Source: Candidatus Zixiibacteriota bacterium
GTDB taxonomy: Bacteria; Zixibacteria; MSB-5A5; GN15; FEB-12
Direction of reading: 5' to 3'
Assembly: GCA_034003725.1 (NCBI GenBank)
Contig: JAVEYB010000003.1
Coordinates: 237,486 to 301,485, forward strand
DNA: 64,000 nucleotides
The position numbers and the translations under genes are program-made. Every line of letters starts with the position of its first letter. The stretch's first letter is position 1. Shown here one piece after another: positions 1 through 64,000 of the stretch. The notes beneath the pieces are model-generated. The model had not been told where the DNA came from. It did no database searches and was given only the letters and a program-made list of their open reading frames with translations.

Positions 1-1059
1 ATCACGCACCGGGAGATCACGCCGGATATGATCGGCGCGGATTGTGCGCCTGTCGAAGCGGCCTACGCGGCCGGACAGCATATCGTCGCCGTCAATCTCC
101 CGCATTTCGCCGAATACCTGTCGTTTTTTACCGGACCCGGGCGGAGCTTCGCCGACGAAATATCGGACCGACTTAAGGTGATTGCCTGCCTCGAAAAGCC
201 CAATATGACCTCGTCGGAAGCCCTGTCGCCGGTGATCGACAGCGAAGGATGGGCAAATATCCGTTTCCTGCTGGGCTCTGCCGATGACGATGCCCAGATC
301 ATATTCTGGGGCCCCGAAGCGGACATCGCAACCGCGCTCCTTACGATCGAAGAGCGATGTCAGCTCGCCTATAAGGGCGTCCCGAACGAAACGCGCAAGT
401 CGCTGCCTGACGGGACGACGGTCTTCGAACGCGTGCTCCCCGGGCCGGACCGGATGTATCCCGATACTGACTCAGCCCCGATTCCGATTACCGGCGAACA
501 GATCGAAACTATTCGCGCGGGCTTGGCGGTCGACGTCTCAATGCGTGCGGCCCAGCTTCACCGATGGAAAGTCCCCGCACACATGCACCCGTTCCTTCTC
601 CGGTACAATCTCGTGCCCGTTATCGAGTCGATTGTCGAGAACCACGCGTTTGCACCGCGGATGGTCGCATGCCTGATGGGTCAGGTGCTCAGAAACATCC
701 AGGGAGCATGTGTGGGCCGCCCGGTGCCCGACTACCAGACGCTCGGTACCCTGTTTGCGGAGACAGCACGGAGAAACCTCGTACCCGAGATACTGAAAGA
801 CCTGATACCGCTGTGGTACCGCTACCCCGGCGATTCCTTCGACTCCCTGCTCGAGCAGGTGAGTTACCGGCAGGCGACTTCGCGCGACGCAGCCGATGCG
901 ATACCTTCGCTTCGTGCCGAGTTTGAGGCGCACCGACCCGAGCGTCAGCCCGACGCCGAAATAGACTGGATCGTCGGCCGGCTTCGCCCGATTGCGCTGG
1001 GTAATGTGCCGCTTGCTGAGGTCCGTCGCATGGTGGCCGAGGAGGTGTCCCGTGGCTGA
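1..1059 (+). CDS. gatE: Glu-tRNA(Gln) amidotransferase subunit E (GatE), 3' part
   Basis: The reading frame is open from the first base, so the gene begins outside the window. The visible 352 residues match the central and C-terminal part of GatE. They include the family signature VPNETRKSLPDGTT followed by MYPDTDSAPIPI, part of the AspRS-like insertion and its return to the cradle. The C-terminal helical and YqeY-like tail that binds tRNA(Gln) follows. GatE activates Glu-tRNA(Gln), and GatD supplies ammonia. The stop codon overlaps the start of gatD, so the two subunits are translationally coupled. GatE is distinguished from bacterial GatB by the inserted domain and by the GatD partner. The family assignment is firm; what is odd is finding it beside clearly bacterial genes. 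Confidence 0.93.
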   Translation: MTHREITPDMIGADCAPVEAAYAAGQHIVAVNLPHFAEYLSFFTGPGRSFADEISDRLKVIACLEKPNMTSSEALSPVIDSEGWANIRFLLGSADDDAQIIFWGPEADIATALLTIEERCQLAYKGVPNETRKSLPDGTTVFERVLPGPDRMYPDTDSAPIPITGEQIETIRAGLAVDVSMRAAQLHRWKVPAHMHPFLLRYNLVPVIESIVENHAFAPRMVACLMGQVLRNIQGACVGRPVPDYQTLGTLFAETARRNLVPEILKDLIPLWYRYPGDSFDSLLEQVSYRQATSRDAADAIPSLRAEFEAHRPERQPDAEIDWIVGRLRPIALGNVPLAEVRRMVAEEVSRG

Positions 1060-2437
1060 GAAAGCGATGGAGGGCTACAAGGGCGAGGCGCTGGCGACGC
1101 TGGAGAAGTTCCACTCGCGGGTATGGAGCGAGTCGCTGGTCAGTACGACGCGCGGCGACTTCACCGGCATTATTCTGCCGCGGTCGGAAAACGACGACGA
1201 CCGTCACATCGTCTTGAAACTGGTGACCGGTTACAACATCGGTATCGCCGTCGATACGATCACCAACATCACCGAGCAGGGATACAAGCAGGCCCACTAC
1301 AAAATCCCCGAGAAGCAGTTCCCGGTAACCGAGGGTCTGCCGCATGTCAAGCTGCTCGGTACCGGAGGCACGATCGCGTCGCGACTCGATTATCGCACCG
1401 GTGCCGTAATCCCGGCCTTCACACCGGGGGAATTGTACGGCGCCGTCCCGGAACTTGCCGACATCTGCAACCTGACGACCGATAAGCTGTTCGCCGTATT
1501 CAGCGAGAATATGGGTCCCAGCCAGTACAAAGAACTCGCGATCGCGATCGGCCGCGAGATTGAAAACGGGATCGACGGAATCGTCATCGGGCACGGTACC
1601 GACACCATGCATCACACGGCGTCGGCGCTGGCCTTCATGGTCCAGGATCCGCCCGTCCCGATCGTGCTGGTCGGCTCACAGCGTTCGTCGGACAGGCCGT
1701 CATCCGATGCGGCGCTGAATCTCATTCATGCGACCAAAACCGCGGCGGAATCGGACATCGCCGAAGTCATGGTCTGCATGTTCGGGCCGACATCGGACAA
1801 GTACGGCCTGCTGCATCCCGGCACGCGTGTTCGCAAAATGCACTCTTCGTATCGCTCGACCTTTCGGACGATCGGCGATATTCCCATAGCGACCGTCGAC
1901 CGAAACAAAATCACACCGCTGAAGGACACCTACAAACGACGTCGTCGGGACCGGCACGTGAAGATCACGCCGGTGTTTGAAGAGCGGGTGGCGATGGTCT
2001 ACTATTACCCGAACATGCACCGCGATATCATCGATTCGCTTGTCGACAACGGATACAAGGGGATCGTGATTGCAGGAACCGGGCTCGGGCATATCAACAA
2101 GCCGGTCTATCCGGCGATCGAGCGTGCCGTCGCAAACGGAGTCGCGATCTACATGACCGTGCAGACTCTCTGGGGATACGTGCACATGTTCGTCTACGAC
2201 ACCGGTCGCGATCTCATGGCCAAGGGGATCATTCCGGCCGAGAACATGCTGCCGGAGGTCGCCTATATCAAGCTGGGCTGGGCATTCGGGCAAACCAGCG
2301 ATCTCGATGAAGTCCGCGAGATTATGCTCACGCCCATCGCCGGCGAAATCACCGAACGCGAACCATACAACGGCTATGTCGTGCTGCAGGGCGGGCTCCC
2401 CGAAGTGGAGAAGTTCCTGCATTCGATTCAGATGTAG
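1052..2437 (+). CDS. gatD: Glu-tRNA(Gln) amidotransferase subunit D (GatD)
   Basis: GatD is the asparaginase-like subunit that releases ammonia from glutamine for GatE. I chose the GTG at 1052 (461 aa) because GGAGGTG lies five bases upstream and it overlaps the gatE stop by eight bases; ATG at 1067 is the alternative. A small N-terminal beta-barrel covers about residues 1-90. The type I asparaginase fold follows: GTGGTIAS (about 103-110, nucleophile Thr), HGTDTMHHTA (181-190, Thr-Asp pair) and a downstream Lys in TRVRKMH. Length agrees with archaeal GatD (about 435 aa). A plain asparaginase is unlikely because of the N-terminal barrel and the coupling to gatE. Confidence 0.93.
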   Translation: MAEKAMEGYKGEALATLEKFHSRVWSESLVSTTRGDFTGIILPRSENDDDRHIVLKLVTGYNIGIAVDTITNITEQGYKQAHYKIPEKQFPVTEGLPHVKLLGTGGTIASRLDYRTGAVIPAFTPGELYGAVPELADICNLTTDKLFAVFSENMGPSQYKELAIAIGREIENGIDGIVIGHGTDTMHHTASALAFMVQDPPVPIVLVGSQRSSDRPSSDAALNLIHATKTAAESDIAEVMVCMFGPTSDKYGLLHPGTRVRKMHSSYRSTFRTIGDIPIATVDRNKITPLKDTYKRRRRDRHVKITPVFEERVAMVYYYPNMHRDIIDSLVDNGYKGIVIAGTGLGHINKPVYPAIERAVANGVAIYMTVQTLWGYVHMFVYDTGRDLMAKGIIPAENMLPEVAYIKLGWAFGQTSDLDEVREIMLTPIAGEITEREPYNGYVVLQGGLPEVEKFLHSIQM

Positions 2438-2485
2438 CGCCGGGCGGAACGCATAACCCGTATTCGAACTAACAGGGGATCCGTC

Positions 2486-3442
2486 ATGTACGTAGTCACC
2501 GGCGGCGCCGGATTCATCGGCAGCCATATCGTCAAGGAACTGAATAACCGGGGCATAACGAATATCCTCGTGGTCGATGACATGACCGACGGCGACAAGC
2601 ATGTCAATCTTGCCGATTGCACGATCACGGATTACATGGATACCGATGAATTTCTGGAAGAAGTCAGTGCCGGGCTGTTTGAGGCTCCGTTGACGGCGAT
2701 CCTGCACCAGGGGGCGTGCACTGATACGATGAACAACGACGGCCGCTTCATGATGGCCAACAATTTCACCTACTCCAAGTATCTGCTCGAATATGCGCTG
2801 GCCAACGAAATCCCGTTTGTGTACGCCTCGAGCGCCGCAACCTACGGCGCGCAGCGATCGTTTGCCGAATCGCCCGCAAACGAGCGACCGATCAACGTCT
2901 ACGGGTATTCGAAGCTGGCCTTCGATCAATACGTTCGCACCCGCCTGCCGCGCGCGGAAAGCACGGTCGTCGGACTGCGCTACTTCAACGTCTACGGACC
3001 GCGCGAAACCCGCAAGGGGCGCATGGCGTCGATGGTCTACCAGTTGTACCGCCAGCTGAAAACCGAGGGAATCTGCCGGTTGTTCGAGGGCACCGATGGT
3101 TACGGCGACGGCGAACAGCGCCGCGATTTCGTGTCTGTAGGTGACGTGGTGAACGTCAATCTGCATTTTGCGGCGACCCGCAAGGTCAAAGGGATCGTCA
3201 ATGTCGGCACGGGCAGGAGCCGGAGTTTTAACGACGTGGCAACGACCCTGATCGCGCTGCTTGGCTCCGGATCGATCTCATACGTTCCGTTCAACAAATC
3301 GCTCGCCGGCAAGTACCAGAGCTTCACCGAGGCCGATCTCACCAATCTTCGCAAGATCGGCTACGAAGGTGAGTTCACGGAGCTGGAAGACGGTGTCCGG
3401 CAGGCGGTCGAAGGATATGCCGCTTTCGAGATGAACTCCTGA
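2486..3442 (+). CDS. hldD: ADP-L-glycero-D-manno-heptose 6-epimerase
   Basis: This extended SDR epimerase makes ADP-L-glycero-D-manno-heptose, the heptose donor for the lipopolysaccharide inner core, so it implies an LPS outer membrane. The Rossmann motif GGAGFIGSH is at the N terminus. HQGACTDTMNNDG is highly characteristic of HldD, the catalytic YGYSK lies near residue 140, and RYFNVYGPRE and RRDFVSVGDV follow. The 318 aa length is normal (E. coli 310). AGGGGAT lies five bases before the ATG. No other heptose genes are adjacent. It is downstream of gatD by 48 bp and could share its transcript. Confidence 0.93.
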   Translation: MYVVTGGAGFIGSHIVKELNNRGITNILVVDDMTDGDKHVNLADCTITDYMDTDEFLEEVSAGLFEAPLTAILHQGACTDTMNNDGRFMMANNFTYSKYLLEYALANEIPFVYASSAATYGAQRSFAESPANERPINVYGYSKLAFDQYVRTRLPRAESTVVGLRYFNVYGPRETRKGRMASMVYQLYRQLKTEGICRLFEGTDGYGDGEQRRDFVSVGDVVNVNLHFAATRKVKGIVNVGTGRSRSFNDVATTLIALLGSGSISYVPFNKSLAGKYQSFTEADLTNLRKIGYEGEFTELEDGVRQAVEGYAAFEMNS

Positions 3443-3506
3443 GCATCGCACGGGCGCTCAAATTCTTTCGCCCTCGGTCCGTGGAATCAGCAATACCCTG
3501 GTAGAG

Positions 3507-4772
3507 TCACGATCGGGACACCGGCATGGTCATACACCGTGCGCCGCCCCGCCCCCGAGACAACTCAGCGCCCGAGAGCGTGACCAGGGTGCGATCCACA
3601 GTCGCCGGATCAGTCTTGAGAAACTGCGACGGTGAGAGCACGTTGTAGCCGTTCTTCTGAAATGCACTGATCGTCTGCGTGTTCCGTTCGTAGATGAACG
3701 CCACCCGCGGCCGCGCCGCAAACAAATTGGCGCCGTCCGTCCATTGCTCCCGGGTCTGGTAGTGGGGGATATCTCCTCCGCACGGAACCCGGTTGGGGAA
3801 CGCATATCCGAGCCGCTCCAGGGCCGAAAACAGGCCGCGGGGCGCGGTCTGATCCACTACCGTCAACTCACCGTCCGATAATTCGTAGGTAATGCAATTC
3901 AGGGGAGATGCTCCCGTCCCCTCGCTGAAAAACGGTGGATAGTACACGCAGTCATCGCGGCCGATTATCGTGAAGACGGTATCGAGATGCATGGTTGCCC
4001 GGTCGCGCGGCATCAACACTTTTATTAACCTTTTCGCCATACCGTTCGTCAGCAGGCGGCGCGCCAGCAATTGTATCGCGCTGTCGGAGGTTCGTTCACT
4101 GGACCCGACGAGAATGGTATCGGAATCCAGCACGATCACGTCTCCTCCCTCCAAATGAACGTGACCTGCGAACGCATGCTCGGTGGCGTCATCGAGCACA
4201 TCGACAATCTGTATATCCGCAAACATGGGGTGATTGCGGAAAATGTACCGTGCCAACAGTCCCTCACGTCGACGTATACCCTTGGCGGGGTGGCTCAGGA
4301 CTACGGTATCGCCGAAGAATATCCCCAGGTCGCGGGTAAACATCAGGTTCGGAATCGGCGGGAAAAACACCCGGTACCCCTGGTGGGATCGATCACCCGG
4401 TCGAAAGGCGCCGGCCACCAGCAGCAAGGCCAGCTCGCGCGGCGCAAGGTTCTCCGACAACAGGTAATCATGCGTGCCGATTCCCACGCCCTCCAGCGCC
4501 GATACGGCGCCGACCACGTCCGAGCAGACCTCCCGATCGGAAAGTATCTCTGCAAGCAACTCGGTGAACTCGACCACACCGCCCGGACCGGCGGCGTGAC
4601 GGAGGCAGTCGGAAAACTCACGGTGGTCGCTGGCCGCCCGCTGGGTAAACAGGACATCCTCGATAAGGTACTTCTCCGGCATGTCGTGCTCAACTGTCAC
4701 CAGATTCCACTCGTAACCGGGCTCATGAATCACGACTCGTTTCAGCGGCTCGTATTCCGTATGAAGCGGCAC
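3507..4772 (-). CDS. arcA: arginine deiminase
   Basis: Arginine deiminase hydrolyses L-arginine to citrulline and ammonia in the cytoplasm. The guanidino-group-modifying fold is clear: FTRD, HLEGGDVIVL, HLDTVFTII, then the C-terminal GGARCMTMP carrying the catalytic Cys. CGGDIPHYQTREQWTDGAN is also typical. The GTG start at 4772 gives 421 aa, the usual length, with AAGGAG five bases upstream; the frame stays open further upstream but the extra residues have no family match. No ornithine transcarbamylase or carbamate kinase gene is nearby, so the rest of the ADI pathway, if present, lies elsewhere. It is convergent with hldD. Confidence 0.93.
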   Translation of the reverse strand: MPLHTEYEPLKRVVIHEPGYEWNLVTVEHDMPEKYLIEDVLFTQRAASDHREFSDCLRHAAGPGGVVEFTELLAEILSDREVCSDVVGAVSALEGVGIGTHDYLLSENLAPRELALLLVAGAFRPGDRSHQGYRVFFPPIPNLMFTRDLGIFFGDTVVLSHPAKGIRRREGLLARYIFRNHPMFADIQIVDVLDDATEHAFAGHVHLEGGDVIVLDSDTILVGSSERTSDSAIQLLARRLLTNGMAKRLIKVLMPRDRATMHLDTVFTIIGRDDCVYYPPFFSEGTGASPLNCITYELSDGELTVVDQTAPRGLFSALERLGYAFPNRVPCGGDIPHYQTREQWTDGANLFAARPRVAFIYERNTQTISAFQKNGYNVLSPSQFLKTDPATVDRTLVTLSGAELSRGRGGARCMTMPVSRS

Positions 4773-5504
4773 GGATACTCCTTGCTTCAGGTTAATCGGG
4801 GTTCGGTGCGGGCCACCGACCGATGGTCCGCGGACGTGCGCTAAGGTAGACAAACGGGTGGTCGCAATCAACTCTATTTCCGGTGCCATGCGCCGGACGA
4901 CGGCGGTCGAGGCTGCGGCCACCGGAAGTCCGTCGGAGGGGCTGTCCAACCTCAACGGTACCACCGTCTTATGATGACATTGCACATCCGATTCCCCCGG
5001 CGAGTCTATCTACTGATAATGGGCAGGGGGAAACCGGTTGCGCACGGGTCGCGAGGTGGTATATTACGCGCTCGTGCGAAAAAGGTCGCTCCGCCGGACG
5101 TCCGACGGCAGCCGCCACGGCCCAAACCGATTGAGGCAAAATGGCTTTGAGCGGAGAAATCACGGCGAAGGCACTTGACACTCCCGGTCCAATGATGCTC
5201 TTTAGGGGCTGTGATTCTCCCGACCCGGTTCGGGACTGGTTCGATATGACATAAATGACGGCACACGCATGGGCCGTCTTACGTGTATTTTGGTTGGGAT
5301 GTGTTCTCAGTGTCAGTGCCGATGTGGCTACCGTCAGACCGTGGTCCGGTCAGACGAGCGTTCCGGAACGGACCAATGGTTCCTGCGGGGGAGGACCCGG
5401 CCCCCGGGCGATACTGATGCCCGGGCGGCAGTTCCCTGTCCAGAATACCTGCCCGGATATTGATGCCAATGTGTGATAAAAGTGGAATGTGAGGAACGAA
5501 CACC
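4773..5504. other. 732-bp intergenic region, no gene seen
   Basis: This gap separates divergent arcA and the DUF4397 gene. Short open frames here have no recognisable products or ribosome-binding sites. One plus-strand promoter-like pair is visible, TTGCGC at 5038 and TATATT at 5060 (16-base spacer), but it would give a leader of more than 400 nt. A 7-bp inverted repeat, CCCGGGC/GCCCGGG, lies at 5403-5425 without a U-run. None of these is strong enough for a separate call. Confidence 0.4.
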
Positions 5505-8500
5505 ATGCAAAAGACCTTGCTCTCGAGTCTGTTTGTATTGATGGCACTCGTCGCCGCCTTGTTCTTGGCATGCGATGATGATGAGCCGCCGGTTGGATCG
5601 GGGAGCCCCCGGGCGAATGTCCGCGTGATCCACGCGAGCTTCGACGCGCCTGATGTCGACATCCGCGTCGACGGCGCCGTGGCCGTCGCCGGGCTCGGGT
5701 ATGGCGCCACTTCCGGCTATGCCCAGGTTGATCCCGGTGCGCGCAATGTCACCGTGACGCCCTCCGGCGCGACAACACCGGTCGTGCTGGATCTCGATGT
5801 GAACGTTACCGTCGACAAGTTCTACACCGTAGTGGCGCTCGACGAAATGAGTACCATTGACGCCGTCTTCCAGGAAGACCTCCGTTCCTCCAATCCCAGC
5901 AAGGCCAAGGTACGCTTCATTCACGCCGCTCCCGACGCGCCTGCTGTCGACATCAAGGTCAACAGCGGTACCGGAGCCACCGTGTTCTCGAACCGCGCCT
6001 TCAAGTCCGTTTCGGACTACATCGAAGTTGACGCCGGCGCGTATACGTTTGCCGTCACGGCCACCGGCTCGACCGCCGAAGAAGCCTTGTACAAGCCGAT
6101 CGGACTGCAAAACGGCAAGGTCTACACCATTGTCGCCCTTGGCACGCTCGACAAGACCGACGCGTACCCGTTCCGGGTTCGCGTGTTCACCGATAACGAC
6201 GATGGTGCGGCGTTCGCCGACCTGCTCGATGCCGATCTGCCGGACGCCACCGTTCGCGTTCTCCACACCAGCTACGATGGCGGGCCGGTCGACGTGCTGG
6301 TCGATGATGCCGTCGCGTTTGCTTCGCTGACCTACGGTGAAGCCGCCGCGTATTCCGTCGTAACGGCGGGAACCCGCAATATCAAAGTGACGCCCGCCGG
6401 CGTATCCTCAACCGTCCTCGTGGAAACGGACGACGAATTTCGCTCGGGCAATGAATACACGCTTGTAGCCGTGGATGAAGCCGCGGACCTCGATTTGCTC
6501 ATTGGCGGCGACAATCGGACTCCCAACCCCGACCAGGCCAAGGTGCGATTTATCCACGCGTCGCCCGATGCGCCCCGCGTCGATGTCCGTCTGAACAGCG
6601 GTTTCGGACCGAAGCAGTTCCCCAACGTGGCATTCAGGACTATCGGCGCCTATTCGTCCGTCGATGCCGGTGACTACGTGTTCGTTCTGACCATGGCCGA
6701 CTCGACGTGGGAACTGATTGCGTACGAGCCGATCGCCCTCGCGAACGGCCAGGTCTACACGCTGGTCGCTCTGGGCACGCTCGACGACGGTGACGCGTAT
6801 CCGTTCACGCTGCGGCTGTTCTCCGATAACGATGACGGTACGTCGTATACCGACCTGACCGTCGAGCCGCGCACGAAGGCCGACTTCCGCGTCATGCACC
6901 TGAGCTACGACGCGCCGGCCGTCAACGTCCTCGTCGATGGATATGCGGCGATACCGAGTCTGGCTTTCAAGGGCTCGTCGAAGTACACGGAATTGAACGC
7001 CGGGACCCGCAATATTCAGGTTCAGTCCGCCGCTGGTGGGCCATCTGTGATCGATGCCGATCTTGATTTCGTGGCCGGCGCGGAGTACACGATCTTCGCC
7101 GTCGACCGTCTGACCACGATTGCGGCGCTTTTTGAAGAAGACGACCGCGCGCCGGTCGCCGACCAGGCTAAGGTCCGGTTCGTGCATGCGGTGCATGATG
7201 CCCCGGCGGTAGACATCAAGCTCGAGACCGGTACCGGCGCCGCCGTATTCAGCAATCTTTCCTTCAAGGATATCACCGATTATCAGATAATCGACGATAC
7301 CCAGTATCGGTTCGTCGTGACCGCGGCCGGGGATACGAACGAAGTCCTCGTGTTTAACCCGGTTGCGTTGTCGCCCAACACCACGTACACCATTGTCGCG
7401 CACGGTACGTTCAGTCTTACGGACACCGTCCAGTTTGGTGTGCGCGTATACACCGACAACGGAAACGGAAACCAGTTTGTTGACCTTACGATCGCCAAAT
7501 CGCCGGTTCGACTGATCCACGCCAGCTACGACGGGCCGGTGCTCGACGTGCTCTCCGACGGCGTGCGGCAGATACAGGCCGTGCCGTACCGCGGCACCGC
7601 CGGGTATGCCCAGTTGAACGCGGGCACGCGGAACATCCAGGTCGTCCCGGCCAACCAGACCTCACCGGTGCTGATCGAAGAGACCCGGCTGCTCGACGAA
7701 GACGTGTACTACACGGCCTTTGCGTTTGACGAATTGGCGTCCATCGAAGGCGTATTTGTCGTTGATGATCGGGTCTTGAGCGGGACACAGGCCAAAGTCC
7801 GTTTTGTCCACGCAGCCCCCGATGCCGGCCCCGTTGACATCAAGGTCAATTCGGGCTCTGGCGCCGCCGTCTTCGCGGCCGCCAACTACAAGGACATTTC
7901 GTCCTACGTGAGTGTTGATCCCGGTGCATACGTCTTCGCCGTTACCGCGGCGGGCAATACCGACGAGATCGTCGTCTTCGATCCGTTCGCACTCCAGACC
8001 AACAGTCTCTACACGATCGTCGCGTTCGGCACACTTGACACGCTCGATCAATATCCGTTCGGTGTTCGAGTGTTCCGTGACAACGGCGACGGCAACATCG
8101 TGAACGACCTGACGATCAACGAGCCGTCCATTCGCGTTATCCACGCCAGTTACGACGCCCCGGCTGTCGAGGTACGCGTGGATGACGTCCTCAAGTGGGA
8201 TGATACGATCCAGTATGCAGGCACCAAAGGATACAGCGAAGTTGATCCGGGTGTCCGCAATATCAAGGTCGGCCCGGTGGGCGGTGCGGCCGTTATCGAC
8301 ATCGACCTCAACCTCGCGTTCAACACTGACTACACGATCTTTGCGATGGATCAGCTCGCGCTGATCGATCCGGTGTACGATATAGACGATCGCACGCCGA
8401 ATCCTTCGGCGCCGAAGGCCCGGTTCGTGCATGCTTCACCCGATGCCCCGGCGGTCGACGTCAAGACCGTGTCGGGAACGGGGGCGACTCTGTTCGGTAA

Positions 8501-10013
8501 CGTGTCCTTCAAGGGCATTACACCGTACCAAACCCTGTCCGCTGGCGCCACCCAGCTCGTGATAACGCCGGCCGGCAGCTCCAGCGAGGTGCGAGTGTAC
8601 CTGCCGTTCACCTTTGCCAACAATACGGTCTACACGATCATGGCGTTCGGTACGCTCGCCGACGGCGACGGGTATCCGTTCCGTGTCCGCATCTTTACGG
8701 ACAACGGCGCCGGCACAGGTAGTTCGGAACTTACCATCGCGGCCTCCAAGCTGCGCGTGATCCACGCCGGTGTCGACGGCTATCCGATTGAAACCCTCGT
8801 GGGAGACTCCATCAAGCATACGAACGTCGCGTATGAAGGAGCCGGCGGGTATCTCGACGTCGGACCCGGTAATCGTAATATCAAGGTCCGTCAGTCCGGC
8901 TTTGCCACGCCGCCGGTGATCGATACAACGGTCGAGCTCGGCTTCCGCACCGACTACACGCTGCTTGTCCTCGATTCGCTGAGCCGGATGAGCGCGGTCG
9001 TTGCTTCGGATGCCCGGGCCACGATCACTGACTCGGTCAAGCTCCGCTTCACACACGCGGTCCTCGACATGCCGGCGGTCGATATCCGGCGCGACAATCC
9101 GACCGGGACGCTCTTGTTCGGCGACTACGCCTTCGGGGAAGTATCGCCTTACCTGGTGGTGAGCAACGGGAGCTACGTCTTCTCGGTTGTTGAAGCGGGT
9201 ACGACGAACGAAGTGGCCCGGTTTGACGCCACCACACTCAACACCTCGTCGTCCTACACGCTCATAGCTCTGGGGACGGCCAATCAGGCCGACGCCAGTC
9301 CGTTCACGGTTCGCCTCTTCACGGATAACGGTCCCGGCAACCAGTCGACCGCGTTGACCGCCAAGACCGGTAAGGTCCGCGCGATTCATCTCAGTCAGGA
9401 TTCTCCTGCCGTGGACTTCACGCTCGACGGTGTCTCGCAGGCGACCAATATCGACTTCCGCACGCCGACCGCTTATGTGAACGCCACTCCGGGTACGCGC
9501 GCCCTGGCATTGCTGGAGACCGGCACGGCCAACGTCGTGGTGGATACTAGCGTCATAGCCGCGCCTGACGCGAGCTACACGCTGTGGGCCTTTGACTCAA
9601 CCGGAACGGCCGTCGCGGGAAGAATCAGCACCGACGACCGGGCGGTGGTCACCAATCCGAAGGTGCGTTTTGTCAACGCGGTCTCTGACGCGCCGGCACT
9701 TACGCTCCAGAACTTTACCTTCGGGTTCCCGCTGCCGATGAACAGCAACGTGAGCTTCAAGACGGTGTCGACGTACACGTCGACCCTCACCGCAAGTCCC
9801 ACCTTCGTATTCCAGGTGGCCGACGCCGGTACGCTCGCTGTCGTCGTGCTGTTCCAGCCGGTGAATATCACCGGCAGCACCGTCTACACCATGGTGCTGA
9901 CGGGTACACTCGACACCGGCGACGCCTATCCGCTGCAGGGTCGCCTGTACATCGATAATGGTACCGGCAGTCAGGTGGTGGACCTGGTGCCGACCGTCAA
10001 GTCGGGAGAATAG
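5505..10013 (+). CDS. giant DUF4397 tandem-repeat lipoprotein
   Basis: This 1502-aa protein begins with a lipoprotein signal peptide (lipobox ending LFLAC, then DDDEPP), so it is probably anchored in a membrane and faces the periplasm or the surface. The rest is 14 beta-rich units of about 100 residues, each opening with a VRVIHASxDAPxVDI-type motif. Two versions alternate seven times. Version A has GYxxVxPGxRNIKV and FYTVVALD. Version B has AKVRFIHAxPDAP, VYTIVALGTL and FRVRVFTDN. The period per pair is about 208 residues. These are DUF4397 repeats of unknown function; adhesion or polymer binding is only a guess. A perfect terminator follows 58 bases after the stop. Confidence 0.9.
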   Translation: MQKTLLSSLFVLMALVAALFLACDDDEPPVGSGSPRANVRVIHASFDAPDVDIRVDGAVAVAGLGYGATSGYAQVDPGARNVTVTPSGATTPVVLDLDVNVTVDKFYTVVALDEMSTIDAVFQEDLRSSNPSKAKVRFIHAAPDAPAVDIKVNSGTGATVFSNRAFKSVSDYIEVDAGAYTFAVTATGSTAEEALYKPIGLQNGKVYTIVALGTLDKTDAYPFRVRVFTDNDDGAAFADLLDADLPDATVRVLHTSYDGGPVDVLVDDAVAFASLTYGEAAAYSVVTAGTRNIKVTPAGVSSTVLVETDDEFRSGNEYTLVAVDEAADLDLLIGGDNRTPNPDQAKVRFIHASPDAPRVDVRLNSGFGPKQFPNVAFRTIGAYSSVDAGDYVFVLTMADSTWELIAYEPIALANGQVYTLVALGTLDDGDAYPFTLRLFSDNDDGTSYTDLTVEPRTKADFRVMHLSYDAPAVNVLVDGYAAIPSLAFKGSSKYTELNAGTRNIQVQSAAGGPSVIDADLDFVAGAEYTIFAVDRLTTIAALFEEDDRAPVADQAKVRFVHAVHDAPAVDIKLETGTGAAVFSNLSFKDITDYQIIDDTQYRFVVTAAGDTNEVLVFNPVALSPNTTYTIVAHGTFSLTDTVQFGVRVYTDNGNGNQFVDLTIAKSPVRLIHASYDGPVLDVLSDGVRQIQAVPYRGTAGYAQLNAGTRNIQVVPANQTSPVLIEETRLLDEDVYYTAFAFDELASIEGVFVVDDRVLSGTQAKVRFVHAAPDAGPVDIKVNSGSGAAVFAAANYKDISSYVSVDPGAYVFAVTAAGNTDEIVVFDPFALQTNSLYTIVAFGTLDTLDQYPFGVRVFRDNGDGNIVNDLTINEPSIRVIHASYDAPAVEVRVDDVLKWDDTIQYAGTKGYSEVDPGVRNIKVGPVGGAAVIDIDLNLAFNTDYTIFAMDQLALIDPVYDIDDRTPNPSAPKARFVHASPDAPAVDVKTVSGTGATLFGNVSFKGITPYQTLSAGATQLVITPAGSSSEVRVYLPFTFANNTVYTIMAFGTLADGDGYPFRVRIFTDNGAGTGSSELTIAASKLRVIHAGVDGYPIETLVGDSIKHTNVAYEGAGGYLDVGPGNRNIKVRQSGFATPPVIDTTVELGFRTDYTLLVLDSLSRMSAVVASDARATITDSVKLRFTHAVLDMPAVDIRRDNPTGTLLFGDYAFGEVSPYLVVSNGSYVFSVVEAGTTNEVARFDATTLNTSSSYTLIALGTANQADASPFTVRLFTDNGPGNQSTALTAKTGKVRAIHLSQDSPAVDFTLDGVSQATNIDFRTPTAYVNATPGTRALALLETGTANVVVDTSVIAAPDASYTLWAFDSTGTAVAGRISTDDRAVVTNPKVRFVNAVSDAPALTLQNFTFGFPLPMNSNVSFKTVSTYTSTLTASPTFVFQVADAGTLAVVVLFQPVNITGSTVYTMVLTGTLDTGDAYPLQGRLYIDNGTGSQVVDLVPTVKSGE

Positions 10014-10070
10014 CGATGCGATCGACACCCGTGCGATAGCGCAACCGTTGGTCGAATCCGACAATAACAA

Positions 10071-10100
10071 GCCCGGTCACGTCAGGTGACCGGGCTTTTT
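10071..10100 (+). terminator. rho-independent terminator of the DUF4397 gene
   Basis: A perfect 10-bp stem GCCCGGTCAC/GTGACCGGGC with a 5-base loop is followed directly by five T residues. It lies between the DUF4397 gene and the convergent channel gene. Confidence 0.88.
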
Positions 10101-10123
10101 CATGCGCTGATCGACTGAAGACT

Positions 10124-11365
10124 TCAGTGTGATTCGCCCGCCAGCCGACGGAAATCCGATCCGGTCGGATGCTGGAATGCGCGCAGGTCGAAGTAGGGGA
10201 GAACCGCAAGGATGTGATCGAAAATGTCCGCCTGGATGTTTTCGTAGTTCGCCCACACCAGGTCGTTGCTGAACACGTAGACCTCCAGCGGCAGGCCGTT
10301 GTCGCCGGGAGCAAGGTAGCGGATGAGAAAGGTCATGTCCTGGTGCACCTTGGGATGGTTGCGAAGGTACGCGGCGACATAGGCGCGGAAGGTCCCGAGA
10401 TTCGTCATGTGGCGGCCGTTCACCAGATACGTCGCGTTGACGCCCCGTTCCCGGTTGTACGCGGCGATTTCCTCTCTTCGGCTACGCACGTAATCCGTGA
10501 TGAGTTGATACTGCTCGAAACGATCCAGCATCTCCTTCGTGCAGAACTTCACGGTCGACATGTCGATATTGACTGCCCGCTTGATTCGCCGCCCTCCCGA
10601 CTCCTGCATCCCGCGCCAGTTGCGAAAGGAATCCGAGATCAACGCGTACGACGGAATTGTCGTGATCGTCTTATCCCAGTTCTGCACCTTGACCGTATGC
10701 AGCGTTACATCGATCACGTCGCCGTCGGCCCCATACTTGGGCATCTCGATCCAGTCGCCTATCCTGACCATGTCGTTTGTCGTGAGCTGAACGCTCGCCA
10801 CCAGACCGAGAATCGTGTCCTTGAAGACCAGCAGAAGGATAGCCGTCATGGCGCCGAGCCCCGTCAACAGGGGCCAGGGGTCGCGATTGATCAGCAGCGC
10901 GACGACATAGACGCCGACAAATATCGCTATGATTATCTGTACAAGCTGTACATACCCCTTGACCGGGCGGTGTCGGGAGATATCGTAAGAATTGTAGATG
11001 TCGACAAACGCGTTGAGCAAAGCGTTGAATACGAATACGCCGACCAGGATCATGTATACGTATGACAGTCGCTCGATATGCTGCTGGTAGGCCGGAAACA
11101 TCGATGCCGAAACGAAAACCACGACTGCCGGCGCCAGGTGTGACAACCGGTGGAAGACGCGGCGTTGAAGCAGGGCGTCATCCCAGGTCGTCGACGTTCG
11201 GCTGACTACCCGCTTGACTGTCTCGAGTATGATCCTGCGGAAAACGTAATTCGCGACGACTGCAAGCACGATGACGATCACGCCTACAACCAATCGACGA
11301 AGACTCAGGGCCCAGCTCTCCGAAAGCCCCAGTTGTACCAACCACTGGTAAATAGTCTCTTCCAT
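10124..11365 (-). CDS. mechanosensitive channel, YbdG (MscM) type
   Basis: This MscS-superfamily channel of 413 aa matches the length of E. coli YbdG (415 aa), a miniconductance channel that releases solutes on osmotic downshock. Five hydrophobic segments lie in about residues 20-190. The pore-lining helix follows around GLGAMTAILLLVFKDTILGL, then the MscS beta domain with DWIEMPKYGADGDVIDVTL and VQNWDKTITTIPSYAL. The long C-terminal cytoplasmic domain (RGVNATYLVNGRHMTNLGTF) is typical of YbdG rather than MscS. It is monocistronic and convergent with the preceding gene. Confidence 0.9.
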   Translation of the reverse strand: MEETIYQWLVQLGLSESWALSLRRLVVGVIVIVLAVVANYVFRRIILETVKRVVSRTSTTWDDALLQRRVFHRLSHLAPAVVVFVSASMFPAYQQHIERLSYVYMILVGVFVFNALLNAFVDIYNSYDISRHRPVKGYVQLVQIIIAIFVGVYVVALLINRDPWPLLTGLGAMTAILLLVFKDTILGLVASVQLTTNDMVRIGDWIEMPKYGADGDVIDVTLHTVKVQNWDKTITTIPSYALISDSFRNWRGMQESGGRRIKRAVNIDMSTVKFCTKEMLDRFEQYQLITDYVRSRREEIAAYNRERGVNATYLVNGRHMTNLGTFRAYVAAYLRNHPKVHQDMTFLIRYLAPGDNGLPLEVYVFSNDLVWANYENIQADIFDHILAVLPYFDLRAFQHPTGSDFRRLAGESH

Positions 11366-11635
11366 CGTTACTCACTACCCTTCATGTGCGCGCTGTGTAC
11401 CTGAATTGATTAATAACGGTTGGCATCGGACCTTCGCAACCCATAACCGAGGCCCCGAATCGGCCGAAAGTCCCGAAACGCACTATTATATATGTATCAG
11501 GGGCGTTAGTTTCTCCTGCGACAATAGCGTGATTCCAGTCAAAATGCTATAAATCAATATGTCGCATAGACATGATGAGAATTATGCGTTTTCGAACAAA
11601 GTGCATATTGTCCGCCTTATTGTGATAAATTTCAC

Positions 11636-11668
11636 TTGACATTATTATCCTTATCAGTTTACTATACT
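11636..11668 (+). promoter_or_regulatory. candidate promoter upstream of the Rrf2 operon
   Basis: The 336-bp gap before the regulator turns markedly AT-rich after about 11460. TTGACA at 11636-11641 is a perfect -35 box. The -10 could be TTTACT at 11658 (16-base spacer) or TATACT at 11663 (21-base spacer). The latter spacing would suggest an activator or an operator overlap. Rrf2 proteins often control their own operon, but I could not define a clear palindromic operator. Confidence 0.5.
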
Positions 11669-11701
11669 TTGAACCGATAATCTGCTGAAGCTGGGTGATG
11701 T

Positions 11702-12226
11702 ATGAAGTTCTCCACCAGGGCACGTTATGGCCTGCGCATGATGGTCGAGCTGGCTCGACTCCTTGAGCACGAACACCTTGTGCACCTCGGCCGCATCGCC
11801 AGAATCACCGGACTGTCCGAGAATTACCTCGCTCAACTGGCCATATCGTTGCGCAACGACGGACTGCTGATCGGCGTTTCCGGGCAGAGGGGGGGCTACC
11901 AGCTGGCACGTCCGGCGTCGCAGATTCGGGTCGGCGACATCATCAAGGCCCTGATCGGTCCGATCAGCCTCACCGACTGCGTTACCAATCCAAACGTCTG
12001 CATGAACAGCGGCGCCTGCGAAACACGAACGGTCTGGGCGATCGTCAACCACCGCGTCCAGGAAACCCTCGACAGCATGTCGCTGGCCGATCTGATACGC
12101 CGTGACTGGTTGTCGGACATGCAGCAGAAACACGCCGACCTGGCGTTGCTTTTTCCCGATCGGATGGTGGCTGCACTGGCGGAGGACGCATCGGCGGGAT
12201 GTCCGGGCAAAAAAGACGTGAGATGA
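11702..12226 (+). CDS. Rrf2-family Fe-S-type transcriptional regulator
   Basis: The 174-aa protein opens with the Rrf2 signature MKFSTRARYGLRMMVELA. A winged helix-turn-helix follows (LGRIARITGLSENYLAQL, then QRGGYQLAR wing). Three cysteines in DCVTNPNVCMNSGACETR have the spacing that binds an iron-sulfur cluster in IscR and related sensors. It probably senses redox, Fe-S or nitrosative state. It lies 29 bases before a membrane cytochrome and Fe-S oxidoreductase pair in the same direction, so it most likely controls that operon. It is not obviously IscR, since no isc or suf genes are nearby. Confidence 0.9.
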   Translation: MKFSTRARYGLRMMVELARLLEHEHLVHLGRIARITGLSENYLAQLAISLRNDGLLIGVSGQRGGYQLARPASQIRVGDIIKALIGPISLTDCVTNPNVCMNSGACETRTVWAIVNHRVQETLDSMSLADLIRRDWLSDMQQKHADLALLFPDRMVAALAEDASAGCPGKKDVR

Positions 12227-12255
12227 TTCGACATATTCCGGGAGGTTTGTAACTC

Positions 12256-13188
12256 ATGCTGGAGCTACAGATTGTCACCTACGCAGCGGTCGCGGTTTCG
12301 GTGATTGCCATGCTGGCGAAAATCATCAGGTATGCCACCGCACCCGAACACATGCGCTGGGAATTGTACCCGGTTCCACACGAAAAGGGACGGGCGGAGT
12401 ACGGCGGTTCGTATCTCGAGGAGCTCGACTGGTGGACGAAAAAACGACACACCGACACGGTCAACGAGCTGAGAGAAATGGCCGCTGAGGTGCTCCTGCT
12501 GAAAGGGGTGTACCACCACAACAAGACCGTCTGGACCTGGTCGCTCCCGTTCCATGTCGGGCTGTATTTGTGCATCGGCTGGCTCGTGCTTCTGCTGATG
12601 GGTGCGGTTCTGACCGCCCTGATCGGGTCGCCGGGTCCCGATGCCGCATTCGGCGGTAAGGCAATTCACTACCTCACAGTCCTCTGCGGGTACGCCGGGC
12701 TTGGTCTGTCCGGGATCGGTGCGCTCGGGCTGTTCGTCTGGAGACTGTCCGACCGCGATCAGCGCAAGTACAACTCGCCGATGGAGTATGTCAACCTGCT
12801 GTTTTTCGTCGTCGTCAGCGCCGTGGCAATCGCCGCGCAGGCGACCCTCGATCCCTCGTTTGTCGCCTTGCGACAGTTCGTACACTCGCTGGTGACATTT
12901 GCGTCGTTCGATTCGCCGGGCGCGCTGTTCAGCGCGGAAGTCGTCCTTGTTTCCGTGCTGATCGCGTACATACCGCTGACCCGTATGTCACATTTCGTGG
13001 CCAAGTACTTCCTGTATCATTCAGTCCGATGGAACGACACCCCCAACGAGCGCGGCAGTAAAATGGAAAAGCGGGTCATGGAACTGCTGAACCAGAAAGT
13101 CGGCTGGAGCGCCCCGCACATGGGGGCGGGCAAGACCTGGGCCGATGCGGTCACGGTCGAACCGAAGAGAGAGGCCGGCAATGAGTAA
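12256..13188 (+). CDS. DsrM/NarI-like membrane cytochrome b subunit
   Basis: The 310-aa protein has five to six hydrophobic segments (near the N terminus, then about residues 95-120, 135-160, 175-200 and 220-240). His residues lie in or near helices (YHHNKT, LPFHVGLYL, QFVHSLVTF, RMSHFVAKY) and could ligate two b hemes, as in the NarI/DsrM/HmeC family. GGGAGGTTTG precedes the ATG. It overlaps the next gene by eight bases. The pair resembles DsrM-DsrK, HmeC-HmeD or TmcC-TmcB, which pass electrons between menaquinone and a cytoplasmic thiol or ferredoxin partner. The real partner is unknown. Confidence 0.85.
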   Translation: MLELQIVTYAAVAVSVIAMLAKIIRYATAPEHMRWELYPVPHEKGRAEYGGSYLEELDWWTKKRHTDTVNELREMAAEVLLLKGVYHHNKTVWTWSLPFHVGLYLCIGWLVLLLMGAVLTALIGSPGPDAAFGGKAIHYLTVLCGYAGLGLSGIGALGLFVWRLSDRDQRKYNSPMEYVNLLFFVVVSAVAIAAQATLDPSFVALRQFVHSLVTFASFDSPGALFSAEVVLVSVLIAYIPLTRMSHFVAKYFLYHSVRWNDTPNERGSKMEKRVMELLNQKVGWSAPHMGAGKTWADAVTVEPKREAGNE

Positions 13189-14794
13189 CCGCGACCTCAA
13201 GCCGCAGGACATCGCGCGCAAGACCGACCAGCTCGTTCATATCGATCCCAACGAGCTTCCCCGGCTGCCGTATCCGTATCAGGACTGGATTGACCCGGAG
13301 ATCGAGGCGCTCTCCGAGGCGAAGCGGAAAAACCGTGATGTCTCCCTCGACGGTGTCACCAATCTCAACGTCCCTGTCCCGGCGACGGACGAAGAGAAAG
13401 AAAAGCTGGTAGCGAAATTCCTCGACGGCCTGCACAAGCTGCTTTCGAAAGAGAACAACTGGACATTCCTGCAGCCGCTCATGCTGTCGCTGGAAAACTG
13501 CGTCAAATGCAACACCTGCTCGGCGGCCTGTCCCATTTTCAACGAGAGCGGCCGAATCGAAGCCTATCGCCCGATCTTTCGCTCCGAAGTCCTTCGCCGG
13601 ATAATTGCCAGGTACGTTAAGCCCGGCGGCCGCCTGATCGCGCCGTTTACCGGCGCCAATATCGATCTCAACTGGGAGACGGTCGCCCGGCTGGCCCAGT
13701 TGTCGTACCGCTGTACGCTCTGTCGCCGGTGCGCCCAGGCCTGTCCGATGGGAGTCGACAACGGTTTGCTCTCCCGCGAGATTCGCAAGCTGTTCAGTCA
13801 GGAGCTGGGGATCGCCCCGCAGGAATTGCATGAAGACGGGACGATCAAACAACTCGAAACGGGATCCTCAACCGGCATCACGCCGTTCGCGTTGGCCGAC
13901 CTCATGGAATTCATGGAAGAGGACATCACCGAACGAACCGGCCTGTCGGTCAAGATGCCGTTCGACCGCAGTGATGCGGACATCCTGCTCATCCACAACG
14001 CGGGAGAATTTCTCTCCTGGCCGGAAAACATCCAGGCCTTCGCGATCATCTTCGAAGCTGCAGGACTGAAATGGACCATGTCCAGCGACCTCGTCGGTTA
14101 CGACTCCGTCAACTACGGCTTGTTCTACGATGACGCCCAGTACGTAAAGGTCACGCTGAAACACGCCGAGGTCGCCCGCAAACTCGGCGTGAAGAAAGTG
14201 GTGCTCGGCGAATGCGGACACGCCTCGAAGTCGGCGATCGCGATCGGCGACCGGACCTGGCTTGCCGACGCCAACATCCCGCGCGAGTCCGCCATGGTCA
14301 CGCTTCGCGATGTCGTGTTGAACGGCAGGGTCAAAGTTGATCCCGAACGGAACAACTTCCCCGTGACCCTTCACGATCCCTGCAACCTTACCCGTGCGAT
14401 GGGCATCATCGAGCCGCAGCGCGAGGTGCTCCGCAGGATCGCCCCGCAGTTCCGCGAGATGACCCCCCACGGCGTGGAAAACTACTGCTGCGGCGGCGGA
14501 TCAGGGTTCGCGATCATGCAGTCGCACAATTTCCCCCAGTGGCGCAACGCCATCTCGGGCCGGCGGAAGTTCGCCCAGATCCTCGGCGCGTTCTCCCGCG
14601 ACGAACTCGATCCAGCTGTCAACAAGTACGTCTGCGCTCCCTGCTCCAACTGCAAGGGCCAGATCCGCGACATGATAAACTACTACGACGCCTGGGAACG
14701 ATGCCACCTGCAATACGGCGGACTTGTCGAGCTGGTCGTCAACTGTATGGCCGACGTTCCCGAAGGCTTTATTGAATGGGATGAATTCCACTGA
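13181..14794 (+). CDS. DsrK/HdrD-like Fe-S oxidoreductase subunit
   Basis: The start ATG at 13181 (537 aa) overlaps the preceding stop codon. Two 4Fe-4S motifs are visible: CVKCNTCSAACP (near residue 107) and CTLCRRCAQACP (near residue 180). The C-terminal half carries CCG-domain cysteines: ECGHAS, DPCNLTRAMG, ENYCCGGGSGF and CAPCSNCKGQ. CCG domains hold the unusual 4Fe-4S cluster that reduces disulfides in heterodisulfide reductase HdrB/HdrD and in DsrK. Together with the upstream cytochrome b it should form a two-subunit menaquinol-linked complex at the inner face of the membrane. No dsrAB, dsrC or hdrA is in the window. Confidence 0.88.
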   Translation: MSNRDLKPQDIARKTDQLVHIDPNELPRLPYPYQDWIDPEIEALSEAKRKNRDVSLDGVTNLNVPVPATDEEKEKLVAKFLDGLHKLLSKENNWTFLQPLMLSLENCVKCNTCSAACPIFNESGRIEAYRPIFRSEVLRRIIARYVKPGGRLIAPFTGANIDLNWETVARLAQLSYRCTLCRRCAQACPMGVDNGLLSREIRKLFSQELGIAPQELHEDGTIKQLETGSSTGITPFALADLMEFMEEDITERTGLSVKMPFDRSDADILLIHNAGEFLSWPENIQAFAIIFEAAGLKWTMSSDLVGYDSVNYGLFYDDAQYVKVTLKHAEVARKLGVKKVVLGECGHASKSAIAIGDRTWLADANIPRESAMVTLRDVVLNGRVKVDPERNNFPVTLHDPCNLTRAMGIIEPQREVLRRIAPQFREMTPHGVENYCCGGGSGFAIMQSHNFPQWRNAISGRRKFAQILGAFSRDELDPAVNKYVCAPCSNCKGQIRDMINYYDAWERCHLQYGGLVELVVNCMADVPEGFIEWDEFH

Positions 14795-14820
14795 TTGACC
14801 TCGGTCAATCGCCACGTACA

Positions 14821-14855
14821 AACCGGCCGGCTCTCACGCCCGGCCGGTTTTTTTT
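14821..14855 (+). terminator. terminator of the Rrf2-DsrMK-like operon
   Basis: A 10-bp stem AACCGGCCGG/CCGGCCGGTT with a 9-base loop runs into eight T residues, 27 bases after the DsrK-like stop codon. Confidence 0.88.
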
Positions 14856-14916
14856 CGGTTGTCCATTCGAGCTGGGGCGTCGTATATTGTCATTAGCTCA
14901 AAACTCCGGGGGAAAT

Positions 14917-15810
14917 ATGGTCACACGATTCCGCTACCTGTTTGTAATCTGCATTCTCGCTCTATGCGTCTCCATCGCGTTCGCCGGCCCTGGAAGTAAG
15001 GGGAAGAAACGTACGGCGCCTCAAATGCCGTTGGCGGGCGACACCACGGCCCGGTGGCAGACGCCCCATCCGTTCATGTACCTCTATACCTCGCTCGACG
15101 AGAAACCTTCGCTGGTCTCGGCGCCGGAGTTCATATTGCTCCCCGATTCTGAGGTTTCAGACACTGCGGACCTGCGAGGCGAGTGTCTGATCGAGATTGA
15201 TCACAAGGGAGAGGTCTGCGCATTCCTGACTGAGCGAACGACTGGGGATCCGAAGGCCGACAGCCTCGCTATCGGCCTGCTGTTACAGAGTAGGTTCAAG
15301 CCAGCCTGGTACCGTGGGGGACCGGTGCCTGCCGCGATGCAGGCGAAACTGGCTTTCATCCCGAGCGACTCGGGGTACGCAGTCGATTCGAAGTTCATCG
15401 CAACGACAGGCTCAGGCGAGAACCCTTCGCCTGACAGCGTGCGGTCCGAGGAGCAAACGGATTCGCTCAAAGGAACGGATGTCGAGACGGACTGGTGGAT
15501 TCCAGCGGAATGGGACACCCTTGTCGAGTTGCCTGAGATGACACAGCAGGGTCGACCGGGGATGCCTGAGGACTTCAGGCGGTCCGTCAAGCCGGGAGAA
15601 AGGGCCGATGTATGGGTGAAAGCATATATCAGTGGGATTAAGGAGACACCGCTGTTGGTGCAAATCGCCAAGTCCAGCGGCTGGGTCTCATGTGACATCG
15701 AAGCTCTGAATGCCTGCCGCCAATGCCGCTTCAAACCAGCCCGGAGGGCTGACGGTACCCCACAGGCCTGTTGGGTGACGTTCAACTATACCTTCTCGGT
15801 CTCCCGGTGA
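14917..15810 (+). CDS. exported protein with two TonB-C-like domains
   Basis: ATG at 14917 follows GGGGGA and gives 297 aa with a Sec signal peptide (hydrophobic core FVICILALCVSIAFA). Two stretches resemble the TonB C-terminal fold: about residues 85-155 (GECLIEIDHKGEV, then LLQSRFKPAW) and about 225-297 (VWVKAYISGI, then ALNACRQCRFKPARR). Each has the usual pattern of a V-x-V-x-I strand, a D-x-x-A helix and a FxPA motif. TonB-C domains normally end an inner-membrane energy transducer; here the protein has no membrane anchor after the signal peptide and no Pro-rich spanner. No ExbB or ExbD gene is adjacent. The role is unknown. Confidence 0.7.
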   Translation: MVTRFRYLFVICILALCVSIAFAGPGSKGKKRTAPQMPLAGDTTARWQTPHPFMYLYTSLDEKPSLVSAPEFILLPDSEVSDTADLRGECLIEIDHKGEVCAFLTERTTGDPKADSLAIGLLLQSRFKPAWYRGGPVPAAMQAKLAFIPSDSGYAVDSKFIATTGSGENPSPDSVRSEEQTDSLKGTDVETDWWIPAEWDTLVELPEMTQQGRPGMPEDFRRSVKPGERADVWVKAYISGIKETPLLVQIAKSSGWVSCDIEALNACRQCRFKPARRADGTPQACWVTFNYTFSVSR

Positions 15811-15904
15811 ACAGGCTGGCGTGGATTTGCAGTTGTCGACTTGCGGGAGGAAAGATGACCAGTCGTAACCAATGGCTGCCGCCGGCGGCGTGGAAGCGGC
15901 CGAA

Positions 15905-16915
15905 TCACTTCCCCCGAATCCGATCCCACAGGTAATGCATCGCCTCGCTCGCATTGTCTATATCCGGTTCGAGTTGTGCGAAATGCGTACCCGACGAATC
16001 GGTCGTAACCTTCCAGTTGAACATGTACTGCCCCCGCGACTCCGATCGCGTGTGAATTTCGCCGAATCGCAGGTCGCTGAACACGATCGAACTGTCCGAG
16101 CCTTGCTCAACGGCATACCAACCGTCGGAGAACCAGAGCAGCTGCCGCACCGCTCGCGTCTCACGAAGACCGTTGAGAAGCCACTCATTACGGGGCACGA
16201 ACGTGAACTCGATCTCCGCACGTGTATCGAAAAGCGAGTAATACCCGACTCTGTAGCCTCCCGGAACCTCGGCTGTCGCCTGCCACAAAACCGAATTGAA
16301 TAGTGTCGGTGCGGTCATCAGCCGGTCGTACTCGATCTGCTGTCTCTGCAGCGATTCCTCGAAGACGGATCCGACATACTCCTTGATGACAATAGTCGCC
16401 CCCATGTAGGCCGTGCTGAGTCCCAGCCCCATGAGAATAACCGCCTTGCGCGCGGTCAGCGACCGCCGGATAAACGCTACCGCCAGTACCGCCGCCAGCA
16501 GCGGTACCGTGAATAGCGGGTCTATGATCGAAATATTGTTGAACCCCACCTGGTAGTTGCTGAACGGCTGGAATAGCTGCGTTCCATAAACCGTAAAGCA
16601 GTCCAACAGGACCGCCGACAGCAGGCAGGCCATCGAAAGCGCGATCCACCCGCCAATCGATGCCCGTCGTCCGTTGATCCGGTACAGAACCCACCCGAGC
16701 ACCGGGGCAAACGCGATATTGAACAGCAGGGAATGCGAGATGCCGCGGTGCCAGCTCAGCTGTGCTGCCGCGTCCATCAGCGGATAAAACAGCACGTCGA
16801 GATCGGGAATCGTCCCCGCCACCGCTCCCCACAGCAGCGCGCGGTTGCCGACCTTCTCACCGAGTGTGACCTCTCCGACTGCCGCCCCCAATACAAGCTG
16901 ACTCAGCGAGTCCAT
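15905..16915 (-). CDS. YdjM/DUF457-family membrane-bound hydrolase
   Basis: ATG at 16915 is preferred over the in-frame TTG nine bases upstream, because GGGAGA sits at the right distance. The product is 336 aa. The N-terminal half is hydrophobic and carries the family motif: DSLSQLVLGAAVGE, GTIPDLD, then HRGISHSLLFN and a later DCFTVYGT. The Asp and His residues of this family are thought to bind metal (YdjM, the LexA-regulated family). The C-terminal 150 residues look like a soluble domain facing the outside and are not recognised. The true substrate is unknown for the family. Confidence 0.8.
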   Translation of the reverse strand: MDSLSQLVLGAAVGEVTLGEKVGNRALLWGAVAGTIPDLDVLFYPLMDAAAQLSWHRGISHSLLFNIAFAPVLGWVLYRINGRRASIGGWIALSMACLLSAVLLDCFTVYGTQLFQPFSNYQVGFNNISIIDPLFTVPLLAAVLAVAFIRRSLTARKAVILMGLGLSTAYMGATIVIKEYVGSVFEESLQRQQIEYDRLMTAPTLFNSVLWQATAEVPGGYRVGYYSLFDTRAEIEFTFVPRNEWLLNGLRETRAVRQLLWFSDGWYAVEQGSDSSIVFSDLRFGEIHTRSESRGQYMFNWKVTTDSSGTHFAQLEPDIDNASEAMHYLWDRIRGK

Positions 16916-17144
16916 TCGGACCAATCTCCCTTGATCGTTCTACGTACAACTCTTTCAGGCGCCCGCATGGTTCCTTATCTCCGGTCCGTCGACTTATCGG
17001 GGCGTCGGATCGAATCTCCCTTGACGTTTTTTCCGATGGCCCGTAGCCTTGCGGACGTGTATAATGTCAATCTGACGGGTCGTGTCCGTCAACATAACAC
17101 TGACGACGACAAATGTCTTTTTGACACAGCAGAAAGGGAAATTC

Positions 17145-17849
17145 TTGAGAACCGCCCACGCACTCATACTCGCGCTCGGCGCCGTTGTGGCGGCCGCCGT
17201 ATTCGGCATGTACTTTCATGACGCCCGTTCGCCGCAGCACGATATCGCCGTCACCGGCTATGCCACGATGAGTTTCGAGGCTGATATCGTCAAATGGCGC
17301 GTCACCCTCCAGCGGTCGACCGGCCTGACTGACCTGGTCGACGGCTACCGGAAGATCCAGGGCGACGTCGAGTTGTTCAAACGCCTTCTCATCGATCAGG
17401 GGCTCGCCGAGGAGGATATCTCGGTCCAGCCGATCAACACCTATCAGAATTACGGCCGTGAAGGGCAGGTGACGGGCAACACCATTCAACAGGCGTTGTT
17501 TGTCATATCGTCGAATATCGACGCCATTGAAACCTTGGCTCTCGACCCGTCAAAACTGATCGAGAGCGGCGTAACCGTCCAATCGTCGCAACTGGAGTTC
17601 TTCTCCTCGAAACTGGCCGACATCAAACAGCAGCTGCTCGCCGAAGCGACCAGAGACGCACAGAAGCGGGCTCAGGAAATCGTGACCAGCGCCGGCCGAA
17701 CCCTCGGTAAGGTCATTAGCCTGCGCTCGGGCGTCTTCCAGATAACGGAGCCGTATTCCACTGAAGTGTCCGGCTATGGTATGTACAATACGCAGACCAG
17801 GCAGAAGGACATCACGGTTACCGTGCGAGCGTCGTTCCTGATCGACTGA
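17145..17849 (+). CDS. SIMPL-domain (DUF541) anchored periplasmic protein
   Basis: TTG at 17145 is preferred, with AGAAAGGG six bases upstream, and gives 234 aa. The GTG at 17082 would add 21 residues with no ribosome-binding site. One N-terminal hydrophobic segment anchors a SIMPL domain: DIAVTGYATMSFEAD, VQPINTYQNYG, then LAEATRDAQKRAQEI and GRTLGKVISL. These features are typical of the YggE family. YggE-type proteins oligomerise in the periplasm, and their function is poorly defined. No co-transcribed gene follows. Confidence 0.85.
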   Translation: MRTAHALILALGAVVAAAVFGMYFHDARSPQHDIAVTGYATMSFEADIVKWRVTLQRSTGLTDLVDGYRKIQGDVELFKRLLIDQGLAEEDISVQPINTYQNYGREGQVTGNTIQQALFVISSNIDAIETLALDPSKLIESGVTVQSSQLEFFSSKLADIKQQLLAEATRDAQKRAQEIVTSAGRTLGKVISLRSGVFQITEPYSTEVSGYGMYNTQTRQKDITVTVRASFLID

Positions 17850-17865
17850 TAGACGCCGTTCCCCA

Positions 17866-17902
17866 AAAACTAAACCGGACGGCCTCTGAAAGACCGTCCG
17901 GT
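17866..17902 (-). terminator. terminator of the minus-strand RNA unit
   Basis: On the minus strand ACCGGACGGTCT (17902-17891) pairs with AGGCCGTCCGGT (17885-17874) through a 5-base loop, giving 12 pairs including one G-U. TTAGTTTTT follows. On the plus strand the same position is a C-A mismatch and there is no U-run, so it is unlikely to serve the SIMPL gene. Confidence 0.72.
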
Positions 17903-17912
17903 CGGTTAAACT

Positions 17913-17963
17913 GTTGGGATTTACTTAGAGTGTCCCAACCAAAGGCGGGACCGCTTCTAAGTA
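17913..17963 (-). repeat. two interleaved perfect inverted repeats
   Basis: In minus-strand order the segments are TACTTAGA (17963-17956), GTTGGGA (17939-17933), TCTAAGTA (17929-17922) and TCCCAAC (17919-17913). The first pairs with the third (8 bp) and the second with the fourth (7 bp). The two helices interlock, so the RNA can form a pseudoknot-like fold or switch between two hairpins. The loop links are 16, 3 and 2 nt. Two nucleotides seem too short to cross a full 8-bp helix, so alternative hairpins are the more likely reading. Confidence 0.75.
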
Positions 17964-17995
17964 GCAGCCACCTCGGTAAAGTCTGTTTTTATAAT
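17957..17995 (-). CDS. possible 12-codon peptide with ATT start
   Basis: Seven bases after the perfect GGAGG core (18007-18003) lies ATT at 17995, opening a 12-codon frame that would read (M/I)IKTDFTEVAAT before TAG. No ATG, GTG or TTG is available at a usable distance in this frame except the internal GTG at codon 9. ATT starts are rare and known from infC. The frame may instead be a ribosome-binding decoy within a regulatory RNA. The strength of the Shine-Dalgarno is the main argument for translation. Confidence 0.3.
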   Translation of the reverse strand: MIKTDFTEVAAT

Positions 17996-18024
17996 AGGAC
18001 CACCTCCTTTCCACCGTACTTCCA

Positions 18025-18053
18025 ATAACAGAAAACCGGGCCGTTTTGTGCAA
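18025..18053 (-). promoter_or_regulatory. promoter of the minus-strand RNA unit
   Basis: On the minus strand TTGCAC (18053-18048) and TGTTAT (18030-18025) are separated by exactly 17 bases, fitting a housekeeping sigma promoter. Transcription would begin near 18018, about 10 nt before the Shine-Dalgarno sequence. Confidence 0.5.
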
Positions 18054-18177
18054 CATAAAAATCAGAAAATGTCAGGTTGGGACACCCGTTCCAGCGTCGA
18101 ACGGGTACCAAATTCAGCGATCTCCCTATGCACCGCAGCCATTGCGTTCGGCACGCTGTAAGATGTAGCTTCCCTGT

Positions 18178-18624
18178 ATGGTTGCCATTCGAATCGTCCT
18201 GCGCGATCCCAAAGCCGTCGCCTGGCTGGTCCTGCTGACCGCCATATCCCTGCACGTTATCGACGAAGCCTTGACGAACTTCCTGTCTGAGTTCAACGCG
18301 CTGGTACCGCTCGCCAGGTCACTGACCGGGGTTGCCGCCATCCCGCACCTGTCCGGGGAAATCTGGCTGGGCGGGGTGCTGATCCTTCTCGTGGCCGGCC
18401 TGGCGCTCACTCCGATTGTCCATCGCGGTCACCTGCCGATTCGTGTGGTTGCGACCGCACTCGGCGTTCTGATGATTCTGAATGCCTGTGTGCATATTGC
18501 ATGGTCAGTGGCTTCGGGGAGTCTGATGCCCGGTGCGACAACGTCACCGATCCTCGGGGCGGCGGGCGCCTTTATGGCCGTCCGCGGGTTAAACGGCCGC
18601 TATTGGCGACACGGTTCCACGTGA
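18178..18624 (+). CDS. small integral membrane protein, HXXEE-like
   Basis: The 148-aa protein has four predicted membrane segments (about residues 13-30, 60-85, 90-115 and 120-140). The first contains LHVIDEALTNF and a later one NACVHIAWS. This resembles the HXXEE family, small membrane proteins of unknown function named for a His-x-x-Glu/Asp-Glu motif. There is no clear ribosome-binding site before the ATG, so the exact start is unsure. It stands alone between the RNA unit and the convergent DUF1573 gene. Confidence 0.55.
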   Translation: MVAIRIVLRDPKAVAWLVLLTAISLHVIDEALTNFLSEFNALVPLARSLTGVAAIPHLSGEIWLGGVLILLVAGLALTPIVHRGHLPIRVVATALGVLMILNACVHIAWSVASGSLMPGATTSPILGAAGAFMAVRGLNGRYWRHGST

Positions 18625-18679
18625 GCGACCGGAGACGCAATACGAGCCACGCCCGCACCAGCTCAGTTCTGTGTTTCGC

Positions 18680-19396
18680 CTACTCGGCGGATGACGAGGC
18701 GTCTGTCCCGAAAATGGTCCGTTTAATCGGTACGGTAAACCGGGTACCGCGGTCCTCACCCACGGAAAACGTGAATGACTTCTCAAATGACTGTTTGATA
18801 GCTGAGTCCGTGAGACTGATTCGCGCCGTCACGCTTTTGCTTGCCCCAATCCGGTCAGGCATCTCCAGCGTGATATACTGATCCGGAACATCGATCGGAG
18901 TCAGCTTCACCTCGCGATTCGAGAGATTACGGATGGTGAATTCCAGTTCCGTTCGCGCCTTCGCCCCGAACTGTGAAATGTCCAGTATGTGGGGGCTGAT
19001 CGTGACCGGCCGGGTCTCATCCGGTTGCGGTACAACATTGGCGCTGAACCCGATCAAATGAGAGGCCGCCGTATCGTTGGCGTAAATGTAGGCCCCTTTG
19101 GTGAGTGATCCGCGGTAATGCTTGCTTTCGAATATCAGCTCGACCCACGTTGAGTCGCCGGGAGGCAGAGTGTTTCTCTCCAGCGGAGCCCTGGTGCAGC
19201 CACAGCCGAGCCTGATATTTTTGATTTCGAGTACGGCGTCGCCGGTCGACCGAAGCAAAAAGCGATGGCTCACCACCGCATTCTGCGGCAGATAACCGAA
19301 ATCGAAGCTTGATGACGGCAGGGTCAGTTCCGGAGCGGCCGTCGCCGTCCCCGCAAGCAGTAGGAACACCACCCAGTACCGGCTGGCCGGTTTCAT
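18680..19396 (-). CDS. exported DUF1573 protein
   Basis: The 238-aa product has a cleavable signal peptide ending ATAAPE and a DUF1573 domain (FDFGYLPQNAVVSHRFLLRS, then the hallmark GCGCT at about residue 65). A second Ig-like half follows (LEFTIRNLSNREVKL). DUF1573 proteins are periplasmic or extracellular beta-sandwich proteins common in Bacteroidetes and related phyla; their biochemical role is unknown. GGAGG lies five bases before the ATG. Confidence 0.85.
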   Translation of the reverse strand: MKPASRYWVVFLLLAGTATAAPELTLPSSSFDFGYLPQNAVVSHRFLLRSTGDAVLEIKNIRLGCGCTRAPLERNTLPPGDSTWVELIFESKHYRGSLTKGAYIYANDTAASHLIGFSANVVPQPDETRPVTISPHILDISQFGAKARTELEFTIRNLSNREVKLTPIDVPDQYITLEMPDRIGASKSVTARISLTDSAIKQSFEKSFTFSVGEDRGTRFTVPIKRTIFGTDASSSAE

Positions 19397-19539
19397 ATAT
19401 CCTCCATACTGTAAGGCAATCTATCCTCGCTCCTGCTATTATACCGAAATGCCTGTTTCGCCGCTTGTAAGAATATTAGTGGGTCGCTATTTTCCTGTTA
19501 TTATGGACACGCATCCGGATGGGCGAGTGCAGGGAAATC

Positions 19540-19935
19540 ATGTACAAGCTCGCGATTGTCGGTCTCGGCGGGTGAGTCGGCGCAATTGCACGCTACTCAC
19601 TGTCGGGGCTTATCCATCGCCTGTCCGGCAGTGCATTCCCGTGGGGAACGCTTGTCGTAAACTTGATGGGTTGCTCTCTGATCGGTGTACTGATGGTGTG
19701 TTCTGAAGACCGTGACCTGATTTCGCCGGAGCCCCGTCTGTTGTTGGGAATCGGACTTCTGGGAGCATTCACGACTATCTCTACTTTTGGCTATGAATCG
19801 TTGGAACTTCTTCGTGACCGTCAACTGCTGTACTGTTCCATGAATCTGTTGGTCGGTGTCGTAGGTGGCCTGGCCGCCGTCTGGGCCGGTCGCCTTCTGG
19901 GCCGCCACTTGTTTCTGTACGGTGAGACCGACTAG
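19540..19935 (+). pseudogene. crcB: fluoride channel CrcB/Fluc with in-frame TGA at codon 12
   Basis: Read through, the frame encodes a 131-aa Fluc subunit of normal length. It begins MYKLAIVGLGG, then TGA at 19573-19575, then VGAIARYSLSG. GTLVVNLMG and GLLGAFTTISTFGYE follow, with the Asn and Phe residues of the fluoride path. Four hydrophobic helices are present. The stop replaces a residue in the conserved Gly-rich N-terminal turn, which a GGA-to-TGA change would explain. Other genes here use TGA as a normal stop, so recoding is unlikely. Restart at TTG 19660 or ATG 19663 would remove the first helix. It could be a true nonsense mutation or a base-call error. Confidence 0.75.
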
Positions 19936-20142
19936 CAGCACGGGCCCCGGGACCGCCGGGCACCACGACCGCGCAATCGCGGTTACAGGCAGTAGGCGCC
20001 TTCGAAAATCTCCGACCGGTGATCGAACTACGGCAGCCCGGTCGGACATCAGTGTCGATAGTGTGCCGACCATGGCTGACTGACGATACATGGACAAAGC
20101 CAATCCCTTTTAGCGCCGGACGATTTCCGGTGATTCGTGTGT

Positions 20143-22680
20143 ATGGACCAGACGCGTTGGAAACAGATACAGTCGCTGTTCGAACAGGCGCTCGACCTCC
20201 CTCCGGATGACCGCGAACACTTCGTCCGCATCCACTCCGGCGGCGATCGCAACCTGTGCGACGAGGTCCTCAAGATGCTGCGGGCCGATCAGCGGGCGCA
20301 CAGCCTGTTCGGCGGCGGGGCCGCCGACGCCCTCGGTCTGCCGAAACAGCTCTCTTTGGCCGGACGAAGAATCGGCGCGTTTGAACTCGTACGCGAAATC
20401 GGCGCCGGCGGTATGGGTGTCGTCTATCTTGCCCGACGAGTCGACGGCCAGTTTGAACAGCATGTCGCCGTCAAGCTCATCAAGCGCGGGATGGACACCG
20501 AGCAGATCCTCAAACGCTTCCAGATCGAGCGACAGATTCTCGCGCGCCTCGAACACCCGAATATCGCGCGGCTGCTCGATGGCGGCGTCACCGAGGAGGG
20601 TCTGCCGTACTTCACGATGGAGTACGTCGAAGGTGAGCCGATCGACCGATACTGCGACACGCACCGCCTGACAGTAGAACAGCGTCTGGTCCTGTTCCTG
20701 ACCGCCTGCGATGCCGTTGCCTACGCCCAGCGGTGCCTTGTCGTGCACCGCGATCTGAAACCGGCCAATATCGTAGTGACGGCGGCCGGGCAAGTCAAAT
20801 TGCTCGATTTCGGCATCGCCAGGGTACTCAGCGATGATCCGCAATTTGCCGTCCACGAACCGCTCACCCGCACCGGCTTCCGCGTCATGACCCCGGGATA
20901 TGCATCCCCCGAACAGGTGAGGGGAGAGCCTGTAACGACGGCGAGCGACGTCTACTCGCTTGGTGTCGTTCTATATGAGCTGCTCACCGGCCGAAAACCC
21001 TACGAGGTCACAGGCGAATCGATCAAGCAGATCGAAGAAGCCATCGTGTCAACCGATCCCAAAAAGCCAAGCACGGCCGTGGTCACCTCCCCAACATCCG
21101 TTAAAACCCGCTCCCCTGAAACCAGTGATCCCAGGGCGCGAAGTGAGGCGCGCGGCTGCAGCCCCGAGCGGCTTCGGCGACGACTATCCGGCGATCTGGA
21201 CAACATCTGTCTGATGGCGCTCAGAAAGGACCCCGCCCGACGCTACGAGTCCGCTGAGCAGTTTCGCGAAGATATCCGCCGGCACCTCGCCGGGCTGCCG
21301 GTTCACGCCCGACCGGAGACCCTCAGCTATACGCTGTCGAAATTCATCCAGAGACACCGCGTCGCCGTTTCCGTCGCGGCGTTTGTCGTTCTGCTGGTCA
21401 CGGCACTAGTTGCGTTTTACACCGTGAGACTGTCGGAAGAACGAGACCGGGCTCGCGCCGAAGCGCGCAAGGCCGCCGAAGTAGCCTCGTTTCTGACTGA
21501 CCTCTTCGAGATTGCCGACCCGATCAACGCCAGCGGCGAGACCATCACCGCCCGCGAACTGCTCGATCGCGGCGGCGAGCGCATTGATGTCGAGTTGGCC
21601 GGCCAGCCTGATGTGCAGGCGAATCTTCTGCACGTGATAGGCAAGGTGTACTACAACCTCGGGTTGTACGACGCTGCCGCCGACGCCCAGCGGCGAGCGT
21701 ACGAACTGCAATCTGCGCTGTACGGCGAACGCAGCGAAGAAGTCGGGCTGACCTTGATGGAACTCGCCGCGCTCGCCGATATCGACGGTCACTACGACTC
21801 CGCTATCGCCTGCAATCGACGGGCTGTGGACATCTTCACTTCTCAGCGGGGAGAAAGAGACACACTGACCGCAACGGCCATCAACGATCTCGCGATCGGC
21901 CTGCGCCACAACGGTGAACTCGATGAGTCGGAACGATATTACCGCCGGGCGTTGCAGCTGCGCAAAGAACTGCTCGGCAGTCGTCACGCCGATGTCGCCC
22001 ATACTCTGAATCACCTCGGAAGACTCCTCCAGTCTCAGGGAAGACTTTCCGAAGCCGAACAGTTGTTTCGCGAGGGTCTGGAGATCCGGCGCGAGTACTT
22101 CGGAACCGATAACTATGCCGACGTTGCGGCCAGCTATGCGGCGCTCGCGGGCTGTCTGGCCGCTCAGAAGCGATACGAAGAATCCGTCGAGATGTACGCT
22201 CGGTCACGCGAGTCATTCATGGCCGTTTTCGGCGAGGATCATCCCTACACGGTAGGTGTCATCGCCAGCCGCGGGCGAACGCTGATGGAGCTGGGACGGT
22301 TCCGCGAAGCCGGGCAGTCGATCCGCCGCGCAATCGATATCCAAAGCCGAATCCTGCCCGACGATCATCCTCACCGGAGCAACACACTGTATTATCTCGG
22401 TGAGTTGTACCTTCGGCAGGGGTTCGCCGATTCCGCCGAAACGATCTTTCGTCGAACGCTGGCCATTCGCGAGCAATCCCTCCCACCGGACAACTGGCGT
22501 ATCGCGCAGGTCCGGAGCAGCCTCGGAGAGTGCCTGCTCGATCAGGGACGGATCACCGAAGCCTCGCCGCTGATTCGCGAAAGCTACGACCTGCTGCTCG
22601 AGCAATTGGGAGACAGCAGCCTCACTACCCAACTCGCCGGCGAAAGACTCCTGCGGCTTCAGCAAGCCCTTCACCCGTAA
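20143..22680 (+). CDS. membrane serine/threonine protein kinase with TPR sensor domain
   Basis: The 845-aa protein has a Hanks-type kinase domain from about residue 75 to 380. It shows GAGGMGVVY (ATP loop), VAVKLIK (catalytic Lys), HRDLKPAN (catalytic loop), DFG and YASPEQ. An N-terminal leader of about 70 residues matches the short helical region seen in Planctomycete- and Acidobacteria-type kinases. One membrane helix follows near 405-430 (VSVAAFVVLLVTALVAFYTV). The C-terminal 400 residues are TPRs of the kinesin-light-chain type (AAADAQRRAYELQ, ESERYYRRALQLR, EAEQLFREGLEIR) outside the membrane. ATG at 20143 is preferred over GTG at 20137. Substrates are unknown. Confidence 0.92.
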   Translation: MDQTRWKQIQSLFEQALDLPPDDREHFVRIHSGGDRNLCDEVLKMLRADQRAHSLFGGGAADALGLPKQLSLAGRRIGAFELVREIGAGGMGVVYLARRVDGQFEQHVAVKLIKRGMDTEQILKRFQIERQILARLEHPNIARLLDGGVTEEGLPYFTMEYVEGEPIDRYCDTHRLTVEQRLVLFLTACDAVAYAQRCLVVHRDLKPANIVVTAAGQVKLLDFGIARVLSDDPQFAVHEPLTRTGFRVMTPGYASPEQVRGEPVTTASDVYSLGVVLYELLTGRKPYEVTGESIKQIEEAIVSTDPKKPSTAVVTSPTSVKTRSPETSDPRARSEARGCSPERLRRRLSGDLDNICLMALRKDPARRYESAEQFREDIRRHLAGLPVHARPETLSYTLSKFIQRHRVAVSVAAFVVLLVTALVAFYTVRLSEERDRARAEARKAAEVASFLTDLFEIADPINASGETITARELLDRGGERIDVELAGQPDVQANLLHVIGKVYYNLGLYDAAADAQRRAYELQSALYGERSEEVGLTLMELAALADIDGHYDSAIACNRRAVDIFTSQRGERDTLTATAINDLAIGLRHNGELDESERYYRRALQLRKELLGSRHADVAHTLNHLGRLLQSQGRLSEAEQLFREGLEIRREYFGTDNYADVAASYAALAGCLAAQKRYEESVEMYARSRESFMAVFGEDHPYTVGVIASRGRTLMELGRFREAGQSIRRAIDIQSRILPDDHPHRSNTLYYLGELYLRQGFADSAETIFRRTLAIREQSLPPDNWRIAQVRSSLGECLLDQGRITEASPLIRESYDLLLEQLGDSSLTTQLAGERLLRLQQALHP

Positions 22681-22696
22681 CCCGCACTGCGGCTCT

Positions 22697-23428
22697 TCAG
22701 AAGTCTACCGATGCTCCGAGATGAACTGTGAACAGATCGGTTTTCGATCTGCGCACATCGTACGTGACCGTCGACCCCGTTTGAGTGATACTGCCTTCCT
22801 TCAGGTAGTCCGCCTCGCCGCCGAATATGTATCCGGCCCGGAGATCGATGAATACGTTGTACCCTCGCTTGCGCGCGATCCCGTCGTACACCCGGATCAT
22901 CGTTCCTCCTCGCACACCGTAGCTATAGGCCCAGTCGTCGAAATTGGTCGATCCGATATCCACCTCGTCTCCGCCGGAGTCGTAGATATCGTCGATTGAT
23001 GTCCGTGTATAGAGATACTTGAATCCGACCAGTGCGTCGGCGTACGGCCGGAAGCCGCCGTGACGGTAGCCCACACGGAAGAACAGGTGCGTCTGCACGA
23101 TATTGTTGGTCGTCGAGACATCGACCTGGATGTCGGGAATCGTCGATGACAACGGCTCACGCCGCGTCTGATCCCCGTACAGCAGATACTCGAAAGACAG
23201 CCCGATTCCGAACGGCTGCTGCTGCGGGCTCCAGACACCGTCGATACATACACCGAACCCGTCGTCTTCGATTTCGTCCTTGAATTCTCCGGCCGGCACC
23301 GCCCCGGCAAATGATATCCCCGCCTGCCAGTTTGGGCGCGCAGCTACCGACGACACTTCCAGTAAGACTGCAATTGTCAGTACCCCGGCTGCCCTTACGC
23401 ACGCCGCCATACCCCTGATTCGTTTCAT
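22697..23428 (-). CDS. outer-membrane beta-barrel protein
   Basis: ATG at 23428, two bases after GGAGGTT, gives 243 aa with a signal peptide ending VSSVAARP. The mature part is a chain of alternating strands rich in Gly and aromatic residues (WQAGISFAGAVP, FGIGLSFEYLLYG, THLFFRVGYRHGG), ending in LFTVHLGASVDF with a C-terminal Phe. This is a pattern used for outer-membrane insertion. It resembles the OmpW/OmpA-like 8-strand group without a specific family match. It is convergent with the kinase gene, 16 bases away. Confidence 0.75.
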   Translation of the reverse strand: MKRIRGMAACVRAAGVLTIAVLLEVSSVAARPNWQAGISFAGAVPAGEFKDEIEDDGFGVCIDGVWSPQQQPFGIGLSFEYLLYGDQTRREPLSSTIPDIQVDVSTTNNIVQTHLFFRVGYRHGGFRPYADALVGFKYLYTRTSIDDIYDSGGDEVDIGSTNFDDWAYSYGVRGGTMIRVYDGIARKRGYNVFIDLRAGYIFGGEADYLKEGSITQTGSTVTYDVRRSKTDLFTVHLGASVDF

Positions 23429-23615
23429 GGAACCTCCGGGCTGTTCGTTGTCAACAGTCGCTCTGCTCGCTACATCCGCCGCACGATAATACCGCATCGC
23501 TATACGAATGGCAATGTGGGATGTTCAGTTTCCTCTGACCGCAATCACTGCGCGCGTGATCTCTTTGGTCACACGGCCACTGGTGGCAAAACCGGGACCG
23601 TAGTGTCTCCGGTCG

Positions 23616-24389
23616 CTAGCCCTGCAGCTTCTTGACGATTTTCCGAACCATTGAACGCGGCGACACGCGGATTGCCGGCGGAGTCAGCTTGTTCCTGATA
23701 CCGGGGAGAATGACCACCTGTCGATTCCTGAAGCCCCGCACCCCCGCTTCGGCAACTTTGCGAGCATCCGCCATCCCGAGCCTGAACAGGGTAGAGGTAT
23801 CCAATCCGGCTATTTCGGCAAACTCGGTTTTGGTGGGACCGGGACAGAGGCAGGAGACCGTGACCGATGTCTCCGCCAGCTCCTCGGCCAGCGCCTCTGT
23901 AAACGAAAGCACATACGCCTTACTGGCATAGTAGACGGCGACCAGCGGACCCGGTACAAAAGCCGCCGTCGAGGCCACGTTTAAGACGCCGCCCCGATCG
24001 CGGCGCACCATGCCGGGCAGAAAGAGCCTCGTCAAATGCGTGAGTGCTGCGATATTGACGGCAATCATGTCAAGGTGTCGATTGACGTCGATCCGGTCGA
24101 ATCGTCCGGCTTGCCCGAAACCTGCATTGTTGACCAAAACATCAATCTCAATCCCCAACGCTTGCGTCTTTTCCAGCAGTATCTGCGGGGTATCAGGTTC
24201 GGACAGATCGGCGGGAATGGCGACGGTATCGATGACAAACTCATCTCGGAACTGCTCCGCGAGCGCGGCGATTCGCTTTTCACGCCGTGCTGCGAGGACG
24301 AGATTTGATCCCTCGGCGGCAAAGACCCGGGCGAGTTCCATACCGATTCCCGACGACGCGCCGGTGATGAGCACGGTTTCGGCAGGCAT
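23616..24389 (-). CDS. short-chain dehydrogenase/reductase, DltE/YqjQ type
   Basis: A classical SDR of 257 aa: GASSGIG nucleotide-binding turn at residues 10-16, NNAG near 88, Ser in NVASTAAF and the YYASK catalytic Tyr-Lys near 155. The C-terminal extension LPGIRNKLTPPAIRVSPRSM is seen in the acyl/keto-reductase subgroup that includes YqjQ. The arginine in AARREKR after beta-2 suggests NADPH preference. Substrate unknown. Confidence 0.88.
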   Translation of the reverse strand: MPAETVLITGASSGIGMELARVFAAEGSNLVLAARREKRIAALAEQFRDEFVIDTVAIPADLSEPDTPQILLEKTQALGIEIDVLVNNAGFGQAGRFDRIDVNRHLDMIAVNIAALTHLTRLFLPGMVRRDRGGVLNVASTAAFVPGPLVAVYYASKAYVLSFTEALAEELAETSVTVSCLCPGPTKTEFAEIAGLDTSTLFRLGMADARKVAEAGVRGFRNRQVVILPGIRNKLTPPAIRVSPRSMVRKIVKKLQG

Positions 24390-24497
24390 AGCTTCATGAA
24401 CTCCGAATCGTATGTGATTGAGATGGTACCTTGACTAGTCGAATGCAGGGGTGCTGATTGATCATAGTGCGACGCCCCAGTGAATCGCAAAAACATA

Positions 24498-24571
24498 TAC
24501 CCCCGGCAGGATTCGAACCTGCTACCCTCTGCTTAGAAGGCAGATGCTCTATCCGAATGAGCTACGGGGGC
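24498..24571 (-). tRNA. tRNA-Arg (TCT)
   Basis: A 74-nt cloverleaf read on the minus strand: acceptor GCCCCCG paired with CGGGGGT (one G-U), D-arm TAGCTCATTCGGATAGAGCA, anticodon loop CTTCTAA in a TCTGC/GCAGA stem, T-arm with GGTTCGAATCC. Anticodon TCT reads AGA. CCA is not encoded. Confidence 0.95.
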
Positions 24572-24673
24572 AAGTCTTGTTGTTGTGCAACGGGTTAATG
24601 ATGCACTAGGCCTGATCCAATATTGAAACAGGGGCTGGGTTTATCAAGAGAAAAATGAGGACAAACAAATCCC

Positions 24674-26617
24674 CTACGCCACGTAGCAGCCGTCAAGCGG
24701 CCACCGGACGTAATCGCCCTTCCAGATCCGGGTCAGATCCCGGTCGATTATCTCCGACGTCTTGTTGAGCCGCTCGCCCACCATGCGCCGGTGCATACGC
24801 TCAAGATGGAAGTCCGTCGTCTCGACATCAAACGGCAGTAATTCCGGGTTCACGAACCGAATCGCGCCGTCGCAGTCACGAGCCGTGATCAGCCGGTTGC
24901 GGTTGTACCGGCTGGGGGAGAAGGGGATGTCAAGGATGCCCTCCTGGAACGCCCGGATCGCTCCCCGCGCCAGCGAGCCGTTGCCAAGCGTTTCAATCGC
25001 CGTCATGATGGACGTGACTTCGGATTCCAGCAGCCGGCATTCGCGCTGCACGCCTGCCCGGTCGACCTGCATGTCCGAGGCGCGGGCGACGCCGTCCTGA
25101 GTCAGGCGAAGGGCCGCTGCATTGTCGAACCGCGTGGGGATCTTGTACGACTCGACCGGTGTCTTGATCATGAACCGGGTCGCTTTCGCCAGCGCGCCGG
25201 TCGTCGATGAGTTCAGTATCAACTGCTCCGCTTTTTGCGGGTCGGCGGGGAACGCCGCCATGTAATGATGATACACGGTCGACACCGTGCACTGAGTGAA
25301 GCCGTACTTAGCCAGATACCGACGAGTCATGCGGTTGATCGTCTGGATCGCGGCGATATCCTGGACCCGGTTGCCCTGCTCCGCAAGTCCGACACTGATA
25401 CACCGTACTCCCGATTTGGCCGACAGGACCGCCTGTACGATATTGATGCAGATCGGAATCGACGGCTCGATCAGGCTGGTCGTCAACGGTCCGAAATACT
25501 CGCGATTGATCGTTATCCCGTACGTCGACTGGTACATGCCGGACAGCTTATCGACATACTTCCAGTACCTCAGATTTGTCGTCGGCGACGTTCGCTTGTC
25601 GTACGGGTAGAGGTAGCAGATAAAGCCCCCCTCCAGCGAACTGGCGCCGCCGGCAAGGGCGATTTCGTGCACCAGACGATGATCCGGGGAACCGGCCCTG
25701 ATCTGGAACGGGGTCGTGATCGATGAGAGTATCTGTTTCACGCCCGGTACGCCATGCACCTCGACCGGGTAACCGTTCAGGAATGAGACACCACCCGGTT
25801 CGGAGCGCCGTACCCCCTCTTCGGCCTTTGCGTACATGTTCTTTCGGCTGGCCGCATCGAGTTGAATCGAAGACACATTCATGCCGTTCGCTTCGAGCAG
25901 TTTCAGAATCTCTATCTCGTCGGCGATATGTGCAACGCCGGTTCGCGGCTGCAAGAGGGGTGCGTAGGTTTTCGCATTCAATCGCGCTGCCGTGATGTGG
26001 TGGAGATTCTGCGACGGCTTCGCGTGATTACCGGTGATATCGGCATCGAGTACCTGCGAACCGGTCGGCCACGACGATAGCACCTGCTGGCGCGTCGTCG
26101 CAAACTCCTGGTCGGACATCGGTTCGTCGGTCACCTCGTGTAGGTCGTCAATCGCCGGCATCTCGTCGAACGCAAGGCGATCGAGACGCCGCGGCGTGAT
26201 TCCTTTCTCGTGAAAATCCTTTCTCAGGTTGTCGAGTACATGCTGCCACCCCACCGGTTTGGCTGCGACATAGTCAAATCCCCGGCCGCGGTACTTGCGG
26301 ACAATGGTGTCATTCGCTTCCTTGACCGACAGATTCCCGCCCAGATACCAGAGTTTCGGCTCATCGTTGCCGAGTCGATAGCGCTGCAACAGCTGCGGAA
26401 AATCCTCGAGATACAGGTCGGCGTGACCGTTGTTGCAGGAAATGAGGACGGCGTCGCAATCATCGGCAAGGTGGAAGAAATCGTCGAGCGTATTGCCGAT
26501 GCCGAGATTGCGGACCGCCATGCCGGATTCCCGAAGCGCCAGCGTCAGCAACGCCATGCCGACCGAGTGGATGTCGTCCCCGATCGACCCGATAAGCAGC
26601 CGATAGGTGCTGTTCAT
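24674..26617 (-). CDS. fused B12-dependent glutamate mutase (GlmS-GlmE)
   Basis: Glutamate mutase interconverts L-glutamate and threo-3-methyl-L-aspartate using adenosylcobalamin. This 647-aa protein joins both subunits. About residues 1-140 are the cobalamin-binding small subunit with DDIHSVG (the DxHxxG His ligand), then ISCNNGH and LGGNL. From about residue 200 comes the catalytic large subunit: RTGVAHI, SFLNGYPVEVHG, FQIRAGSPDHR, EGGFICYLYPYDK, INREYFGPLT and SVGLAEQGN. The Arg residues of the substrate-binding claw appear conserved. The ATG at 26617 overlaps the upstream stop as ATGA, so it is coupled to the racemase gene. Methylaspartate ammonia-lyase is not in the window. Confidence 0.88.
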   Translation of the reverse strand: MNSTYRLLIGSIGDDIHSVGMALLTLALRESGMAVRNLGIGNTLDDFFHLADDCDAVLISCNNGHADLYLEDFPQLLQRYRLGNDEPKLWYLGGNLSVKEANDTIVRKYRGRGFDYVAAKPVGWQHVLDNLRKDFHEKGITPRRLDRLAFDEMPAIDDLHEVTDEPMSDQEFATTRQQVLSSWPTGSQVLDADITGNHAKPSQNLHHITAARLNAKTYAPLLQPRTGVAHIADEIEILKLLEANGMNVSSIQLDAASRKNMYAKAEEGVRRSEPGGVSFLNGYPVEVHGVPGVKQILSSITTPFQIRAGSPDHRLVHEIALAGGASSLEGGFICYLYPYDKRTSPTTNLRYWKYVDKLSGMYQSTYGITINREYFGPLTTSLIEPSIPICINIVQAVLSAKSGVRCISVGLAEQGNRVQDIAAIQTINRMTRRYLAKYGFTQCTVSTVYHHYMAAFPADPQKAEQLILNSSTTGALAKATRFMIKTPVESYKIPTRFDNAAALRLTQDGVARASDMQVDRAGVQRECRLLESEVTSIMTAIETLGNGSLARGAIRAFQEGILDIPFSPSRYNRNRLITARDCDGAIRFVNPELLPFDVETTDFHLERMHRRMVGERLNKTSEIIDRDLTRIWKGDYVRWPLDGCYVA

Positions 26618-27354
26618 GACTTGCGAAGCTCGCCGGTGCGGACCGGTCGGTCGATGCATTTGCTGATGGCCGCGTTACAAATACAGTCGATCGAGTCAAT
26701 CAGCGGGATCGACATATCGTCCTGGCTGAGTACCAGCGGTATCTCACTGCACCCGCCGACTATGGCGTCGGCGCCCAGTTCCCGAAGACGCTCGACCGCT
26801 TCCAGAAAACGCTCCCGAGGCTTTCCGGTGATGTTGCCCGCCTTGATCCCCCACGGTTCGTAGATGGGGTCCATGAAGTAATACTGCTGATCACGGTCGT
26901 CGAAAACGACCGAACGAATCCCGGCTTCTTCAAATCGGGACTGGAAGAGGTTGCACTTCAAATTTCCGGTCGATGCGAGTATGCCGACCGCCTTTGCATC
27001 GGGGAAGTACGACGTGCAGTACTCCACCGATTCCCGGATACCGTCGATAAACTCCGCCCGCGAATTTCTCTGCAACTGGGGGATGAAGTAATGCGAGGTC
27101 ATGCAGGCAAGGGCAAGATATGATGCACCAAACCGGTTGCAGATCTCGACCGAGCGCTGCAGTTCAGGCAGCGGCGACGGTCCGCCGTACAGAATGCCCT
27201 GGGTGCGATCCGGTATCCCGGTGTTGTTGTGAAGGATAACTTCGATGTATTCCTGGTCCTTCTCGGTGGGCGTCAACTCTACCAGTCGCTTAAACATGTA
27301 TGCCGCAGCCACCGAGCCCATGCCGCCGATGATACCTAGCTTTTTGCCTGCCAC
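26614..27354 (-). CDS. aspartate/glutamate racemase family protein
   Basis: GTG at 27354 (246 aa) is chosen since AGGA lies seven bases upstream and the match to the family begins right after it (KKLGIIGGMGSVAA). Other features are NNTGIPDRT, the first catalytic Cys in LACMTSHYF (usually CNTAH) and the second in GGCSEIPL. The family racemises Asp or Glu without cofactor through two cysteines. Here it is the first gene of a two-gene unit with a fused glutamate mutase, overlapping it by four bases. It may supply the isomer for, or act on the product of, the mutase. The Met-Thr-Ser variation around the first Cys makes substrate prediction unsafe. Confidence 0.85.
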   Translation of the reverse strand: MAGKKLGIIGGMGSVAAAYMFKRLVELTPTEKDQEYIEVILHNNTGIPDRTQGILYGGPSPLPELQRSVEICNRFGASYLALACMTSHYFIPQLQRNSRAEFIDGIRESVEYCTSYFPDAKAVGILASTGNLKCNLFQSRFEEAGIRSVVFDDRDQQYYFMDPIYEPWGIKAGNITGKPRERFLEAVERLRELGADAIVGGCSEIPLVLSQDDMSIPLIDSIDCICNAAISKCIDRPVRTGELRKS

Positions 27355-27993
27355 GTTCGGATCCTGTGACTTATGTTGATAATTATTTACAGCCGAGGGG
27401 CGCTTGCCCAGGGCCGACCGGTCTTTGCTCATATCGGCATGACCGATCCGCCTTTCCACCCTGTACGCGTACTAAACTGTAACCATAAACTGACACGAGT
27501 GTTCCTTGTCGCCATTACCGCCGTTTGTCTGTCGTCAGCGGGACCGATCGTACCTCGCCGGCGGGGCGGATAAATCCTGCCGCCATCCCTATCCTATTGT
27601 GGTCCAATACGCTCCATATCTCTAACGGCTCGGCATGGCCGGCCCGGGTGGCTTCCCCGTGTCCTACGATTCCAATTCCCATGAATCCCCGACCCGCCAC
27701 TGGCGATTATCGATATCCGCGCCCGCCGGGAGAATCGGAGAAAGACTCGTTTAGAGTGCCGAGCGACTGCCGTTCGGCTTTGTGTGCCGGGATACTATTG
27801 ATATTCCGGCCCGAGAACGCAATCGAAATCTTGAGGGGCGCTGCCGCGCAGCTTGCGCTTATTACGGCGGAGCCGGACGGCCGACACGCGTCCTTTGACT
27901 GTCCCCATATATCGTTGACTAACAAGTCCACGAGCCGTACCGGAGGGCCGACGCGGTGACCGACCGGACCGTATTCAGACAGGGTTTCGCCGT
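27355..27993. other. 639-bp intergenic region, no gene supported
   Basis: It separates the racemase gene from the broken cytochrome gene. Open frames on both strands (for example minus 27700-27515 and plus 27525-27959) lack ribosome-binding sites, have scattered Pro, Ser and Arg composition and match nothing I recognise. The stretch may contain decayed coding sequence, given the broken gene beside it. Confidence 0.4.
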
Positions 27994-28684
27994 ATGGACT
28001 TTCCGTTGTTTTTTCTCTATGACATCGGCAATCGATTGATGTTCGCTACCATCGCCGTGACGCACGTGCTGATAAACCATCCCCTCGCTGTCGGCGCCTA
28101 CCCGCCCGCAGATCCGACGCCTCTTCTATCGGATAACGCTCTACGCCACGGCTGCGCAGGTAGCGTTCGGCCCGCTGCTCTTCGTGACGCTCCCGTCCGT
28201 CGGAGTATCCTTCGCGCTGCTCGTGTTGATCATGACCGGAGTCGCCGTCGCCGCCGTGATTCTCGGATTGCTCTGGCGGGAAATCAACTTCCCCGACGAC
28301 CGTATCGGACGGCGGTTCGCCGCCGTGGTCGCGCTGTTTAATGCCGTCGAGCTGGCGACGCTCATGCGAATAGAGGCGGGCCTTGGCGCCGGCGATGCCA
28401 TGGCTGCCGGTCCCACCGGCAAGAGCGTCTTTCGCAATTGCGCGGCCTGCCATGCGGTCGATAAGGTACTGGCCGGACCGTCGTTGCGCGAAGTGTACAC
28501 CATTTACAGGGACAACCCGCAGGGCATCGTCGATTGGGCGAAAAATCCCGGCAAGAAACGCCCGGAGTTCGTGCAGATGCCCTCAATGGCGCAACTGGGC
28601 GACGACAACCTCGCGCTGGTGGCGGACTACATGCTGGAACTCGGTGCGATGGAAAGCCTGCCGGCTGAACCAGAGCAGATGTGA
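27994..28684 (+). pseudogene. membrane-anchored cytochrome c, frameshifted
   Basis: The gene starts at ATG 27994 and encodes MDFPLFFLYDIGNRLMF and HVLINHPLAVGAYP, typical of a heme-protein membrane segment. The frame then runs into Arg-rich nonsense. The continuation is one base over: from about 28105 that frame reads RRLFYRITLYATAAQVAFG, then further membrane helices, then a class I cytochrome c with NCAACHAVD (CxxCH) and distal Met in EFVQMPSM. No start codon opens the second frame before GTG 28184. The break lies between about 28085 and 28110 and may include lost sequence. It is either real decay or an assembly error; the C-terminal 166 aa might still be made from 28184. Confidence 0.65.
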
Positions 28685-28715
28685 TCTGCTCGCACAGTAG
28701 GTTCGAAGTAATCTA

Positions 28716-28789
28716 TCGGGGTGAGAGGATTTGAACCTCCGACATCTTGCTCCCAAAGCAAGCGCGCTACCAGGCTGCGCTACACCCCG
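28716..28789 (-). tRNA. tRNA-Pro (TGG)
   Basis: A 74-nt cloverleaf on the minus strand: acceptor CGGGGTG/CACCCCG with the C1-G72 pair typical of bacterial tRNA-Pro, D-arm TAGCGCAGCCTGGTAGCGC, anticodon loop TTTGGGA in a CTTGC/GCAAG stem, T-arm with GGTTCAAATCC. Anticodon TGG. CCA is not encoded. Confidence 0.95.
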
Positions 28790-28914
28790 AGTCTGCGGCT
28801 TCCATGATACCCGACCGGACCGCCCAAGTCAAGGCGATTAGCCCGCCTCTGCCGCGTGCTGCCGCCCCATTGCACCCTTGCGCATTTCCCGCAATGTGCT
28901 ACATTGGGGCTGCT

Positions 28915-29973
28915 ATGGCGAAAACCAATCTGATCGGCTATACCCGGGCACAACTCGAATCGCTCTTTGCGGATCTCGGCGAAAAACCCTTCCGTGGCCG
29001 CCAGCTCTACAAGTGGATCTACCAGATCCGACAGACCGATTTCGCGGCCATGACCGATCTGACCCGGACCCTCCGCGAGCGACTCGCCGCCGACTACACG
29101 ATCGACGGCCTCTTCGTTGAACACCGCGCCCGCTCGGCCGACGGCACCGAGAAGTTCCTGTTCAGGCTGCACGACGGCCACCCGGTCGAGTCCGTCCTCA
29201 TTCCCGACGACGAACGCGGCCGCTCCACCGTCTGTATTTCGTCACAGGCCGGATGCGCGCTCGCCTGCCGGTTTTGCGCCACCGGCACGATGGGGTTGAT
29301 CAGGGATCTGACAGTCGGAGAGATTGTCGGCCAGCTCCTCTTTCTCCGCGATCTCTACGGACACGACTGTTTCACCAATGTCGTCTTTATGGGCATGGGG
29401 GAGCCGCTGAACAACTACCACAATCTCATCGAGTCGCTCCAAATCATGAAAGATGAACTGGGGCTCGGTATCGGGGCGAAACGTATCACCGTTTCAACCT
29501 CCGGTGTCACCCCCAAAATACGCAAGCTTGCTGACTCCGGCCTCAAAGTGCGGTTGGCCCTGTCCCTGCACGCCGCCACTCAGGAGAAACGGATCAGGCT
29601 GATGCCGATCGCGCAAACGTTCGGTTTGGACAAGCTTATCGACGCCGTGCGCTATTACGCTGAACAAACGAAAGACCGCGTCACGTTTGAATACGTACTG
29701 ATCGACGACTTCAACGATACGATGGACGATGTCCTCGCGCTCGCGCGACTGATTCAGGGCATCCCATGCAAGATCAATTTGCTGGCCTACAACCCGGTGC
29801 CGGGGCTGCCGTACCGCCGTCCGTCCGATGAAAAGGTCGACTGGTTCGGACGGCAGTTGTATCCCCGTGCACCCGCGGTTACCGTGAGAAAGAGCCGGGG
29901 CCGGGATATCGAGGCCGCCTGCGGCCAGCTCGCGGCTCGCAAAATCGACAGCGGAGTGGCGTATGAATCGTAG
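28915..29973 (+). CDS. rlmN: 23S rRNA A2503 C2-methyltransferase (dual tRNA A37)
   Basis: RlmN is a radical SAM enzyme that adds a methyl group to C2 of A2503 in 23S rRNA and of A37 in some tRNAs. The 352-aa product from ATG 28915 has the N-terminal accessory domain (FRGRQLYKWIYQ), the cluster motif CALACRFC, FMGMGEPLNNY, SLHAATQEKR and FEYVLIDDFND. The C-terminal Cys needed for the methyl transfer is in AACGQL. The frame is open further upstream, but that part overlaps the tRNA-Pro and is not conserved. It overlaps the next gene by 11 bases. Confidence 0.95.
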   Translation: MAKTNLIGYTRAQLESLFADLGEKPFRGRQLYKWIYQIRQTDFAAMTDLTRTLRERLAADYTIDGLFVEHRARSADGTEKFLFRLHDGHPVESVLIPDDERGRSTVCISSQAGCALACRFCATGTMGLIRDLTVGEIVGQLLFLRDLYGHDCFTNVVFMGMGEPLNNYHNLIESLQIMKDELGLGIGAKRITVSTSGVTPKIRKLADSGLKVRLALSLHAATQEKRIRLMPIAQTFGLDKLIDAVRYYAEQTKDRVTFEYVLIDDFNDTMDDVLALARLIQGIPCKINLLAYNPVPGLPYRRPSDEKVDWFGRQLYPRAPAVTVRKSRGRDIEAACGQLAARKIDSGVAYES

Positions 29974-31366
29974 CCTGCAGGCCGCCGCGATACTGGTACT
30001 CGCATGTGCGGCGTCGGTCGTCCCTCAGACCAAAACGACCGACATCACGTTTGGCGCTTTCGATGTCCCCCTGGCAAGGTGGGGAACCCAGACCGGGACG
30101 CTCGAGGTCACCAACGAAGCAACCTACCTGAAGTTCCTGAAAGTCGAAACCAACCTTCGCTTCGAAGGGGAGTACCTCAACCCGAATCGACTCGTGCAGT
30201 TCAATTACATCCTGCCGCCCGGTGAACACCGTACTATCGAGTTTGACATCTCGGTCCCCGGAAACTTCGGCAAGGCGATCCTGGATATCAGCATTCACGA
30301 TGTCGTGGACACGCTCGATGATGTTTTGCCGGGGCAGGACGTGTTTCGCCAGTCCGGACAGATACGCTTCAAACCCGAAAACACCATCCTTCCGTACATG
30401 CAGGAACGTCTCACTGTTCCGCCGCGCGTGGAGACGTCTTACGATTTCGACTACGAATTCTCCCGCCTGCTGGTTCTGATGCTCACGGAAGGGAAGACCC
30501 CCGAAGAGATCGCGACGCTGGCCGACGTCGATGTCGCTTATGTCCGGTCGGTGATCGACTCGATGACGGCGCAGCAATACCTCGCGTCGACTGCCGAGGG
30601 CCCGCGACCGACGTTTCCCGTCCTGCGACTGGAACAGGTCCAGTTGCTCAAACCGGTCGCCGACGAGTTCGCTGCACGATTGGCGGCTGTTATCTCCGAA
30701 AACCTGACAACATTGCGGCCGGTCCTCGAACAGATGGTCGCGCAGGGGAATCTGTCCTCCGACAGTAATGATATTCTCGATGGCGGCACGATCCTTTACC
30801 GGCCCTATCCGGTCGTTGGCGCTCTTCTGCTCTGGTTTGACCTCGGGCAGGAATTCATCTCCGATCCCCGCCCGCTCGAGATTTTTCAGGGAAGCGATCC
30901 GTGCAACGCCCACATACCTCGATACATGTACCTGGTGCAGGGGGGAGCGCTGTTTAACGGATCGCATTTCTACAACCTCCTGTTGGCCCAGCGAAACATG
31001 ATGATTGACTGGTCCGATTCACCGCCCGATCTGGAGTGCGTCCCCGGCTATCACTTGCTGACACACCAATTGCGGGATCGTCGCGACTGGCGCTATCCGC
31101 AGTCGCAGTCGCCCGAGGTTCATGTGCTCGACACCGCGAAAGTGTACGTCGGGCTTCGTCACCTTCGCCGTGGCGCCCCGGAAGTGCTTGTTGATCTCTC
31201 GGCGCGCTTGCAGGCAATTGGCGCAGATGGAACCTTGAACTTCCGCCACTTCGGCTTTCGCTATTGGTTCTGGAACCTCATCGCCACCCGAACACTTACG
31301 TTGCTGACCGAGCAGGGCGCCGTTGTACGCGCCGGCAACGGGTTCTACCGGTTCGAAGGAAGGTAA
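29963..31366 (+). CDS. exported protein of unknown function with internal HTH-like stretch
   Basis: The 467-aa product starts inside the end of rlmN. It has a signal peptide with a possible lipobox (VLAC at 13-16). About residues 25-130 look like a beta-sandwich of the DUF1573 or Ig type (TTDITFGAFDVPLARW, RTIEFDISVPGNFGKA). The middle contains a helix-turn-helix-like segment (TPEEIATLADVDVAYV), odd for an exported protein. The remaining 250 residues are unrecognised and rich in Tyr and Trp. It is followed four bases later by a small lipoprotein gene, and the two are probably co-expressed. Confidence 0.6.
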   Translation: MNRSLQAAAILVLACAASVVPQTKTTDITFGAFDVPLARWGTQTGTLEVTNEATYLKFLKVETNLRFEGEYLNPNRLVQFNYILPPGEHRTIEFDISVPGNFGKAILDISIHDVVDTLDDVLPGQDVFRQSGQIRFKPENTILPYMQERLTVPPRVETSYDFDYEFSRLLVLMLTEGKTPEEIATLADVDVAYVRSVIDSMTAQQYLASTAEGPRPTFPVLRLEQVQLLKPVADEFAARLAAVISENLTTLRPVLEQMVAQGNLSSDSNDILDGGTILYRPYPVVGALLLWFDLGQEFISDPRPLEIFQGSDPCNAHIPRYMYLVQGGALFNGSHFYNLLLAQRNMMIDWSDSPPDLECVPGYHLLTHQLRDRRDWRYPQSQSPEVHVLDTAKVYVGLRHLRRGAPEVLVDLSARLQAIGADGTLNFRHFGFRYWFWNLIATRTLTLLTEQGAVVRAGNGFYRFEGR

Positions 31367-31369
31367 CTG

Positions 31370-31822
31370 ATGAAACGTGCCGTATTAGCCGTCGCCATAG
31401 TGGCTCTGTTCGTCGCGTGCGGCAAAGAGACGACACCGTCGCGCGACCACTATCCGGTGCTCAGGGAGAAAGTCTTCCGGCTGCAGCAGGCCGTGGCCGC
31501 TAAAAATCCCGCCGCCATCGATTCGCTGATGTCCGCCGAAGTTGAAGACCTCAACCTCGGTCCCGACTCGCTCCTGTCGTTCGTGTACGGACCGTCCGGC
31601 GCTCTCGCCTTCGAAACCTTCGGCGACTGCGAAATTCTGTACACCGACAAGAAAGCCCGAATCGACTGCTGGATCATGGATTCGACCCACGCGCAGGATC
31701 GCCCCGTAACCTTCACCTTTGTGAGTTCTGACGACACCCTCTGGCTGCTCAAGCGGTTTGAGATCACTCCGCCCGTTCGCATCGATGATGTCGATTCGAT
31801 TCCCCCTGACACCACACGATAG
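31370..31822 (+). CDS. small lipoprotein of unknown function
   Basis: The 150-aa product has a lipoprotein signal (lipobox FVAC) followed by GKETTPSR. Residues 30-130 have the layout of a NTF2/SnoaL-like domain: a helix with VFRLQQAVAAKNPAAIDSLM, then strands ending WLLKRFEITPPV. Family membership is not certain. It sits in a probable operon with the preceding gene and ends before a strong terminator. Confidence 0.6.
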   Translation: MKRAVLAVAIVALFVACGKETTPSRDHYPVLREKVFRLQQAVAAKNPAAIDSLMSAEVEDLNLGPDSLLSFVYGPSGALAFETFGDCEILYTDKKARIDCWIMDSTHAQDRPVTFTFVSSDDTLWLLKRFEITPPVRIDDVDSIPPDTTR

Positions 31823-31846
31823 TGAACCTGAATTACGGGAAAAACG

Positions 31847-31873
31847 AAGGGCGCCCGTGGGGCGCCCTTTCTT
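31847..31873 (+). terminator. terminator after the small lipoprotein gene
   Basis: A 10-bp stem AAGGGCGCCC/GGGCGCCCTT with a 3-base loop and a T-rich tail (TTTCTT) lies 25 bases after the stop, between convergent genes. Confidence 0.85.
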
Positions 31874-31896
31874 CATTCGACAGTGGTCTGGCGCGC

Positions 31897-33708
31897 CTAC
31901 AGCTCCGCTTTCTTCTGGCCTTCCTGAATCAACCGCCCGTACTCCTTGGGCGTCTGCAGCAGGCGAAGCGCGTCCTGGACCGCCTTATCCTGCTTCAACA
32001 CGATCTCATTGTAGACGCCCGTCTCGCCCGCGATGGACGATACTACTTCCCGCTTGATCGCCCGTTTGATGTAATCCATTGAGTTGTCGAAATCGCGCGC
32101 TTTCTCTTCGTCCACAAGGCGGCGCATCTCCGCAAGCGCGGCGTCGAACGACGTCGTCCGCTCCTGATCGTTGATGGTCTTCTCCATATCCTCGAGCGCC
32201 ACTTGCAGCGAAGACTTGTAGGAGAAGTCCCGATCCTTCAGGAACTGACGGAATTCCGATACAGTCTTGTCATCCACTTCGAAATCCGGCTTGACGTCGG
32301 TATGTTTCGCCACGTAATCGATCGCGAAATCAAAAAACATCGACTTGCGTTCCAGATTGATCTCGATCGGCTTCCAGGTTTCGCGCTCCACATCGATATC
32401 GGGCACGATCCCGCCGCCCCCGTAAACGATCCGACCGCCGTTGGTGTAATACACCTCGCGATCGGCCAGCTCCACCGAATCAGCCACTTCCGCCTCGTCA
32501 CCGTCTTCGGAGACCTGCTCGCGGTGAGGGTTCTTGCTTTGCGTTTCCGGCTTCTGGATGCACCGGCCCGACGGAATGTAGTACTTGGCCGTCGTCAACT
32601 TCAAGGCCATGGAACCGTCGCCGCCGATCGGGAATATCTGCTGTACCAGCCCCTTGCCGTAGGTTGTCGACCCCATGATCAACCCGCGATCCCAGTCCTG
32701 GATTGCCCCGGCGACGATCTCCGACGCCGACGCGGTGCCTTCGTCGACAAGGATAATCAACGGCTTGTCGGGGAACAGCGGCGGCCGCTCCGAGTAGTAG
32801 TGCCGTTCGCTGTCTTCAAACCGCCCCTTGGTATAGACGATCTGCTTGCTCTCCGGGAGAAACAACTCGGCTGTCTCTTTTGCCTGGTCCAGCAGGCCGC
32901 CACCGTTCGAGCGAAGATCGAAAATCAGCCCGGAAACATTACGCTCGTTGAGATCGCTGATGGCCTGCCGAAGTTCATGCGATGTCTCCTCGGCAAATCG
33001 CGACAACCGGACATACCCGATATCAGTCCCGGGTACGACCCCCGCGTAGTTGACCGATTTGAGCTGAATAATCGCGCGCTCCACCGAAAATTCCAGGGGT
33101 TCCGGCAGACCCGCACGCTTGATCGTGAGCTTGACAGCCGTCCCGGCCTCTCCCCGCATCAGTTTCGCCGCGTCCGACGACTCCATGTCATAAGTCGACT
33201 GACCGTCGATCTCCATAATGATGTCGCCTGCACGGAGCCCTTTCCGATAGGCCGGAGTGCCTTCTATAGGAGAGATAATGACGATATGATTTTCCCGGGC
33301 GTCGATCTGCATGCCCAGACCCTCATACTTCCCGTGAGTGCTCTCCATCAGATTGTCGTACGCTGACTTCTCCAGCAGGACCGAGAAGCGATCCAGATCC
33401 GATAACATGCCGGCAATACCCGATCGAATCAGTTCGTCCGAATCGATGTCTTCCATGTAATTATTGCGAACCTGGAACGCGGTCTGGGTGAGTTTCTTCA
33501 CTTCATTCAGAAACGTATCACGCTCGGAGAGCTCCGGGTTGACCGGCTTCTGTTCGGTGTCGTTGAGATTGATATGAACTGTGTCAGCCCACAGCACGGG
33601 CTCGTTGTCCAATCCTGAAGACTGAACGGCATCTCCGGGGGCGGCAAACCAGATCAGAGCAAGTGCAAATAAGGTAACGCCAAATAGTTGTGCAGTGAAG
33701 CGGACCAT
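31897..33708 (-). CDS. C-terminal processing protease (S41, CtpA/Prc type)
   Basis: A 603-aa periplasmic serine protease with an N-terminal signal segment (LFGVTLFALALIWFAAPGDA). A PDZ domain at about residues 120-205 (YEGLGMQID, GLRAGDIIMEIDG) binds the C terminus of substrates. The S41 core follows with FDLRSNGGGLLD, the catalytic Ser in DEGTASASEI and the catalytic Lys in TYGKGLVQQ. The C-terminal 200 residues form a charged helical extension longer than in the shorter Ctp enzymes. GGAGGC stands four bases before the ATG. Substrates are unknown; the family trims envelope proteins. Confidence 0.93.
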   Translation of the reverse strand: MVRFTAQLFGVTLFALALIWFAAPGDAVQSSGLDNEPVLWADTVHINLNDTEQKPVNPELSERDTFLNEVKKLTQTAFQVRNNYMEDIDSDELIRSGIAGMLSDLDRFSVLLEKSAYDNLMESTHGKYEGLGMQIDARENHIVIISPIEGTPAYRKGLRAGDIIMEIDGQSTYDMESSDAAKLMRGEAGTAVKLTIKRAGLPEPLEFSVERAIIQLKSVNYAGVVPGTDIGYVRLSRFAEETSHELRQAISDLNERNVSGLIFDLRSNGGGLLDQAKETAELFLPESKQIVYTKGRFEDSERHYYSERPPLFPDKPLIILVDEGTASASEIVAGAIQDWDRGLIMGSTTYGKGLVQQIFPIGGDGSMALKLTTAKYYIPSGRCIQKPETQSKNPHREQVSEDGDEAEVADSVELADREVYYTNGGRIVYGGGGIVPDIDVERETWKPIEINLERKSMFFDFAIDYVAKHTDVKPDFEVDDKTVSEFRQFLKDRDFSYKSSLQVALEDMEKTINDQERTTSFDAALAEMRRLVDEEKARDFDNSMDYIKRAIKREVVSSIAGETGVYNEIVLKQDKAVQDALRLLQTPKEYGRLIQEGQKKAEL

Positions 33709-34056
33709 GGGAGCCTCCGGGTTTTTATCTCAAAACGAAACCGTTTGCGAGTAACTCTATCGGAAGGGAGCCGACGAAACGTCGCACACCTCTATGTTGT
33801 TGAACTTTTAACACTTATCCGGCACATTTGGTTTCAGCCGGACTCACGTCCGCCTACGGATCATAGCCGTGCCGACTTCCACCCGCCTAACATATCAACA
33901 AGCGGGCCGAATGAACAAGAAACTTTTCTCCCGCCGAACCGTTGATAATCTTTATTGAGGTCTGGTAACCCGTTTCGTATTATCGATTTATTCCGAGTTC
34001 GCAAACCCTGCGGGCCCGAACGCCTCTGCGTACCTTATATACACGGATGACTACCC
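33709..34056. other. 348-bp divergent intergenic region
   Basis: It lies between divergent transcription units. It holds the plus-strand promoter described separately and presumably the ctp promoter on the other strand, which I could not define. Nothing else stands out. Confidence 0.5.
33955..33983 (+). promoter_or_regulatory. promoter of the four-gene operon 34057-37163
   Basis: TTGAGG (33955-33960) and TATTAT (33978-33983) are spaced by 17 bases, a good sigma-70-type promoter. Transcription would begin about 65 nt before the GTG start at 34057. Confidence 0.55.
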
Positions 34057-34842
34057 GTGAAGTTTCATGCCAAACATGCCCGTTGGTTTGCATACCTGTT
34101 GCACCTGCTTTTGCCCGGACTCGGACATTTCCTCTGGCGCGACATGCTCTTCGGCGTCTTCATCTTCCTGATCATGCTCATCGCCTCGGCACTGTTTTTT
34201 GTCGCTTTCTTCGTGCCCTTCGGATGGCTCGCCAAGGGGGTCCTGTTCGGCATGCCGCTGCTCTTCTACGTCTTTTCGTTCTTTGACCTCGCCCGAACCA
34301 TGAAATCACGGCAAAACAACCAGCCGCCGTCCGCCCGACGCAGGCTCCTCCTGCTGATCGTTGGGCTGGCCTATTTTTTCTTCGTCCCGTTCGCCCCCGG
34401 GCCGTTCCTCATACACAATTCCCCGATACCCCACAAGATCGATGATGACTCGGTGAGCCCCCGGTACGCAGCGGGCGATGTCGTCCTCGTCAACCGCCTG
34501 AGTTATTCCGCCGATCTGTTCTTTCTCTCCCGGCCGGTCGTTTATGCGCTCCCTGAGCGGTTCGATGTGGTCCGTGTTGAGCTCTCCGACGGTTCATGCA
34601 TCGATGCGTTCATGCTTGGCGCCCCCGGAGAAGCGGTAGAAATGATAGATGGCGTCGCCTGGGTCAACGGAGTCCCCGAACCACCCGACCCGTCCTCTGC
34701 GGTGCCGCTCGCCGGCGACTGGCCGTTGACACCGGTGGGCGCCGGGTCTATCTTGGTCGTAACCGTACGCAATGGAACACTCGATCATGTCTACGACATC
34801 CCGTTGGAAAACCTGGTCGGGCGCGTCACACGGGTATTCTGA
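34057..34842 (+). CDS. S26 signal-peptidase-like membrane protein lacking the catalytic Lys
   Basis: The 261-aa product has three to four N-terminal membrane segments (about residues 10-90 and 100-120). A C-terminal half follows that resembles type I signal peptidase: SVSPRYAAGDVVLVNRLSY (box B, Ser kept), RFDVVRVELSDG, then GAPGEAVEMIDGVAWVNG and a final LVGRVTRVF. In active enzymes the strand before GLPGD carries the catalytic Lys (YVKRVIGLPGD); here it reads CIDAFMLGAPGE, with Asp at the Lys position. The protein is therefore probably not a working Ser-Lys peptidase. The GTG start is weakly supported. The stop overlaps the next ATG. Confidence 0.65.
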   Translation: MKFHAKHARWFAYLLHLLLPGLGHFLWRDMLFGVFIFLIMLIASALFFVAFFVPFGWLAKGVLFGMPLLFYVFSFFDLARTMKSRQNNQPPSARRRLLLLIVGLAYFFFVPFAPGPFLIHNSPIPHKIDDDSVSPRYAAGDVVLVNRLSYSADLFFLSRPVVYALPERFDVVRVELSDGSCIDAFMLGAPGEAVEMIDGVAWVNGVPEPPDPSSAVPLAGDWPLTPVGAGSILVVTVRNGTLDHVYDIPLENLVGRVTRVF

Positions 34843-35510
34843 TGCCGGGCAGATACGTCATCTTTGACCTCGATGGTACCCTGATCGACTCCTCAGCCGG
34901 GGTAGTCCAGGCCACTAACTACGCGCTTGGGATGCTGGGCCTGCCGACTCGCGATCCCGCCGAGATCGTCACATATATCGGGTATCCTCTCGATGTCATG
35001 TTTGCCGATTTTACCGACGCTCCGTACCCGGAATTGGCCCGGCACTTTCAGGTCAAGGCAAGGGAGACGGTGGTCGAGTCCACGACCGCGCTGCCGTTCG
35101 CGCACGAGACGATTGTCGATCTCCACCGCACCGGGTACCGATTGGCCATCGCCACCACCAAGATCAGAATCCATATCGACCTGATCCTGGCGAAATGCGG
35201 TTGGCGGCAGTATTTCGCCGCGACGGTCGGCGGCGATGAAGTGGACGCCGTTAAACCGGCGCCCGATGCTTTTACCCTGGCCCTGCAACGCCTTGGCGCC
35301 AACGCCCGCGACACGGTCGTCGTCGGCGATACCGTCAACGATGTTCTCGCCGCCACTGCCGCCGGGCTCCCGGTTGTCGCAGTCAAATCGCCCCACGGAC
35401 ATAACGGCCATTTGCAGCAGGCCGCGGCAACTTACTACCTGGAGTCACTCTCCGCTTTGCCGACGCTGCTGGCCGACCACTTCGCCCATGGACGGGAGCA
35501 CGCACGATGA
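34842..35510 (+). CDS. HAD-family phosphatase (phosphoglycolate phosphatase-like)
   Basis: The 222-aa product from the ATG overlapping the previous stop (TGATG) has all four HAD motifs. They are FDLDGTLIDS (nucleophile Asp), a Thr in IATTK, Lys in DAVKPAPDAF and VVGDTVNDVLAA. The alpha-helical cap of the Gph/PgmB type lies between motifs 1 and 2. It probably acts on a small phosphorylated metabolite such as 2-phosphoglycolate. ATGA overlap with ogt shows coupling. Confidence 0.88.
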   Translation: MPGRYVIFDLDGTLIDSSAGVVQATNYALGMLGLPTRDPAEIVTYIGYPLDVMFADFTDAPYPELARHFQVKARETVVESTTALPFAHETIVDLHRTGYRLAIATTKIRIHIDLILAKCGWRQYFAATVGGDEVDAVKPAPDAFTLALQRLGANARDTVVVGDTVNDVLAATAAGLPVVAVKSPHGHNGHLQQAAATYYLESLSALPTLLADHFAHGREHAR

Positions 35511-36010
35511 TACTGTACCTGGCCGAATTTGACTCACCCATCGGACGGTTTCACACCGCTGCAAGCAGCGACAAACTGCTGATGCTGGACCTCCCGGAAA
35601 GGTCGTTCGATGAATTCCGTGCCGCCGTGGCAACCCGGTTCCCGGGTGCGACCCTTGCCCCCGGCGGAAAGATCGCGCAATGGGTCGAGATGGAAGTGCA
35701 CGAGTACCTCGAACGACGCCGTACGCAATTCACCATTCCCTGCCGACTGGAAGCCCCGCCCTTTCACCGTATGGTGCTGGAGCGCGTGGCTGCAATCCCG
35801 TACGGACACACCCTGACCTACGGCGCCATCGCGCGCGCCATCGGCAAGCCCGGCGCCGCACGGGCCGTCGGCGCGGCGAATGCACGAAATCCACTGCCGT
35901 TATTGATCCCCTGCCACCGGGTCGTCGCCTCGAACGGCCTCGGAGGATACGGCGGCGGCCTGGCCATGAAACGCAAATTGCTCGAACTCGAAGGGCTGTC
36001 CCTGCTGTAA
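35507..36010 (+). CDS. ogt: methylated-DNA--protein-cysteine methyltransferase
   Basis: This 167-aa repair protein removes alkyl groups from O6-alkylguanine by self-alkylation. The active-site PCHRVV is at about residue 137, preceded by the helix-turn-helix and Arg finger (IPYGHTLTYGAIARAIGKPGAARAVG) and followed by YGGGLAMKRKLLELEG. The short N-terminal domain matches Ogt rather than Ada. It is the third gene of a coupled operon. Confidence 0.94.
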   Translation: MILYLAEFDSPIGRFHTAASSDKLLMLDLPERSFDEFRAAVATRFPGATLAPGGKIAQWVEMEVHEYLERRRTQFTIPCRLEAPPFHRMVLERVAAIPYGHTLTYGAIARAIGKPGAARAVGAANARNPLPLLIPCHRVVASNGLGGYGGGLAMKRKLLELEGLSLL

Positions 36011-36062
36011 GCGGCATATCCGACAACCCATCGACCACAACGCATACTAGGGAGACCCGCTC

Positions 36063-37163
36063 ATGGATCCACGTGTCACCAAACTCGCCCGCCTGCTGGT
36101 TCATTATTCCGTCAAGGTGCAGAAAGGTCAACTCGTCCGTATTCAGGGAGATCCGGTGGCCCTGCCGTTGATCGAGGAGGTCTACCGGGAAGTGGTCGAG
36201 GCCGGGGCGCATCCCTTTACCGATATCCAGCCCTCCTCGCTGCAGGAAATCTTCCTCAAGAAAGCCACCGATGAGCAGTTCAACTATATCAGCCCTATCG
36301 CCCACACGATCGTCAATAAAATCGACTGCCTCATTCACATCTGGGCCGACCAGAATACCCGCTTCCTTTCCGGTGTCGATCCCGAACGCCAGGGCCGGGC
36401 ACAGAAAGGCCGTCGACCGCTCTCCGAGCGCCTGTTCAAACGAATTGGAAAGGGCGAGGTCAAGTGGGTCGGAACGTTGTTCCCCACACAGGCCAACGCC
36501 CAGGACGCCAATATGTCGCTGTCCGACTACCGGGAGTTCGTCTACCGCGCGGGACACCTCCACGCCGCCGACCCCGTCAAACACTGGCGGTCGGTCGAAA
36601 AAGAACAGACTCGCCTCAAGAAAATCCTCGACCGCGCCGAACGGATCCACATTCAGGCCGCCGACACTGATCTCAAAGCCAGGGTCAAAGGACGAAAGTG
36701 GATTTCCTGCCACGGCACGGAGAACTTCCCCGATGGCGAGATATTCACGTCACCCCTCGAAGAGTCCACCGAGGGTGTGATCCGCTTCTCCTTCCCGGCC
36801 AACTACGGCGGACGGGAGGTCGAAGACGTCAGGCTCGAATTCAAGAAGGGAAGAGTCGTCTCCGAGCGCGCCGTTCGCAATATCGAGTTCCTGCAGGCGA
36901 TGTTGAACCTCGACGAGGGTTCGCGGCGCGTGGGCGAGATCGCGATCGGCACGAACTACGAAATCAAGCAATTCACGCGAAACACGCTCTTCGACGAAAA
37001 AATCGGCGGCACCTGCCATCTTGCCGTCGGCGCCTCGTTCCCCGAGGCAGGCGGCAAGAACAAAAGCTCCCTCCACTGGGATATGGTCTGCGATCTCAAA
37101 AAAGACTCCCAGATTACGGCCGACGGAAAAGTCATCTACCGAAACGGCAAATTCACGATCTGA
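36063..37163 (+). CDS. M29-family metallo-aminopeptidase
   Basis: The 366-aa enzyme belongs to the thermophilic aminopeptidase family (AmpS/PepS, aminopeptidase T). Metal-binding and active-site motifs are visible: ENFPDGEIFTSP (about 218-230), GEIAIGTN (about 297), GGTCHLAVG (about 319) and SSLHWDMVCD (about 340). The family removes N-terminal amino acids from short peptides in the cytoplasm and binds two metal ions. Length is usual (about 370-410). GGGAGA lies just upstream of the ATG, and it ends the operon before a strong terminator. Confidence 0.92.
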   Translation: MDPRVTKLARLLVHYSVKVQKGQLVRIQGDPVALPLIEEVYREVVEAGAHPFTDIQPSSLQEIFLKKATDEQFNYISPIAHTIVNKIDCLIHIWADQNTRFLSGVDPERQGRAQKGRRPLSERLFKRIGKGEVKWVGTLFPTQANAQDANMSLSDYREFVYRAGHLHAADPVKHWRSVEKEQTRLKKILDRAERIHIQAADTDLKARVKGRKWISCHGTENFPDGEIFTSPLEESTEGVIRFSFPANYGGREVEDVRLEFKKGRVVSERAVRNIEFLQAMLNLDEGSRRVGEIAIGTNYEIKQFTRNTLFDEKIGGTCHLAVGASFPEAGGKNKSSLHWDMVCDLKKDSQITADGKVIYRNGKFTI

Positions 37164-37182
37164 CCGATCCCGTCATCAATCG

Positions 37183-37217
37183 AAAAGCGCCGACCCGAAT
37201 CGGGTCGGCGCTTTTTT
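37183..37217. terminator. bidirectional terminator between convergent genes
   Basis: A 15-bp perfect stem AAAAGCGCCGACCCG/CGGGTCGGCGCTTTT with a 3-base loop has T-runs on both strands, serving the M29 peptidase gene and the convergent subtilase gene. Confidence 0.92.
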
Positions 37218-37243
37218 CATCACGTGCCGCTGTTTCAATGGCC

Positions 37244-39622
37244 CTACGGCGTCTGAGGCGCCGGTCCGCCGAGAAACAGGAAGTTTGCCAGATAGATCAA
37301 ATCCGACAGGTCGCTCTGGAGATCCGCGTTGGCGTCACCGTGCTGGACCGTCAATGTGCCCGGTCCGCCGAGATACAGGTGATTCACCAGGTAGATCAGA
37401 TCCGACAAATCGAGGGTGGCGCTGTTGTTGGCGTCGCCGCGCATCACCCACGTCGTCCCGACCGAGCCGGGGTTCACGCGCGGTACGTACTCGACCATCG
37501 GAGACTTCACGCTGACCGAATAGCTCGTCGTCGACATCGTGTCTATCAGGTTCTGCAGTCCGCCGAGCGCCAGCGGGTCGGTTCTGACAAATATCTTCAG
37601 GACTTCGCCCTCGCCGGGGGGCAGAGGAAGGGCGCCGCCGCCGTCATCGGCCTGCAGACGAACCGTGAACAGATTAGCCGTCGGATTGTACGTCAGGTAC
37701 GTCAACTGCTCGAAATACTCGGTCCGCGATCCGCGAGACACCGAATCGAACGTGACATTGATCGGTGTGTCGAGCATCCGGAACGGGAACGTAAGCGACT
37801 CGACCTCCAGTGCGTTCGTCAGATTCACCGACACCACCGCCTGCTGGCCCGCGTAGGTCTCCGCGTTCGAGATCGTCAGCGTATCGCCCAGCGCCACGAC
37901 ATATGAAAGCTTCTGAGTAATCAGTTCACCGTACTCGGCGGTCTGCACCGTCAGCGTGACCGTGTACGCGCCCGGATCGACAAACTCATGCGCCGGGTTC
38001 TCATCGGTCGACTGATGGCCGTCGCCGAAATCCCACAGCCACGATGATACGGTGAGGGTTGAACTGTCAAAGAATTGCACCGTGAGCGGAACGTCGCCAA
38101 CCGTTACGTCTGCGTAGAAATTCGCGCCCCAGCTGAGCGCGGCGTCAAGGTTGACCAACCCCCAGCCGTACGAATTGTCGGGGTTGTTGGCCCGATCGGC
38201 GGTTTCCATCAGCGCGGTACGGATCATGTCCGGCGTAAACGTCGGCCGGGCCTGCACCAAAACGACCGCCGCGCCGGCCACCAGCGGAGTCGACAGCGAC
38301 GTGCCGTTGACCGCAGTGTAAGACGCATCGCTGCTCGACGAGGCGCAATAGGTCGAGACGCCGCGCGCCACAACCTCGGGTTTCGTCCGACCGTCGAAAC
38401 TCGGCCCGCGCGACGAGAACGATGCTATGCTGCCTGAGGAGCTGACTGCGCCGACCGAGATCGATGCGAACGCGTCGGCAGGAGCCGTCAGCGTCCCCGT
38501 CGCCGGTCCGCTGTTGCCCATCGATGTACACACGAGAATGCCGAGATCGTGCGCCGTATTGGCGGCAATCGTGATCGCCGCCGTCTCACCGTCAAAATCG
38601 GCGTAGGTATACCAGTCGGAGTACCCGAGCGACGATGTAATCACGTCTGCTCCCGCCGAGTCCGCCCATTCCACGGCCGCCACCCAGTTGTCTTCCTCAA
38701 CCTGGGTTTCGCTGCGGACATCTTCGGTCTTGGCAAGCAGGAACGATGCTTTGTATGCCGGGCCGTATATCGCGCCGTCGAGGTACCCGGCCGAGGTGGA
38801 CCAGATATACGTGCCGTGATTCCACTGGCTGCTCCAGTCCGCGGCCTCGTTGGCCGTGTTGCCGTCCTCGAAAACAAAATCCCACTCGCCGAGCACACGA
38901 CCTTCGGCATAATGCTGGGCGAACGCCTGGTGCGTTTTGCGATAGCCGGTGTCAAAAATAGCAAGGGTCACTCCCTCGCCGTTGTAGCCCTTTTCATGGA
39001 CAGGAATGACATTGATCTGGTTCAATTGATCGAACGACGACCCGTAGTTCAAATCGGCTCCGGGCGTCAGGTCGTCGGTGGATTCCGGGCTCATCCCGCC
39101 GTCGACAGACTTCTCGACATCGGGTTCTGTGCGAACAAACGTCGCCATCGGCTGAATCCGGGCCACGAAGGGAAGAGCAGCAATACGGTCCAGATCGCTC
39201 AACGATACCTCGAAACTGGCGGCATTCAGGTACTTCGACACGCGACGGACGGCCGCCCCGGTAGCTTCCACCTGATCTACATACGTCTTGACCACCGGCA
39301 GATCGGCAAACAGGACCCGGTCCAGGCCCACCTTCGACCGGCGCTGCATTACCTTCTCCGACACGTAGACGGATCGGGCCGCCGTGGCAAATTGTGCCTG
39401 ATCGGCGACGCCCTTGTCGGTGAAGAAGACCCAAACCTTCACCCGCTCCAGGCCGAGCGTCGTAAGGTACTGCCGGGACTCAGCCGACACCGGCTGGGCT
39501 GCTTTCTCGATGACCACCGGCTGCGGCTGCAGCGCGGGAAGTTCCGCGGCGCCGGCACTGCAGACGGCAACCGCGCACGCGAGTGTGAGGGAGCGCATGA
39601 TGAAACGGAAGCGCGTTGACAT
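37244..39622 (-). CDS. secreted subtilisin-like protease with PKD and dockerin domains
   Basis: The 792-aa protein has a signal peptide (ACAVAVCSAGAAE), an inhibitor-like propeptide to about residue 190 and an S8 domain. The catalytic residues are Asp in LAIFDTGYRK, His in WNHGTYIWS and Ser in NGTSLSTPLVAGAA. A PKD domain follows at about residues 515-595 (VSSWLWDFGDGHQ, DPGAYTVTLTV), then a beta-sandwich. The C-terminal dockerin-like pair is GDANNSATLDLSDLIYLVNH and GDANADLQSDLSDLIYLANF, each a calcium-binding loop plus helix. No cohesin or scaffoldin gene is in the window. Its role is likely extracellular protein degradation. Confidence 0.92.
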   Translation of the reverse strand: MSTRFRFIMRSLTLACAVAVCSAGAAELPALQPQPVVIEKAAQPVSAESRQYLTTLGLERVKVWVFFTDKGVADQAQFATAARSVYVSEKVMQRRSKVGLDRVLFADLPVVKTYVDQVEATGAAVRRVSKYLNAASFEVSLSDLDRIAALPFVARIQPMATFVRTEPDVEKSVDGGMSPESTDDLTPGADLNYGSSFDQLNQINVIPVHEKGYNGEGVTLAIFDTGYRKTHQAFAQHYAEGRVLGEWDFVFEDGNTANEAADWSSQWNHGTYIWSTSAGYLDGAIYGPAYKASFLLAKTEDVRSETQVEEDNWVAAVEWADSAGADVITSSLGYSDWYTYADFDGETAAITIAANTAHDLGILVCTSMGNSGPATGTLTAPADAFASISVGAVSSSGSIASFSSRGPSFDGRTKPEVVARGVSTYCASSSSDASYTAVNGTSLSTPLVAGAAVVLVQARPTFTPDMIRTALMETADRANNPDNSYGWGLVNLDAALSWGANFYADVTVGDVPLTVQFFDSSTLTVSSWLWDFGDGHQSTDENPAHEFVDPGAYTVTLTVQTAEYGELITQKLSYVVALGDTLTISNAETYAGQQAVVSVNLTNALEVESLTFPFRMLDTPINVTFDSVSRGSRTEYFEQLTYLTYNPTANLFTVRLQADDGGGALPLPPGEGEVLKIFVRTDPLALGGLQNLIDTMSTTSYSVSVKSPMVEYVPRVNPGSVGTTWVMRGDANNSATLDLSDLIYLVNHLYLGGPGTLTVQHGDANADLQSDLSDLIYLANFLFLGGPAPQTP

Positions 39623-39980
39623 GCTCAGATTCCTCTTGTATATGTTTCGACGTATCTGTCGATCCGGGTAAGACTGTCTGACATCGACAATGTAATTTCA
39701 AACCTCTAAATGTCAAAGAGATCGTTTGGGGCTCACCCATTAGTGTTGGGACAAGCCCATATTCTTCGATCCTCCCGTGTCTGAGCCGACCGCCCCTCCG
39801 GTCAATTTCGACTTCGTTGGTTTTGTCTAACTCCAATAACAGTAACGAACTGCGCATGGTTCTGTGCAGTCGACCGACGACCGCTCTTTCAAGGCACGGC
39901 GTATGCTTGACCCGAACGTGTCGTCCGATCCTTACCGACGGGCGCCGGTCCGAAAAACACAGAAAGACTGGGTATCGATT
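39623..39980. other. 358-bp intergenic region upstream of the pilin-like gene
   Basis: It separates the divergent subtilase and pilin-like genes. A TGACAT/ATGTCA inverted pair occurs near 39680-39716. No clear promoter pair or gene was found. The frame of the pilin is open here but lacks a plausible prepilin leader. Confidence 0.4.
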
Positions 39981-40487
39981 ATGGAATACAGATGCAAATC
40001 CGCGTCGGGCTTCACGCTCCTCGAACTGATGATTACAACGGTCATTATCGGCATCGTCGCCGCGATGGCGGTGCCGCGCTTTCAGATCGCCTTTGAGCGC
40101 ATGCGGTTTCGCTCCGAGGCTCAGGAGATGACCTCCATCATGAAGCTGGCCCGATCCATGTCCATTACCGACAAGCGCCAATACGGCGTCCATTTCGATA
40201 ACGTCGGCAGAACCGTAACTCTTTTTATGGATCTGGTCAACACCGGCGGCCAGGACTTCGTCTCCGGAGACTCGGTCCTGCGCGCCGATACGCTGCCCCC
40301 GTCGTTTACCTATCTCAGCACCGATTGCGAAAACCACGTTATCCTGTTTCAGCCTAACGGCTCCTGCCGTTTTGTCGGGGGCGGCCGGATTACTTCGATG
40401 GCCGTCACGCCGGAATTGATCGGGATCCACCAGAGCCGAATACTGGGCTCGACCGGGCGAGTCGAAACCGAAGCTTATTATTATTGA
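39981..40487 (+). CDS. type IV pilin/GspH-like minor pseudopilin
   Basis: The start at ATG 39981 gives a 10-residue leader ending in Gly before FTLLELMITTVIIGIVAAMA. This is the class III prepilin signal cut by PilD, with the conserved Glu at +5. The mature part (about 158 residues) has a long N-terminal helix and a C-terminal beta domain (YGVHFDNVGRTVTLFMDL) resembling GspH/FimT. It lies about 290 bases before pilM and after its own stop comes a hairpin terminator, so it is a separate unit that probably feeds the same machine. Confidence 0.88.
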   Translation: MEYRCKSASGFTLLELMITTVIIGIVAAMAVPRFQIAFERMRFRSEAQEMTSIMKLARSMSITDKRQYGVHFDNVGRTVTLFMDLVNTGGQDFVSGDSVLRADTLPPSFTYLSTDCENHVILFQPNGSCRFVGGGRITSMAVTPELIGIHQSRILGSTGRVETEAYYY

Positions 40488-40522
40488 TAGACAACCATTT
40501 CGCTCCTATTCTCCGTCCCTCG

Positions 40523-40557
40523 GGGCCACGGTAACCTGCCGTGGCCCTTTGCCTTTC
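40523..40557 (+). terminator. terminator between the pilin-like gene and pilM
   Basis: A 9-bp perfect stem GGGCCACGG/CCGTGGCCC with a 7-base loop and a T-rich tail (TTTGCCTTT). The remaining bases to pilM show no clear promoter or riboswitch. Confidence 0.72.
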
Positions 40558-40774
40558 CCCGATTCCGGCAAGATTCTGCACATCAACAGTAAAGGCCCAC
40601 TTTCCCGCCTCCGATAACATTGCAGGGGACCGGCTGCCAGCGGCTGCCTGCCACCGGTGCAGATCCGGGGGGTGAAGAGACATTCGCAGTAAAATGAAGG
40701 CCCGTTTTGCCGATAGAAACAGTATTGGAACGCAGGCAGTTCGATAACCATGAAGCCGAAACGAGTTTCTAGTT

Positions 40775-41824
40775 ATGTTGTCACGAAGGAACAAAAGCAC
40801 CGTCGGCCTGGATCTCGGCTCCAGTTCGATCAAGCTCGTCCAGCTTGATCATACCAAGAACGGGTACGCCGTGTCCGCCATCGGCATTCGCGAGCTTCCG
40901 CCCGAAGCCATCGTCGCAGACGAAATTCGCGACCGCGAAGCCGTCATCTTCAACGTCCAGTCATTGATCGATCAGACGGATCCGAAGATCAAAAATGTCG
41001 TGGTGTCCGTATCAGGCCACGGCGTGATCACGGACAAATTCACCATCGACAAAAAGACGGGCCCCGAGGCCGAACAGGCTATCCTCTTCGAAACCGAACA
41101 ACGCGCCCCGTTCGATGTCGACGACGTCACGCTCGATTACCACATCATCAAGACGGACGACGAAATCAACAAGATGGACGTGCTCCTCGTGGCGGCGCGT
41201 AAGGAATACCTGCAGACGTACCTCGACCTCATTGAAGACTGCGGCCTGCGTCCGGTGGTGGTCGATGACGATGCGTTTGCCATCTTCAACGCCTATGAAA
41301 ACAACTACGAAGTTGACCCCTCCAAGGTCACCGCGCTGGTAAATATCGGGTACGACGTCACCAACGTCACCTACCTGACCGACGGTATGTTTAACGCGAC
41401 CCGCGACGTTTCGGCCGGAACGCGTGAAATCTACAACGCCATCCAGCGCGAGTTCCGTCTCAATCCCGAGTTGACCTCCAAGGCCATCAAGGGCGAGATG
41501 AACGACTCGGTCGACCAGGATATGCTTAAGGCGACCATTATCTCGGCGACCGAAGAATTGATCTCCGGTATCGAACTGGCCTTTGCTTACTTCAAGTCGC
41601 AGGCGAAGGTTGACGCGATCGACTGGATCGTTCTCTCCGGCGGCGGTGCCCTGTTGCCCTACCTGCCGGAATACCTGCAGTCGAAACTGAACATCCCGCT
41701 CGAGATCGCCAACCCGTTACGAAATATTGATTACGATCCGGAACTGTTCCAGTACCTCCAGCCGGAGAAGATTGCCCCCCTGCTGACCGTTGCGGTCGGT
41801 CTGGCGATGCGAAAGTCAAGGTAG
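40775..41824 (+). CDS. pilM: type IV pilus inner-membrane platform protein PilM
   Basis: The 349-aa actin-like ATPase fold is clear: VGLDLGSSSIKLVQL (phosphate 1), ALVNIGYDVTNVTYL (phosphate 2) and DWIVLSGGGALLPYL (adenosine). PilM lies in the cytoplasm and binds the N-terminal tail of PilN (INLLP). It is the first of five genes pilMNOPQ with spacings of 3-14 bases or slightly more. The operon builds the alignment complex for a type IV pilus or type II secretion-like machine. Confidence 0.95.
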   Translation: MLSRRNKSTVGLDLGSSSIKLVQLDHTKNGYAVSAIGIRELPPEAIVADEIRDREAVIFNVQSLIDQTDPKIKNVVVSVSGHGVITDKFTIDKKTGPEAEQAILFETEQRAPFDVDDVTLDYHIIKTDDEINKMDVLLVAARKEYLQTYLDLIEDCGLRPVVVDDDAFAIFNAYENNYEVDPSKVTALVNIGYDVTNVTYLTDGMFNATRDVSAGTREIYNAIQREFRLNPELTSKAIKGEMNDSVDQDMLKATIISATEELISGIELAFAYFKSQAKVDAIDWIVLSGGGALLPYLPEYLQSKLNIPLEIANPLRNIDYDPELFQYLQPEKIAPLLTVAVGLAMRKSR

Positions 41825-41830
41825 GAAACC

Positions 41831-42577
41831 ATGATTGAGATAAACTTACTTCCCAAGAAATACCTCAAGGGATCACGCGGTCTGCAGCTGGGCAAGAGCG
41901 GACTCTATGTCGCCGCCGGCGCCGTCGCCGTGATCCTCATGCTGGTCGGTATCACCGCGTTCCAGATCTATCAGCTCGGGAAGCTCGAAGCCGATATCAG
42001 CAAAGCCAAACAGCGCGCCGACGTCCTCCAGAAGGACATTAAACTGGTGGATGCGCTGACCGACGTCAAGCAGAAGGTCGCCAACCGGATGACTGCGGTC
42101 GAACGCCTCGATCGCAACCGCTCGGCATACGTCCGCGTCCTCGAGGACATCGCCAAAAACGTCCCCGAGTTCGTCTGGCTCGGCGCTTACAAGGAAAAGC
42201 CGGTGAAAACCGCTGCCGCTCCCGCCAAGTCCAACAGCAAACAGCCGGCCGCCAAGACCCCGGCCGATTCCGCCGTCGCCCCGGTCGGCTCGAGCACCCT
42301 GCCGCCCGTCCGGCCTGTCGAAATCGAGGGGTACGCCTTCACGCTCAATGCCCTGGCGGCCTTTATGATCAATATGATGAAGTCCGATTACTTCGACGAA
42401 GTCCAGCTGGTGTCTACCAACGAAAAGAAGTTCCAGGACGCCGAACGTGCCTACAACTTCGTCCTCTCCTGCAACGTGCATTTCCTGTCGGACGAGGAAC
42501 TGCGTAACCTCTTAGCCGCCTCCGGTGACGACCAGGAGTCCAAAGACGCCTCGGCCACCCACCGCGCGCTCAATTAG
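41831..42577 (+). CDS. pilN: type IV pilus assembly protein PilN
   Basis: The 248-aa product begins MIEINLLPKKY, the PilM-binding motif, then one membrane helix at about 25-48 and a coiled coil (LEADISKAKQRADVLQKDIK). A ferredoxin-like periplasmic domain follows. A Pro/Ala/Lys insertion of about 35 residues (VKTAAAPAKSNSKQPAAKTP) splits the periplasmic part and makes it longer than typical PilN (about 190-200 aa). Confidence 0.92.
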   Translation: MIEINLLPKKYLKGSRGLQLGKSGLYVAAGAVAVILMLVGITAFQIYQLGKLEADISKAKQRADVLQKDIKLVDALTDVKQKVANRMTAVERLDRNRSAYVRVLEDIAKNVPEFVWLGAYKEKPVKTAAAPAKSNSKQPAAKTPADSAVAPVGSSTLPPVRPVEIEGYAFTLNALAAFMINMMKSDYFDEVQLVSTNEKKFQDAERAYNFVLSCNVHFLSDEELRNLLAASGDDQESKDASATHRALN

Positions 42578-42589
42578 GAGACTGATCTC

Positions 42590-43213
42590 ATGGACTTCAG
42601 GGATCCGAAGACACAGAAGATCGTGATCGGCGCGCTGGCCTTCCTGATCGTCGTCTACTTCTGGTATACCCGGGCGTACGAAACCTACGACTCCAAAATC
42701 ACGCTCAAGACCCAGGAGTTCGAAACCATCACGACCAACCTGCGCAACGTGGAAATGAAGGCGAAATCGCTCGATGCGCTCCAGTCCGAATACGGCGAGC
42801 TGCTCGACCGCTATCATGAGATCGAGGCCCTGCTGCCCGAAGTGCAGCAGATCCCGTCCTTTCTCGTCCAGTTGCACACCGCGTCGTCGCTGACCGGTAC
42901 CAAGATTACGAAAATCCAGCCGATGCCGATCGCCGCGGAGGAGTTCTATAATATCGCCTCCTTCGAAATCGAAATGACCGGCACCTATCACGATTTCGGC
43001 AGCTTCGTCAGTTACGTGGCCAACTTCCCGTTTATCGCAAACCTCTCCCGCATGGACGTCGTGGCGAAAAACATCGCCATCTCAAAGGCGCCCGAAAAGG
43101 AAGATACCCGGACACAGGAAGTCGGCAAAAAAGAGGAAACGGTTACGGCCACCTTCGTCCTCTCCACTTACTTCGTGAGAGATGGCGAGCGGCTTGAGGA
43201 AGTGGTCATATAG
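42590..43213 (+). CDS. pilO: type IV pilus assembly protein PilO
   Basis: The 207-aa product has an N-terminal membrane helix (IVIGALAFLIVVYFWYT), a coiled coil, and the PilO ferredoxin-like core: EIEALLPEVQQIPSFLVQLH, GTKITKIQPMP, FEIEMTGTYHDFGSFVSYVA. PilO pairs with PilN in the periplasm. TAGGAG precedes the ATG. Confidence 0.93.
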   Translation: MDFRDPKTQKIVIGALAFLIVVYFWYTRAYETYDSKITLKTQEFETITTNLRNVEMKAKSLDALQSEYGELLDRYHEIEALLPEVQQIPSFLVQLHTASSLTGTKITKIQPMPIAAEEFYNIASFEIEMTGTYHDFGSFVSYVANFPFIANLSRMDVVAKNIAISKAPEKEDTRTQEVGKKEETVTATFVLSTYFVRDGERLEEVVI

Positions 43214-43221
43214 GAGCTCGT

Positions 43222-44589
43222 GTGACGATGAAACAAACAGTAATACGGATTACGGTCCTGGCGCTGCTGGTCGCCTCGTCGGCGCTCGCCTCCAGCGTCA
43301 CCGACATCGAGTTGCGTCACGAGGACGGCGGCGTCGCCGCTTACATCGCTGTCGACGGCACCGTACGCTTCATTCATCAGGTCGAGCCTCCGAAAGACGG
43401 CAAGCCGAACCGGGTGATTGTCGACGTGCTGTCGGCGACCCATGCCCTGGGCCAGCGCAACTACAGCGAACTGCCGGCCGGATGCAACATCACCGCCATC
43501 CGCACCAGCCAGTACGCCGTGCAGCCCGAAAAGATGGTCCGCGTCGTCTTTGACATGAAAGACACGCCCCTCTATTCGGTGACCGCCCAAAACGGCGCGG
43601 TCAAGGTCTTTTTCACCGACAACACCGTGGCCCCCTTCCAGACATGGAAAAGCTCGGCCTACGGCACGCCCGTGAAGAAACTGCCGACACCGGCAACTCC
43701 GACCGCAGCCGCCGCTGCCGATACTAAACCGACGGCCGACGCCAACAAAGCGATCGAGAACGACCGCCTGGCCAGCCTCTCCACTGAGCCTCAGCCGCCG
43801 GCCAGGACGCCAACCGTCGTGGCCGCTCCGGCCGAACCGGTCGCTGCGCCGAATACGCCGACAACTCCCAAGGCACGGCCTACCGTCGTTGCCAAACCGA
43901 AGTCAGACGATGCTGCGGCCAAGCCCGCCCGTCCGACAGTGGCCGCGACCCCGAAGGTCGAAACCAAAACTGACGTTCCGTCTGAGCCGAGTGTAAAAGC
44001 TCAACCGGCCGCGAAACCCGCGCCGGCCCAGGCGGTCGCCAAGTCAACCCCGGCCACGCCTCCGGCGTCCACCGCCGCTCCGAAACAGGCGCAGCCCAAA
44101 CCGGTCGCCGAGAAACCGGCCGCGACCGAATCCGCGTCGACCCCGGCTGCAGCCGAGGCATCGGCCCCGCAGATTGATGCGCCCGTGCCGCCGCCGACCC
44201 AGACCTCGCGGTTCCGCCGGACCCCCACCACGCCCAGCAAGTTGAAAGGAACGATGGTGGCGGAGTTCCCGAAACGCCTTGTCATTAAGTACAAGGCCAC
44301 CCGGTACCGCGACCCCTTCGCGACCCTTATTAATGAAACGCGGACCAACGATAACCCGATCGAACAGCGCGTGCCGAATATCGAAGGCCTCCGCCTCGTC
44401 GGTATTATCGAAGCGGTCGACGGCGCCAATCGCGCCCTGTTCCAGGACAAGGAAAACTACAGCTATATCCTCAAATCCGGCGACAAGGTCAAAAACGGCT
44501 ACGTCCTCCGGGTTGAGAGCGATCGCGTCTACTTCCAGATCTTTGAATACGGCTGGAGTCGGACCGTCGCCCTGCAGATCGAAGAATAA
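43222..44589 (+). CDS. pilP: PilP-like lipoprotein-position protein with AMIN domain
   Basis: The 455-aa protein has a signal peptide (VLALLVASSALAS) and an N-terminal AMIN domain at about residues 23-135 (VTDIELRHEDGGVAAYIAV, RVIVDVLS, KMVRVVFDM). A long Ala/Pro/Lys-rich linker follows to about 335. The C-terminal PilP domain is at about 350-455 (YRDPFATLI, GLRLVGIIEA, NYSYILKSGDKVKNGYVLRV). In the standard arrangement PilP has no AMIN domain and PilQ does; here the secretin next door lacks it. No lipobox is seen, so it is not the usual lipoprotein PilP. GTG is preferred on spacing from AGGAG. Confidence 0.85.
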   Translation: MTMKQTVIRITVLALLVASSALASSVTDIELRHEDGGVAAYIAVDGTVRFIHQVEPPKDGKPNRVIVDVLSATHALGQRNYSELPAGCNITAIRTSQYAVQPEKMVRVVFDMKDTPLYSVTAQNGAVKVFFTDNTVAPFQTWKSSAYGTPVKKLPTPATPTAAAAADTKPTADANKAIENDRLASLSTEPQPPARTPTVVAAPAEPVAAPNTPTTPKARPTVVAKPKSDDAAAKPARPTVAATPKVETKTDVPSEPSVKAQPAAKPAPAQAVAKSTPATPPASTAAPKQAQPKPVAEKPAATESASTPAAAEASAPQIDAPVPPPTQTSRFRRTPTTPSKLKGTMVAEFPKRLVIKYKATRYRDPFATLINETRTNDNPIEQRVPNIEGLRLVGIIEAVDGANRALFQDKENYSYILKSGDKVKNGYVLRVESDRVYFQIFEYGWSRTVALQIEE

Positions 44590-44615
44590 CAATGCACGTG
44601 AAAGGCGGTTGCAAT

Positions 44616-45902
44616 ATGCTGTCTCGTATGTTCAGAAAATCTCGCCTGTTGCCGGGGCTGTTCATCTTCGTTCTCGCAGCGTCGGCAGTCGTTTCCGCCC
44701 AGGAAACACAGGATCCAACTCAGCCGATCAAGAACCTCCAGTTCCAGTCAGCCGACATCCGTTCGGTACTGACCTTCCTGGCTGATTACGGCGGCGTCAA
44801 CGTCGTGGTTGCTCCCGACGTCGAAGGTACCGTCACCATCCAGCTGCGGAACGTGATGTGGCGCGACGCCCTGACCATCATCGGCCGCACCTATAACCTC
44901 GCCGTCGTCGACGAAGAGGCCGGCTACCTTCGCGTGCTGCCCGAAGAGGATTACCGCAAGGAAGTAACCGAGGCCAACAAGCATAACCTCGAACAGCGCC
45001 AGCTCGCCGAGCTGCAGACGCGCATCGTCAAAATCTCAAACTCGACCTCCGATGATATCGTGCGCGCCGTCCAGTCGCTGATGACCGACCGCGGCAAAGC
45101 GACCTCCGACCCGCGCTCGAATTCGATCATCATTCAGGAAGTTCCCACCAACATGGAAAACGTCCTGAGTTACGTCGAGCAGCTCGATAAACCCGCCGCG
45201 CAGATCAAGATCTCCGCGCAGTTGCTGGAGATTTCATCGCGCGGTCTCGAAGAATTCGGCGTCCGCTGGACGGCCGAGGGAGCCTATGTAACGGAGTCCG
45301 GCCGCAGTTACACCCAGAAAGGCGAAGTGCTCGCCGATCGCGGCACCGACCCGGCCGCCCGCTACTCGGTAACCGCCCTCAACAACGACTGGTCCGTCGA
45401 CGCCGTCATCGAGGCGCTGGTCTCCAGCGGCAAGGGCAAGATCATCGCCCATCCGGAGATCACTACTCTCGACAACAAAGAAGCCCGCATCCAGATGGGC
45501 CAGAAAGTCCCGATCAAGCAGTTCGACGAGTCCGGCAATATTATCACGAAGTTCGAGGAAGTCGGTACGATCCTCGCCGTCACCCCGCATATCACTGCGG
45601 AGAATCAGATTCTGATGCATCTCAAGCCGGAACGCTCGACCTATGAGTTCGACGCCAACGGCGTGATCATCAATACCAACAACGCTGAGACCCACGTCAT
45701 CGTGGCCAACGGCCAGACGGCGGTCATCGGCGGTCTGACGACGCAGGACGAAGTCGAGACCAGCACCGGCGTGCCCGTGCTGAAAGACATTCCGCTGCTC
45801 GGAGCGCTCTTCCGCTACAGCGAAAAACGCACCGAAAGCCGCGACCTGGTGATCTTTGTGACGCCGACGATTGTCGAAGCTGAGCTTGCCCTCGAAGGCT
45901 AG
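44616..45902 (+). CDS. pilQ: type IV pilus secretin PilQ, short form
   Basis: PilQ forms the outer-membrane pore through which the pilus passes. ATG at 44616 follows AAAGGCGG and begins a normal signal peptide (PGLFIFVLAASAVVSAQ); ATG 44592 would add eight residues. The 428-aa protein has an STN/N0 domain at about 35-105 (QSADIRSVLTFLADYGGVNV), one NolW/N1 domain to about 195 (DPRSNSIIIQEVPTNM) and the secretin domain (HPEITTLDNKEARIQMGQKVP, GQTAVIGGLTTQDEVE, PVLKDIPLLGALFR). N-terminal AMIN domains, standard in PilQ, are missing. Confidence 0.93.
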   Translation: MLSRMFRKSRLLPGLFIFVLAASAVVSAQETQDPTQPIKNLQFQSADIRSVLTFLADYGGVNVVVAPDVEGTVTIQLRNVMWRDALTIIGRTYNLAVVDEEAGYLRVLPEEDYRKEVTEANKHNLEQRQLAELQTRIVKISNSTSDDIVRAVQSLMTDRGKATSDPRSNSIIIQEVPTNMENVLSYVEQLDKPAAQIKISAQLLEISSRGLEEFGVRWTAEGAYVTESGRSYTQKGEVLADRGTDPAARYSVTALNNDWSVDAVIEALVSSGKGKIIAHPEITTLDNKEARIQMGQKVPIKQFDESGNIITKFEEVGTILAVTPHITAENQILMHLKPERSTYEFDANGVIINTNNAETHVIVANGQTAVIGGLTTQDEVETSTGVPVLKDIPLLGALFRYSEKRTESRDLVIFVTPTIVEAELALEG

Positions 45903-46031
45903 CCCGATTGTGTGAGCGCCCCTCGCCGCAAGCCGGCGGGGGGCGCCTCGCTGATGAACGATCGACGCCGCCGCGCGTCGGATCGCAAAGTCGAAAACAG
46001 TAAACATTATAATCGATAGGCGGGAGAGAGC

Positions 46032-48122
46032 ATGAACTCCAGAATTCTGAAATCAGCAGGGACGCTGGTGCTGCTGCTGACGGCGTTGAGCGCGCTGCTG
46101 CTGACCGGGTGTGAGTCTAAAAGCACGGCCGATGATTCGCCGAGCGGCATGACCATTTCGGTCAGCGCAAGCCCCAGCACGCTCGCGACCGGCAACACGA
46201 CCGTTGTTGAAGCCACCGTGCGCAACGGCGGATCGCCCGTTGCCGATCAGGTAGTGATGTTTGCCGCAGCCGGCGCCGGTGACGGGTACTTCACGCCCGC
46301 GTCCGACACCACCGATGCTTCCGGCGTTGCAGCCGCCGTTTTTACCGCAACCTCTTCAGGGTCGGTAACGGTTTCTGCCGGCGTCCAGGGCACATCCCTG
46401 ACCTCCACCGTCGGCCTCAGCATCCAGTCCAGCAGCGAGGGGAGTGGTAACATCAACGTGACCGTCACCCCGAGCCTCCTGCTCGCCAACGGCTCCGACA
46501 CGGCGGCGGTCACCATCGCCGTGCGCGATGCGCTCGGACAACCGGCCCCCGACGAAACCGTCGTCAAGCTCGCGGCCGGCGAGAAATTCGTCGACCTCGA
46601 TGAAAACGGCTACTGGTCGCCCGGCATCGACTCGCTCGTCTTTGACGCCAACGCCAACGGCCAGTGGGATGCCTTCGGGTTGATACCCTCGACCGTCCAG
46701 ACCTCCGGCGGCACGGGCAATGCCACCGTCAATTACATCTCCGGCAGCGATGCCCTCACCGTCTACATCAAGGTAACGGTCGATGATAATGGCATTACGG
46801 GAACACGCGACGTCCAGGTCCAACTTACGCCGGACGCGTCGATCTCGTCGCTCTTCCTGTCATCGGATTCCATGCAACTGTCCGTCAAACAGACCGGCGG
46901 CATCGAAACGTCCTGGCTGCGCGCCGTGGGCTATGACGGAAACGGTAATCCGGTTCCCGAAGGCCTGACCGTCAACTTTGTTATCACTGACGGCCCGGGC
47001 GGCGGAGAGCACCTCGGAAACGTCGGCTACGGTCCCTACACCGCGGTCACGAACAGTCAGGGTGTCGCCTCCTGTCCGATCAGCTCCGGTACGGTCTCCG
47101 GTACCGTTCGAATTCGTGCCTATGCGGACACGGTTTTGTCCAACGCGACACAGATCCTGATTTCGGCCGGACCGCCCCAGTATATCGTCGTCGGGGCCGA
47201 AGAATGTAACGTGCCCTATTGGAACACCGTCGCCTTTGAAAACCCCGTCGTCGCCGTCGTCTCTGACATCTATCTCAACCCGGTGAACGACTCAACCGTC
47301 GTTTATTTCTCGACGGACGAAGGGACAATGAAGTCCCATGAAGAGCGGACGATGGACCACGAGGGTATCGCCAAGAGCGTTTGGTTCTCCGGCAACAACG
47401 TCGCAACCGCCGACGGCCGCGTTTGGATCTATGCCGAAACGGCCGGCGGCACCGTCCTCGACTCCTCGCTGTTCTTCAACAGCTGGCACACCGACACTCT
47501 CATCGTGACCGGTGTCCCCGCTTCGATCTTCGCCGATGGAAACACCGAGTACGTAGTGTACGTGGTTGGTCTTGACGTGAACGGCAATCCGGTCGATGAC
47601 GGTACGACATTCGACGGTGAAGGCCTGTATGTCGATGTCACCGGCGGGACATTGAGCGATGGATGCGTGACCGCGTCCGCTCGCGTCAAAGTCAAATCCC
47701 AGACCCTCGACATGGACTACTCGACTACCGGTGGCAACGATAACGGCATCGGCGCCGTCGGCTTGGTCCAGTACTGGGCGTTCGGATCGTCGGTGACCTC
47801 CATTCCGGTCACCATCCAGACCGGCAATGCCTACTCCGGGACGTCCGTCCTCAGCGGTGTCAGTTCTGCGGCCCCGGGCGAAGTGGTTAATCTCAGCGCC
47901 TCCATCAAGGACCGCTGGGGCAACCCGCTCGGCGATCACACGCTCAATATGACGGCCTCAGGCGGAGCGGTCTCCGGTGCATCACAGGAAACCGACGCCT
48001 ACGGTGAAGCCAACGGCTTCGTGTGGACCGCCCCGGCCGGAGCCGGCGACTACACGATTACCGTTACCGACACCGATCCCCGCGGCGGTATCATTCTCTC
48101 GACTACCGTCACGGTTGAATAA
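46032..48122 (+). CDS. Ig-like (Big-1/invasin type) repeat lipoprotein
   Basis: The 696-aa protein has a lipobox (LLLTGC) after a long hydrophobic signal, then about six Ig-like domains. The Big-1 pattern recurs: ASPSTLATGNTTVVEATVRN with DASGVAAAVFTA, PSLLLANGSDTAAVTIAVRD, and SSAAPGEVVNLSASIKDRWG with DAYGEANGFVWTAP. Such domains are common in surface adhesins. It lies 129 bases downstream of pilQ with its own GGGAGAGA site and a terminator at the end, so it may be co-expressed with the pilus genes. Confidence 0.85.
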   Translation: MNSRILKSAGTLVLLLTALSALLLTGCESKSTADDSPSGMTISVSASPSTLATGNTTVVEATVRNGGSPVADQVVMFAAAGAGDGYFTPASDTTDASGVAAAVFTATSSGSVTVSAGVQGTSLTSTVGLSIQSSSEGSGNINVTVTPSLLLANGSDTAAVTIAVRDALGQPAPDETVVKLAAGEKFVDLDENGYWSPGIDSLVFDANANGQWDAFGLIPSTVQTSGGTGNATVNYISGSDALTVYIKVTVDDNGITGTRDVQVQLTPDASISSLFLSSDSMQLSVKQTGGIETSWLRAVGYDGNGNPVPEGLTVNFVITDGPGGGEHLGNVGYGPYTAVTNSQGVASCPISSGTVSGTVRIRAYADTVLSNATQILISAGPPQYIVVGAEECNVPYWNTVAFENPVVAVVSDIYLNPVNDSTVVYFSTDEGTMKSHEERTMDHEGIAKSVWFSGNNVATADGRVWIYAETAGGTVLDSSLFFNSWHTDTLIVTGVPASIFADGNTEYVVYVVGLDVNGNPVDDGTTFDGEGLYVDVTGGTLSDGCVTASARVKVKSQTLDMDYSTTGGNDNGIGAVGLVQYWAFGSSVTSIPVTIQTGNAYSGTSVLSGVSSAAPGEVVNLSASIKDRWGNPLGDHTLNMTASGGAVSGASQETDAYGEANGFVWTAPAGAGDYTITVTDTDPRGGIILSTTVTVE

Positions 48123-48147
48123 CGTCGGTCCTGCAACTGACTTCTCA

Positions 48148-48182
48148 AACGCCCGGCGATTTGTCGCCGGGCGTTTTCTTTT
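48148..48182 (+). terminator. terminator after the Ig-like lipoprotein gene
   Basis: A 12-bp stem AACGCCCGGCGA/TCGCCGGGCGTT with a 4-base loop and TTCTTTT tail. Confidence 0.9.
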
Positions 48183-48256
48183 GTCCGTTCCTGTCCGTAT
48201 CTGCGACCACCCACTTTCCGCTTTTTCTGAATGAGACTTTGCCGTACAATACCTGC

Positions 48257-49963
48257 ATGCACGCGTCGACTGAATCACACGTGGCCGCAGCCGACAACCT
48301 CTTTGCCGAGATCGCCGCAGTGGCGGCCCGAGACCCCGACCGGCTCGCTACCGTCGGCTTCGGCGGTCGCGGTAACCGATACACCTATCATGATGTTATC
48401 GCTCGCGCTCGCTCGCTTGCCGATCATCTCAACGGCGATACGTACCGAGACCGGGAATATATCGGCCTGCTCTCCGAAAACCGTCCCGAGTGGTCCATAT
48501 GTTATCTCGCCATTGTGGCCGCAGGAAAAACCGTAGTCCCGATTGACGCCAACCTCAAGCCCAGCGAGGTTGCCGCGATTGTTGCGCACGCCCGACTCGA
48601 ATGCGTGATTGCCTCCGCCCGGTGCGACACGTTGCTCGACGCCGTTCAAAACGCGCTGACCATCATCCCGCTCGACCAGCCGGCCTCCCGCGTCGACGAG
48701 TCGCCGCACTCATACGATGAGACGTTCGCTGTCCTGAGCGCCGACCGACAGCACGAGTCTCACGAACCGGGCAATAATAGCGACGTCGCCGCCCTTATTT
48801 ACACCTCAGGAACCACCGGGACTCCCAAAGCCGTGATGCTGACCCACACCAACCTCGTCAGCAACGTCAAGCAGGCTATTGCGTCGCTGCACTTCAGCCA
48901 CGAAGACGTTTTCCTGTCGGTTTTGCCGCTGCATCATACTTTCGAAGCCACCTGCGGCTTCATGGCGGCAATGATGGTCGGGGCCACGATAGTCTACGCC
49001 CGGTCGCTCAAATCCAAGGATATTCTCGAAGACATCGGCGCCAACGGCGTTACCGTCATGTGCGGCGTCCCGCTGCTGTACGAGAAAATGTACCAGTCCA
49101 TCCAGCGCAAGCTGGAGTCCGCGCCCGCTCATCGACGCATTCTGTTCCAGACTCTGTATCAGACCTCGAAAATCGCCTGGCGGTTGAATCGAAGGGCCGG
49201 CGTTACGCTGTTTGCTTCCGTACGCCGTCGTGCCGGGCTCGGTACGGTCCGTATGTTCGTCTCCGGCGGTGCGGCGCTTCCGCCTCAAATCGCCGAATTC
49301 TTCAACCTGATCGGCTTCACCTTCCTGCAGGGTTACGGCATGACGGAGTGCTCTCCCGTCATCTCCGTGAACCGCCCCGAAGACATCGAATTCGGCTCCG
49401 TCGGCCCGCCGCTTCGCGATGTTGAGGTGCGCATCAACCAGCCCGATGCCTCCGGAGTCGGTGAGATAATCGTCCGCGGTCCCAACACCACGCCGGGCTA
49501 CAAAGACAATCCCGAAGCCACCGCAGCGTTGCTCCGTGACGGCTGGCTTTTCACCGGCGATCTCGGTCGAATCGACGCTCGTGGGCATCTATGGATTACC
49601 GGCCGGGCCAAAAACGTCATCATATCGGCCGCCGGCAAAAACATCTATCCCGAAGAACTCGAAGAACGCCTCGTGTTGACGCCGTCCATCGTCGAGGCGG
49701 TTGTCTTCGGACGCAAAAAGTCCGGCAAGCAGGGCGAGGAAGTGCGCGCCGTCGTTGTGCCGGACATGGAATACTTCACCACCGTACACGGCGTCAACGC
49801 CGATTCTCCAGATCATGAGAAAATCCGCGGCATCATCGATGCCGACATCAGCCGGGTGAACAGCCAGGTCGCCGACTACAAACGCATTTCAGGCTATGAA
49901 ATCCAGTTCGAAGAACTGCAGAAGACATCTACGAAAAAAATCAAACGTTTCCTGTATCACTGA
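48257..49963 (+). CDS. long-chain acyl-CoA synthetase (AMP-forming)
   Basis: The 568-aa product from ATG 48257 is an ANL-superfamily adenylating enzyme: IYTSGTTGTPKAVMLTH (P-loop), the A5-like GYGMTECSPVISVN, GWLFTGDLGRID and RAKNVIISAAGKNIYPEELE (hinge and C-terminal domain). The final TSTKKIKRFLY keeps the catalytic Lys. This pattern matches FadD/FAA-type long-chain fatty acid-CoA ligases. The start has no clear ribosome-binding site, and the frame extends upstream over the terminator. Confidence 0.9.
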   Translation: MHASTESHVAAADNLFAEIAAVAARDPDRLATVGFGGRGNRYTYHDVIARARSLADHLNGDTYRDREYIGLLSENRPEWSICYLAIVAAGKTVVPIDANLKPSEVAAIVAHARLECVIASARCDTLLDAVQNALTIIPLDQPASRVDESPHSYDETFAVLSADRQHESHEPGNNSDVAALIYTSGTTGTPKAVMLTHTNLVSNVKQAIASLHFSHEDVFLSVLPLHHTFEATCGFMAAMMVGATIVYARSLKSKDILEDIGANGVTVMCGVPLLYEKMYQSIQRKLESAPAHRRILFQTLYQTSKIAWRLNRRAGVTLFASVRRRAGLGTVRMFVSGGAALPPQIAEFFNLIGFTFLQGYGMTECSPVISVNRPEDIEFGSVGPPLRDVEVRINQPDASGVGEIIVRGPNTTPGYKDNPEATAALLRDGWLFTGDLGRIDARGHLWITGRAKNVIISAAGKNIYPEELEERLVLTPSIVEAVVFGRKKSGKQGEEVRAVVVPDMEYFTTVHGVNADSPDHEKIRGIIDADISRVNSQVADYKRISGYEIQFEELQKTSTKKIKRFLYH

Positions 49964-49977
49964 GCGGCGGACAACCG

Positions 49978-50079
49978 ATGACCCGGACCTCGGAACTCGA
50001 ATTCAAAAACAGCACGGCCGACGGAATCACCGCAGTCGCAGCAACCATCCGGCAGGCTGTCGGCATACTGGGAGAGTGA
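49978..50079 (+). CDS. 33-codon small ORF before mtnA
   Basis: ATG at 49978 opens 33 codons encoding a peptide beginning MTRTSELEFKN and ending AVGILGE. The stop lies four bases before the mtnA ATG, and its GGAGAGTGAC serves as the mtnA ribosome-binding site. CGGCGGA upstream is a fair Shine-Dalgarno. The peptide has an amphipathic look (ITAVAATIRQAVGIL) but no recognised family. It may be a leader ORF or a remnant. Confidence 0.3.
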   Translation: MTRTSELEFKNSTADGITAVAATIRQAVGILGE

Positions 50080-50083
50080 CATC

Positions 50084-51085
50084 ATGCCCGTTCAGGCACT
50101 CAAGCGCAACGGCAACGCCATCGATCTCCTCGATCAGACCCGACTCCCCGCCGAGCTTGTTTACCGGCACATCGAGGACTACCGCGATGTTATCACCGCC
50201 ATCAAACGCCTTGAAGTGCGGGGCGCGCCGGCTATCGGCATCGCCGCCGCATACGGGCTCGCGCTGGGCGTCCAGCAGGCCGCCGACGATTCCCCCGAGC
50301 GAATACAAAACATTGCCTCCGATATCAAAAACGCGCGCCCTACCGCCGTCAATCTCTCCTGGGCGATCGACCGGGTCCTGCGCCGCCTGGACAACGAAAG
50401 ACCCGCCGGTCTGGAAAAAACTCTGCAGCTGCTCTGGGACGAAGCAGAGACGATCCACGATGAAGACCGGCGGCTCTGCCGCAGTATCGGCGAACACGGC
50501 GCAACTCTGATCAAATCCGGCGACACCGTTCTCACCCACTGCAACACCGGCGCTCTGGCCACCGGGGGAATCGGCACCGCCCTCGGCGTAATCTATGTCG
50601 CCGCCGAACAGGGCAAACAGATCTCCGTCTATGCCGATGAAACCCGGCCGCTGCTGCAGGGCGCCCGCCTGACCGCCTGGGAACTCAAACAAGCCAACAT
50701 CCCCGTCACCCTGATCGCCGACTCCGTCGCCGCCATGCTAATGCGGCAGGGGAGAGTACAAATCGCCATCGTCGGCGCCGACCGGATCGCAAAAAACGGC
50801 GATGTCGCCAACAAAATCGGCACCTACTCCGTTGCCGTGAACGCCCGACAGCACAACGTCCCGTTTTACGTCGCCGCCCCGTACTCGACATTTGATCAGC
50901 AGATCGAGTCCGGCGATGGCATCCCTATTGAGGAACGCTCCCCCGTGGAGGTCACCGAGGGGTTCGGCCGACGGACCGCCCCCGACGGAATCGCCGTCTA
51001 CGCCCCGGCCTTCGACATCACCCCGCGAGAGTTTATCACCGGCTATATCACCGACAAAGGCATTCTCCCCGGAGGTCGGCACTGA
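50084..51085 (+). CDS. mtnA: S-methyl-5-thioribose-1-phosphate isomerase
   Basis: MtnA converts methylthioribose 1-phosphate to methylthioribulose 1-phosphate in the methionine salvage pathway. The 333-aa protein has RGAPAIGIAAAYGLAL, the catalytic Cys in VLTHCNTGALAT (about residue 153), ADETRPLLQGARLTAWEL and the catalytic Asp in VGADRIAKNGDVANKIGTY. These are diagnostic against the eIF2B-related homologues. Other salvage genes are not in the window. Confidence 0.95.
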   Translation: MPVQALKRNGNAIDLLDQTRLPAELVYRHIEDYRDVITAIKRLEVRGAPAIGIAAAYGLALGVQQAADDSPERIQNIASDIKNARPTAVNLSWAIDRVLRRLDNERPAGLEKTLQLLWDEAETIHDEDRRLCRSIGEHGATLIKSGDTVLTHCNTGALATGGIGTALGVIYVAAEQGKQISVYADETRPLLQGARLTAWELKQANIPVTLIADSVAAMLMRQGRVQIAIVGADRIAKNGDVANKIGTYSVAVNARQHNVPFYVAAPYSTFDQQIESGDGIPIEERSPVEVTEGFGRRTAPDGIAVYAPAFDITPREFITGYITDKGILPGGRH

Positions 51086-51118
51086 TCGCCGATCGGATCA
51101 TGAGTTGACAACCGCCGG

Positions 51119-51703
51119 TCAACCGCCGAGCCGTTTCAAATAATCGGTCAACGTTCTTCCGAGCGCCCTGACTGCGTCCTGCTGGCGGTCGTCCTTCAGC
51201 CGGTCGGAATCATCGAACGCATCCTTCGCCCTCGGCACCAGCACCTGGTCCGGCAGTACCGTCACGCGGAGTACCGCCAGCATCTTGCGCACATCCAGCA
51301 ATCCGCGAATGCCGCCGAAATTCCCCGTCGATGCCGCCATGAGCACCGCAACCTTGCCGTCGAAACATTCGTACGGCGGGTATCCCTTCACCGGCCGCGA
51401 CAGCCAGTCCATCGTGTTTTTGAACACGGCCGAAAACGAACTGTTATTCTCCGGCGATGCAATCATGAACCCGTCGCCGGCGATAAACATGTCTTTCAGC
51501 GTTCGCCCGTTATCCGGCAGGCCGTGTTCCTCCTCGTAGTCTCCGTCGTAGACTGGCAGGGGATAGTCACGAAGATCGATATACGTGACCTCCGCGCCGG
51601 CGTCCCGCGCGCCGTCGGCGGCGATTCGCGCCAGCTTCTTGTTGTACGATCCGGTTCGCGTACTTCCGGCAAACGCAAGTATTCTCGGTGCACGATCGGT
51701 CAT
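51119..51703 (-). CDS. NADPH-dependent FMN reductase family flavoprotein
   Basis: ATG at 51703 follows GGAGGAAGGGTT and gives 194 aa with a flavodoxin-like fold. It has AFAGSTRTGSYNKKL (FMN phosphate loop), SPENNSSFSAVFKNTMDWLS (family signature, usually SPEYN) and AASTGNFGGIRG. Relatives are ChrR, ArsH-like and azo/quinone reductases. It is convergent with mtnA. Confidence 0.9.
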   Translation of the reverse strand: MTDRAPRILAFAGSTRTGSYNKKLARIAADGARDAGAEVTYIDLRDYPLPVYDGDYEEEHGLPDNGRTLKDMFIAGDGFMIASPENNSSFSAVFKNTMDWLSRPVKGYPPYECFDGKVAVLMAASTGNFGGIRGLLDVRKMLAVLRVTVLPDQVLVPRAKDAFDDSDRLKDDRQQDAVRALGRTLTDYLKRLGG

Positions 51704-51836
51704 GATAACCCTTCCTCCACAGCACGTGTTCAAATCCGCATCTTCACTTGCTTAACGCTCTGACCGACTGAATGTGCCGAAGCACGCCTGTATGTTTCTC
51801 TATATGTGTACATCCTCGTGCACCACGCATCCACCA

Positions 51837-52110
51837 ACCGAGTAGCCCACCCCTCCGGGGTGGGCTCAATGCACCCCAAGACCGAGTAGCCCACCCCTCT
51901 GGGGTGGGACCAATGCACCCCAAGACCGAGTAGCCCATCCCCTCTGGGGTGGGCTCGACTCACCCCCAACCGAGTCCCGCAAAGAAGTTCCGTCGGGTGC
52001 TAGTCCGCCGAAGGCGAACGACACCCGACGGCATCTCATGGCCTTTCAGAATCATTCCCCCATGCTCGGTCGACTGCGACAAACCAAAACATTGAAAGAA
52101 GCGCTGTAGG
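51837..52110. repeat. repeat cluster 1: three 44-bp tandem units plus a hairpin module
   Basis: ACCGAGTAG begins at 51837, 51881 and 51925, a period of exactly 44 bp, and a fourth partial unit starts at 51969. Each 44-bp unit (R1) holds a palindrome CCCACCCC-TCYGG-GGTGGG. From 51969 the R2 module begins, with a perfect 10-bp inverted pair CCGTCGGGTG (51990-51999)/CACCCGACGG (52022-52031). R2 continues to about 52108 (ending in ATTGAAAGAAGCGC). No spacer diversity is present, so it is not CRISPR. Bases 51734-51836 before it and 52111-52310 after it hold no gene; the latter has a related hairpin GTTCGCC/GGCGAAC near 52252. Confidence 0.88.
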
Positions 52111-52310
52111 GCAGCTCCGTCTTCGAACCCGCCATGTGAGCCGTAGGTCAGCTCCGTTTGCACATCCACCAACTCGCCAAATTAAACGAACCTCTCCCGC
52201 AAACGGTGCTGACATCCATCACCCCCTGCCCACCTGTGGCCCACCCAGAGTTCGCCGGCGGCGAACGTCGGGTGGGACTTCGGAAAAGATACAACCCGGT
52301 CACACCGGTA

Positions 52311-52529
52311 ACCGAGTAGCCCATCCCCTCTGGGGTGGGCTCGACTCACCCCCAACCGAGTCCCGCAAAGAAGTTCCGTCGGGTGCCAGTCCGCCGAAGG
52401 CGAACGACACCCGACGGCATCTCATCCCGGGTGGCCCACCTTCCGGGTGGGTTCCCGTGAAACGATTCTGTTCCAGCGACCGCACACTTTCCCTACCACC
52501 TCGATGGAGAAAATGCCCGGCCCCCCTTA
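52311..52529. repeat. repeat cluster 2: R1, short R2 and R3 modules
   Basis: One R1 unit (52311-52354) is followed exactly 44 bp later by R2, cut short after GGCATCTCAT at about 52424. Its 10-bp inverted pair lies at 52376-52385 and 52408-52417. R3 starts at 52426 with CCCGGGTGGCCCACC. It contains GTTCCCGTGAAACGATTCTG and ends in CCCCCCTTAG at 52530. The end of R3 supplies the stop codon of the neighbouring truncated gene. Confidence 0.85.
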
Positions 52530-53099
52530 GATATCATAGCAATTCATTCCGCCGCACGTACCGCCCGCAAACACAAGTTTGCCGTTGGATATGGCCGGAG
52601 CGAGATTCTCCGCGATTCGCGAGTTGTAAGGCGCCTTCCATAGGGTGTCCCCGGTTACCGGATCGTAAGCCCAAACCTTACTTCTCCATGCCCACTGCCA
52701 CTGCGAGTACACCACACCGTCGGCGTAGGTCGCCTGACTGAGATTGTCAACCTCGTACCATTCGGGCCAACCTTGGGTCCAAATGATCTGTCCGTCATGG
52801 GCATCGACGCATTGAATCTCGAGGAGACCACCCGGATCAGTTCGGTCAGCCGCATAGACTCGGTCACCAACTTCCGTCAATTGATCTGCGGGATGGTCAC
52901 TCACCTGCACAGTCCAGTGCTTACCAATCACGAGATTGATGTTATCGTGGTCGTTCCAACCGGTCCGGAGCACATTGTATTGGAAAGTCGTCCAGTCCGA
53001 ATGACCTTCGAGAGCGACACCTCTGCCACTCAACGTGGTAGTTGCCAACACGATCCAAGAAAGGACGACTGGTAAGAAATGAGATGCTCCGACAAACAT
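52527..53099 (-). pseudogene. truncated secreted PQQ-like beta-propeller protein
   Basis: The 190-aa frame starts at ATG 53099 with a signal peptide (FLPVVLSWIVLATTTLSG). It then has three PQQ-type blades: VGDRVYAADRTDPGGLLEIQ with DAHDGQIIWTQ, ADGVVYSQWQW with YDPVTGDTLWKAP, and ISNGKLVFAGGTCGG. A full propeller would have six to eight blades. The sequence ends at NCYDI, where TAA is made from the terminal CTTAG of the R3 repeat. The gene thus seems cut by the repeat. Confidence 0.65.
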
Positions 53100-53482
53100 T
53101 GCTACGATTGTCCTTTCCCAAAGAGACCAAGATTATCTGACATTGTTCATCTCTGCACGTCAGCCTGTAGAGTCATCGGTAGAACGTCTTATACATGCGT
53201 AACCGACTAGGCAAGGAAGACTCACCAACGGACGCTAGCACATCGCTGGTGAGCCTTGGAGAGAGCGAACCATCAAGGATCGGCATCCTCTCCCGAACTG
53301 CCATTGCTCTCGCAAGTCAACAGACCAGAATTGCTGATGAGGCATGTTTCACCCCTTTCCGACTTAGTCGGCCGGAAGATGCCAAGCCGGTAGACTTGCA
53401 CCGAAAGCGGGAGTGTGATTTCAGCAACAATTTGCATCATCAAAGGCCAGTATCAGCTGCCAGTGTGTTCCTGTGCGCACCA
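53100..53482. other. 383-bp gap in the repeat-flanked patch
   Basis: Lower GC than the surrounding chromosome. An open frame on the plus strand (53195-53698) overlaps the minus-strand gene and has no ribosome-binding site or recognisable product, so it is not called. No repeat module is seen. Confidence 0.4.
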
Positions 53483-54124
53483 TCAAATGCTCGTCATGAC
53501 CTTGCGATAGTTCTGCGGCCAGTACTTGGAATAGCCCGACCAGAAGTAGTCGGGACCGCGTCGGGTAACTTCGGACAACACCTCCTGAACGTGCTGTCTT
53601 GCCGCAGCTCGTTCACCAAGCAAGAGATGAATGGCGGGAACCGCATAGCAGGCATATTCTTGAAAGTCGCCATTACGTTTGAGCCATCGAAGCAGTGATC
53701 TCAAGTCGATTAGCCCCTCCATCCAGGGTATGCCGTACTCAATGATCCTCCTCCCGATCTCCCTCGCTATTGGCGCTACCGGTTCATCGATCGAGAGGTG
53801 CCATTCCTTCCATGCGTTCTCCGTCATCAAGTATCCCAGCGGAATGGAAGCAGATGGCTTGCGATATGAACCGCTTGAGTCCTCTGCCGGCGGCCACCAC
53901 CTCGACACGATGTCCTCCACCACGTCGTTACGAACACCGATAACCACGAAGACCGCGATTACATGTTCGCCATCGTATACTGCATGCCGTATTCTGACCG
54001 AGCCTTCGACTCTGTCTGACAACTCCAAATGCAGGGTCTGGTTCTTCCACACGAATCCCATGCTCTCTAATTCCGCACCAATCACTCTCTTGATCTCTTG
54101 AATCGCCTTTGTAAACCTTGACAT
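53483..54124 (-). CDS. DUF4304-like protein of unknown function
   Basis: ATG at 54124, seven bases after GGAG, gives 213 aa; the frame continues upstream into a repeat but only as repeat translation. The N-terminal part, AELESMGFVWKNQTLHLELS followed by GSVRIRHAVYDGE, resembles DUF4304 (MKxxLKxxGFxxK plus beta strands). The C-terminal half contains LRSLLRWLKRNGDFQEYACY and LLLGERAAARQHVQEVL, helical. It is enclosed by repeat clusters and has fewer G/C-ending codons than neighbours, which suggests transfer. DUF4304 proteins occur with toxin-immunity loci, but no toxin is visible. Confidence 0.5.
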   Translation of the reverse strand: MSRFTKAIQEIKRVIGAELESMGFVWKNQTLHLELSDRVEGSVRIRHAVYDGEHVIAVFVVIGVRNDVVEDIVSRWWPPAEDSSGSYRKPSASIPLGYLMTENAWKEWHLSIDEPVAPIAREIGRRIIEYGIPWMEGLIDLRSLLRWLKRNGDFQEYACYAVPAIHLLLGERAAARQHVQEVLSEVTRRGPDYFWSGYSKYWPQNYRKVMTSI

Positions 54125-54163
54125 TCTCGAACTCCCGAACGGAATCTTCAGCGATGTACTACC

Positions 54164-54504
54164 CCCGGGTGGCCCACCTTCCAGGTGGGTTCCCGTGAAA
54201 CGATTCTGTTCCAACCGAGTAGCCCACCCCTCCGGGGTGGGATCGACTCGCCCAACCCGAGTAATCCCGCAAAGCAGTTCCGTCGGGTGCTAGTCCGCCG
54301 AAGGCGAACGACACCCGACGGCATCTCATGGCCTTTCAGAATCATTCCCCTATGCTCGGACGACTGCGACAATCCAAAACATTGAAAGAAGCGCCGAAGG
54401 CCGGGTGGCCCACCTTCCAGGTGGGTTCCCGTGAAACGATTCTGTTCCAGCGACCTCACACTTTCCCTACCACCTCGATGGAAAAAATGCCCGCCCCCCC
54501 TTAG
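54164..54504. repeat. repeat cluster 3: R3 part, R1, full R2 and R3
   Basis: An R3 start (54164-54213) is joined directly to R1 (from 54214). R2 follows, with its inverted pair at 54280-54289 and 54312-54321 and the long tail ending ATTGAAAGAAGCGC. A complete R3 runs from 54401 to the terminal CCTTAG at 54504. The two complete R3 copies (52426 and 54401) are direct repeats 1975 bp apart with only a few differences. Confidence 0.88.
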
Positions 54505-54838
54505 TAAACACTCTTCTCTAGCGAGGCGCAAGAATGACGGTGCTTCTGTATCGCGACAGATTGTCGACATCCTGCTCAAACAAGAGTTACTCCCATGCCG
54601 CATATCATGATAAGGGGAAGGGGAAGAAATGGGGACCCCCTAAAAATAACAAAACAAACCCATTTCCCCGTAACCTCCGCCAAACCAAGCTTGTACGGTG
54701 GTTTTTTCGTTTTCGCGGCCCCTCGCGTGTCTCCGGTACCGTCTCGTCAGTCCGAACGAATCGTTCGCACTGTCTGTTTATGCTTGCAGCGGCCACGACC
54801 GATAAACAATACTGAGCCCGGTCAAACCGGACGCCACC
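54505..54838. other. 334-bp intergenic region, no gene seen
   Basis: It includes an A/C-rich run (54640-54680). No promoter or coding frame is convincing. Confidence 0.4.
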
Positions 54839-55483
54839 ATGCCGACTACCAAACGACAAAAAAAAGCCCTCGCGGCGCTGCATTACGATCTTTTCGCCGC
54901 CGAGCCTCTGGCTCCGCCCGCGCCTGCCACCCTGTATACCAAAATCAACGAGCAGGCCGACCGGGACCGCCGCGCCCGGGAGCGGATTGCCGTGCCGACT
55001 CCGCAGACGTCGGGGCTGCCGTCGCTGTCGGAGCTGTATCGACGCTTCGATTTGTTCAATTGGATGTTTTTCGCGGGGAAACTGCCGCGAGTCCGAATCG
55101 AGTATTCCTCTCGTATGGTCGCCGCCGGCTCGTATGCGCCGCACGAAAAACTCATCAAAATCGGGCGCAAGTATCATGAGATTTTTCCGGAAGACGTTGA
55201 CGACACCCTCAAGCACGAGATGATTCACATCATCCACTTCCACCACGATGCCGCGTTCAGGCGCGAGGCCGAACGGATCGGATGTATGCTCAGGGCGCGC
55301 TCCCACCCGTCGCTCGTGCGGCCGTCGCGCTATATCTACCAGTGCCCGAACTGCGGACGCCGCTACGGCCGGCAAAAACGCCTGCGCATGGCCTCATGCG
55401 GATATTGCTCCGATCGGGGACGGTACGACGATCGATTCAAACTGCGGCTTGTAGAGTCACGGTCGGCGGAAAAAACACGCTAA
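54839..55483 (+). CDS. SprT-like zinc metalloprotease family protein
   Basis: The 214-aa product has the SprT-like core. LSELYRRFDLFNWMFFAGKLP leads to the zinc site HEMIHIIHFHHDAAFR (HExxH near residue 123 with a third His downstream), and a zinc ribbon follows (CPNC and CGYC about 30 residues later). Eukaryotic SPRTN cuts DNA-protein crosslinks; bacterial SprT is little studied. The start has no clear Shine-Dalgarno. The stop overlaps the end of the convergent small gene. Confidence 0.85.
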   Translation: MPTTKRQKKALAALHYDLFAAEPLAPPAPATLYTKINEQADRDRRARERIAVPTPQTSGLPSLSELYRRFDLFNWMFFAGKLPRVRIEYSSRMVAAGSYAPHEKLIKIGRKYHEIFPEDVDDTLKHEMIHIIHFHHDAAFRREAERIGCMLRARSHPSLVRPSRYIYQCPNCGRRYGRQKRLRMASCGYCSDRGRYDDRFKLRLVESRSAEKTR

Positions 55484-55773
55484 CCGATCGACGACTCAGC
55501 CTGCTCCGAGAAAATCTCCTGGATGTCGTCGATCTCGTCGATCAGCGGCATCAGCTCGGCCATCGCCTCGAGATTGCCGCCTTCCGTGAAGTACTTGACC
55601 AGCCGAATCAGCACCAGTGCCGGGTTGCCGACACAACTGATAATATGGCCCTCCCGGGATACGCCCAGCCCGGCCCGTTTGGCCTGCACCAGCGCCTTGT
55701 GCCGCCCCACCACGTTGGCCTGCTTGTCGATCGCTTCTTCGAAAAGGCGAAGGTATTCTTCTGTTGTTTTCAT
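55480..55773 (-). CDS. 97-aa protein of unknown function
   Basis: The product starts MKTTEEYLRLFEEAIDKQAN and is mostly helical, with SCVGNPALVLIRLVKYFTEG in the middle and an acidic C-terminal helix (LMPLIDEIDDIQEIFSEQ). Codon use fits the genome. The frame overlaps the end of the convergent sprT-like gene by four bases. I do not recognise a family. Confidence 0.5.
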   Translation of the reverse strand: MKTTEEYLRLFEEAIDKQANVVGRHKALVQAKRAGLGVSREGHIISCVGNPALVLIRLVKYFTEGGNLEAMAELMPLIDEIDDIQEIFSEQAESSIG

Positions 55774-56141
55774 CCGTTGTCAATTTGTGACAAAAGGTTT
55801 GTGTTGCCCGTTACTCTAATGATCGGCAGACTACTCCAGTTTCTCCACCGTTCCGATCCGGCAAATTTTGTCTAACATACGTCAAATCATAGAGATAAAC
55901 CGATATTCGTCCGTGATCCCCCGACTCATTACTCGTCGCCAACCCGTGCCGGAGTGGCTTACTCAAGTAGGGGAGAGACAACCGCTTAGCGAGCTGCACC
56001 AGTCAGTCATCCACCGTCTTCAATTCGGTAAGCCCAAGGGCCGCTTTTTTTTCAATCTGAACCTTGACAAACACTCAGGCATGCGTATATTGAGCGACTT
56101 TTCGTGGTGAGGTATGCCCACAAGGCAAGAGAATAGGACCA
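55774..56141. other. 368-bp region upstream of rplM
   Basis: It contains the rplM promoter (see separate entry). Just upstream lies a short hairpin GCCC-AA-GGGC at about 56030-56041 followed by CCGC and eight T residues. This might end an undefined small transcript or the divergent region. The stretch at 55940-56000 has a tRNA-like D-arm word but no cloverleaf. Confidence 0.4.
56064..56091 (+). promoter_or_regulatory. promoter of the rplM-rpsI(-rpsB) cluster
   Basis: A consensus TTGACA (56064-56069) and TATATT (56086-56091) with a 16-base spacer lie about 50 bases before the rplM ATG, a strong sigma-70-type promoter as expected for ribosomal proteins. Confidence 0.7.
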
Positions 56142-56570
56142 ATGAAGACATTCATTCCAAAAATTGATCCAAACAACCGCAACTGGTATGTGGTCGATCT
56201 GCAGGATGCCATCCTCGGTCGCGCGGCGGTGCAGGTGGCCGATATCCTGCGCGGCAAGAACAAGCCGATATTCACGCCGCATCTCGATACGGGAGACCAT
56301 GTTGTGGTAGTAAACGCGGCCGGTGTGCGGGTTACCGGCAACAAACGGTCACTGAAGAAGTACTACCGCTATACCGGGTATCCGGGTGGACTGAGAACGC
56401 GCACGTTCAACGACCAGATGCAGAAGAAACCGGAGGACGTGGTGGTGAAAGCGGTACGCGGTATGCTCCCGAAGAACCGGCTCGGCCGCAAGATGCTCAA
56501 GAAGTTGCATGTGTATTCCGGCCCCGAACATCCTCATCGGGCGCAGAAGCCGGAAAAAGTAGACATTTAA
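56142..56570 (+). CDS. rplM: 50S ribosomal protein L13
   Basis: The 142-aa protein matches L13 along its length: [80 protein letters not shown] and [15 protein letters not shown]. It is followed by rpsI after 19 bases, the near-universal bacterial order. Confidence 0.98.
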
Positions 56571-56589
56571 CCCAGACCGAAAGTAGCGA

Positions 56590-56985
56590 ATGAATCAGCA
56601 GACAGAATTCGCGGCAACGGGACGTCGTAAAGAAGCAGTCGCCCACGTGGTGCTCAAGCCCGGCAACGGCAAATTCACGATCAACGGACGGGAAGCGGCC
56701 GATTTTCTGGCGCGCGCAACCTTGCTGCAGTTGGCCAGCGAGCCGCTGGCCGTGACCGACATGGCCGGCAAGGTCGATCTGGCGTGCTCCGCGAACGGTG
56801 GTGGTGTCGCCGGACAGGCCGGCGCCATTCGTCTGGCGCTGAGCCGGGCGCTGGCGGAATTCAATCCCGAGTTCCGGAGTGTATTGCGCCGGGAACAGCT
56901 TCTGACGCGTGACCCGCGTGCCGTCGAACGTAAGAAGTACGGGCAGCCCAAGGCCCGTAAGCGCTTCCAGTACTCGAAGCGTTAA
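56590..56985 (+). CDS. rpsI: 30S ribosomal protein S9
   Basis: The 131-aa protein shows ATGRRKEAVAHVVLKPGNGK, GGGVAGQAGAIRLALSRAL, LLTRDPRAVERKKYGQPKAR and the basic tail KRFQYSKR, which reaches the P-site tRNA. Length is normal. Confidence 0.98.
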   Translation: MNQQTEFAATGRRKEAVAHVVLKPGNGKFTINGREAADFLARATLLQLASEPLAVTDMAGKVDLACSANGGGVAGQAGAIRLALSRALAEFNPEFRSVLRREQLLTRDPRAVERKKYGQPKARKRFQYSKR

Positions 56986-57120
56986 TCGCAGGTGTGCAGC
57001 AACCCCGCCGAAAGGCGGGGAATAGACAGTCCCGGCCGACTCGGTCGGTGGTCCCGCTCGCTCGGGTCCGATCGGGGACGACGCCGGGGTGAAGGTAAAC
57101 CGAACTTTTCAGGGGATTCA
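56986..57120 (+). promoter_or_regulatory. candidate structured rpsB leader
   Basis: The 135-base gap between rpsI and rpsB is very GC-rich and foldable. A perfect 7-bp stem CCCCGCC/GGCGGGG with a GAAA tetraloop occupies 57003-57020, and further complementary blocks (CCGGCCGAC/GTCGGTGG, CCCGCTCGCTCGGG) follow. S2 autoregulates rpsB-tsf in E. coli through its leader, so a similar role is possible. Comparative data are needed. Confidence 0.35.
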
Positions 57121-57909
57121 ATGCTCTCTCCAAAAGTCAAAGAATTGCTCGAGGCCGGGGTCCATTTCGGCCACCAGACGCGCCGGTGGAACCCCAAGAT
57201 GAAGCCGTTCATTTTTGCGGCTCGAAATGGAATCTACATCATCGATCTGCAGAAGACGGTCAACGCGCTCGAGCAGGCCAAACGCAAGATGGCCGAAGTG
57301 GTCCGGTCGGGTCGTCCGATTCTTTTCGTGGGAACCAAAAAGCAGGCCAAGGAAGTCATTCATGAACAGGCCCCGCGATGCGGCGGTTATCATGTCACCG
57401 AACGCTGGCTTGGCGGCATGCTGACCAATTTCAACACCATCCGGAATTCCATCAAGAAGCTCAAAGATATCGAGCGGATGCGCGAGGACGGGACGATCAA
57501 CAAATTCACCAAGAAAGAACGCGCCCGTTTCGAGAAGGAAGAAGAAAAGCTCAACAAGGTTCTGTCCGGTATTAAAGACATGAACCAGTTGCCCGGCCTT
57601 GTGGTGCTGGTAGACGCCCGCAAGGAGAAGATCGCGGTCGCAGAGGCCAACAATCTGGGCATCCCCATCATCGGAATCATCGACACCAACGCCGATCCGG
57701 ACCCGATCGATTTTCCGATCGCCGGCAACGATGACGCCATCAAGTCCATTCGCGTGCTGATGCGGGACCTGGTGGACTCGGCGGTCGAAGCGCAGAGCGG
57801 ACTGACCCGCGATATGATCGAGCCGGCTGCGACTGAGCCGGTCGACGAGGATGTGTATGATGAGACGCCGAACAATGACGACAATGACGACAGCGAAGTT
57901 CAGGAGTGA
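57121..57909 (+). CDS. rpsB: 30S ribosomal protein S2
   Basis: ATG at 57121 with AGGGGATTCA before it gives 262 aa: [78 protein letters not shown] and [24 protein letters not shown] (quoted here in pieces of the conserved core). The C-terminal 25 residues are strongly acidic ([20 protein letters not shown]), an extension beyond the conserved fold. An earlier in-frame GTG is not used on this reading. Confidence 0.97.
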
Positions 57910-57918
57910 CAGGTCCCC

Positions 57919-58512
57919 ATGGAAATAACAGCCAAGATGGTAAAGGAGCTTCGGGACAAGACCGGGGCAGGCATGATGGACTGCAAGAAAGTCCTCGCCG
58001 AGACGGACGGTGATTTCGACAAAGCGGTCACCATGCTCCGGGAGAAAGGGATCGCCAAGGCGGCGTCAAAGGCCGGCCGGGCGACTTCCGAGGGAGTCAT
58101 CGCATCGTATATCCACCAGGGCGACAAACTTGGCGTGATGGTTGAGATCAACTGTGAGACCGACTTTGTTGCCCGCACCGAGAACTTCCAGAAGTTCGCC
58201 CGCGATGTCGCCATGCACGTAGCGGCTTCGGCGCCGCTATGCGTTCGCCGCGAGGAGATCGACCAGGACCAACTGCAGAAAGAGCGCGAAATATATCGCC
58301 ACCAGGCACAGAACGAAGGTAAGCCCGCCAATATCATTGACAAAATCGTTGACGGGAAAGTCGAGAAATACTTCGCCGAGGTGGTGCTGCTCGAGCAGCC
58401 GTTCATCAAGGATCCCGACAAGACGGTGGGTGACCTGGTGAAAGAGACGATCGGTTCGCTCGGCGAGAACATCATCGTGAAGCGGTTCGTTCGCTTCGCC
58501 TTAGGTGAGTAG
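57919..58512 (+). CDS. tsf: elongation factor Ts, short form
   Basis: EF-Ts exchanges GDP for GTP on EF-Tu. The 197-aa protein has the N-terminal UBA-like module ([19 protein letters not shown]), the contact motif [16 protein letters not shown], and an ending in [20 protein letters not shown]. It has the short single-core layout of the Thermus enzyme (196 aa) rather than the E. coli one (283 aa). It follows rpsB by nine bases. Confidence 0.97.
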
Positions 58513-58514
58513 CT

Positions 58515-59240
58515 ATGGGGGCTGACGACGGCAGGCCGATCTACAAGCGGATATTGCTGAAGATTTCCGGTGAGGCCCTCATGGGCCCGTCGGATTACGG
58601 CATTCACCCGCCAACAGTGCAGTTCATTTGCAACGAGATCAAGGGAATCAAGGATCTCGGTCTCGAAATCGGCCTGGTCGTCGGCGGCGGCAACATCTTT
58701 CGGGGAATGGCGGCCGCGGAGCGCGGGATGGATCGTGTCACCGGCGACCATATCGGCATGCTTGCGACCATCATGAACTCCCTGGCGTTGATGGAGACGC
58801 TGGAGGGGATGGGGATATTCACGCGGGTGATGTCTGCGGTCCGGATCGAGGCTGTGGCCGAGCCGTACATCCGGCGCCGGGCCGTTCGACACGTCGAAAA
58901 GGGCCGGCTGGTCATTTTCGCGGCCGGTACCGGAAATCCATTCTTCTCCACCGACACAGCCGCATCTCTTCGCGCCATGGAACTCGGCGCCGACGTGATG
59001 ATTAAGGCCACCAATGTCGACGGCGTATATTCGGCCGATCCCAAGAAAAACCCCGACGCCGAGTTTTATCCGTCGCTGACCTACATGCAGGTTCTGACCC
59101 GGGAGCTGCGTGTCCTCGATTCCACCGCCATCTCGCTGCTGAAGGACAACGGTATCCCGGTACGCGTGATCGATCTCAATCGCGAAGGGAACCTGAAGCG
59201 CGCCGTGACGGGGGAGCCGGTGGGAACGATCATTTCCTGA
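58515..59240 (+). CDS. pyrH: UMP kinase
   Basis: PyrH phosphorylates UMP to UDP. The 241-aa product has [82 protein letters not shown] and [15 protein letters not shown], a full match to the hexameric bacterial enzyme. It starts two bases after the tsf stop. Confidence 0.97.
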
Positions 59241-59279
59241 CCGAGACACGTTTACTGATATTTTTCAGGAGCAGGACGT

Positions 59280-59837
59280 ATGCTGGAAAAGATCTACAAA
59301 GAGACGAAAGAGCGGATGCACAAGTCGGTCGAGGCGGTCATATCGGAGATGCAGACTGTCCGGACCGGCAAGGCGTCGCCGCACCTGCTGGACCACGTAC
59401 GGGTTGAAACGTACGGTTCCGTCATGCCGTTGAATCAGCTGGCGACTATTAATGCGCCGGAACCGAGACTGTTAACCGTCCAGGCGTTCGACAAAGGGAC
59501 GGTGGGAGATATCGTGAAGGCCATTCACAAAGCCGACCTCGGGCTGAATCCCGCGGTCGACGGCAACATGGTGCGGCTGGCGATTCCTCAGCTCAACGAG
59601 GAACGCCGGCAGGAACTGGTCAAACACTGCAGGACGATTGCCGAGAACGGACGGGTGGCCGTCCGGAATATCAGGCGCGACGTTAACGAACACCTCAAGA
59701 AGTTGCAGAAGGACAAGCAACTGTCCGAGGACCAGGAAGCCGACGGTCACGACGAGGTGCAGAAGATCACCAACGACATGATCAAGGAAATCGACGCGGG
59801 CCTGGCGAAAAAAGAAAAGGAACTGATGGAGGTCTGA
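59280..59837 (+). CDS. frr: ribosome recycling factor
   Basis: The 185-aa protein frees ribosomes after termination together with EF-G. It shows TVRTGKASPHLLDHVRVETYG, PLNQLATINAPEPRLLTVQA, GLNPAVDGNMVRLAIPQLNE, ERRQELVK and NGRVAVRNIRRDVNEHLKKL. Order tsf-pyrH-frr is the usual bacterial cluster, and a terminator follows. Confidence 0.98.
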   Translation: MLEKIYKETKERMHKSVEAVISEMQTVRTGKASPHLLDHVRVETYGSVMPLNQLATINAPEPRLLTVQAFDKGTVGDIVKAIHKADLGLNPAVDGNMVRLAIPQLNEERRQELVKHCRTIAENGRVAVRNIRRDVNEHLKKLQKDKQLSEDQEADGHDEVQKITNDMIKEIDAGLAKKEKELMEV

Positions 59838-59862
59838 TCGGCCGGACTTCCAGGGGTGTGCG

Positions 59863-59888
59863 AAGCCCGGGCGCTGCCCGGGCTTTTC
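59863..59888 (+). terminator. terminator of the ribosomal/pyrH/frr cluster
   Basis: A 10-bp perfect stem AAGCCCGGGC/GCCCGGGCTT, 3-base loop, and TTTT tail 25 bases after frr. Confidence 0.9.
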
Positions 59889-59912
59889 TGCTGGTGGGCG
59901 CAGCGCCGAGCA

Positions 59913-60350
59913 TCAGCCCGGATACGTGCCCTGGATAAAGTCTTTCAGGTAGCGGTTCTCGATCCTGATGTCTTCCATCTGGGTCTTGACGATGTCGCCT
60001 ACCGACAGCAGGCCGATGAGCGACTCGCCCTCGAGAATCGGAATGTGACGGATCCGATTCTGGGTCATAAGGCCCGCAATGTAGCCGACCGTGTCATCGG
60101 GCACGCCGACAATGAGGTCGGTGGTCATGAGGTCAGCGACGGTGTGGTCGCGGTAGCGCTCCTTGGTTTCATAGACGATCCGGAAGATGTCCTTATCGCT
60201 GACAATTCCGATCAGACGATCGTCTCTGAGCACTGGTAAACAGGATATCCGGTTTTCGAGCAGCAGCCCCATGGCGGTTTCGACAGGCGTTTCGGCGGTG
60301 GTCGTGATGAGGCGGCGATCTTTCTGGCGAAGGAGATCTTTTACGAGCAT
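59913..60350 (-). CDS. tandem CBS-domain protein
   Basis: ATG at 60350 follows GGAGGC and gives 145 aa; the upstream frame is open but unrelated. The protein is a CBS pair: residues 7-65 (ETAMGLLLENRISCLPVLRD, IGIVSDKDIFRIV) and 70-130 (TVGYIAGLMTQNRIRHIPIL, LIGLLSVGDIVKTQ). CBS pairs bind adenine nucleotides, and free-standing ones often modulate other enzymes. It lies opposite to the surrounding cluster, between frr and uppS, where dxr often lies in other bacteria. Confidence 0.92.
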   Translation of the reverse strand: MLVKDLLRQKDRRLITTTAETPVETAMGLLLENRISCLPVLRDDRLIGIVSDKDIFRIVYETKERYRDHTVADLMTTDLIVGVPDDTVGYIAGLMTQNRIRHIPILEGESLIGLLSVGDIVKTQMEDIRIENRYLKDFIQGTYPG

Positions 60351-60505
60351 GACGAAGCCTCCTGGATCTTCGACCGACCCGGTGCGGACGGGACGATCCG
60401 GTTCAGGTCCGAGCGATTGCGGTGCGCCGCCGGGCGACCGCAGAGGTTTCTGGTGAACAAACCGTGGATGTGCGTGTCTAATTATATGATACAAGTGAGC
60501 CGGAA

Positions 60506-61171
60506 ATGCCAGTAAAAAAACAATACGGGCCGCTTCTAACCATTTTGGCGATCTGGATCGGGATTGCGGCGTATGGCAACGGTCAGGCCGGGGACGATGT
60601 TCTTGACTATTACTGGCGAAAGGCGGCCGAGACGTTCGAACGCCGTCGCAATGCCGATGACGCCCTGCGGTATCGTCTGGAAACCCGTTCGTTTTACAAA
60701 TCGCTGGACCGGAAAGGCCGGGTCGCGCGAGTTGATACTGCGAACGTCGCCTACTTCTTCTCCGGACCGAATCTCGACTCAGCAGTATTCGGCCGAGGTG
60801 ATCCAGCGCGATTCGAACTCGTCGAGTTGATACCACCCGACATTTTTACCATCTCCTATAAGAAGAACCTTTTCCCCAACGATGACGGAGTTGGCGAACT
60901 TGCCATTGGTCTGGATACCGAAGGAGAAGCTGCTGAAGTCCCATCCGGCTTGCTGCTGCTGGATCGCCGCTCGTATTTACCGCGCTTGCTGTACCTGTAT
61001 TATGAACCTGAGGGCGATCTGGTTCGACTGACGCGATCCTTCAGATTCTTCGAATTCAACGGGCTGATTGTGCCGGACTCCGCGTGGGTATCGGCATCGA
61101 AGCGTGGAGTGTTTTTCACGGAGCATTTTCGAATCGAAACGGCTGTGACGGATTTCAGCATGCTGCCGTAG
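60506..61171 (+). CDS. exported protein of unknown function (221 aa)
   Basis: The product has an N-terminal hydrophobic segment (YGPLLTILAIWIGIAAYGNG) that looks like a signal peptide. A helix follows (YYWRKAAETFERRRN), then strand-rich sequence with many charged and aromatic residues (RLETRSFYKSLDRKGRVARV, LVRLTRSFRFFEFNGLIVPD). The pattern recalls outer-membrane lipoprotein-sorting domains of the LolA type, but the match is weak. It is 52 bases upstream of uppS. Confidence 0.6.
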   Translation: MPVKKQYGPLLTILAIWIGIAAYGNGQAGDDVLDYYWRKAAETFERRRNADDALRYRLETRSFYKSLDRKGRVARVDTANVAYFFSGPNLDSAVFGRGDPARFELVELIPPDIFTISYKKNLFPNDDGVGELAIGLDTEGEAAEVPSGLLLLDRRSYLPRLLYLYYEPEGDLVRLTRSFRFFEFNGLIVPDSAWVSASKRGVFFTEHFRIETAVTDFSMLP

Positions 61172-61223
61172 TGTCAATCGCAGCTTGCCAAGAGACCTTC
61201 CCAGGCTTAGTTTCAACCATCCT

Positions 61224-61985
61224 ATGAGTGATCTCGACGTATTAAAGGCGCGCATCCTGGAGCGGCAAGACCGACTGCCAAGGCATATCGCGATTATTAT
61301 GGACGGCAATGGGCGCTGGGCCGCACAGCGCAATCAGCCGCGAACCTGCGGTCACGAAGCGGGCGTCAAGGCCGTCCGCGAGGTTGTCCGCGCCTGTGCC
61401 GAACTCGGTATCAAGTACCTGACGCTGTATACGTTCTCCATTGAAAACTGGAAACGCCCCGCCGATGAGGTCACCGCACTGATGGCGTTGCTGGTGCGCA
61501 CGACTCTCAACGAGATGGAAGAGCTGATGAAAAATGACGTTCGGTTGGTCACCATCGGACGGCCGGACGGACTGTCGGAGACCCAGCGCATGGTGATCGA
61601 CGAAGCGGTACACCGTACACGGGACAATCAGGGGCTTGTCCTGATCCTTGCGTTGAACTATGGCGGGCGGACAGAAATACTAGATGCCGTTCGTTCGATC
61701 GCCAAAGCCGCAAAGGTCGGACTGATCGAACCTTCGACCATCACTGAAGCTCTGTTTGCTGACTTTCTCTACACGGCCGACATGCCGGATCCCGACCTGC
61801 TGATTCGGACGTCCGGCGAGCGGCGTATTTCCAACTTTCTGCTCTGGCAAACAAGCTATACCGAACTGCACATTATCGAGACACTCTGGCCCGATTTCGG
61901 TCGCAGGGAGCTGTTTGACGCCATCATCGACTACCAGGGACGGGAGCGCCGATTCGGTAAGGTGCTTCAGAAGGGCGAGTTGTGA
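61224..61985 (+). CDS. uppS: isoprenyl transferase (undecaprenyl pyrophosphate synthase type)
   Basis: Makes the C55 lipid carrier for peptidoglycan and LPS. The 253-aa product from ATG 61224 shows HIAIIMDGNGRWAAQRNQPR (catalytic Asp), HEAGVKAVREVVRACAELGI, LTLYTFSIENWKRP, ALNYGGRTEILDAVR and DLLIRTSGERRISNFLLWQ. All five conserved regions of the cis-prenyltransferase family are present. Its stop overlaps the cdsA GTG. Confidence 0.97.
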   Translation: MSDLDVLKARILERQDRLPRHIAIIMDGNGRWAAQRNQPRTCGHEAGVKAVREVVRACAELGIKYLTLYTFSIENWKRPADEVTALMALLVRTTLNEMEELMKNDVRLVTIGRPDGLSETQRMVIDEAVHRTRDNQGLVLILALNYGGRTEILDAVRSIAKAAKVGLIEPSTITEALFADFLYTADMPDPDLLIRTSGERRISNFLLWQTSYTELHIIETLWPDFGRRELFDAIIDYQGRERRFGKVLQKGEL

Positions 61986-62875
61986 GCACCAACATGCTGG
62001 CTCGAGTGGGTGTCGCGGCCGTGGCGATTCCGGCGATTCTCTGGATCTCCTATCAGGGCGGGCTCTGGCTGCTGGGCATGACCACGTTGTTTGCGTTGAT
62101 CGGTATGCACGAATTCCTGATCGCCGAGGGGCACACGCCCGCGACCGCCGCATACTGGGGAACATTTCTGACCGCGACCATGTCATTCGCCGTGCTGATT
62201 TTCGGTTATGTATCACTGGTGCAGGATGGCCAGGTGCGGGCGGCCGATGCCATCGGATTCGGTGCGCTCTGGATCGCGGGCGCGGCATCGACGCTGGTGT
62301 TTTTCCTATTTTCTTCGATGCTCTTTGCCCTTGGACGACGGGAGCCCCGGCAGTTGTTCGAGGCCGCAACGCGCCTGGTCTGGGGACTGATCTACATCAC
62401 GTGGCTCTATCCGTTCGTTTTCCTTGTGGGTACGTTCGTGCCGACGGCTGTTGGTCCCGGTATCTCCGGCGGAGATGTTCTGTTGTTGTTGTTCGCGCTT
62501 TTGTGGGTGGGAGACACTGCGGCGATGTTTGTCGGCATGAAGTTCGGTCGGCACAAACTCGCGCCCGCTGTCTCGCCGAACAAGACGGTCGAAGGGTTCT
62601 TTGGTGGGCTTGTCGGTGCGATGCTGGTGGGAGTGGTGTTATACTTCTGGCGGTTTGAAGGAACGGTCGCTCTTCTCCACATTGTGGCCATCTCGGTTGG
62701 CTGCTCGGTGTTTGGACAGGTGGGAGACCTGGTTGAGTCGATGTGGAAGCGATCGCTGGCCATAAAAGATTCATCGTCGCTGATCCCGGGACACGGCGGC
62801 GTGCTCGATCGCTTTGATTCTCTGTTGTTTGCCGCCCCGTTTCTGTTTGCATACTTCGTGCTGTTCGTCGCATAA
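61982..62875 (+). CDS. cdsA: phosphatidate cytidylyltransferase
   Basis: CdsA makes CDP-diacylglycerol for phospholipid synthesis. GTG at 61982 overlaps the uppS stop (GTGA). The 297-aa product has about eight membrane segments. Its C-terminal signature is SVFGQVGDLVESMWKRSLAIKDSS-type, seen as two pieces (GQVGDLVESMWKR and KDSSSLIPGHGGVLDRFDSL). SPNKTVEGFFGG precedes it. Confidence 0.96.
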   Translation: MSTNMLARVGVAAVAIPAILWISYQGGLWLLGMTTLFALIGMHEFLIAEGHTPATAAYWGTFLTATMSFAVLIFGYVSLVQDGQVRAADAIGFGALWIAGAASTLVFFLFSSMLFALGRREPRQLFEAATRLVWGLIYITWLYPFVFLVGTFVPTAVGPGISGGDVLLLLFALLWVGDTAAMFVGMKFGRHKLAPAVSPNKTVEGFFGGLVGAMLVGVVLYFWRFEGTVALLHIVAISVGCSVFGQVGDLVESMWKRSLAIKDSSSLIPGHGGVLDRFDSLLFAAPFLFAYFVLFVA

Positions 62876-62883
62876 TTCAGTCC

Positions 62884-63795
62884 ATGCGGACGCTTGATTG
62901 GATATTTGCGGCACGGCCGATGCTTCTGGTTCCGGTCTGGACGATCTACCTGGTGGCCCTGCACTATCATCACAGTATAGCAAAAGAGACATTTGATCTG
63001 CTCGATGTTTTATCGCTCAGCGCACTGAGCCTGGCGTTCGCCGGCGCGTACTACATCAACCAGGTCTATGATATCGAGTCGGATCGCCTGAACAACAAAG
63101 TCGGCTTTCTTCCACGCGGACTCATCAGGCCTGATGCGATGCTCGCGGCATTCGTGATAGTCTCATTAGCCGGGCTATGTGTCGCGGGCGGTGTGTCGTT
63201 CTGGATGCTTGGGCTGGTCGCGCAGATCGTCGTCTTGTCATGGACCTACTCTGCGCCGCCGGTCCGATTCAAGGATCGCCCCGTGAGTGGACCGCTTGCC
63301 AACGGCTGGGCGGTCGGCCTAGTCACGTCGCTGAGCGTGATGCCGCGCCAGAGTCTGGATAGACTGGGCTTGCTGGGATGGGATAATCCCGTCTACTTCT
63401 TTCTGGCCGTGGTTGCGGTGACGATCATCACAACAATCCCCGACCGCGACGGCGATGCGGCAACCGGCAAGCAGACACTTGCGGTGCGTCTCGGCGCACG
63501 CTGGTCGCTGGCGGTGGCGGCCGTGTGTCTGGGAGCCGCGGTGGCGGTGGCGTGGCGATCCGGATATCCGGCGCTGGTGTATGCGGCGCTGTTTGCGTTG
63601 GTCGTGTCGCTGTTCGCATTGGCTGCGCCAACCACGAGGCTCATCCTCCTGGCGGCGAAGGTCCCGATTGTCGTACTCACGCTGATGGCCTGCGCATTCT
63701 ACCCGTTCTATCTTTTGTTTCTTGTTGCCCTGATTCTGGGCACACGAATATACTACCACAAACGATTCGGAATTGTCTATCCGACGATAGCGTAA
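62884..63795 (+). CDS. UbiA-family prenyltransferase
   Basis: The 303-aa membrane enzyme has eight to nine hydrophobic segments and the two Asp-rich motifs: NQVYDIESDRLNNK (about residue 60) and DRDGDAATGKQTLAV (about 185). The family attaches polyprenyl chains to aromatic or lipid acceptors, in quinone, heme O, chlorophyll or archaeal-type lipid synthesis. Position after uppS-cdsA suggests an envelope lipid or quinone role. The YNQVYD variation does not settle the subfamily. It overlaps the next ATG by one base. Confidence 0.9.
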   Translation: MRTLDWIFAARPMLLVPVWTIYLVALHYHHSIAKETFDLLDVLSLSALSLAFAGAYYINQVYDIESDRLNNKVGFLPRGLIRPDAMLAAFVIVSLAGLCVAGGVSFWMLGLVAQIVVLSWTYSAPPVRFKDRPVSGPLANGWAVGLVTSLSVMPRQSLDRLGLLGWDNPVYFFLAVVAVTIITTIPDRDGDAATGKQTLAVRLGARWSLAVAAVCLGAAVAVAWRSGYPALVYAALFALVVSLFALAAPTTRLILLAAKVPIVVLTLMACAFYPFYLLFLVALILGTRIYYHKRFGIVYPTIA

Positions 63796-64000
63796 TGAAG
63801 AGCATACTCCCTTTCATGCTGGTCGCGGCAATCGCAATCGGCTGTTCGCCGTATCCAAGGTACGGCGTTCACTCGGCGAACACTCCGATGGAGCGTGGAC
63901 CGCAGATCGAGATGTATCGCACGGATGATTTCATCCGTCTGGGGATGTTGCTGCAGAGCTACCTCGGAACGCCATACGGTTCCAGGACCAAAGCGGGTGT
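63795..64000 (+). CDS. NlpC/P60-type lipoprotein, 5' part
   Basis: The gene begins at ATG 63795 and runs off the window after 68 codons. The start is a lipoprotein signal (VAAIAIGC, then SPYPRYGV). After a short linker it reads LGMLLQSYLGTPYGSRTKAG, the sequence that precedes the catalytic DCSG of NlpC/P60 endopeptidases, which cut peptidoglycan stem peptides. The catalytic residues lie beyond the window edge. Confidence 0.75.
   Translation, partial: MKSILPFMLVAAIAIGCSPYPRYGVHSANTPMERGPQIEMYRTDDFIRLGMLLQSYLGTPYGSRTKAG

Follow-up and report, generated by a model that had tools for sequence, protein, structure and literature searches.

Coupled gatE and gatD genes, encoding the two subunits of the archaeal-type amidotransferase GatDE, were identified in a genome of Candidatus Zixiibacteriota that also encodes glutaminyl-tRNA synthetase (GlnRS), GatA, and GatB. 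Judged from the sequences, this GatDE is probably a working Glu-tRNA(Gln) amidotransferase that operates beside GlnRS as a corrective or parallel route, a reading to which we assign a probability of roughly 0.55. The first-pass annotation had pointed out that GatDE in a bacterium runs contrary to the textbook view, and this was borne out: true GatDE genes lie on a bacterial contig. The window, which denotes the whole analysed stretch of 64,000 nucleotides (G000:C3:237486-301485), has its left edge inside gatE and contains the following features.

Window 1..1059, + strand: gatE, the 3' 352 codons (whole gene 666 codons including the GTG; TIGR00134)
Window 1052..2437, + strand: gatD, 461 amino acids, GTG start (TIGR02153; GatD_N plus type I asparaginase fold)
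Window 2486..3442, + strand: hldD-type ADP-glyceromanno-heptose 6-epimerase (TIGR02197, 390.8 bits), a bacterial neighbour given for context only
Window 56992..57909, + strand: rpsB, bacterial 30S ribosomal protein S2 (rpsB_bact TIGR01011, 328.5 bits), given for context only

The whole gatE open frame was obtained from the same contig (L036:6545-8542), where it starts 941 nt 5' of the window, and its stop overlaps the gatD start by 8 nt, as in coupled genes. GatD scored 511.8 bits against the NCBIfam model TIGR02153 (cut-off 324). The 352-codon piece of GatE alone gave 82 bits against TIGR00134, which is under the cut-off; the whole protein gave 377.1 bits (cut-off 319.55), and against a second model, NF003107, it stayed just under the cut-off (438.1 vs 456). 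These curated-model scores, the kept motifs, and the 8-nt overlap confirmed the coupled pair proposed from the letters alone, and the motif NETRKSLPDGTT quoted at that time was found in the sequence. GatD consists of the Pfam domains PF18195, PF00710, and PF17763. Its active-site motifs TGGT at 104, HGTDT at 181, and RKMHSS at 261 align with the archaeal GatD structures 1zq1_A and 2d6f_A, and contain the residues that we take to be T101, T177, D178, and K254 in the M. thermautotrophicus numbering. These active-site residues are kept in the aligned sequences.

The GatE blocks GLEIHQQL, IEEDS, DRLGMPLIE, and REDVNVSV were aligned to 2d6f and 1zq1, and the catalytic blocks were largely invariant among 21 GatE sequences of the phylum and likewise among 30 from several phyla. 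The TIGR00134 match to the window GatE spans only model positions 4-505 of 622, and a Pfam search detected no GatB_Yqey domain in this protein. The C-terminal third of the window GatE is, by sequence comparison, far from archaeal GatE. A fold was predicted for the GatE of locus L059, which is 74% identical to the window GatE, with a mean pLDDT of 79.1 and a pTM of 0.71, low-confidence stretches being located at 67-123 and elsewhere. The best structural match to this model was 2d6f_D, the tRNA-Gln-bound GatE (Z 26.7, 456 residues, rmsd 8.3, 30% identity), followed by 1zq1_C (Z 24.4) and then by GatB chains. Residues 310-439 of the model matched AspRS (1c0a, Z 11.2), corresponding to the AspRS-like insertion, and the model has a helical region towards its C-terminus.

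The contig measures 310 kb and belongs to a genome of 99.54% completeness and 0.36% contamination. Since its rpsB encodes a bacterial S2 protein, the contig is placed in Bacteria; pilQ lies on the same contig (284.5 bits). The bacterial neighbours noted at the outset were thus verified for hldD, rpsB, and pilQ, which together with the genome quality makes a misassembly or binning error very unlikely. Contamination or misassembly as the source of gatED was rejected on the basis of the 310-kb contig, the bacterial neighbours, the occurrence of GatD or GatE in 84 of the 132 phylum genomes, and the presence of gatED on contigs of 3.7-3.9 Mb (G303, G465, and G295).

A search of the window genome for gatA, gatB, and glnS found all three. 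GlnRS scored 759 bits, and GatA and GatB are encoded near glnA, with gatA on another contig (C12) apart from gatED. Glutamine is probably made in this organism, because glnA adjoins gatA. It had been suggested that GatDE is used either alone or beside GatCAB; GatA and GatB are indeed present, but with GlnRS encoded as well GatDE is a third route, and across bacteria GlnRS is the partner that usually accompanies it. In the phylum, GlnRS was detected in 76 of the 84 GatDE genomes (absent in 8) versus 22 of the 48 without GatDE, where GatDE presence means a GatD (E ≤ 1e-60) or GatE match in hand-compiled lists, fragments included, and GlnRS absence means no match better than approximately 1e-30. 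A GatE fragment of G024 that scores only 3e-20 beside a clear GatD was counted as present, and G005, with a 41-residue GlnRS piece at a contig edge, was counted as lacking GlnRS. For the 78 high-quality genomes (90% completeness, 5% contamination), the corresponding values were 53/56 with GatDE and 10/22 without, which ruled out GatDE as a general replacement for GlnRS. GatB was unrelated to GatDE in the same set (28/56 with vs 13/22 without); GatDE and GlnRS without GatB were found in 27 high-quality genomes, and GatB alone, the classic bacterial route, in 11. The phylum genomes are kin to each other, so that Fisher values for the GatDE-GlnRS association are overstated, and the association could come from shared ancestry; that the two coexist does not depend on any such statistic. 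An independent-pairs test on a GluRS tree of 32 rows, whose genomes were chosen to include the exceptions, gave only 5 pairs, too few for power. Outside this count, GlnRS was sought in each of 40 GatE genomes found through loci on named contigs, a subset of the best 80 of at least 586 stretches; it was above the cut-off in 37, present as a contig-edge piece in 1, and not found in 2. At least 2 of these 40 (G132 and G140) share match coordinates with G062 and G130, and are hence not independent of the phylum set.

GatE was above the cut-off in 69 and GatD in 78 of the 132 phylum genomes. In a second phylum, Bacteroidota, GatE was above the cut-off in 30 of 395 genomes, sampled evenly from the phylum to which a Bacteroidales MAG belongs, and none of 10 bacterial control genomes contained GatE above the cut-off. 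For 29 of those 30 the locus was fetched, and gatD was found in 28 of the 29, always following gatE on the same strand and close to it. An adjoining gatD was not found in 10 of a set of 31 loci examined (L006-L010, L012, L015, L018, L020, and L035). When contigs of named genomes were scanned by means of an alignment, at least 586 stretches were confirmed, the best 80 of which include Zixibacteria, Bacteroidota, Aminicenantes, Cloacimonadota, and the cultured Clostridium tagluense A121, with single Bipolaricaulota and Bacteriovoracaceae MAGs. The nearest relative among the matches listed was 74% identical and came from a candidate division GN15 bacterium. With these many bacterial relatives in public genomes, GatDE is not a peculiarity of one bacterial lineage. 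As separate observations, a group II intron piece is located 3' of gatE in a Cloacimonadota MAG (L122:4283-4398), and a gatE-like stretch occurs on the Natrinema thermotolerans plasmid CP031304.1 (L312), for which the PLSDB table lists no gene at that place. This L312 match covers only query residues 37-350, and may represent a broken copy.

The GatE trees placed Zixibacteria sequences in several deep groups, and one group was mainly of Bacteroidota. The window GatE fell in a long-branched group (SH-aLRT support 100%) with members from Zixibacteria, Bacteroidota, Cloacimonadota, Aminicenantes, Clostridium, and Bdellovibrionota, a range that points to spread between phyla. Bacterial GatE was well separated from the two usable archaeal sequences, the Natrinema fragment having been dropped from most trees; G127 was dropped from two trees and GatB from another. 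A GatB-rooted tree had a very long root branch and gave no settled order of the archaeal and bacterial groups.

On these grounds the following mechanism can be drawn. GlnRS would charge tRNA-Gln directly, with GatA and GatB also there, and a GluRS with incomplete rejection of tRNA-Gln would make some Glu-tRNA(Gln). GatD, as suggested by its conserved catalytic residues, would free ammonia from an amide donor, and GatE, as suggested by its fold and conserved blocks, would phosphorylate the tRNA-borne glutamate of Glu-tRNA(Gln) and amidate it to Gln-tRNA(Gln). GatDE would in this way convert the Glu-tRNA(Gln) formed on a bacterial-type tRNA-Gln, supplementing rather than replacing GlnRS. We further propose, tentatively, that bacterial GatDE may be a dedicated partner of GlnRS, so that direct charging and tRNA-bound repair meet on one bacterial tRNA-Gln. 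If true, this would break the archaeal-only rule as well as the rule of mutual exclusion between GatDE and GlnRS, and the window genome would be a case with three glutamine routes, namely GlnRS, GatCAB (of which GatA and GatB were seen), and GatDE.

GlnRS adjoins gatED in divergent orientation in G129 and G130 (where the HMM matches lie 1003 and 724 nt apart, respectively) and in a Bipolaricaulota-labelled MAG (L086), and in G185 of the second phylum (L340) it is convergent with gatED with 9 nt between the open frames. By set of loci examined, GlnRS was near gatE in 2 of 81 loci (L078, which is G130, and L086) and in 1 of 29 second-phylum loci. GluRS is located 1.6 kb from gatE in G115 and 3.0 kb in G116, and a tRNA-Gln (L105:3893-3967) ends approximately 45 nt 5' of gatE in a Bacteriovoracaceae-labelled MAG. 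The linked loci are few, yet they name the expected partners GlnRS, GluRS, and tRNA-Gln. Other recurring neighbours were LptA/OstA, MlaD, NUDIX, Amidase_3, and FtsX, which have no obvious link. An Rfam search detected no T-box or riboswitch in 14 of the 81 gatE loci, and returned only a tRNA and the group II intron piece. As an aside, G115 (L252) has two GluRS genes, one of which is that lying 1.6 kb from gatE.

The linkage of gatED to GlnRS in three lineages is not predicted of a decaying remnant, which bears on the view that GatDE is a redundant survivor from before the acquisition of GlnRS, still working and doing little. This view would account for the mosaic presence within families f1, f5, f15, f16, and f19, which hold genomes with and without GatDE, and for the 10 of 78 high-quality phylum genomes that have GlnRS without GatDE; the recurrence of GatDE together with GlnRS in several phyla and the invariance of the active-site blocks over wide divergence speak against it, and we consider it unlikely.

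The tRNA-Gln genes were searched for by using a covariance model constructed from 4 tRNA-Gln sequences, which gave candidates in every genome of the phylum. The best candidate was read in 86 of the 132 genomes and was tRNA-Gln(UUG) in all of them. The U1-A72 pair was found in 84 of the 86, including the window genome and 58 of the 60 that have GatDE, and A1-U72, which is the archaeal state, was found only in G003 (L310) and G004 (L297). These two are related and carry GatDE, GlnRS, and GatB; G001 and G002 of the same family, without GatDE, have U1-A72. A further candidate read in G120 was tRNA-Cys, and no tRNA-Gln was recovered from that genome. Pattern searches for tRNA-Gln were abandoned, as two gave wholly or mostly chance matches and a third matched 6 of the 132 genomes. 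Archaeal GatDE is described, in passages of PMC9499178, as reading the D-loop and A1:U72 of tRNA-Gln. The U1-A72 pair in 84 of the 86 genomes therefore means that a bacterial GatDE with tRNA-Gln as its substrate would read this tRNA otherwise.

The lack of A1:U72 in the tRNA-Gln of the window genome, the diverged C-terminal third in the window GatE group, and the direct GlnRS route already present would also fit a GatDE that has taken a new substrate, such as another glutamyl-tRNA or a glutamyl carrier, in place of Glu-tRNA(Gln). This appears quite unlikely in light of the translation genes linked to gatED, which are those of tRNA-Gln, GlnRS, and GluRS (the other neighbours being envelope or NUDIX genes), and of the L059 model, whose fold is nearest to the tRNA-Gln-bound GatE. 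Against the main reading, a GatDE acting on Glu-tRNA(Gln) beside GlnRS, stand the U1-A72 pair, the diverged C-terminal third of the window GatE, and the GluRS sequences. Loss of the Arg equivalent to R358 of T. thermophilus GluRS is, as we assume, a mark of a non-discriminating enzyme. The equivalent residue was Arg in 33 of 33 aligned rows, those of genomes without GlnRS included, so that this position gave no sign of a non-discriminating GluRS and does not separate genomes with GlnRS from those without.

GatDE without GlnRS was found among the high-quality genomes in G119, G120, and G127. G127 (100% complete) has GatDE and GatB, and G120 (94% complete) has GatD and GatE with neither GatB nor GlnRS found, making it a possible GatDE-only bacterium. 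That GatDE is the main glutamine route and GlnRS is idle or specialised, for example under scarce glutamine with asparagine as the amide donor, would suit these two genomes and the asparaginase-type amidase fold of GatD, and is very unlikely against a GlnRS that is present in 53 of 56 high-quality GatDE genomes and that in G130 is of full length and carries each of its three domains, a window genome whose glnA adjoins gatA, and the absences in G120 that rest on a 94% complete genome.

The bacterial set shares with the archaeal GatDE of Pyrococcus abyssi (1zq1) and Methanothermobacter thermautotrophicus (2d6f) both subunits, the GatD_N and asparaginase fold, the catalytic residues, and, on the bacterial side from the L059 model, the GatE cradle with the AspRS-like insertion. 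It differs in occurring in bacteria beside GlnRS and, in the window genome, GatA and GatB, in the U1-A72 tRNA-Gln of its carriers, and in the diverged C-terminal third of the window GatE. With bacterial GatCAB it has in common the chemistry and the catalytic domain PF02934 shared by GatB and GatE, whereas GatE has the AspRS-like insertion and works with an asparaginase-type GatD instead of the amidase GatA. GatCAB is commonly seen as an asparagine route in Bdellovibrio, Deinococcus, and Thermus. These genera, which have GlnRS and GatCAB according to PMC4206432, resemble the present case in that each pairs direct charging with an amidotransferase. GatDE is described as a Glu-AdT for glutamine (passages of PMC9499178), and GatDE together with GlnRS is hence without a ready asparagine explanation.

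In passages of recent papers, GatDE is stated to be exclusive to archaea (PMC8762117, 2022), to exist now only in archaea (PMC9499178, 2022), or to occur only in archaea (PMC8007984, 2021), and GlnRS is held to be missing from archaea because their tRNA-Gln has unusual features that evolved together with GatDE (PMC8762117 and PMC9499178). No report of bacterial GatDE was found in the available text of the literature searched, which misses most subscription papers, and database annotations of such proteins as GatD or GatE may exist without a paper, via the NCBI family models. Reviews treat GatDE as an archaeal signature. The bacterial carriers, among them the cultured and hence experimentally accessible Clostridium tagluense, widen the range of organisms from which the entry of glutamine into the genetic code can be traced. 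Furthermore, bacteria that have GatDE and GlnRS, often with GatCAB, together with a bacterial tRNA-Gln make the idea of tRNA-Gln/GatDE co-evolution testable.

Three other genes of the window were noted. An arginine-deiminase-like protein is encoded on the - strand (window 3507-4985); it scored well below the curated cut-offs (249.1 vs 414 and 231.3 vs 489.1), and is possibly another guanidino-group enzyme. A 1502-residue protein composed of DUF4397 repeats (12 stretches, 693.7 bits) is encoded on the + strand (window 5505-10013), and a protein kinase domain fused to tetratricopeptide repeats is encoded further on, also on the + strand (window 20137-22680).

Follow-up and report, generated by a model that had tools for sequence, protein, structure and literature searches.

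A conserved and apparently translated structured RNA of Zixibacteria related to the actinobacterial sRNA Ms_IGR-5

The window, which is the whole stretch of 64,000 nucleotides of Candidatus Zixiibacteriota DNA analyzed here, very probably contains a gene for a conserved, translated and structured RNA that is related to Ms_IGR-5. Homologs of this element are found well beyond its own phylum, and a little-studied actinobacterial sRNA thereby joins a family represented in at least four phyla. Our preferred reading, which we regard as moderately probable, is that the element is a gene in its own right and encodes a structured RNA of about 150 nt, which is homologous to Ms_IGR-5, carries a translated mini-ORF of about 10-13 codons and serves as a translation-gated regulator. 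The anatomy of the element is well supported, and the regulatory role is one that we infer.

Organization of the element

The original prediction described a self-contained minus-strand unit in a gene-free gap, consisting of a promoter with 17-base spacing, a strong ribosome-binding site, a 12-codon frame opening at ATT and a strand-specific terminator. Each of these parts held up on closer analysis, and together with the conserved helices they are arranged as follows.

18025..18053, minus strand: promoter, with the -35 box TTGCAC at 18048-18053, a 17-base spacer and the -10 box TGTTAT at 18025-18030 (from sequence)
17866..18019, minus strand: predicted transcript of about 150 nt that starts close to GTAC (18016-18019) and ends in the T-run of the terminator (from promoter spacing, terminator and conserved span)
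18010..18016, minus strand: 5' strand of helix P0, with a CGG core at 18014-18016 (from covariation)
17997..18012, minus strand: extended Shine-Dalgarno sequence GGAAAGGAGGTGGTCC, complementary to the 16S 3' end
17957..17995, minus strand: mini-ORF with ATT start, IIKTDFTEVAAT and TAG stop (from conserved frame, start and stop position)
17974..17976, minus strand: 3' strand of helix P0, CCG, just before and into the GAG codon
17965..17972, minus strand: 5' strand of helix P1, GGTGGCTG, within the mini-ORF
17956..17962, minus strand: 5' strand of helix P2, ACTTAGA, spanning the stop codon and the last codon before it
17933..17939, minus strand: alternative-fold strand GTTGGGA, able to pair with TCCCAAC at 17913-17919; not supported by covariation
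17923..17929, minus strand: 3' strand of helix P2, TCTAAGT
17914..17922, minus strand: conserved linker AAATCCCAA between P2 and P1, a candidate target-pairing or switch segment
17904..17913, minus strand: 3' strand of helix P1, CAGT..ACC
17866..17903, minus strand: intrinsic terminator, with a 14-pair stem at 17873-17903 and a T-rich tail at 17866-17872

The promoter, TTGCAC-17-TGTTAT, is weak, and a strict consensus scan returned 0 promoters for the element. A TTG-type -35 box with an AT-rich -10 box lies at a similar place upstream of all 29 Zixibacteria homologs examined, and the best-fitting spacing is 19 in 10 of them. The 16S rRNA of the same genome ends in ...GGATCACCTCCTTTCT (read in L218), and it pairs over about 15 bases with the Shine-Dalgarno sequence. 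In a duplex scan of both strands, this site ranked first in the 64-kb window, at -29.2 kcal/mol vs. -20.1 kcal/mol for the next. The terminator was called on the minus strand only by a terminator scan, and its stem contains compensatory changes in an RNAalifold analysis of the Zixibacteria alignment. The gap around the element is otherwise without conserved genes. It is bounded by a convergent plus-strand gene at 17082-17849, which we take from its translation to encode a SIMPL-type protein, and by a plus-strand frame that begins at 18178.

Within the element, GTGTCCCAACC (17930-17940) recurs inverted as GGTTGGGACAC at 18075-18085, just upstream of the promoter. By eye, the upstream copy is absent from the nearest relative, L009, and the recurrence may be due to chance.

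Distribution and genomic context

Lack of conservation in related genomes had been named as grounds for dismissing the unit, but plain blastn with a 165-base query matched the element in 40 of 80 genomes from its order, the nearest relative with an E-value of 3e-38. The covariance-model search that had been proposed for related genomes found matches in 47 of 132 Zixibacteria genomes, as well as in 45 of 119 Actinobacteriota, 17 of 119 Acidobacteriota and 5 of 100 Spirochaetota genomes, with one match in each. The E-values from this model, which was built from 33 sequences, are rough, and the true genome counts may be higher because the strict filters used in large searches drop weak matches. 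A genome-wide scan with the pattern GGAGGTGRTC-N12..42-GTGAGGTGRCTG found at least 120 loci. Among the matches listed, most were from Actinobacteria (Mycobacterium, Streptomyces, Nocardia, Frankia, Micromonospora and others), and Acidobacteria, one spirochaete and Zixibacteria were also represented. Based on these sequence matches, the family reaches at least four bacterial phyla. It is this conservation, more than the promoter, ribosome-binding site and terminator matches in a single sequence, that sets the element apart from chance. The distribution is patchy, with about one third of the genomes in two phyla and fewer in the others, which suggests that many lineages can do without the function.

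The genome of the window contains no further copies, its six other matches being 15-20 bases long with E-values of 0.2 or worse. A phage origin was also considered, and two patterns found no match among viral contigs.

Except among close relatives, the flanking genes vary between genomes in both identity and strand, which indicates that the element is an independent unit. When the neighborhoods of homologs were compared, no neighbor gene or gene order was common across groups. Neighbors do recur within some actinobacterial groups, in at most 32 of the 120 loci listed. This context bears on whether the element is instead a cis-acting attenuator or leader of a downstream gene. As with leader-peptide attenuators, it combines a strong ribosome-binding site, a short frame encoding a possible leader peptide, mutually exclusive hairpins and a terminator. 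Unlike them, it stands alone without a regulated gene downstream: the gene that follows is convergent, no co-directional downstream gene is conserved and the terminator is distinct from P1 and P2. Cis-acting attenuation thus seems extremely doubtful.

A conserved reading frame

In the window, the mini-ORF consists of the 12 codons ATT ATA AAA ACA GAC TTT ACC GAG GTG GCT GCT ACT followed by TAG (17995 to 17957). Its conservation was examined in 149 loci found by pattern, 29 from the order and 120 listed genome-wide out of a total of at least 120 there, with a few contigs shared between the two sets. Although the pattern specified neither start nor stop, a stop codon lies at the same position, five codons past GAG, in all 149 loci listed (TAG in 124, TAA in 14 and TGA in 11). 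Similarly, at a distance of 7-14 nt from GGAGG, 144 of the 149 have ATG, GTG or TTG in frame, compared with 6 and 0 in the other two frames. The five exceptions are all from Zixibacteria and include the window; each has an in-frame ATT at 7 nt. Because all five share this codon at the homologous place, the ATT in the window sits where other members have real start codons. In 90 hits of the covariance model, the start was TTG in 40, ATG in 27, GTG in 11 and ATT in 6, and the remaining 6 have CTG, ATC or ACG in frame at that place by eye.

Since the loci are related, these counts do not represent independent events, and the telling signs of a real frame are the switching identity of the stop codon and the three-base steps in length. 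Judged from these comparisons, the reading frame is real, and the ribosome-binding site, weak start codon, frame and stop position are maintained by selection. The ribosome footprints published for Ms_IGR-5 homologs in Mycobacterium abscessus and M. smegmatis agree with a translated frame (PMC4974804). A family filed as non-coding therefore has a conserved frame, one that gene finders miss owing to its length and start codons.

The weak start codons, together with the extreme complementarity to the anti-Shine-Dalgarno sequence, which is common to the homologs and leads the window by 9 kcal/mol, could also indicate a ribosome decoy. Such an RNA would sequester 30S subunits through 15-18 bases of 16S complementarity, and the ORF would just hold the ribosome. 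This explanation is unlikely. It does not explain why the stop position is fixed, why the frame is kept or why P1 and P2 covary downstream, and an RNA encoded by a single copy would have to be very abundant.

Covarying helices around the frame

Three helices are interwoven with the frame. The ribosome-binding site and start lie within P0, the last codons pair with the downstream CAGU..ACC to form P1, and the stop is part of P2. All three were recovered unprompted by RNAalifold from the Zixibacteria alignment. Specifically, P0 is formed in most members by a 5' ACAC and a GUGU just before GAG, and in the window and its nearest relative by CGG:CCG. P1 pairs GGUGRCUG with CAGU..ACC, and P2 pairs the last codon and stop with ..CUAAGU. 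In a mixed alignment made with MAFFT only, the covariation score was 0.346 vs. at most 0.096 for slid partners. For the 90 hits aligned to the model, an alignment that is biased towards the structure, it was 0.444 vs. at most 0.071 for slid partners, with 0 of 500 shuffles reaching it. Additionally, the 5' strand of P1 is unusual in 16 loci, and 13 of these possess the matching partner vs. 20% expected from ordinary tails. The compensatory pairs in P1 include CCTG:CAGG, ACCG:CGGT, ACGA:TCGT, GCAG:CTGC and GCTA:TAGC. The covariation is strong, and on this comparative evidence three helices around the translated frame are conserved, one of which contains the stop codon.

The linker AAATCCCAA is invariant or nearly so in Zixibacteria, and AATCCCAAC is also present in Acidobacteria and AATCCCATC in a spirochaete. 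The minimum-energy fold of the window copy is not P1 and P2 together but the alternative GTTGGGA:TCCCAAC, with a gap of 1.2 kcal/mol. The corresponding GUUGGG:CCCAAC pairing is possible in Zixibacteria, without covariation to support it. In the acidobacterial loci L074, L043, L185 and L186, the P2 arm contains a conserved GTTxGGAT that might pair with AATCCxAAC, and like GTTGGG:CCCAAC in Zixibacteria this may represent a pseudoknot or switch. Separately, the terminator loop of L178, L179, L180 and L182, which are spirochaete and acidobacterial loci, contains a recurring CUGGUCA-like segment (for example GAACTGGTCACTCAAGG and GGACTGGTCATCCGAGG), possibly a further conserved motif.

The conserved unpaired AAUCCCAACAG segment would also suit a simple antisense sRNA that acts in trans and for which the ORF is of little functional importance, as would the independence of the unit, its own terminator and the classification of its Rfam relative as an sRNA. 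The conservation of start and stop in frame is left unexplained by this reading, and we consider it very improbable.

Conservation of the RNA or of the peptide

Alternatively, the RNA could be merely the short mRNA of a functional micropeptide of the REVAAT or REVAVR type. In favor of this, the frame, start and stop are kept in the 149 loci listed, the C-terminal EV(A/T) is common to members from Zixibacteria through Mycobacterium, and the preceding Thr codons vary synonymously in Actinobacteria (ACT, ACA and ACG). In contrast, the codons GAG and GTG show no synonymous change among the 149 loci listed, in 120 of which GAGGTG was fixed by the scan pattern itself. The codons around them change amino acid as P1 and P2 require, from A to T, D, P or V and from T to R, S or G. 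Moreover, the deep relatives L216 and L211 have the GAGGTG core in another frame, with MHSTSGGGSS-like peptides that end at the same place in P2, and the N-termini of the peptides are not conserved. Because the last codons change with their helix and the frame differs in L216 and L211, the conserved property is not the peptide sequence, and a functional micropeptide is quite unlikely. Instead, translation up to the stop inside P2 is conserved, and the peptide sequence, in the deep branches, is not. A tiny frame that is kept open with non-standard starts while its peptide drifts suggests that the signal is translation itself. The unit had been proposed as a new small-peptide or regulatory RNA type. 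The small-peptide part of this is unlikely as worded, and the regulatory RNA part is what we infer.

Relation to Ms_IGR-5 and other RNAs

At curated cut-offs, Rfam gave no match at the element, and the layout had been thought to belong to no known family. At a permissive threshold, however, RF02471 (Ms_IGR-5, "Actinobacteria sRNA") was the only good match, and the element is homologous to it. The match to the window copy is full length, with 32.1 bits and an E-value of 6.5e-6, and thus falls below the RF02471 gathering score of 45 bits. Among 118 genomes of the phylum, 22 have a copy above this cut-off, the best at 63.1 bits. The alignment runs end to end over model positions 1-184, and the 5' ACACA-GGAGGUGGUC, GAGGUGGCUG and AAUnCCC-CAGU blocks are all present. 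The two share the 5' ACACA..GGAGGUGGUC, the GUGAGGUGGCUG core, the AAUnCCCnnCAGU..ACC segment and the 3' terminator; they differ in phylum and in the sub-cut-off score of the window copy. In the RF02471 consensus, GCUGCC is the partner of the ribosome-binding site, whereas in the present model P1 covaries instead. Although 94.9% of cells are able to pair in the helix drawn by Rfam, it contains no compensatory change.

RNA-seq supports the Ms_IGR-5 RNA in Streptomyces lividans (PMC8079986) and S. avermitilis (PMC8780764), and the RNA has been detected in M. smegmatis (PMC10454040). RF02471 is described as an sRNA, and the frame is absent from the Rfam family description. Previously, only the actinobacterial members had been noticed, as an sRNA of unknown function. 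In the open PMC papers searched, we found no description of the wider spread of the family, its frame, the revised structure or the stop-in-helix layout.

Other known RNAs are less similar. The Caulobacter sRNA CC2171 (RF01867) was rejected as a relative, with 20 bits vs. a cut-off of 75. The likeness is confined to the anti-Shine-Dalgarno stretch and the terminator, with no GAGGUG..CAGU pairing. Both are short RNAs with an extended GAAAGGAGGUGAUCC at the opening and a terminator at the end, and CC2171 may have a similar design without being related. The RF01867 consensus, from an alphaproteobacterial sRNA, also opens with a full-length anti-Shine-Dalgarno complement, GAAAGGAGGUGAUCCAG; its match here lies at 17876-18019 on the minus strand. 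The second CC2171-like match in the same genome is antisense to the 16S 3' end. The sX11 RNA (RF02230) was likewise set aside, with 25.9 bits in L017 vs. a cut-off of 70, mostly from the terminator, and no match in the genome of the window. Dual-function sRNAs with small ORFs resemble the element in being small, structured RNAs that contain a short frame that is translated. A survey of them considered AUG starts only (PMC5521070). In the present family, by contrast, the start is mostly non-AUG and the stop and last codons are paired in conserved helices.

A possible mechanism

Translation-gated regulation, taken by itself, has about an even chance of being correct. In this model, ribosomes would load through the very strong Shine-Dalgarno sequence in the P0 loop, with the long anti-Shine-Dalgarno pairing favoring loading, and initiation would be poor at the mostly non-AUG start. 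A ribosome that initiates would pass P0 and, at the stop codon, cover P1 and the base of P2, so that P0, P1 and P2 are opened. This opening could expose the conserved AAUCCCAACAGUnACC segment, freeing AAAUCCCAACAGUnACC, or shift the RNA to the alternative fold. In this way the RNA would serve as a readout of how initiation or termination of translation is proceeding and would exert its effect in trans, with the act of translation rather than the peptide being what matters. Action in trans is most likely given that the element has its own terminator and shares no downstream gene, which is negative evidence.

More tentatively, the family may form a class of independent RNA switches, gated by translation, in at least four phyla. 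Its members would combine a 12-codon frame with a weak start (TTG, ATT or CTG) and a full-length anti-Shine-Dalgarno complement, so that the ribosome remodels the helices holding the codons and stop of the frame. They would sense the status of the ribosome or of initiation or termination factors and regulate in trans. The element offers a compact, testable system in the easily grown M. smegmatis or in Streptomyces.

Elsewhere in the window, the plus strand at 5505-10013 encodes a predicted protein of 1502 amino acids with many similar repeats and a lipoprotein-like N-terminus.
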